Below are positions 1 to 20,794 of a stretch of 20,794 bases of DNA, one piece after another. The notes below the pieces were generated by a model, which was not told where the DNA came from, ran no database searches, and saw only the letters and a program-made list of their open reading frames with translations. Position numbers and translations under genes: made by a program. This DNA is from a virus. The stretch covers positions 1-20,794 of the IMG/VR virus record IMGVR_UViG_3300021957_000399; one strand, written 5' to 3'. Each line of letters begins with the position of its first letter. Within the stretch, counting starts at the first letter, position 1.

Positions 1-2
1 GT

Positions 3-311
3 TACGATGTCGCAATGATCTTTGTAAACACTGACTTAGCTACAGCACAGGCACGTAACAAAATGAGAGAGCGAACACTGCCTGCTGATGAAGTAGAAAA
101 GTACTGGACTACAGTTCAAAAGAATATCGGTTCTTTTCAGACTATGTTCGGAAAGCAAAAGTTTACTGTTGTAGATAACTCTGAAGGCAAAGACTATCAA
201 AAAGAAACTACCCGTGCCTATAGAGAGATCACTAAGTTTGTGAGTGCAGAGCCCGATAATGCTATAGCCAAGAAATGGATCAAAGCTGAGAAAGCTAATA
301 AGACTAGATAA
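3..311 (+). CDS. C-terminal part of a kinase-like (P-loop/zeta-toxin-like) phage protein, 5' partial
   Basis: The frame is open from the left edge, so the first internal ATG (position 15) is probably not the true start and the N-terminus with any P-loop is outside the window. The visible part begins YDVAMIFVNTDLATAQARN and continues with a segment rich in basic and acidic residues (RERTLPADEVEKYW). This resembles the lid and C-terminal half of small nucleotide-kinase or zeta-toxin-like proteins that are common in marine T4-like phages: a strand with an Asn-Thr-Asp turn, then a helix with Arg residues. It ends in a Lys-rich tail. The stop is 15 bases before the heme oxygenase start, so the two may be co-transcribed. 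The substrate cannot be told. The family call is from recalled similarity and is moderately sure at best. Confidence 0.5.
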   Translation, partial: YDVAMIFVNTDLATAQARNKMRERTLPADEVEKYWTTVQKNIGSFQTMFGKQKFTVVDNSEGKDYQKETTRAYREITKFVSAEPDNAIAKKWIKAEKANKTR

Positions 312-326
312 ATATGGGAATATATT

Positions 327-896
327 ATGAATTTGAAAGAACTAACGTGGGAAAACCACAAAAGCGCAGAACGTAAAAAATTTGCAAGTGTGTTGATGAG
401 TGGTAAGATCACTCCTGAATTATACTATCGATACCTTACTAATCAGTTTTACATGTATAATATCTTAGAGGCAAGATTACGTAATCTCGCACCTGAGTTA
501 GGATCGACTGACGTGTTTCGTGCAGAAGCAATTAGATGCGATATGCAGGAACTAGAAGAAGAACACGGGTTTGTATTCGACCCAAGACAACTATCTACTG
601 TCACATCTGAATACGCAAATCATATTGAAAATCTAATGTTGAACGAAGACGTTGATGGTCTTATCGCACACATGTATGTACGTCACTTTGGTGATATGTA
701 TGGTGGTGCAATGATCGCTAAACGTGTTCCTGGTTCAGGCAAAATGTATCAGTTTGAAGACAAAGAAGATTTGAAGGTACATCTGAGAGGCTTACTCAAT
801 GACGATATGGCAGATGAGGCCAATAGATGTTTCGAATATGCAATTAGACTATTTGAGGAGTTAGGCGATTATGCAAGTCTGGGATCATCTGATTAG
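327..896 (+). CDS. hox: Heme oxygenase (biliverdin-forming), phage-encoded
   Basis: Predicted to open heme to biliverdin IXalpha, CO and Fe(II), using O2 and electrons probably supplied by host ferredoxin; cytosolic. The 189-aa protein has the family's two hallmarks. The proximal heme-ligand region HKSAE (His11, Ala14, Glu15) corresponds to the HxxAE motif of HO-1-type enzymes. The distal-helix motif RHFGDMYGGAMIAK (residues 119-132, with Asp123, Gly126 and Gly127) corresponds to the GD-x-SGG motif. It is shorter than most bacterial and plant enzymes (about 210-240 aa). The bilin reductase gene starts inside its 3' end (26-nt overlap), so product and consumer enzymes are probably translationally coupled. 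A GGGA-type ribosome site lies about 8 nt before ATG 327. No promoter is obvious just upstream, so transcription probably enters from the gene before. Family identity is secure; the activity is inferred. Confidence 0.9.
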   Translation: MNLKELTWENHKSAERKKFASVLMSGKITPELYYRYLTNQFYMYNILEARLRNLAPELGSTDVFRAEAIRCDMQELEEEHGFVFDPRQLSTVTSEYANHIENLMLNEDVDGLIAHMYVRHFGDMYGGAMIAKRVPGSGKMYQFEDKEDLKVHLRGLLNDDMADEANRCFEYAIRLFEELGDYASLGSSD

Positions 897-1557
897 TCTT
901 CAAGATTACTTTATAAGTGAGTTTGAAGATGATGGAGTTGAAGTATTTGAAGAAGGCATGGAGAGATTCAATCAAGAAGGTTGGGTCAATCGTGTTTGGA
1001 AAAGCACATCGTATCGTAGAGCCCACGTAGATGTAGTAGATGCACGTAAAGAGAAGAACTTGTGGATGATGCACGTATGCATTTTTCCTCACATTACTTC
1101 AGATGCCCCTATCTTTGGCTTCGATGTTATATGTGGACCCAATAAGATGACTGGAGCATTTCATGACTTTAGTCCTACAACAAATCAAACTCACCCAATG
1201 ATCGATCACTTCGGCAAGACTGTTGAACAACTAGAGTGGAAAAGAGAACGTGAACTGCCTGATTGGGCAAAAGCTATCTTCTCTGGTTCTATGATGGCCG
1301 CAGGTAATGTACGAGAAGATACTGAAATAAATCAAGTGAGATACACTGTAGAGAATACGTTACAGTACTATCTTGATAACGTAGGAAACTATTCTGGTAA
1401 CTCAGATGAGTCATTGGTGATAGAAGCACAGAACAACTATGCACACTATCAGAAACAGAATCCTCACACACCTAGAGTCATGAAATCTATCGGACTCGAC
1501 CCAGACGATGTTGATGCATTTGTGCAACACTGTCTATTTCCTGAAATAAAAACTTGA
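871..1557 (+). CDS. pcyX: Ferredoxin-dependent bilin reductase, PcyX-like
   Basis: A 228-aa member of the PcyA/PebS/PcyX family, which reduces biliverdin with ferredoxin electrons. Characteristic segments are the MMHVCIFP strand (residues 66-73), PIFGFDVICGP (80-90), FHDFSPT (97-103) and the C-terminal HTPRVMKSIGLDPDDVD helix. Aligned by eye to Synechocystis PcyA, the catalytic His88 and Asp105 correspond to His68 and Asp85 here, whereas Glu76 appears to be Asp54. Loss of that Glu argues against the PcyA reaction (phycocyanobilin). Viral PcyX enzymes are known to make phycoerythrobilin, so that is the likeliest product. The ATG at 871 has GAGGAG 11-16 nt upstream inside the heme oxygenase gene; the next in-frame Met would remove about 30 residues. 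The stop TGA lies inside the -35 hexamer of the tmRNA promoter. Family certain; PcyX subtype and product inferred. Confidence 0.85.
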   Translation: MQVWDHLISLQDYFISEFEDDGVEVFEEGMERFNQEGWVNRVWKSTSYRRAHVDVVDARKEKNLWMMHVCIFPHITSDAPIFGFDVICGPNKMTGAFHDFSPTTNQTHPMIDHFGKTVEQLEWKRERELPDWAKAIFSGSMMAAGNVREDTEINQVRYTVENTLQYYLDNVGNYSGNSDESLVIEAQNNYAHYQKQNPHTPRVMKSIGLDPDDVDAFVQHCLFPEIKT

Positions 1558-1584
1558 CAAAAAACTGAGTCTGTGTTATAAATA
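1554..1584 (+). promoter_or_regulatory. Promoter of the tmRNA: consensus sigma70 type, overlapping a T4-late-type box
   Basis: TTGACA (1554-1559), a 17-nt spacer and TATAAA (1577-1582) form a near-perfect sigma70 promoter. The same -10 region reads TATAAATA (1577-1584), which is exactly the T4 late-promoter octamer recognised by gp55 polymerase. The -35 hexamer overlaps the bilin reductase stop codon. Predicted start is about 1589-1590, at the beginning of the tmRNA acceptor piece. Whether the late box is used cannot be told from sequence. Confidence 0.7.
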
Positions 1585-1589
1585 GACTT

Positions 1590-1652
1590 GTAATTGTTGA
1601 TACGAATCAACGCATGGACTGGACTCGGGTGCGAATCCCGACAGCTCCACCA
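1590..1652 (+). ncRNA. tmRNA acceptor piece
   Basis: Contains a 6-bp hairpin GTTGAT/ATCAAC (1596-1601 with 1606-1611, loop ACGA), then the T arm TCGGG/CCCGA (1625-1629 with 1637-1641) around the loop TGCGAAT, the 3' acceptor strand (1642-1648), a discriminator A and an encoded CCA (1650-1652). The T loop has G where canonical tRNA has pseudouridine 55. The 5' end is inferred from the promoter. Confidence 0.85.
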
Positions 1653-1734
1653 AAAGTACATTGCGCCTTACTGCAATAAGGTGTCTTTGCAGAGACGGAG
1701 ACCTCACGAGGGTTGAAGACAATGTATTTTTGAT
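1653..1734 (+). other. Intervening (spacer) segment of the permuted tmRNA, predicted to be excised
   Basis: An 82-nt segment between the CCA end and the 5' G of tmRNA. It looks structured. TACATTG (1657-1663) pairs perfectly with CAATGTA (1720-1726) and closes a loop. Inside, CGCCTTA/TAAGGTG (1664-1670 with 1677-1683, one G-U) can form, then GTCT/AGAC (1683-1686 with 1693-1696, sharing one base) and ACCT/AGGG-like pairing around 1701-1712. This fold would bring the CCA end and the mature 5' end together for processing by host RNases. Confidence 0.7.
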
Positions 1735-1910
1735 GGGGCTGATATAGGAATCGACAGACTTGTAGAGATGAGAGTAGATTACCGTGTTGACCTACGACAT
1801 TCGGTCAAACTAAACTAAACGCAAACGATAACTTTGCACATGGAGATTACGCTCTAGCGGCATAATCAACCGGGGTTGGCCACTTACCTAGCAACAGAAA
1901 AGGTGGCAAT
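1735..1910 (+). ncRNA. tmRNA coding piece
   Basis: Starts GGGGCTGATATAGGAATCGA, close to the conserved tmRNA 5' end, with GGAATCGACAG as the D-loop equivalent. PK1 is visible as GTAG/CTAC (1774-1777 with 1792-1795) interleaved with TTGACC/GGTCAA (1787-1792 with 1803-1808), one base being shared. The resume codon GCA is at 1821, preceded by A-rich single-stranded sequence. The 3' hairpin GCCACTT/AGGTGGC (1879-1885 with 1901-1907) is followed by an AT-rich stretch and probably ends the piece. Confidence 0.88.
1821..1865 (+). other. tmRNA proteolysis-tag reading frame, ANDNFAHGDYALAA-stop
   Basis: Fourteen codons from GCA (1821-1823) to GCA (1860-1862), then TAA (1863-1865). The charged alanine would add one more Ala in front. 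The ending ALAA is the classic ClpXP/ClpAP degradation signal. The start ANDN matches alphaproteobacterial tags (Caulobacter ANDNFAEEFAVAA) rather than cyanobacterial ones (ANNIV-type). Confidence 0.9.
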
Positions 1911-1935
1911 TTTAATTTAAATGAAAGGAATACGA

Positions 1936-2310
1936 ATGAAACTAGCACTGGCAACAGTCGCAACGTTGGCAACAACATCAGCATGGGCAGATGGACTACC
2001 AACAATTTCTTTTGGCGGAGACTTAGACGCCAACTATGCCACAGATGCAGAACGCATGACAGTAGACATCACACCAGAACTGTCTATCATGCCTCTCACT
2101 GGTTTAGAGTTAGAAGCTAACACTAAACTGGCACTGTATGATGAAGAAGTAGTAGTGAGTGATACACTAGATGTACTACCTACAATCAACTTTGAAGCAA
2201 CTTACTCAATGTCTGGAATGGACTCTGTTGAGTGGTATGCTAAAACATCATACAACTTTGAATCATCAGAGCGTGGAGAAATTCACGTAGGTGCAACCTT
2301 TAGCTTCTAA
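1936..2310 (+). CDS. Small secreted beta-rich protein, possibly outer-membrane
   Basis: I do not recognise a named family. The start is taken at 1936 because AAAGGA lies 7-12 nt upstream; a longer frame from ATG 1921 would place that ribosome site inside the gene. The 124-aa product opens with a signal peptide, MKLALATVATLATTSAWA, with likely cleavage after AWA before Asp-Gly. The mature part of about 106 residues alternates polar and hydrophobic residues as in beta strands (ISFGGDLDANY, FEATYSM, EWYAKTSYNF). It ends in VGATFSF, and a C-terminal Phe after alternating residues is typical of outer-membrane barrels. At this length it could form only a few strands, so it may be a periplasmic protein or a mini-barrel. 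It sits directly behind the tmRNA, and a 32-bp tandem duplication begins in its last codons. The role is unknown. Confidence 0.65.
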   Translation: MKLALATVATLATTSAWADGLPTISFGGDLDANYATDAERMTVDITPELSIMPLTGLELEANTKLALYDEEVVVSDTLDVLPTINFEATYSMSGMDSVEWYAKTSYNFESSERGEIHVGATFSF

Positions 2311-2365
2311 TGTAACATGATCTTTACATAAGAAGCTTCTAATGTAACATGATCTTTACATAAGA
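2302..2365. repeat. Perfect tandem duplication of 32 bp (2302-2333 and 2334-2365)
   Basis: Two identical, directly adjacent 32-bp units. The first contains the last two sense codons and the stop codon of the upstream gene. Each unit can form a hairpin from ATGTAA and TTACAT (2310-2315 with 2324-2329 in copy 1). Without a T tract these are not good terminators; they could stabilise the 3' end of the mRNA. Confidence 0.95.
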
Positions 2366-2402
2366 TTTACAGTATGATTGAAAAATCTCTATACATAATA
2401 AT

Positions 2403-2431
2403 AGCGTGGGCAATAATGCCTGCGCTTTTTT
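2403..2431 (+). terminator. Intrinsic terminator after the secreted-protein gene
   Basis: Nine-bp stem AGCGTGGGC (2403-2411) with GCCTGCGCT (2418-2426), including two G-U pairs, loop AATAAT, then a run of T (2426-2431). It separates the tmRNA/secreted-protein unit from the permease gene. Confidence 0.85.
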
Positions 2432-2471
2432 GTGAGCGATGGGGTAAAGCCATCAAACAAAGGAGAAAAAT

Positions 2472-3437
2472 ATGGAAATGTTGACACTATGGAGCGCAGT
2501 AGGGTTCCTCTTTGCCGCTTATGCGGTAATCGCAAATGATTCAGTGCAGACGCTCGGCACTTGGATGGCATCTAACAATGAGCGTTTCAACTACAAGACG
2601 TTATGGGCAGCCGCAAGTGCTGTACTACTAGCAACGCTTTGGTATGGTTGGTCAGTGAATGGCGGTGATATTAGTTACGGTCGATTGAATAAGATTCCCT
2701 GGCAAGAAGTTCAGTGGTATCATGCCGCAGCCCCAGCCATTCTTGTTGCACTGACTAGACTTGGTGTGCCTGTATCTACTTCATTCTTGGTCTTATCAGT
2801 ATTTGCTTCAACTTTCGTGTTGGAGAAAATGCTTATGAAATCGATAATGGGTTACGGTGTAGCCGCAGGTTTTGCTTACGCAGTATGGTTTGCTATTACT
2901 AAGTATGCGGGTCACTGGTTCGATGAGACACAGCCCGTAACTGAAGATAACAAAAAGTATTGGCGTATTGCTCAATGGTTTGCAACTGGTGGATTGTGGT
3001 GGACTTGGTTATCACATGACATGGCAAACATTGCAGTATTCTTGCCACGTGTAGTTCCCGTAGACTTGATGATCATGGTCTCTGTTGTGTTCGTAGCAGG
3101 GCTGTTCTTCATGTTTAGAGAACGTGGTGGTAAGATCCAACAGATCGTACTAGAGAAGCATAACACTCGTTATGTCCGAAGCGCAACGCTGATCGATCTG
3201 TTCTACTGGCTATGCCTATACTTCTTCAAAGAACTCAATGACATTCCTATGTCTACTACTTGGGTCTTTGTTGGTTTATTAGCAGGACGTGAACTCGCAA
3301 TGGCTACGTACTTTGGCAAGAAGAAGTCTAAGTCTGTATTCCCATTAGTTGCTAAAGACTTTGGCAAGATGATGGTTGGACTTGGCGCATCTGTTGCTCT
3401 AGTATTGCTAGTGCATTATGTGATAAATCCTGTCTAA
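2472..3437 (+). CDS. PiT/Pho4-family inorganic phosphate permease
   Basis: A 321-aa hydrophobic protein with about eight or more membrane segments, probably a host inner-membrane phosphate importer. It shows the duplicated layout of the PiT (PHO4) family. Each half has a GxND-like motif, ANDSVQTLGT (21-30) and SHDMANIAVF (181-190), and each has a P-x-STT-like motif, PVSTSF (100-105) and PMSTTW (259-264). It is shorter than bacterial PitA (about 500 aa) and lacks the long central loop; a short hydrophilic loop lies near residues 150-165. The second GxND motif is degenerate (SHDMAN). Ribosome site AAAGGAG is 9-15 nt before the ATG. A good terminator lies upstream and a promoter for the next genes lies just after the stop, so it is transcriptionally separate. 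Cation coupling (Na+ or H+) cannot be told. Confidence 0.75.
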   Translation: MEMLTLWSAVGFLFAAYAVIANDSVQTLGTWMASNNERFNYKTLWAAASAVLLATLWYGWSVNGGDISYGRLNKIPWQEVQWYHAAAPAILVALTRLGVPVSTSFLVLSVFASTFVLEKMLMKSIMGYGVAAGFAYAVWFAITKYAGHWFDETQPVTEDNKKYWRIAQWFATGGLWWTWLSHDMANIAVFLPRVVPVDLMIMVSVVFVAGLFFMFRERGGKIQQIVLEKHNTRYVRSATLIDLFYWLCLYFFKELNDIPMSTTWVFVGLLAGRELAMATYFGKKKSKSVFPLVAKDFGKMMVGLGASVALVLLVHYVINPV

Positions 3438-3443
3438 AAGTTC

Positions 3444-3472
3444 TTGACAACCGTGCTTACTTCTGTTATACT
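3444..3472 (+). promoter_or_regulatory. Sigma70-like promoter for the small ORF at 3507
   Basis: TTGACA (3444-3449), 17-nt spacer, TATACT (3467-3472). It lies right after the permease stop and 35 nt before the GTG start of the next gene. Confidence 0.8.
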
Positions 3473-3506
3473 TTAGTTCTAAATCATCTAAATAAGGAGT
3501 AAGCAC

Positions 3507-3713
3507 GTGTCTGTTATATCATCGTATTTCAAAGAAGGAGCTGACTACAAAGTCAGAGCCGATGTAGTTTTAGAAAGTGACTGTTATGTAATGAAAGTTT
3601 ACGATAATAATGGTCAGTTTGTTACAGAGAAATCATTTCCTGGCAAGTCTCTACACTATGCAGAATCAGCCGCAGAGAACTGGGCTTTAGGATATCAGGT
3701 GCTAAATGACTGA
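3507..3713 (+). CDS. Small conserved marine-myovirus protein, unknown function
   Basis: A 68-aa soluble protein starting at GTG, with AAGGAG 8-13 nt upstream, which fixes the start. It is mildly acidic and looks like a small alpha/beta fold: two strands (DYKVRADVVLES, CYVMKVYDNNGQ), then the loop EKSFPGKSLHYAES and a helix with a conserved-looking AAENWALGYQ. I recall very similar short proteins in marine T4-like phages, always without assigned function. It has its own consensus promoter and its last bases overlap the next start (ATGACTGA), so it probably leads the operon through gp33 and gp59. No catalytic motif is visible. Confidence 0.8.
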   Translation: MSVISSYFKEGADYKVRADVVLESDCYVMKVYDNNGQFVTEKSFPGKSLHYAESAAENWALGYQVLND

Positions 3714-3885
3714 GTTTCCTGGTGTAAGGGGAAACACATTTGGTCTTGACATCCGAGACAATATAGTGTATATTAGTGATAATAAGATAACAAATAGTTC
3801 TGCCGAGACGCAACTCTTTCTCTATGCGTATCGTATGGGCAGAGATCACAAAAAAATGGAGATAAGGGACACACTAAACATATGA
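3706..3885 (+). CDS. Short hypothetical protein (59 aa) between the 3507 gene and gene 33
   Basis: This frame is below the usual size cut-off but fits perfectly. Its ATG (3706) overlaps the previous stop by 8 nt, and its TGA overlaps the gp33 start as ATGA (3882-3885), so translation of all three genes looks coupled. The product begins MTEFPGVRGNTFGLDIRDN and continues with a short strand-turn-strand (NIVYISDNKI) and a helix with LFLYAYRMGRDHKK. No family is recognised. A sigma70-like promoter (3746-3774) lies inside it and would serve gp33 and gp59 alone. Confidence 0.7.
   Translation: MTEFPGVRGNTFGLDIRDNIVYISDNKITNSSAETQLFLYAYRMGRDHKKMEIRDTLNI
3746..3774 (+). promoter_or_regulatory. Internal sigma70-like promoter ahead of genes 33-59
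   Basis: TTGACA (3746-3751), 17-nt spacer, TATATT (3769-3774), inside the 59-aa ORF. Predicted start near 3781, about 100 nt before gp33. Confidence 0.75.
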
Positions 3886-4103
3886 AAGAAATAAGCACTG
3901 AAAATATCGTCAAAGAGATACAGTCATTTATTGATAAGGGTGTTCCATATATTGATGCAGTTGTTGAGTATGCAGAGAAGAACGAAGTTGAGATCGAAGT
4001 AATCGGTCAGATGATTAGGTCTTCTCCTATCTTGAAAGCAAAGATACAGTACGAAGCAGAGGAGCTAAATATGATGGACAAGACGGACAGGTTGCCAGTA
4101 TGA
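3882..4103 (+). CDS. 33: gp33, late-transcription co-activator
   Basis: In T4, gp33 bridges the host RNA polymerase beta-flap and the gp45 sliding clamp, so that late promoters fire from replicating DNA. This 73-aa protein matches marine T4-like gp33 in length and pattern. An N-terminal helix (VKEIQSFIDKG) is followed by the conserved-looking YIDAVVEYAEKNEVEIEVI segment (residues 23-41) and the helix LKAKIQYEAEELNMMDK. It ends RLPV, a hydrophobic tip in the place of the clamp-binding tail. T4 gp33 is longer (112 aa). The position directly before gp59 and gp32 is the T4 order. Its start overlaps the previous stop (ATGA) and its stop overlaps the gp59 start (ATGA). Identity rests on pattern plus synteny. 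Confidence 0.85.
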   Translation: MKEISTENIVKEIQSFIDKGVPYIDAVVEYAEKNEVEIEVIGQMIRSSPILKAKIQYEAEELNMMDKTDRLPV

Positions 4104-4696
4104 GTTTGTATAGTACACGTGATGCATTTGATACCTATGTGTGCTATCTAGCTATGAAACGGCACTTTACATCCACTTACGACTTCTTCAAATATAACGG
4201 CAAGGTGAATGCCAAGTCAGATGCATTTGAGAATCGTAAAGACAAATTTTTCTTCTACAAGTTGTCTAAAAAGAGAGACGCTAAAAACTTTCTATTAGCC
4301 AACATCATAGTGAACCCGAATGTCTGGGCGGGTGAACTTGTAGATGATAAAGCAGAAACCATTTATACTGAATGGTCGAAGCGAAAACAGGCACTGACGT
4401 ATCAGTTCAAATCTGATATAAATGAATTGGAAGATGACTTCAACTCTAACTTTTTAGTTGAGAACGGTCAGCATCCAAGAATGTTGAAACTTTATATGAT
4501 GAACAGAATTAGCCTCGAGACGCTTGTGATATTGTGCGAACTGACTGGCTGTCTATCACATTGGGAAAAGAGTATCAAAGATACCATAGTTTTTCCTGAT
4601 ATAAATAGATTAGTCAAGAAGTATTCGCCCTTTATTGAATATGAAAAAAGCAAAATGAAGCAAATTCTACTTGACAAATACAACGCAATAGTGTAA
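4100..4696 (+). CDS. 59: gp59, loader of the gp41 replicative helicase
   Basis: A 198-aa protein (T4: 217 aa). gp59 binds forks and D-loops, interacts with gp32 and places the gp41 helicase on DNA, which permits recombination-dependent replication. The N-terminal half carries the family's typical run: DAFDTYVCYLAMKRHF (8-23), DFFKYNGKVNAKSDAFENRK (28-47) and DKFFFYKLSKKRDAKNF (48-64), rich in aromatic and basic residues for DNA contact. The C-terminal half is helical and includes HPRMLKLYMMNRISLETLVIL. It overlaps gp33 by 4 nt. The gp32 promoter lies in its last codons (LDK encoded by CTTGACAAA). The synteny 33-59-32 is that of T4. Identity is secure. Confidence 0.92.
   Translation: MSLYSTRDAFDTYVCYLAMKRHFTSTYDFFKYNGKVNAKSDAFENRKDKFFFYKLSKKRDAKNFLLANIIVNPNVWAGELVDDKAETIYTEWSKRKQALTYQFKSDINELEDDFNSNFLVENGQHPRMLKLYMMNRISLETLVILCELTGCLSHWEKSIKDTIVFPDINRLVKKYSPFIEYEKSKMKQILLDKYNAIV
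4600..4607 (+). promoter_or_regulatory. Possible T4-type late promoter box upstream of gene 32
   Basis: Exact TATAAATA inside gp59, 135 nt before the gp32 start and in the right orientation. A few exact octamers are expected by chance in 21 kb of AT-rich DNA, so the call is tentative. Confidence 0.35.
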
Positions 4697-4699
4697 TAT
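4671..4699 (+). promoter_or_regulatory. Sigma70-like promoter of gene 32
   Basis: TTGACA (4671-4676), 17-nt spacer, TAATAT (4694-4699). The -35 lies in the last codons of gp59. Predicted start is near 4706, giving a leader of about 36 nt with AGGAG at 4731-4735. Confidence 0.8.
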
Positions 4700-4741
4700 A
4701 TACAAATAAATCGCAATACAGCGCATACTAGGAGAAAACTT

Positions 4742-5680
4742 ATGACTACATCTTTCGCAGCCCTAAAGCAGGCACGTTCAAATTCCTTTGACAAGTTGAA
4801 TTCTCAACTTCAAAAATTGAACAATGCATCCCCTTCACAAAACGATGACTACTGGAAACTAGAGGTCGATAAAGCAGGCAATGGCTATGCTATTATTCGG
4901 TTTCTACCAGCCCCCAACGGTGAAGACCTGCCCTTTGTTCGTGTCTTTGATCACGGCTTTCAAGGACCAGGTGGTTGGTACATCGAAAACTCATTGACAA
5001 CAATTGGTCAGGATGACCCTGTCTCTGAGCATAACTCTCAACTGTGGAACTCAGGCTCTGATGCCAACAAAGAGATTGCACGTAAGCAGAAGCGTAGGCT
5101 TTCTTACCATGCAAACATCTATGTGGTAAAAGACCCAACGAATCCTCAGAATGAGGGCAAAGTTTTCTTGTACAAATTCGGCAAGAAAATCTTTGACAAG
5201 TTGAATGCGGCAATGAACCCAGAGTTCGAGGATGAAACACCCATCAATCCTTTTGACTTTTGGGAAGGCGCTAACTTCAAGCTGAAGTGTCGTAATGGCG
5301 ACGGTGGGTACCGTACATACGAACCTTCATCTTTTGACGAAGTATCGCCACTTCTAACTGATGACGATGCACTAGAAGGTGTATGGAAGTCTGAGAAGTC
5401 GCTTCAAGATATCATCGATCCTAAAAACTTCAAGTCTTATTCAGAACTCAAAGCAAAGCTTTACAAAGTTCTGGCACTTGATGGCGGCTCACACGCACCC
5501 ACGACTAAAGCCGAGGACGATGATGTGGAGATGAATTTCACTCCTAAGTTTGAGGAGCGTTCAGCTCCCGCTCAGGCAGAGGCTTCATCTCCTACTATGG
5601 CAGAAGAGTCGTTCAAAGCTCCATCATCCACGGATGACGATGACGACCTTGATTTCTTCAAGGGTCTAGCTAACGACTAG
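4742..5680 (+). CDS. 32: gp32, single-stranded DNA-binding protein
   Basis: Coats single-stranded DNA in replication, recombination and repair and organises gp59/gp41 and the polymerase. The 312-aa protein (T4: 301) has all three regions. The basic N-terminus for cooperativity contains FAALKQARSNSFDKL. The OB core spans roughly residues 35-250, with HGFQGPGGWYIEN (71-83) and ARKQKRRLSYHANIYVV (113-129). The acidic C-tail ends DDDDDLDFFKGLAND, the docking site for partner proteins. In T4 the core holds zinc through one His and three Cys. Here His71 remains, but the Cys positions read Ser84 and the PVSEHN stretch, so the zinc site is gone, as I recall for cyanophage gp32. It has its own promoter, a good ribosome site and a strong terminator, consistent with high expression. 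Confidence 0.96.
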   Translation: MTTSFAALKQARSNSFDKLNSQLQKLNNASPSQNDDYWKLEVDKAGNGYAIIRFLPAPNGEDLPFVRVFDHGFQGPGGWYIENSLTTIGQDDPVSEHNSQLWNSGSDANKEIARKQKRRLSYHANIYVVKDPTNPQNEGKVFLYKFGKKIFDKLNAAMNPEFEDETPINPFDFWEGANFKLKCRNGDGGYRTYEPSSFDEVSPLLTDDDALEGVWKSEKSLQDIIDPKNFKSYSELKAKLYKVLALDGGSHAPTTKAEDDDVEMNFTPKFEERSAPAQAEASSPTMAEESFKAPSSTDDDDDLDFFKGLAND

Positions 5681-5701
5681 GACTTCTGTGATAGGGGAAA
5701 G

Positions 5702-5726
5702 GGGAGCCTTCGGGCTCCCTTTTTTT
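5702..5726 (+). terminator. Strong intrinsic terminator after gene 32, at the convergent junction
   Basis: Perfect 7-bp stem GGGAGCC/GGCTCCC with the stable loop TTCG, then seven T (5720-5726). It lies between gp32 and the stop of the convergent - strand operon. On the - strand the stem is followed only by CTTTCCCC, so it is weak in that direction. Confidence 0.95.
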
Positions 5727-5728
5727 AT

Positions 5729-7963
5729 TTACAATGCAGGGTCTAGAGAGGGAGCAGTACCAGTGCTTGTGTAATAGTTGTTCGTAACATTGCTAACACT
5801 ATTATCTATGTTTTGTGTTGTAGGTGCTATGAATTGATTTGCACCACCAGATCCACTTGTACCTTGCAATGTACCAGTTTGAACTCCAACACCCATGCCC
5901 AAAGCGCCTCTAAGAACTCCTATATTCTTAGCCGCTTGTTCATATTGTGGTTCCATAACAGCGGAACCAAGACCGAATACTTTATTACCGAATATGAGAC
6001 CCGCTTCTTGTCCCATCAAAGCGCCTTCGATGATAGGCACTGCTTCTTTTAGATCATCAGCAAAACCTCTAATGTTGAACTTACGTCCATCAAAGTCGAT
6101 TGCTTTGAATTTACCTAGGTTTTCTGCAATGCTACCAAGAGCATTTGCGCCCTTAGATAGATCATCTGCACTTGAAGCAATCTCTCTTACTTTTTCTATC
6201 GGGCTATCTGTACCTGTGATAAAGTTTAGAATGTTAGTTCCGATACCAGCAAATGACGCACCAAATTCGCCTGCTGTGAACTTGAGTAGTCCCGTTGCTA
6301 TGTTGCCCATTGCAGTATTGAATGTGCTACCATCATCTGTTTGGCCATTAGTGATGCTGAGTAGTGTCGAAACTTCATCTTTGATACGTACAGCAAAGCC
6401 TTTGTCTTGACCAGTAAAGAAGTCGATCATGCCTTGTACAGCAGTCGCACCGCCTTCTACTAACTTACCAGCACTGAATGCAGTTAGACCTAAAGCAATA
6501 CCGCCCATCATGCCTACAAACTTAGCAGTGTCACCGCCAGCCCCTGGCAGTTGAGGAATCTCTAATAGTGTCTTGACTTCATCTTTGACTCTTTGAGCAA
6601 AGCCTTGACTCTCTTCTTGTGTGAAGTATGTCACGCCTTCGTTGAGTGCTGTAGCAATACCTTCAGCACCTTTACCGTAAGCAAATGCTAAGAGTCCAGC
6701 ACCAATACCCGCCATAACAGCGGCAAATTTTACTGTGTCTGCGCCAACACCAGGAAGTGAAGGAATCTCAAGTAAAGTCTTTACGTTTTTCTTGATCTGT
6801 TCAGCCCAGTTCTCGCCATCTGTTACTCCAGTAAACTTGTTGATAGCGTCTGTAGCAGTTGAAGGAATAGAACTAAGTCCTACAGCAACTTGACCAGCAC
6901 TGAATGCGATAAGACCTAATCCCAACGATGCCATTATTGCTGGGAATGCGACTAGATTACCTAACGATGCGTTTTCTAATCCTGGGATTTCAAGTAAAGT
7001 CTCTACGTTGTCTCGTATATTCTTTGCCCAGCTTTCACCACCATCAAGTCCACTAAACTTTTCGACAGCATCAGCGGCGACAGTTGGTACTGCCGCTATG
7101 CCAGCTGTAGCTTGTCCTACGCTAAATGCAATAAGACCTAATCCTAAAGATGCCATTATTGCTGGGAATGCAACAGTGTTGCCTAATGTTGCGTTAGGTA
7201 GACTAGGTATCTCAAGTAGAGTTTCAACATTATCTTTTATATTACCTGACCAGTTATCGTTTCCGATAAACTTGTTGATTGCTGTACCCACACCGCCAAC
7301 AGTTTGACCTATACCAAATGCGGCAAGTGCAACACCCATAGACGTTAGAGTTGCAGTAAATGCTACTACGTTAGCCCCATCTGCACCAGGCAAGTCAGGA
7401 ATAGATAGAAGTGTTTCTACTTCATCTTTTATATTTTGTGTCCAGTCTTTTCCTTGTGTAGCCCAACCTGCGAGTGCAGTTGCTCCTTGACCGACAGCAA
7501 ATATTGTTAGTCCTGCGCCTATGCCTGCGAGTGCTAACCCTAAAGATCCACCTTCTTTCAGAAATTCAACGTTGCTTTCATAGCCTTCGCCAATAGATAA
7601 TAGAGTTTCAACGCCTTCTTTGATTCCATCTGGATCGAATTGATCCATTATTGTGCTGAATCCTAATAGGGCAGCACCGATGCCCATTCCGGCAAAACCT
7701 ATACCTTTACCAACTCCACCGATAAGACCGCCAATACCGCCTAACACATCACCTGTGCCAGACATTATACCACCGCCAGTTTTACTGCCAGATCCTCTAG
7801 CACTGCTACTAGACGCAGACCCTTTGGCTAACCTTGCAGCCCTCTGTGCGTCTTTTGCTGATTCTTCCTGCGCCGAAACGAATCCTGTCAAAGCCTCTGT
7901 TTGCTTTTTCAGTTCTAATTCGATGCTCTGAAAGATTGGCATCATATCTGCGGTTGTGGCCAT
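5729..7963 (-). CDS. Large repeat protein, probable tail tape-measure (gp29-like position)
   Basis: A 744-aa protein, last gene of the - strand operon. The N-terminus is a polar helix (residues 8-48: FQSIELELKKQTEALTGF, then a KDAQRAARLAK stretch), followed by a Gly/Ser linker (48-70) and a Gly-rich hydrophobic stretch (71-101). Seven tandem repeats of 64-74 residues follow. Each opens with xxVxTLLxI (Val118, 182, 246, 320, 394, 463, 531), then a P-x-L-P-G-like turn and a hydrophobic Gly/Ala helix of the type LGLGLIAFSxGQ. The C-terminus is Asn/Thr-rich (NVTNNYYTSTGTAPS), as seen at the end of some tape-measure proteins. Repeated helical units with Gly-rich hydrophobic helices suit a tape measure. 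T4 gp29 (590 aa) belongs to the same hub gene group as gp51. It follows gp51 by 4 nt. The function is inferred from architecture and context; another hub or virion protein is possible. Confidence 0.6.
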   Translation of the reverse strand: MATTADMMPIFQSIELELKKQTEALTGFVSAQEESAKDAQRAARLAKGSASSSSARGSGSKTGGGIMSGTGDVLGGIGGLIGGVGKGIGFAGMGIGAALLGFSTIMDQFDPDGIKEGVETLLSIGEGYESNVEFLKEGGSLGLALAGIGAGLTIFAVGQGATALAGWATQGKDWTQNIKDEVETLLSIPDLPGADGANVVAFTATLTSMGVALAAFGIGQTVGGVGTAINKFIGNDNWSGNIKDNVETLLEIPSLPNATLGNTVAFPAIMASLGLGLIAFSVGQATAGIAAVPTVAADAVEKFSGLDGGESWAKNIRDNVETLLEIPGLENASLGNLVAFPAIMASLGLGLIAFSAGQVAVGLSSIPSTATDAINKFTGVTDGENWAEQIKKNVKTLLEIPSLPGVGADTVKFAAVMAGIGAGLLAFAYGKGAEGIATALNEGVTYFTQEESQGFAQRVKDEVKTLLEIPQLPGAGGDTAKFVGMMGGIALGLTAFSAGKLVEGGATAVQGMIDFFTGQDKGFAVRIKDEVSTLLSITNGQTDDGSTFNTAMGNIATGLLKFTAGEFGASFAGIGTNILNFITGTDSPIEKVREIASSADDLSKGANALGSIAENLGKFKAIDFDGRKFNIRGFADDLKEAVPIIEGALMGQEAGLIFGNKVFGLGSAVMEPQYEQAAKNIGVLRGALGMGVGVQTGTLQGTSGSGGANQFIAPTTQNIDNSVSNVTNNYYTSTGTAPSLDPAL

Positions 7964-7967
7964 TTAC

Positions 7968-8144
7968 TTACCTTTTGCTTCTCGATTTCTCTTTTACGTC
8001 TTCGAGATGATCTATTAGCATCTCCATGTATATGTCTCGCTCATATGGTAAAAGCTCTTCTAATTCTGTTAGGCTATAATTGTGGTGTTGCGCCATAGCG
8101 AAAATACTTTGGTAATAATTTACCAGTGTATTATGACTCAACAT
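7968..8144 (-). CDS. 51: gp51-like baseplate hub assembly catalyst (58 aa)
   Basis: A short gene on the - strand. Its ATG shares one base with the gp26 stop (TGATG at 8146-8142), and its TAA lies 4 nt before the 744-aa gene. The product begins MLSHNTLVNYYQSIFAMAQ and contains YSLTELEELLPYERDIY (residues 23-39), which matches my recollection of the short gp51 proteins annotated next to gp26 in marine T4-like phages. T4 gp51 is much longer (about 249 aa). In T4, gp51 is needed for hub assembly but is not in the virion. The 26-51 neighbourhood supports the name. No catalytic residues are visible. Confidence 0.75.
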   Translation of the reverse strand: MLSHNTLVNYYQSIFAMAQHHNYSLTELEELLPYERDIYMEMLIDHLEDVKEKSRSKR

Positions 8145-8851
8145 CACATGAAAAAACTTTCTATACCCTCAATAACAAACTTCTTATCTTCGCCAGTTGG
8201 TGTCTGATATGGACACTCAATTCTCATTGCTGGCATACTAGTGAAGAATGTTTGAATCTTCTCTAAAGCACTACCAGATAAATCATCAATAAAGCTATCG
8301 ACTTCTTCTTTGCTGAAATCTTTCATACGAAAAATTTGCTCACCATCAGATGACATGACTTCGTTGATACAACTGATCATGACGTTGAAACTACCTTCAC
8401 CCTCTTTAGAGTCAACCATAGTATGTAACTCTTTCAGTGTAGGATATCTCATCGTAATAGTCCAATCGTCACTGACAGCAATCTTAGGATCAAAATCTCC
8501 TAGTCTTGCTATCTCTACTTTGTTCACATCAAATGAAAGAGAAATCTTACGACCCTCAATCTCTGGATCATTCACTTCGAATTCCACAGTATCATTTACT
8601 GCTTTTCCTCGAATGTGCATTAGAATGTACTCGAGGTCAAATGTTGCTAATTCACTTACGTCAATATCGTCCTGAATACAGTTCGTAATGACTTGCTCAA
8701 TAGATAAAAAGATTTGACTTACATCACCGCTTTCACGGCCAATCAAAAGAATCTTTTCTTCTTTGACTGTAAATGGTCTAATCTTTATCTTCTTTTTTGT
8801 TGATGGGATCGTAATCTCAAACAACGGTTGTTGTATTTTTGGTAATGGCAT
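8144..8851 (-). CDS. 26: gp26, baseplate hub subunit
   Basis: A 235-aa protein (T4: 208 aa). It begins MPLPKIQQPLFEITIPSTKK, then KIRPFTVKEEKILLIGRES (residues 23-41), the conserved N-terminal segment that I associate with gp26 of marine T4-like phages. The middle is strand-rich (VEFEVNDPEIEGRKISLSF) and the C-terminal part is helical. It acts in the cytoplasm during assembly of the baseplate hub. A ribosome site ATAGGAG precedes the start and the gene ends by overlapping gp51, so the two are coupled. Identity rests on sequence pattern and adjacency to gp51; it may combine parts that are separate in T4. Confidence 0.82.
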   Translation of the reverse strand: MPLPKIQQPLFEITIPSTKKKIKIRPFTVKEEKILLIGRESGDVSQIFLSIEQVITNCIQDDIDVSELATFDLEYILMHIRGKAVNDTVEFEVNDPEIEGRKISLSFDVNKVEIARLGDFDPKIAVSDDWTITMRYPTLKELHTMVDSKEGEGSFNVMISCINEVMSSDGEQIFRMKDFSKEEVDSFIDDLSGSALEKIQTFFTSMPAMRIECPYQTPTGEDKKFVIEGIESFFM

Positions 8852-8871
8852 AGTATACTCCTATAATATAA

Positions 8872-9627
8872 TTATCGTAAAGATCCAAGAATTGTATTCA
8901 CATCTGTTACAGTGTTTACGAGGTCTTGGATATTTCTCGGTCTGTTCAAGTTATTTAGTGCTTGTCCAAATGTATTTAGTGAAGACAGTAGTCCCAATAT
9001 GCCATTAGCACTATTAGTATCACCTGTTAGTTCACCAGTTGTAGTCGCTTCAACTTTCATACCGTCAAATGCAAACTGCACCGGTAAAGTCATTACTTCA
9101 CCAGCATTCTCCCAAGCGACTTGCTGAGAGCCTACGTTCACGGGATATGCATTGTAGAACTTGTATGAATATGTTTTATCTGTTTGGTTCTGAGAGAATA
9201 CAGTGACTTCAATAGTACACGCATAGTCATCTCTATAACCAAACTCGTATGGTCGTTGACCACCATTGATCTCAGATAGGTATCCAGCGTCAATATCGTA
9301 GTTTACGATATCTTGCATCCATCTATGAAAGAACCTCATCACAGCAAAATTACTGTCTACCATAAACACAGTAGGCAATAACGGCAATTCAAAAGCGTTT
9401 GGTCGCTTCTCAGATGGACCATAGCCACGAGGCTTGAAGTCTACAGTCTGTACTGCGACTTCTGGTACTTCTGCGCTACGACACAAGAACGTCATGTCTT
9501 GCGTAGGTATGTTCTCTTCTAAAAACGTCAAGTTTTCGTTGAGCGTAATCTTTAGAATGAACAGGTTACTCTTAGCTAGACCATGCTTATTCAGTTGTGC
9601 ATTGAAATCTTTTATGCTGAATGCCAT
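8872..9627 (-). CDS. 54: gp54-like baseplate tail-tube initiator
   Basis: A 251-aa protein (T4 gp54: 320 aa). The tail-tube family (gp19, gp48, gp54) forms rings; gp54 primes tube polymerisation on the hub. Visible features fit a tube-type fold: an N-terminal segment DFNAQLNKHGLAKSNLF, a strand pair with FLCRSAEVPEVAVQTVDF (48-65) followed by the loop RGYGPSEKRPNAFE, the helix FAVMRFFHRWMQDIV, and later strands (YACTIEVTVFSQ, VMTLPVQFAFDGMKVE). The C-terminal tail of about 50 residues is low in charge and rich in Asn/Leu/Ser. The order gp54 then gp26/gp51 puts it among hub genes. The choice of gp54 over a gp19-like tube paralogue rests on context and on gp48 lying at 11461. Confidence 0.65.
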   Translation of the reverse strand: MAFSIKDFNAQLNKHGLAKSNLFILKITLNENLTFLEENIPTQDMTFLCRSAEVPEVAVQTVDFKPRGYGPSEKRPNAFELPLLPTVFMVDSNFAVMRFFHRWMQDIVNYDIDAGYLSEINGGQRPYEFGYRDDYACTIEVTVFSQNQTDKTYSYKFYNAYPVNVGSQQVAWENAGEVMTLPVQFAFDGMKVEATTTGELTGDTNSANGILGLLSSLNTFGQALNNLNRPRNIQDLVNTVTDVNTILGSLR

Positions 9628-9631
9628 ATCT

Positions 9632-10222
9632 TTATCCTATCATGCGTCTTGAATCTTTGAAGACGGTTGCTTTGCTTGCGCCTTGGAATCTTTCTAGCGG
9701 CATAAATAGCGCCATGTCCCATTCTGATGGGTAGATGTAGAGAAATTTACTTCTCAACTGGCTAGTAAGATAGTGCTTTATACAAGGCTTGAAGTAACTG
9801 AATTTCGATGAGGAGTTCAGTAACTTGTATGAGAGATTGAGTTTAGTTGTTTCATCATATCGTGAATTAGATGCTACATCATACAGAGCATCCATAAGCT
9901 TTGCTCTATACTGTAATGGCAAGTAGTGTAGGTTCAATCCCATAAACCCACCCTTGACTTTCTTATACGGAAATACCAGAGGAAATCTATCAAAGTATGG
10001 AAGCGTCTCTTTATGCTTTGCATCGTAATAGTACATATACATTTGACCAACTAGAGGTCTAGCAGTGAGACGATCTTTATCACCTCTCATCAGCTTACCT
10101 TCGTTGACACGCTTGTACGTACCAGCGGCATCTCTGTACCAATTACGAGCCTTCTGCTCACGTGCTGGAATCTGACCTGCACGTACACCCTTGGTTAGAA
10201 TTTCATCAAATACTATCGCCAT
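9632..10222 (-). CDS. Conserved T4-like phage protein, possibly gp2-like (DNA end protector) or virion protein
   Basis: A 196-aa basic protein. Its hallmark is MYMYYYDAKHKETLPYFDRF (residues 61-80), followed by PLVFPYKKVKGGFMGLNLHY. I recall this signature as strongly conserved in T4-like phages from cyanobacteria and other marine hosts, but I am not sure of its assigned name. The N-terminus (KARNWYRDAAGTYKRVNEG) and C-terminus (TSQLRSKFLYIYPSEWDMALFMP) look like surface-packing or DNA-proximal segments. It is one base out of phase with the nuclease stop (TAATG overlap) and 4 nt before gp54. T4 has gene 2 beside gene 4, and gp4 lies three genes upstream here, which favours a head-completion role. 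Conservation is sure; the function is not. Confidence 0.55.
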   Translation of the reverse strand: MAIVFDEILTKGVRAGQIPAREQKARNWYRDAAGTYKRVNEGKLMRGDKDRLTARPLVGQMYMYYYDAKHKETLPYFDRFPLVFPYKKVKGGFMGLNLHYLPLQYRAKLMDALYDVASNSRYDETTKLNLSYKLLNSSSKFSYFKPCIKHYLTSQLRSKFLYIYPSEWDMALFMPLERFQGASKATVFKDSRRMIG

Positions 10223-10665
10223 TAGATTTCCACTACGCCTTCTTCTATAAGTCGTTCACGATTTTTCATGTGTGCTTCGTGGACATCATCTTTAGATTGT
10301 CCGTGATAAGCAACAGCATGTCCATCTTCAATCATAATCTCAGTAAGTCTTTTCACCGTATCGCCTTCTTCAATCAAGAAGTCGCCTAGAATACGACCAA
10401 ACTTACCTTTCTTATCTTCGCCACTCTTATCTACTTCGGTCTTCAATATCTGAGTAGAGCCAAGAGGTAGCATATCTTTGACGTGAGACTTAGCGGCAAG
10501 ACCAAACTTCTTCTCTACCTTGTCTCTCGTTCTGGATTCTGGAGTATCGATACCCATGACACGTACTCGCTCACGGTGAAGCCAGATACCAAAACCTAGA
10601 TCAATATCTACGTCTACTGTGTCGCCATCGACTACTCTTAGAATTTTACATTTATATTCGTACAT
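10222..10665 (-). CDS. Staphylococcal-nuclease-like (thermonuclease family) protein
   Basis: A 147-aa single-domain SNase homologue, Ca2+-dependent in the family, cleaving DNA and RNA. Every key residue of the S. aureus enzyme has a counterpart: the metal ligands Asp15 (in VDGDTV) and Asp40, catalytic Glu43 (GIDTPE, 38-43), Arg35 and Arg91 (GKFGR). The family order is kept: strand with DGDTV, strand RVRVMGIDTPE, helix KFGLAAKSHVKDML, strand, then KFGRILGDF. No signal peptide is seen, so it should act inside the infected cell. It follows the 89-aa gene without a gap and overlaps the next gene by one base. Similar nucleases occur in marine T4-like phages, often among structural genes; roles in host DNA breakdown or packaging-end processing are possible. 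Confidence 0.88.
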   Translation of the reverse strand: MYEYKCKILRVVDGDTVDVDIDLGFGIWLHRERVRVMGIDTPESRTRDKVEKKFGLAAKSHVKDMLPLGSTQILKTEVDKSGEDKKGKFGRILGDFLIEEGDTVKRLTEIMIEDGHAVAYHGQSKDDVHEAHMKNRERLIEEGVVEI

Positions 10666-10935
10666 CTATTTTTTCTCCATAAAACAGTTGCGCTGGGTTG
10701 TTTTATTGATTGCTTGTTGTGCCCAGTCCAACTCCTGGATTATTCTATTATACCATTTAGAGTCCATCTCACTGTTATGTGGGTTATCTCTCTCGACAGA
10801 TAGTTGCTCCATTCTCATGTTGATGTAGTTCTCTGCCGCTTTAGCTTTTCTTGCTTCAGACCTTTTTACCTGATTATCGATTATATGCTTCTTTGTCGGT
10901 GTCAAACATTCGACATTGTTACCTCTATAATTCAT
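10666..10935 (-). CDS. Hypothetical protein, 89 aa, between gp4 and the nuclease
   Basis: No family recognised. The product is very polar and mostly helical: RSEARKAKAAENYINMRMEQL (split here as residues about 25-45) and SKWYNRIIQELDWAQQAINK (59-78), with Cys10 and Cys84. There are no membrane segments and no signal peptide. The start lies one base after the gp4 stop and its stop abuts the nuclease start, so it is certainly part of the operon. Its size and position suggest a small accessory or assembly factor, but that is only inference. Confidence 0.65.
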   Translation of the reverse strand: MNYRGNNVECLTPTKKHIIDNQVKRSEARKAKAAENYINMRMEQLSVERDNPHNSEMDSKWYNRIIQELDWAQQAINKTTQRNCFMEKK

Positions 10936-10936
10936 A

Positions 10937-11398
10937 TTACTTTACTCCTAGGTGTCCTTCGTGCATTATTTGAAACTTCCACCCACGATCTTTACAAAAG
11001 TCTTCAGCGGCTTGCCACTTAGCTTGGTTTATACCCCAAGTCTTCACCTCGTTTATATACCTTCTGCTTAGTTTTCCTGTAGACGTATTCTTCTTTGATA
11101 TGTCTGGCGGAACAGTCTGCGCTTTTGGCTTTACCTCAATCAGGACAGTTTCTTTTCTCTTATCTCTATTTATCTGTTTTACTAAGAAGTCTGGAAAATA
11201 TCTATGCATTCTTCCGTCAATAGGTGAGCGATACGGAACTATAAGCTCCTCACTGCCCCACTCTATAACATCTGGGTGTACATCCAGATATCTCATCAAT
11301 TTGAACTCCCACCCACTTCTATAAATAATGTTAGTGGGGTCTCCCATGTACTTTTTAGGATTCTTCGGTTTGAAGCGTCCTTGATAATATTTTGCCAT
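10937..11398 (-). CDS. 4: gp4, head-completion protein with nuclease fold
   Basis: A 153-aa protein (T4 gp4: 150 aa). In T4 it is required to finish filled heads before tails attach. The N-terminus (GRFKPKNPKKYMGDPTNI, residues 7-24) is the conserved gp4 opening. The rest reads as a PD-(D/E)xK nuclease of the TnsA type: Glu31 in RSGWEFKLM, Pro-Asp70 in RYFPDFLV, and Glu88-x-Lys90 in LIEVKPK. It may therefore trim DNA ends at the portal, although that is inferred. It is the first gene of the - strand operon, 38 nt downstream of the predicted start of a T4-like late promoter. Identity is secure. Confidence 0.92.
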   Translation of the reverse strand: MAKYYQGRFKPKNPKKYMGDPTNIIYRSGWEFKLMRYLDVHPDVIEWGSEELIVPYRSPIDGRMHRYFPDFLVKQINRDKRKETVLIEVKPKAQTVPPDISKKNTSTGKLSRRYINEVKTWGINQAKWQAAEDFCKDRGWKFQIMHEGHLGVK

Positions 11399-11422
11399 AT
11401 CATAACCGATCTTGGTATTACG

Positions 11423-11430
11423 TATAAATA
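11423..11430 (+). promoter_or_regulatory. T4-type late promoter for the + strand baseplate operon
   Basis: Exact TATAAATA, 31 nt before the gp48 start. Predicted start is near 11436, giving a leader of about 25 nt. No sigma70 -35 hexamer is seen at the proper distance, as expected for a late promoter. Confidence 0.75.
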
Positions 11431-11441
11431 AGTGATAAAGC

Positions 11442-11449
11442 TATTTATA
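11442..11449 (-). promoter_or_regulatory. T4-type late promoter for the - strand gp4 operon
   Basis: TATTTATA on the + strand is TATAAATA on the - strand. Predicted start is near 11436, about 38 nt before gp4. It faces the + strand late box 11 nt away, so the two promoters overlap. Confidence 0.75.
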
Positions 11450-11460
11450 AGGGTTAGCAA

Positions 11461-12375
11461 ATGACAGTAGATTCAGATATGGAGAAGGCGAGGTCAACGA
11501 ATAACTTCACACAGTATTCGTATCCTCTAACTCCTGGTCAACATAACATGGTTTTAGTCTTCAAGGACTATAACTACAAAAGCGCAACAAGCAGTGGATT
11601 CGTTCGTGGTGAAGACCGTTCAGTATCAGCGAAGATTGATGCTAGTGTCAGTCTTCCTATCCCCAACAACTTGACAGACACATACAACGTAAAGGTAGGA
11701 CCGTATGAGTTGGGAGTAACTGGAGCATTAGCACTTGATACTTTAGGCGGAACGGGTCGTGCTGATCTGATGGCAGATGCGAGAAAAGCTTTTTCTGCTG
11801 GATCAGAAGGCGGAGTTGATACTGGAGATGCTGTATCAACTGCCGGTAGTACATTCAAAGTTGCTAGTGCATTTATGGGAAGAAACGTATTAGACAAATT
11901 ACCTGGTGCTGGTGGTATCAACACTGCTATCGATATGAGAACTGGCAATACTGTAAACCCACACGTAGCATTGAAGTTTGATGGCGTTGACTTGAAGCAA
12001 CACACATTCAACTGGCAGTTATCGCCCAGAAGCGAAGCAGAAGCAAGACAACTAAAAGACCTTTTACAATTCGTCAAAGCCCGAATGTTACCAGCATATG
12101 CACTCAACGGAGAATCTTCAGTTTCAAGAGCCCTTCTCACTTATCCTAATTTGGTTGACATCTTCTTTACAGGCATCGATCAAAACTATTTCTATTACTT
12201 CAAGCCTGTTATGATCAACACATTTACTACAGACTTCACGCCACAAGGACTAGCCTTGAACAAAGGTGGTCGACCATCGTTTATCAACTGTACGATGACA
12301 GTTACAGAAGCACAGATTCACACTAGAAGTGATATCGAAGGTCTGAGTCAAGCGGCTGGAGACGGAGGAGAATAA
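11461..12375 (+). CDS. 48: gp48, baseplate tail-tube cap
   Basis: A 304-aa protein (T4: 364). gp48 sits on the hub and, with gp54, starts the tail tube. The C-terminal half is the most telling: NPHVALKFDGVDLKQHTFNW (split residues 162-181), then LSPRSEAEARQLKDLLQFVK and YFYYFKPVMINTFTTDFTPQ, a pattern typical of gp48. The N-terminus (FTQYSYPLTPGQHNMVLVF, 15-33) gives an early strand pair. The middle (about 85-155) is Gly/Ala-rich and probably flexible or helical. It opens the + strand baseplate operon behind a late promoter and overlaps gp53 by one base (TAATG). Confidence 0.88.
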   Translation: MTVDSDMEKARSTNNFTQYSYPLTPGQHNMVLVFKDYNYKSATSSGFVRGEDRSVSAKIDASVSLPIPNNLTDTYNVKVGPYELGVTGALALDTLGGTGRADLMADARKAFSAGSEGGVDTGDAVSTAGSTFKVASAFMGRNVLDKLPGAGGINTAIDMRTGNTVNPHVALKFDGVDLKQHTFNWQLSPRSEAEARQLKDLLQFVKARMLPAYALNGESSVSRALLTYPNLVDIFFTGIDQNYFYYFKPVMINTFTTDFTPQGLALNKGGRPSFINCTMTVTEAQIHTRSDIEGLSQAAGDGGE

Positions 12376-12965
12376 TGCCTAGATATTTCAGATATTTTCC
12401 AACGACTAAGCATCAAGGTCAATTACTACTTGACATTACAAAACGTGCTAAGTTCAAAAGTACGATTGCAGAGAACCCACGTGTATATCTACCATACACA
12501 GTAAAGAATGATGAGTCGGCAGAAGAAGTGGCACATCTATACTACGGTGATGTAAATTTAGTTTGGCTTGTTTATCTCGCAAACGATATCATTGACCCAT
12601 ATAAAGATTGGCCAATGGAACAAGAAAACTTCTACGATTACGTTGCTGACAAATACAAAGAAGAATATAAAGAAAGTACTGGCTCTGCTACAGCACCTAG
12701 ACAATTGGTTCTTGATTGGTCAATGAACGAGACCATTGATGATAATGTTTTATACTATGAGAATGATGACGGTGATCAAATCAGTCTTGAGACATTCACA
12801 TTGGGTGCAACATTCGATCCAGATTTTGATGCAGATGAGTGGTCAAAGATGACTGTATTCAGAGTAGAGAATATAGAGAATGAAAATAAGCGCCAGATAC
12901 AAGTAATAAACAAAATCTATGCAGAGCAAGTGGATAAAGAATTCAAGAGATTGATGAATGACTGA
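12375..12965 (+). CDS. 53: gp53, baseplate wedge protein
   Basis: At 196 aa it has exactly the length of T4 gp53, which joins neighbouring wedges during baseplate assembly. It opens MPRYFRYFPTTKH and contains DESAEEVAHLYYGDVNLVWL (53-72) followed by VYLANDIIDPYKDWPM. This LysM-like segment with the G-x-x-x-L-x-W-L-x-x-x-x-N-D-x-x-D-P-Y pattern is the best-conserved gp53 motif. The C-terminus (ENENKRQIQVINKIYAEQVDKEF region) matches the helical end of T4 gp53 (EKLRQIKII). It overlaps gp48 by one base and gp27 by 8 nt (ATGACTGA). Identity is secure. Confidence 0.92.
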   Translation: MPRYFRYFPTTKHQGQLLLDITKRAKFKSTIAENPRVYLPYTVKNDESAEEVAHLYYGDVNLVWLVYLANDIIDPYKDWPMEQENFYDYVADKYKEEYKESTGSATAPRQLVLDWSMNETIDDNVLYYENDDGDQISLETFTLGATFDPDFDADEWSKMTVFRVENIENENKRQIQVINKIYAEQVDKEFKRLMND

Positions 12966-14346
12966 AGCGGCTAATCAATCACCAGCAGGTACTTATGTAC
13001 TGAATGGCTTTTATTTGATGCCTTCTACGGCTGATTCTAAAAGGCAAGCTGTTGGTGCTACCGAAAATCCTGATGCAGTATTGAGTGAAGATGATATTCT
13101 AGACATAAAGATGATCATTCACACATGGAGTATCAAAGAAAGTTTTACTAAGGGTCACATTAGTGGCTCTGCTAAGGTATATGACTCAGAAGGAGTCTTC
13201 TATTCGTTTCCTTTGCGTGGGCAAGAAAGAGTAAGAATCGTCTACACAGACTTTGTTGGCGTAGAGCGCCAAGAAGATATGTTCTTATATGCAGTGACAG
13301 ATGTTGCTACACCCAAAGCAAGTGACGATAGCGTACTAGAGTATAACATACACTTCGCTTCTTACGGTAAGTTCTGGTCAGATAGGTTTTCTGTATCACG
13401 CTGTATTGCAGAGGGTAGCGGTTCTACTAGAAAATACATTCCTATTAGTGAACAAGTAGAGACTATATTCGAAGATTATTATAAGACATCAGATAGTGGT
13501 ACAGATAAAGAAATCTTAGTACATGAAACAGAAGGCAATCAAAAGATTGTCATTCCTAATATGCGACCTGAGTCTGCAATGCATCTCATGTCACGTAAGT
13601 CTTACACATCATCTTTTCCATCGTCTCACTATAGGTTCTTTGAAACTAGAGAGAAGTATAACTTTATCAATCTAGAGGAAACATTCTCGACAGGTGAAAG
13701 TAAGGGTAAGTATACTTATGTATCTGGTCCACAAGATGAGACGCCTCAGGGTGAATTGAATAAAATGTCTGGTATCATTAGCATAGACTTTCATAAGCCT
13801 GTAGATACGTTTGACGCCATGAAGAATGGCGCTTACTATAGAAAAGTAGAAGAAGTAGATATCACTAATAGAATGGTGAAGTCACACGAATACACACACG
13901 AAGATGAATATAAGGATTACAAATATCCAGGCGCATCAGATCCCAAAGATTCTAAACGTGTACTAAGACATACATCTGACTTCATCAAAACGCATATGAA
14001 CGATTGGTCATCTACATACGTCATAAAAGATTACCCAGATGCAGATATGCCTAATGCGTATGGTGTACGACCAAAGCCATATTATGGTGAGATAATCAAT
14101 AATAAAAATGCTCATATTTATGACTATAGAGCGACTAGACTTACGATATCAATATATGGTAATAATGAATTGTTCCCTGGTGATCTAATTGAGTTAGAGA
14201 TTCCTTACTTCAATGTGTACGGAAGTATCGATGAAGAGCGATCAGGAATCTATTTGATAGAAAGTATAGATAACATATTCTACGAGAATTCTTACATGCA
14301 AAAGTTGCAAGTATCACGTGGACCAATGAATGAGGTGAAAGAGTAA
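12958..14346 (+). CDS. 27: gp27-like baseplate central hub protein
   Basis: A 462-aa protein, longer than T4 gp27 (391 aa). gp27 trimers form the hub cup that holds the gp5 spike and lets DNA pass. The N-terminal part has tube-like strands: LDIKMIIHTWSIKESFTKGH (48-67), SGSAKVYDSEGVFYSFPLRG and ERVRIVYTDFVG. The C-terminal part has the corresponding LFPGDLIELEIPYFNVYGSI and SGIYLIESIDNIFYENSYMQ, close to the hub fold shared with gpD/VgrG. A long polar middle with Tyr/Lys/Asp (about 290-390) accounts for the extra length. It lies directly before the gp5 OB gene (TAATG overlap), its physical partner. Identity as the hub is likely from fold pattern and context. Confidence 0.82.
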   Translation: MTEAANQSPAGTYVLNGFYLMPSTADSKRQAVGATENPDAVLSEDDILDIKMIIHTWSIKESFTKGHISGSAKVYDSEGVFYSFPLRGQERVRIVYTDFVGVERQEDMFLYAVTDVATPKASDDSVLEYNIHFASYGKFWSDRFSVSRCIAEGSGSTRKYIPISEQVETIFEDYYKTSDSGTDKEILVHETEGNQKIVIPNMRPESAMHLMSRKSYTSSFPSSHYRFFETREKYNFINLEETFSTGESKGKYTYVSGPQDETPQGELNKMSGIISIDFHKPVDTFDAMKNGAYYRKVEEVDITNRMVKSHEYTHEDEYKDYKYPGASDPKDSKRVLRHTSDFIKTHMNDWSSTYVIKDYPDADMPNAYGVRPKPYYGEIINNKNAHIYDYRATRLTISIYGNNELFPGDLIELEIPYFNVYGSIDEERSGIYLIESIDNIFYENSYMQKLQVSRGPMNEVKE

Positions 14347-14705
14347 TGTTCAACAGTAAAGATGGAATAAACCCATATTGGTTTATTGGCGAAGTTGTCG
14401 ATAAGAATGATCCAACTAATAGTGGTCGTGTACGTGTTCGTGCAATAGGCATACACCCAGCAAGCGGATCTGAAATCAAAACTGACAAGACAGAACTTGA
14501 CTACGTAGAGGATCAAGACTTACCGTGGGCATTCTGTATCAACGGGACATATGGCAAGATGCAAGCAATACCTGATGAGAGTGATTGGGTGTTTGGATTC
14601 TTTGCTGACGGAAGAGACGCACAACACCCTTTCATCTTAGGAACAATGTTTGGTCAGAACATCGATGACAATGGATTCGCAGATCCACCGGCAGGGGCAG
14701 AATAA
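14346..14705 (+). CDS. gp5 OB-fold domain as a separate protein (baseplate hub/spike base)
   Basis: A 119-aa protein corresponding to residues 1-129 of T4 gp5. It opens with NPYWFIGEVVDKNDPTNSGR (9-28), then VRVRAIGIHP (29-38), matching T4 NWFVGVVEDRMDP...GRVRVRVVGLHP. DLPWAFCINGTYG aligns with LPWMSVIQP, and DWVFGFFADGRDAQHPFILGTMFG with the strand that ends the T4 domain. This OB fold clamps the gp27 trimer. In T4 one polypeptide continues into lysozyme and then the beta-helix. Here the protein stops, and the beta-helix is a new gene starting at TAATG. No lysozyme sequence intervenes. Confidence 0.9.
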   Translation: MFNSKDGINPYWFIGEVVDKNDPTNSGRVRVRAIGIHPASGSEIKTDKTELDYVEDQDLPWAFCINGTYGKMQAIPDESDWVFGFFADGRDAQHPFILGTMFGQNIDDNGFADPPAGAE

Positions 14706-15718
14706 TGGCAAAAGTATCAAAAGATTTTATTGACAGCTACGGTAATGCCCCTCTATCGCCATGGATGAGTGGAGAGCAAGGCAAACGTACTGCTTCAGTT
14801 GTGCAGGGTGCAAGCCGTAAAGAAGAAAACAAAATCGGACTATCAGAAGATCAAACGTGGTCAGAGCCTGATGTAATCGCACCATCTAGAAGTATGAACA
14901 CTGTAGTCTTTCAAGCAAAGAATGGTGGTAATACTGTTGTAGTCAATGACGAAGGCTCAGATGGCACGGGTTACATCATGATTACTCATAACACAGGTTC
15001 TGTTGTACAGATAGATCAGAATGGTAACGTGCTTATCAAATCATTTGGTGATACTCATAACACAAGTGAAGGTGTACAGCATCAGAGATCAGAGGGTAAT
15101 TACAATCTGAACGTAGGTGATGATTGGAACGTAAGAGTAGAGGGCGGCTCTAACAACGTGTATGTTCAAGGCGATGTAAACATTCAGTGTGAGAACTTCA
15201 ATGTAGAAGCACGTGGTAAAGCAACAATCAATGCCGCAGAAGCGTTAGAGTTACGTGGTGCTAAAGTAAGTATCGAAGCAAGTGCTACCGATATCGATAT
15301 GGCATCATTCTCAAATATTAGAGCAAGTGCCTTGACTGGTGGTATTAGTATGGGTTCTACTCTTGGCATGTCACTGAACAGTCTCACGTCTTTGAACTTA
15401 GGTTCTGGTGTAGCAACTAATATTGGATCTCTCGGGCTTGTCAACACTAAAGTTGGCGGTGCGTATATCGTACAAGCAGGTGGACTTGTAGACATCAAAG
15501 CAACTGGTCTAGCTTATTTTGACGGTCTTCTAGTAAGACTTGGTGAATCAATCAGTCCTCCTATACCGTTGCCTGCTAAACCAGACAATGCAGAGTTGCC
15601 TAAGCTAAAGACTCCAGAAGCAAGACGCCCAGCAACAAATAGCCAAGACAATATAAATACTGTTATGCCATCTCCTGAAGGTATATCAGATCGGGCTGGA
15701 GACGATACAAAACAATGA
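14705..15718 (+). CDS. gp5 C-terminal spike: triple-stranded beta-helix protein
   Basis: A 337-aa protein that fits the membrane-piercing needle half of gp5. The first 70 residues are a polar lead (YGNAPLSPWMSGEQGKRT...). From about residue 70 the sequence is a run of short strands with regularly spaced Val/Ile and Gly/Asn: NTVVVNDEGSDGTGYIMITH, then VVQIDQNGNVLIKSFGDTH, VGDDWNVRVEGGSNNVYVQG and ATINAAEALELRGAKVSIEA. These resemble the octad repeats of T4 gp5 and of VgrG needles. The C-terminal 50 residues are Pro-rich (ISPPIPLPAKP), perhaps a cap-binding tail. No lysozyme domain is present. It starts one base before the end of the OB gene and its stop overlaps the next ATG (ATGA). Confidence 0.85.
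   Translation: MAKVSKDFIDSYGNAPLSPWMSGEQGKRTASVVQGASRKEENKIGLSEDQTWSEPDVIAPSRSMNTVVFQAKNGGNTVVVNDEGSDGTGYIMITHNTGSVVQIDQNGNVLIKSFGDTHNTSEGVQHQRSEGNYNLNVGDDWNVRVEGGSNNVYVQGDVNIQCENFNVEARGKATINAAEALELRGAKVSIEASATDIDMASFSNIRASALTGGISMGSTLGMSLNSLTSLNLGSGVATNIGSLGLVNTKVGGAYIVQAGGLVDIKATGLAYFDGLLVRLGESISPPIPLPAKPDNAELPKLKTPEARRPATNSQDNINTVMPSPEGISDRAGDDTKQ
15652..15659 (+). promoter_or_regulatory. Possible internal T4-type late promoter before the M15-peptidase gene
   Basis: Exact TATAAATA near the end of the spike gene, 56 nt before ATG 15715. Predicted start is near 15665. Orientation and distance are suitable, but chance occurrence is not excluded. Confidence 0.4.
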
Positions 15719-17364
15719 CATGTAGACCAACAACAATAGCAAGTAGATATTCGGAATCTGTTATCCAAACAGGGTTTGCTCCTGCGTTCAGTGTAGTTGA
15801 TATATTGAACAAAGAAGCTAATCCAGCGGATAGCTATGACGCTACTACATTGCTTAGATTATCACAGAACTTGAATAAGACAGTAATCAGTTCAGATACC
15901 TCTGCGTTTCCTCTCCTGAATCAAAGATATCAACAATCACCTATTCTTTTTAGTGAGGTTGCTGACTTCTTAGATCAGAGTGGTTTGAATATCAATACAG
16001 TTGATACGCACCTCGCTGACTATCAAAATACTATAACGCCAAATCAGTACGTACCCGCTGACTCTATTCCGTCAGACATACGTGATATCTATTCTCAGTT
16101 AGAGTTTTACTATAGCGAGAATATGGCTAATTCTATTTCTGGTGGTCTGTGTAGCGCAATCGCAAATCCATTTGATAAACTTATTCCGCTGTTAGATGTG
16201 TTGACATTTGCTGGTAGTATTCTTGATACTATTCTCAGTTTCGATTTAGCATCTCTCGCAAATCCTCTAGAAGCACTCAAATCTAAATTAGAAGAGTTAG
16301 TAGACGAACTTGCAGAGACACTAAAGAAGCAACTAGAAGGTATTGTAGAATCTGCTACTCAGTTTGTGACAAACATCAAAGCTGGCGCAGAGAAAATGAT
16401 CAAGAAGATCAAGCGTATGATAAACAACGTGAAGAACTTCTTACAGAATACTACTGTTGACAGTATCAAAGCTGACATCAAAAAGTTTATCGATAAGTCT
16501 GTAGAGCAATTCAAAAGTCTTACACCTAACGCTATCGCACTGTTGCTTTTCCGCTTCTGTCAATTTACAGAAATGGTACAAGCGTTTATGATGGGACCTA
16601 TCGATGCACTTAGACAGTTCGCAGTAAACCTAACTTTACAAGAGCAACTAGTAGATAAGATCGGTGAGTATAGAACTAAAGATGCAGTGAACGCTGGTGC
16701 AGTAAGAGTTGATGAAGAGGGTGTAGACAAAGCTAAGAAACGGCTAGTCGAAGGACAGAATAGGGCCGCTAAGAAACAAGACGAAGAACGTTTCGTTTTC
16801 GAACGACCTTCTTCAGAGTTCTATGTATCCGCAAATAATCTAACTGACAAAGAGCGTGAAGGCTTGCTAAATCTAGGTGATGAAGGACTAGAAGGCAGAT
16901 TCAAGTTCAATAGTTCTGTTTTGAATATGGGCAAATTTGTAAGTGACGCTGTAGAGGGCGACGGATACAGAAACGTTCAGCCAGAAGTATGGACAAAGTT
17001 GACAATTGTTGCCAGACGAATGAGTAAGACTTTTACGATCAACAGTGGATATAGATCACCTCAGTATAATGATCAAGTCGGTGGTGCTAAGAACTCATCA
17101 CACAAAAGTGGACTTGCTATTGATGTGAGTATGTCTGGTATGTCAGATGAAGACATCCGCAAATTTATTCGTACAGCAAGTCAAGAAGGCTTTATGGGTG
17201 TTGCTTATTACTCAGGTAGTAATTTCGTACACTTAGACATGGGAGCAAGAAGATCGTGGCTTAGAGGTCACAGATTTGACAATTATATCGCTATGCACTT
17301 AGATGATGGATTTAGAACAGGATCTTCTAGTCAAATTAGCTACCCACAGACCCAAGTGTCATAA
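15715..17364 (+). CDS. Baseplate/tail protein with a C-terminal M15-type peptidase domain
   Basis: A 549-aa protein in two parts. Residues 1-400 are structural: a polar N-terminus, a hydrophobic segment (LIPLLDVLTFAGSILDTILS, 156-175) and an amphipathic coiled coil (about 186-244), then a Lys/Glu-rich linker (around 340-370). The C-terminal domain (about 405-520) matches the M15_3 peptidase pattern: INSGYRSPQYN, then SSHKSGLAIDV with the zinc ligands His463 and Asp470, then GVAYYSGSNFVHLDMGARRS with His506. Such enzymes cut peptide bonds in peptidoglycan stems. Placed directly after the spike gene, it is likely carried on the hub and opens the wall at injection, replacing the lysozyme missing from gp5. 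It overlaps the spike gene by 4 nt. The peptidase domain is secure; virion location is inferred. Confidence 0.85.
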   Translation: MTCRPTTIASRYSESVIQTGFAPAFSVVDILNKEANPADSYDATTLLRLSQNLNKTVISSDTSAFPLLNQRYQQSPILFSEVADFLDQSGLNINTVDTHLADYQNTITPNQYVPADSIPSDIRDIYSQLEFYYSENMANSISGGLCSAIANPFDKLIPLLDVLTFAGSILDTILSFDLASLANPLEALKSKLEELVDELAETLKKQLEGIVESATQFVTNIKAGAEKMIKKIKRMINNVKNFLQNTTVDSIKADIKKFIDKSVEQFKSLTPNAIALLLFRFCQFTEMVQAFMMGPIDALRQFAVNLTLQEQLVDKIGEYRTKDAVNAGAVRVDEEGVDKAKKRLVEGQNRAAKKQDEERFVFERPSSEFYVSANNLTDKEREGLLNLGDEGLEGRFKFNSSVLNMGKFVSDAVEGDGYRNVQPEVWTKLTIVARRMSKTFTINSGYRSPQYNDQVGGAKNSSHKSGLAIDVSMSGMSDEDIRKFIRTASQEGFMGVAYYSGSNFVHLDMGARRSWLRGHRFDNYIAMHLDDGFRTGSSSQISYPQTQVS

Positions 17365-17367
17365 ATA
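17360..17367 (+). promoter_or_regulatory. Weak late-promoter-like box before gene 25
   Basis: CATAAATA, one mismatch from the T4 late octamer, overlapping the peptidase gene's stop and 18 nt before the gp25 ATG. A similar CATAAATA (17742-17749) lies 46 nt before gp6. Both are only suggestive. Confidence 0.25.
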
Positions 17368-17385
17368 TCAATAAAGGACCTATAG

Positions 17386-17796
17386 ATGGCAATCAAGACA
17401 CCACTCAACGCTAAGAAGTCTCTCTACTCAGACTTTCACATGGATCTATTTAGGAATCCCGTGAGTTTGGACTTAGCCGTAAATAGGGATGAAGAAGCAG
17501 TAAAACAATCAATAAAAAATCTGTTGTTGACTGACAGAGGTGAAAGACCGTTTCAGCCTGATCTGGGCAGCGACATTCGTAAGATGCTTTTCGAAAATCT
17601 TACACCTAATACCTCTCTTGTTATGAGAGAGATGATTCGTGAAACCGTAGAGCAATATGAGCCTCGTGCAAATCTTATTGGAGTGGATATAATCGCCACG
17701 CCAGATAATAATGCTGTACGTGTGGTAGTTGTATTCAACGTCATAAATAGTGAAGAAGAAGTAACATTAGTCACAACACTAACTAGGGTAAGGTAA
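17386..17796 (+). CDS. 25: gp25, baseplate wedge protein
   Basis: A 136-aa protein (T4: 132). gp25 sits in the inner baseplate and templates the first sheath ring; type VI secretion TssE is its relative. The core motif LLLTDRGERPFQPDLGSDIR (46-65) is the family signature, with the Glu-x-x-Pro turn, followed by KMLFENLT. The second half has the usual beta-alpha-beta pattern (EQYEPRANLIGVDI, VVVVFNVINSEEEV). A 21-nt gap with AAAGGA separates it from the peptidase gene, and its stop overlaps gp6 (TAATG). Identity is secure. Confidence 0.95.
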   Translation: MAIKTPLNAKKSLYSDFHMDLFRNPVSLDLAVNRDEEAVKQSIKNLLLTDRGERPFQPDLGSDIRKMLFENLTPNTSLVMREMIRETVEQYEPRANLIGVDIIATPDNNAVRVVVVFNVINSEEEVTLVTTLTRVR

Positions 17797-19586
17797 TGGC
17801 AAATCAGGCACCATTTACAGAATTAGATTTCACACAGATCAAAAGTAATCTGAAGACCTTCTTGAAATCTCAAGAGAACTTCAGAGACTATGATTTTGAA
17901 GGATCTAACATGAACGTCTTGCTAGACATTCTGGCAAAGAATACGTTCCAAAACAATTTCTATAACAACATGGCATTCTCAGAAATGTTCCTTGACTCGG
18001 CGCAGTTGAGAGAGAACGCTATGTCTCACGCAAAGGAATTAGGATATACTACTGGCTCACGTAACAGTTCAAGATCGAATCTTGCCCTTACGTTCAACGC
18101 AGATGATAATCCAGCTTTCGTAACAATTCCTAAGGGCACAAAATTCAATGCCCAATGTGGTACAAAGACTTATACATTCTTGACTGATGCTGTACGAGTA
18201 GTAAAGCCTGATGCTACTGGTGCATATACTATCGATGATCTAAAAGTTTTTGAAGGAAAGTACATAAAAGAGTATTATACTGTTGACAACACGAAGAAAC
18301 AAGAGTATATTATAAACAATGAGAACGTTGACTCTGAAAGTATCAGGGTAAATATATACGATTCATCTGCCGCTAATGCTAACTCAACGGAATACGTAAG
18401 AACAAATACTATCTTCGGTGTTGAGCCAGATGATAACGTTTTCTATGTAGACACTCATTTCGACAATCTATACAAAGTAGAGTTTGGTCGTGATCGTTTT
18501 GGTAATGAGCCAGAGAATGCTACAGTAATTGAAATTGAATATCGTGTGACGAAAGGTGAAGAAGCAAATGGCGCTGGTAACTTTAGCACTATTGGTAACA
18601 TTGGCGGGTACTCTGCTACTGTCACAAACAACGCTACAAACAATGCCACTCAGGGTTCAGAACGAGAGTCACTTGATGACATCAAATTCTTTGCACCCAA
18701 GTCTATCCAAGTACAGGAACGTGCAGTAACAAAGAAAGACTACGAAGTTCTACTGTCACAACAGTTCCCAAATATTCAGACTATTTCTGTTTATGGGGGT
18801 GACGAAGTTGATCCTCCTCAGTTTGGTAAAGCAATTATTTCTGTTGACGTGTTCAATGCAGACGGTGCTAGTGAGAATGACATCAAAGCATTCAGAGATT
18901 ACATTCGCACAAAGACGCCTCTGACTATTGAGCCTGTGTTCTTACCTGCTAAGTTTATGTATATTGATCTTGCTATCAATACTGCATTCGACACAAAAAC
19001 AACATCTAAGGGAGCGGCACTGCTTGAATCGTTGATCGAAGAAGCAATCATTACATACAATGATACATCACTCAATAAGTTCAACTTTACACTTAGACAG
19101 TCCAGACTCTCAAATATTATTGACACTAGTGATCCTTCTATAGTATCTACCGATATCGTTGCACGTCCGATAATCGAATACAAACCTGTTCTCGGTGATT
19201 TGGCAAACCCATCATTCGATTTTAGTGCTGAACTTGTTGTCCCTTATACGTTCAATGAAGTCATTGGATTCAATGCGTATAAGCCAGCTATCTCAACTTC
19301 AAGGTTTACACTGAACGGATCATTAGTGTCTCTTCAAGATGATGGTCAAGGTAACATTATTGCAATCACTGCCGACACTGCAACGCCTAGCGTATTCAAG
19401 AAGTCAATCGGTACTGTAGACTATACAACTGGTATTGTAAGACTGACTAACTTTGAAGTAGATAACTATGTTGGAAAAGCAATCAAGTTTTATGCAAACA
19501 CCATAAAGAAAGACATTAGTTCAACTAAAGACAGAATATTAGTAATTCGCCGTGAAGATATAAACATAACTATGACTACAGTATAG
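17796..19586 (+). CDS. 6: gp6, baseplate wedge protein
   Basis: A 596-aa protein (T4: 660). gp6 dimers form the ring that ties the wedges together around the hub; P2 gpJ is a relative. The N-terminal domain is characteristic: FTELDFTQIKSNLKTFLKSQ (7-26), NMNVLLDILAKNTFQNNFYN and ENAMSHAKELGYTTGSRNSS. The middle shows the gpJ-like core: ESLDDIKFFAPKSIQVQERA, VTKKDYEVLLSQQFPNIQTI, a conserved gp6/gpJ stretch. The C-terminal 150 residues are strand-rich. The gene is coupled to gp25 and lies 10 nt before the next wedge gene. Identity is secure; the shorter length is within the range I would expect for marine relatives. Confidence 0.93.
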   Translation: MANQAPFTELDFTQIKSNLKTFLKSQENFRDYDFEGSNMNVLLDILAKNTFQNNFYNNMAFSEMFLDSAQLRENAMSHAKELGYTTGSRNSSRSNLALTFNADDNPAFVTIPKGTKFNAQCGTKTYTFLTDAVRVVKPDATGAYTIDDLKVFEGKYIKEYYTVDNTKKQEYIINNENVDSESIRVNIYDSSAANANSTEYVRTNTIFGVEPDDNVFYVDTHFDNLYKVEFGRDRFGNEPENATVIEIEYRVTKGEEANGAGNFSTIGNIGGYSATVTNNATNNATQGSERESLDDIKFFAPKSIQVQERAVTKKDYEVLLSQQFPNIQTISVYGGDEVDPPQFGKAIISVDVFNADGASENDIKAFRDYIRTKTPLTIEPVFLPAKFMYIDLAINTAFDTKTTSKGAALLESLIEEAIITYNDTSLNKFNFTLRQSRLSNIIDTSDPSIVSTDIVARPIIEYKPVLGDLANPSFDFSAELVVPYTFNEVIGFNAYKPAISTSRFTLNGSLVSLQDDGQGNIIAITADTATPSVFKKSIGTVDYTTGIVRLTNFEVDNYVGKAIKFYANTIKKDISSTKDRILVIRREDINITMTTV

Positions 19587-19596
19587 AGAGAGTATC

Positions 19597-20794
19597 ATGG
19601 CCGTTAGAGACAACGTAAGCAGATCAAGAGAGAATATCTACACAGATATTCCTAGTCAATTTCCTAGTATCTATAGGGAAGAGGGTCAGCTATTCGTAGA
19701 ATTTGTCCAAGCATACTATGAGTATGTAGATACGACTTTACCAAAGTTTCGTGATGCGTTCTATGCACGTAATGTCGATACCACTGATTTTGATAAGTTT
19801 CTATTGTACTTCAAAAATAAGTACATGGACAATCTGCCGTTTGATTCTTCAACCGATTTACGATTTGTTATCAAACATATTACAGACTTCTATAGACGTA
19901 AGGGCACCGAGGAATCGTTGCGTCTTTTCTTTCGTATGTTTTTCAACGAAGAAGTCGAAGTATTCTATCCTAGTTCATCTATTCTAAAGCTATCTGATTC
20001 TATTTATGGATCAAGCCAGTACTTAGAAATGAAACCAGTTTCTAGTATTAGAGATTATCCTATTGTTCGTGGCGCAAAGATTGTGGGCGATACGTCAAAA
20101 GCAGAAGCGTTTATAGATGAAGTGATATTCAAAAACTTCAATGGTTCTATTACACCAATCGCTTTCATATCAAATGTCAATGGTAAGTTTATATCGGATG
20201 ACGTGTTGACTTCTACTTTAGGTGATATCGTAAATAATGTAGGTAAACTTATCAAGGGCAGTATTAGTAATGCAACAGTACAGAATGAAGCAAGACTTCC
20301 TGGTAACAACATCGGCGATGATCTAAAACTTATTTCTACTGACAACGGTGTCTACGGCAAAGCAGTAGTAGATACAGTTCGTGAAACTACGACAGGCGTT
20401 ATTGAGTTTGAAGTAGAAGATGGTGGCTATGGATATGCCGTGCAACAAGACGGTGTAAACAACGCAACTCTAAATGACTATTTGATCACTAATCAAGTTT
20501 TAGTTGTCGATACTAATAGTGGATATGACGTAAAGCCATTCGATACTATTACATTTACTTCCGCAGAAGTTAGATATATCAGTAATGATCAGCAAGTACC
20601 TGGGTTTAGTGCAGTAAGCATAACTGTTACAGTGGTAAAATTCGAAGGCTCTGTAATCTATTGTGTTGTGCCGAGTAACGATCTGCCTGTATTACCAGAT
20701 AACTCGTACCTAGAAGGGACAAATGATAGAACTAGTGCAACTATTCGTACTACTAAAACATCTGCTTACTTACCTCAAGCACAGTATCGTGTTA
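19597..20794 (+). CDS. Large baseplate wedge or virion structural protein, 3' partial (gp7/gp8 position)
   Basis: The frame from ATG 19597 is open to the right edge (399 codons visible). It begins MAVRDNVSRSRENIYTDIPS and continues QFPSIYREEGQLFVEFVQAY (20-39), then FRDAFYARNVDTTDFDKFLL and FVIKHITDFYRRKGTEESLR. This helical N-terminal module is one I recall at the start of large structural proteins following gp6 in marine T4-like phages. From about residue 150 it turns into long beta-rich repeats (FEVEDGGYGYAV, VVDTNSGYDVKPFDTITF) typical of wedge or fibre-attachment domains. In T4, gp7 and gp8 follow gp6, so it is likely a wedge protein, but I cannot assign gp7 or gp8. The ribosome site is weak (GAGAGAG), so coupling to gp6 is likely. 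Confidence 0.7.
   Translation, partial: MAVRDNVSRSRENIYTDIPSQFPSIYREEGQLFVEFVQAYYEYVDTTLPKFRDAFYARNVDTTDFDKFLLYFKNKYMDNLPFDSSTDLRFVIKHITDFYRRKGTEESLRLFFRMFFNEEVEVFYPSSSILKLSDSIYGSSQYLEMKPVSSIRDYPIVRGAKIVGDTSKAEAFIDEVIFKNFNGSITPIAFISNVNGKFISDDVLTSTLGDIVNNVGKLIKGSISNATVQNEARLPGNNIGDDLKLISTDNGVYGKAVVDTVRETTTGVIEFEVEDGGYGYAVQQDGVNNATLNDYLITNQVLVVDTNSGYDVKPFDTITFTSAEVRYISNDQQVPGFSAVSITVTVVKFEGSVIYCVVPSNDLPVLPDNSYLEGTNDRTSATIRTTKTSAYLPQAQYRV

Follow-up and report, generated by a model that had tools for sequence, protein, structure and literature searches.

The window, by which is meant the whole 20,794-base IMG/VR record IMGVR_UViG_3300021957_000399, is a 20.8-kb viral fragment. It carries, in order, a heme oxygenase gene (hox), a ferredoxin-dependent bilin reductase gene (pcyX), a tmRNA, a small secreted-looking protein, a membrane protein and the T4-type genes gp33, gp59 and gp32, with tail and baseplate genes farther on. 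The hox gene (327–896, + strand) encodes 189 residues and matches the Pfam Heme_oxygenase family above its curated cut-off (PF01126, 8.6e-17) as well as human HO-2 (6.7e-11). Alignment with the human enzyme reveals both hallmarks of a heme oxygenase, the proximal histidine (His11) and the distal GDxxGG helix (G122-D123-x-x-G126-G127). All 47 aligned heme oxygenases, human HO-2 included, share H11, E15, Y44, D72, Y96, H115, G126 and G127; D123 is kept in 46 of them.

The pcyX gene (871–1557, + strand) encodes a predicted phycoerythrobilin synthase of 228 residues that belongs to the Fe_bilin_red family (PF05996, 4.3e-22; 79.3 bits against a cut-off of 31). Its best match among solved structures is PcyX EBK42635 (PDB 5owg, 1e-72), the best PcyA coming next at 1.7e-12. 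The NCBIfam PcyA model scores highest, yet far under its own cut-off, and the PebA- and PebB-type models score much lower, as the kinship of PcyX with PcyA would lead one to expect. A maximum-likelihood tree sampled PcyA, PebS and PcyX, leaving out PebA, PebB and alphaproteobacterial PcyA; in it the reductase joins a clade with 5owg, the phage Mosig enzyme and other viral sequences (support 98/96), apart from PebS and from the cyanobacterial and cyanophage PcyA, which form a clade of their own. The diagnostic residues are D54, H68, D85 and N197. PcyA His88 and Asp105 have their counterparts in H68 and D85, while D54 is found in all PcyX rows at a position where all PcyA rows have E (Glu76), and corresponds to Asp55 of EBK42635 if the first aligned Met of 5owg is residue 1. 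Asp55 is a PcyX-specific catalytic residue (PMC11480375), and Glu76 is missing from PcyX (PMC10151467). The preliminary description had read the pair as a heme oxygenase and a PcyX-like reductase, probably making phycoerythrobilin, and had asked for a phylogeny. The Pfam families, the 5owg match, the clade and D54 all agree with it, and a placement with PebS or PcyA did not occur. Judged from its sequence, the reductase is a PcyX and not a PcyA or PebS, and phycoerythrobilin is its predicted product. Such product calls can fail, since a freshwater phage enzyme called PcyA/X proved to be a true PcyA (PMC11480375); that enzyme, however, is without the aspartate that the window PcyX has at D54.

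The two reading frames overlap by 26 nt (871–896), as had been noticed earlier, and overlap likewise in 50 of the 63 loci holding both. A ribosome-binding-like GAGGAG motif (855–860, + strand), read directly from the sequence, lies within hox 10 nt before the pcyX start, and translation of the two genes is probably coupled. A T4 late promoter before hox was considered and rejected: the window has just GATAAATA there, and at that position the exact word TATAAATA is present solely in contigs L009 and L011. As this word is not conserved, late expression is not claimed. Near-identical pairs occur in independent viral contigs (L001, pcyX 100%; L002, hox 99% and pcyX 98%). Between the window and L002, hox differs by 15 synonymous and 2 nonsynonymous changes (dS 0.144, dN 0.004) and pcyX by 24 and 4 (dS 0.201, dN 0.007; dN/dS about 0.03). 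The remaining close pairs also have dN well under dS, save where differences are too few to judge (the window and L001). With dN so far below dS, hox and pcyX are selected genes rather than chance reading frames, and both are under strong purifying selection. The catalytic residues are intact in both, and this selection makes inactive enzymes, the other objection raised at the outset, unlikely.

Directly 3′ of pcyX lies a permuted, two-piece tmRNA of alphaproteobacterial type (1590–1910, + strand). That it is real, as first proposed, follows from its matches to RF04321 (1590–1865, 103.8 bits) and RF01849 (1550–1910, 93.1 bits); ARAGORN places it at 1560–1956. Its parts are complete: acceptor strands at 1642–1648 and 1735–1741 with a G3:U70 pair, ACCA at 1649–1652, and the tag ANDNFAHGDYALAA with its stop at 1821–1865. 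In the folded RNA the acceptor stem and the intervening hairpin both form. The tmRNA is served by a sigma-70-type promoter, TTGACA-17 nt-TATAAA (1554–1582, + strand), an exact match and the sole one in the window; none is established for hox-pcyX. The −10 element falls inside TATAAATA (1577–1584), a T4 late-promoter word, which occurs six times in the window against 1.5 expected, and the same arrangement is found in L001, L008, L009, L011, L014, L015 and L016. More TTGACA-17 nt sites resembling this promoter stand by gene starts at 3444, 3746 and 4671; the total of promoter-like sites in the window is not above that of shuffles. RF01849 matches above its cut-off in 263 of the 289 genomes from the class to which a MAG titled Rickettsiales belongs; of 14 controls, Caulobacter alone does so.

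ARAGORN or Rfam detects a tmRNA on the downstream side of pcyX in the window and in L001, L003, L005, L008–L012 and L014–L017, and upstream of hox in L048 and L051–L053; none was detected by these tools in L013 and L019. When 30 viral contigs were fetched by the tag pattern (5 of them already in the first contig set), pcyX stood upstream of the tmRNA in 19, and the other 11 end at most about 1.1 kb upstream. The conserved adjacency of hox-pcyX and tmRNA may be unreported, since a literature search, reaching few subscription papers, found no prior mention of a T4-like phage tmRNA with a heme oxygenase. In L008 (2897–3441) the long intervening segment of the permuted tmRNA contains a hydrophobic, TTG-start reading frame of 117 residues (2972–3325) that has no Pfam match and is possibly a gene inside the tmRNA gene.

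The T4-type affiliation proposed in the preliminary description is well founded. Pfam and phrog matches identify a gp33-like late-transcription coactivator (3882–4103, + strand; PF16805, 2.4e-11; phrog_254), a gp59-like helicase loader (4100–4696, + strand; PF08993, 5.6e-15; phrog_269, 1.3e-53), a gp32-like single-strand DNA-binding protein (4742–5680, + strand; PF08804, 6e-45; phrog_224, 9e-120), a DNA end protector, a tail tube and a baseplate wedge. The virus is T4-like, as judged from this partial genome. Between the tmRNA and gp33, a 129-residue product (1921–2310, + strand) with a signal-peptide-like N-terminus read from the sequence is secreted or outer-membrane-like and has no Pfam family above cut-off, and a polytopic membrane protein (2472–3437, + strand), found in 7 PcyX loci, has no Pfam match but shows by eye the NDS and PVST motifs of a putative PiT-type phosphate transporter. 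The order hox, pcyX, tmRNA, gp33, gp59, gp32 is repeated across many viral contigs and is therefore a lineage trait. The upstream flank of the pair in L002 (2288–7688) encodes CsgG, a FecR-domain protein, CsgA-like proteins and a CHASE2-guanylate cyclase protein. SAR11 myophages are known to carry curli genes. The cyclase attracts attention since heme oxygenase makes CO; no heme-binding part was seen in it.

More widely, the viral scan confirmed 126 relatives in viral contigs, with hox near pcyX in 63 of the loci examined. PcyX was not found in plasmids, and the bacterial genome collection, scanned with two conserved peptide patterns that distant relatives could escape, yielded five MAG contigs only (L113–L117). 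Four of these, L114–L117, have Hsp20, ClpS and hox in the order known from viral contigs and are taken to be phage DNA, while the remaining one, L113, is a fragment of 3.3 kb. At L116 (6913–7968) a carbon-nitrogen hydrolase family gene separates hox from pcyX, and L117 has a related gene. At the loci L056–L080 pcyX at first seemed to stand without hox. Those drawn carry alaS just upstream of pcyX, and whole-contig searches of five such contigs found hox elsewhere in 2, in one of them interrupted by an internal stop, and did not find it in the other 3. Further phage groups carry either Hsp20-ClpS-hox-pcyX or 5-aminolevulinate synthase with pcyX. The former arrangement is seen at L018 (7879–9537) and similar loci of a second phage group. 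Very large viral contigs also hold hox-pcyX, namely L040 (251 kb) and L044 (382 kb, the largest with PcyX).

With a probability of roughly 85%, the window contains a phage hox-pcyX cassette of the kind already described, predicted to perform the reactions from heme to phycoerythrobilin. Hox, whose activity like that of PcyX is predicted from family and residues, would open heme to biliverdin IXalpha, releasing CO and Fe(II); PcyX, with reduced ferredoxin, would then convert biliverdin to 15,16-dihydrobiliverdin and on to phycoerythrobilin. The two enzymes would probably be made together from their overlapping genes, and ferredoxin would be supplied by the host. Among PcyX phages a Fer2 ferredoxin was found in Mosig only, the window and its relatives being mostly fragments.

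Why should a phage whose host does not photosynthesize encode the route to phycoerythrobilin, a pink, light-harvesting pigment? This is an acknowledged puzzle, and the literature leaves the purpose of hox-pcyX open (PMC11480375). We rank first, tentatively, a role in steering heme and tetrapyrrole flux during infection (flux control), through disposal of released heme, return of iron and formation of a redox-active bilin; iron supply and a photoreceptor chromophore come next, all with low confidence. Two findings count for flux control: the Fer2 ferredoxin carried by Mosig, and the 5-aminolevulinate synthase in the same cluster in other PcyX phages. That synthase bears also on iron scavenging, in which iron freed by the pair from host heme would go to enzymes of the phage or of the host, with PcyX merely removing biliverdin. 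A role of this cassette in iron supply has already been suggested (PMC11480375), and the Mosig pair comes after several annotated 2OG-Fe(II) oxygenases. The synthase, however, would boost heme production and use up iron, the window holds no further iron genes, and scavenging of heme or iron by itself leaves unexplained both a reductase after the heme oxygenase and the companion synthase of other phages, all of which renders this purpose rather doubtful.

A chromophore role, in which phycoerythrobilin or an intermediate would reset host signalling once loaded onto a photoreceptor of the host, such as a phytochrome or a bilin-binding globin, is unlikely, although the enzymes of phage CB_2 can load the phytochrome Cph1 in E. 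coli and heterotrophs have bilin-binding globins (PMC11480375; PMC10151467). The acceptor need not be phage-encoded. The domain survey covered GAF, CpeT and Fer2, with phycobiliprotein and PHY domains outside it. It found no GAF protein and no CpeT lyase in 22 PcyX-phage records, mostly fragments (21 viral contigs including the window, plus the complete Mosig), while control genomes matched in both searches; of two MAGs also taken into the GAF search, one has GAF genes. The cyanophage P-SSM7, by contrast, has cpeT beside pcyA. Moreover, hox alone would give biliverdin, the very chromophore used by the phytochromes of non-photosynthetic bacteria. The survey thus narrows the options by weakening phage-encoded light-harvesting or phytochrome use. 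Among the purposes first listed (heme or iron scavenging, a light-sensor chromophore, redox relief, CO/Fe signalling), the light sensor loses ground in its phage-encoded form, and with a host acceptor it stays a rival.

It is quite improbable that the pair serves to remove heme freed as the phage tags host proteins or feeds them to Clp proteases, even though hox-pcyX adjoins a tmRNA in the T4-like group and, in another phage group, Hsp20 and ClpS, an adaptor of Clp. These are just two neighborhoods, each inherited within its lineage, and the adjacency may be chance; in addition, the tmRNA has its own promoter, and in Mosig it lies about 71 kb from hox-pcyX. Still more improbable is the stricter proposal that hox-pcyX and tmRNA would form one functional module, turning heme released by protein breakdown during takeover into iron and phycoerythrobilin, with the Hsp20-ClpS-hox-pcyX order of an unrelated phage group as its second version.

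The host is probably an alphaproteobacterium, to judge from these sequences. A non-cyanobacterial host, as suggested in the preliminary description, is supported by the PcyX tree and residues, the type of the tmRNA, and gp6, which is closest to Sinorhizobium T4-like phages (40% identity, against 32% for Mosig and 30% for HTVC008M). SAR11, the host given there as an example, remains unproven and finds no support: GC content is 40%, against 33% at the Mosig locus, and gp6, the core gene compared, is not nearest to the SAR11 phages HTVC008M and Mosig. Nor does the tmRNA single out a particular host, as had been hoped. Naming a host from the tag was tried and abandoned, the tag pattern being present in no genome of the scanned bacterial collection and in 31 viral contigs. 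The tmRNA type is no proof of an alphaproteobacterial host either, because phage Melnitz carries such a tmRNA and yet infects the gammaproteobacterial OM43 (PMC9004378). A cyanobacterial host with a reductase of PcyA or PebS type, the former making phycocyanobilin and the latter a cyanophage enzyme, fits the T4-like context and the gp32 gene (nearest a marine single-cell virus at 56% and cyanophages at 55%), but is extremely improbable given the tree and residues, the mere 25–28% identity to cyanophage PcyA, the tmRNA type, the gp6 affinity and a window in which no photosynthesis gene was seen.

The non-cyanobacterial hox-pcyX cassette favored here has known counterparts. Earlier work has described PcyX, viral hox-pcyX cassettes, the occurrence of such a cassette in a SAR11 phage, and phage tmRNAs in two pieces (PMC11480375; PMC9004378). 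PcyX was itself defined from viral metagenomes of the ocean, the source that the preliminary description had mentioned, and besides uncultured phages a single SAR11 phage, Mosig, is known to have the pathway. PcyX EBK42635, from uncultured oceanic viruses, is of the same subfamily, shares D54/Asp55, H68, D85 and N197-P198, and was also described from cassettes with heme oxygenase; about half of its residues are identical, and it comes from another phage lineage with other neighbors. The hemO-pcyA/X-valaS cassettes of aquatic phages likewise combine heme oxygenase and reductase in phages of non-cyanobacterial hosts (PMC11480375), but no alaS occurs in the window, nor in the 9 kb that L002 shows upstream. 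Melnitz and Mosig are T4-like phages with a complete, permuted, alphaproteobacterial-type ssrA (PMC9004378); the window tmRNA differs in its tag and its direct pcyX neighbor, and a glutamine riboswitch was not found in the window by Rfam. Closest in plan is Pelagibacter phage Mosig EXVC030M, with overlapping hox and reductase genes, a T4-type genome and a permuted tmRNA. Its PcyX is 51% and its Hox 36% identical, its pair is set between a 2OG-Fe(II) oxygenase and neck genes, and its distant tmRNA encodes the tag GEDNFALAA. A Mosig gene near the pair (L082, 4354–5124), annotated "putative ferrochelatase," has no Pfam match at 0.1, and the annotation looks doubtful. The lineage of the window represents a second T4-like setting for hox-pcyX, distinct from that of Mosig and with a fixed gene order.
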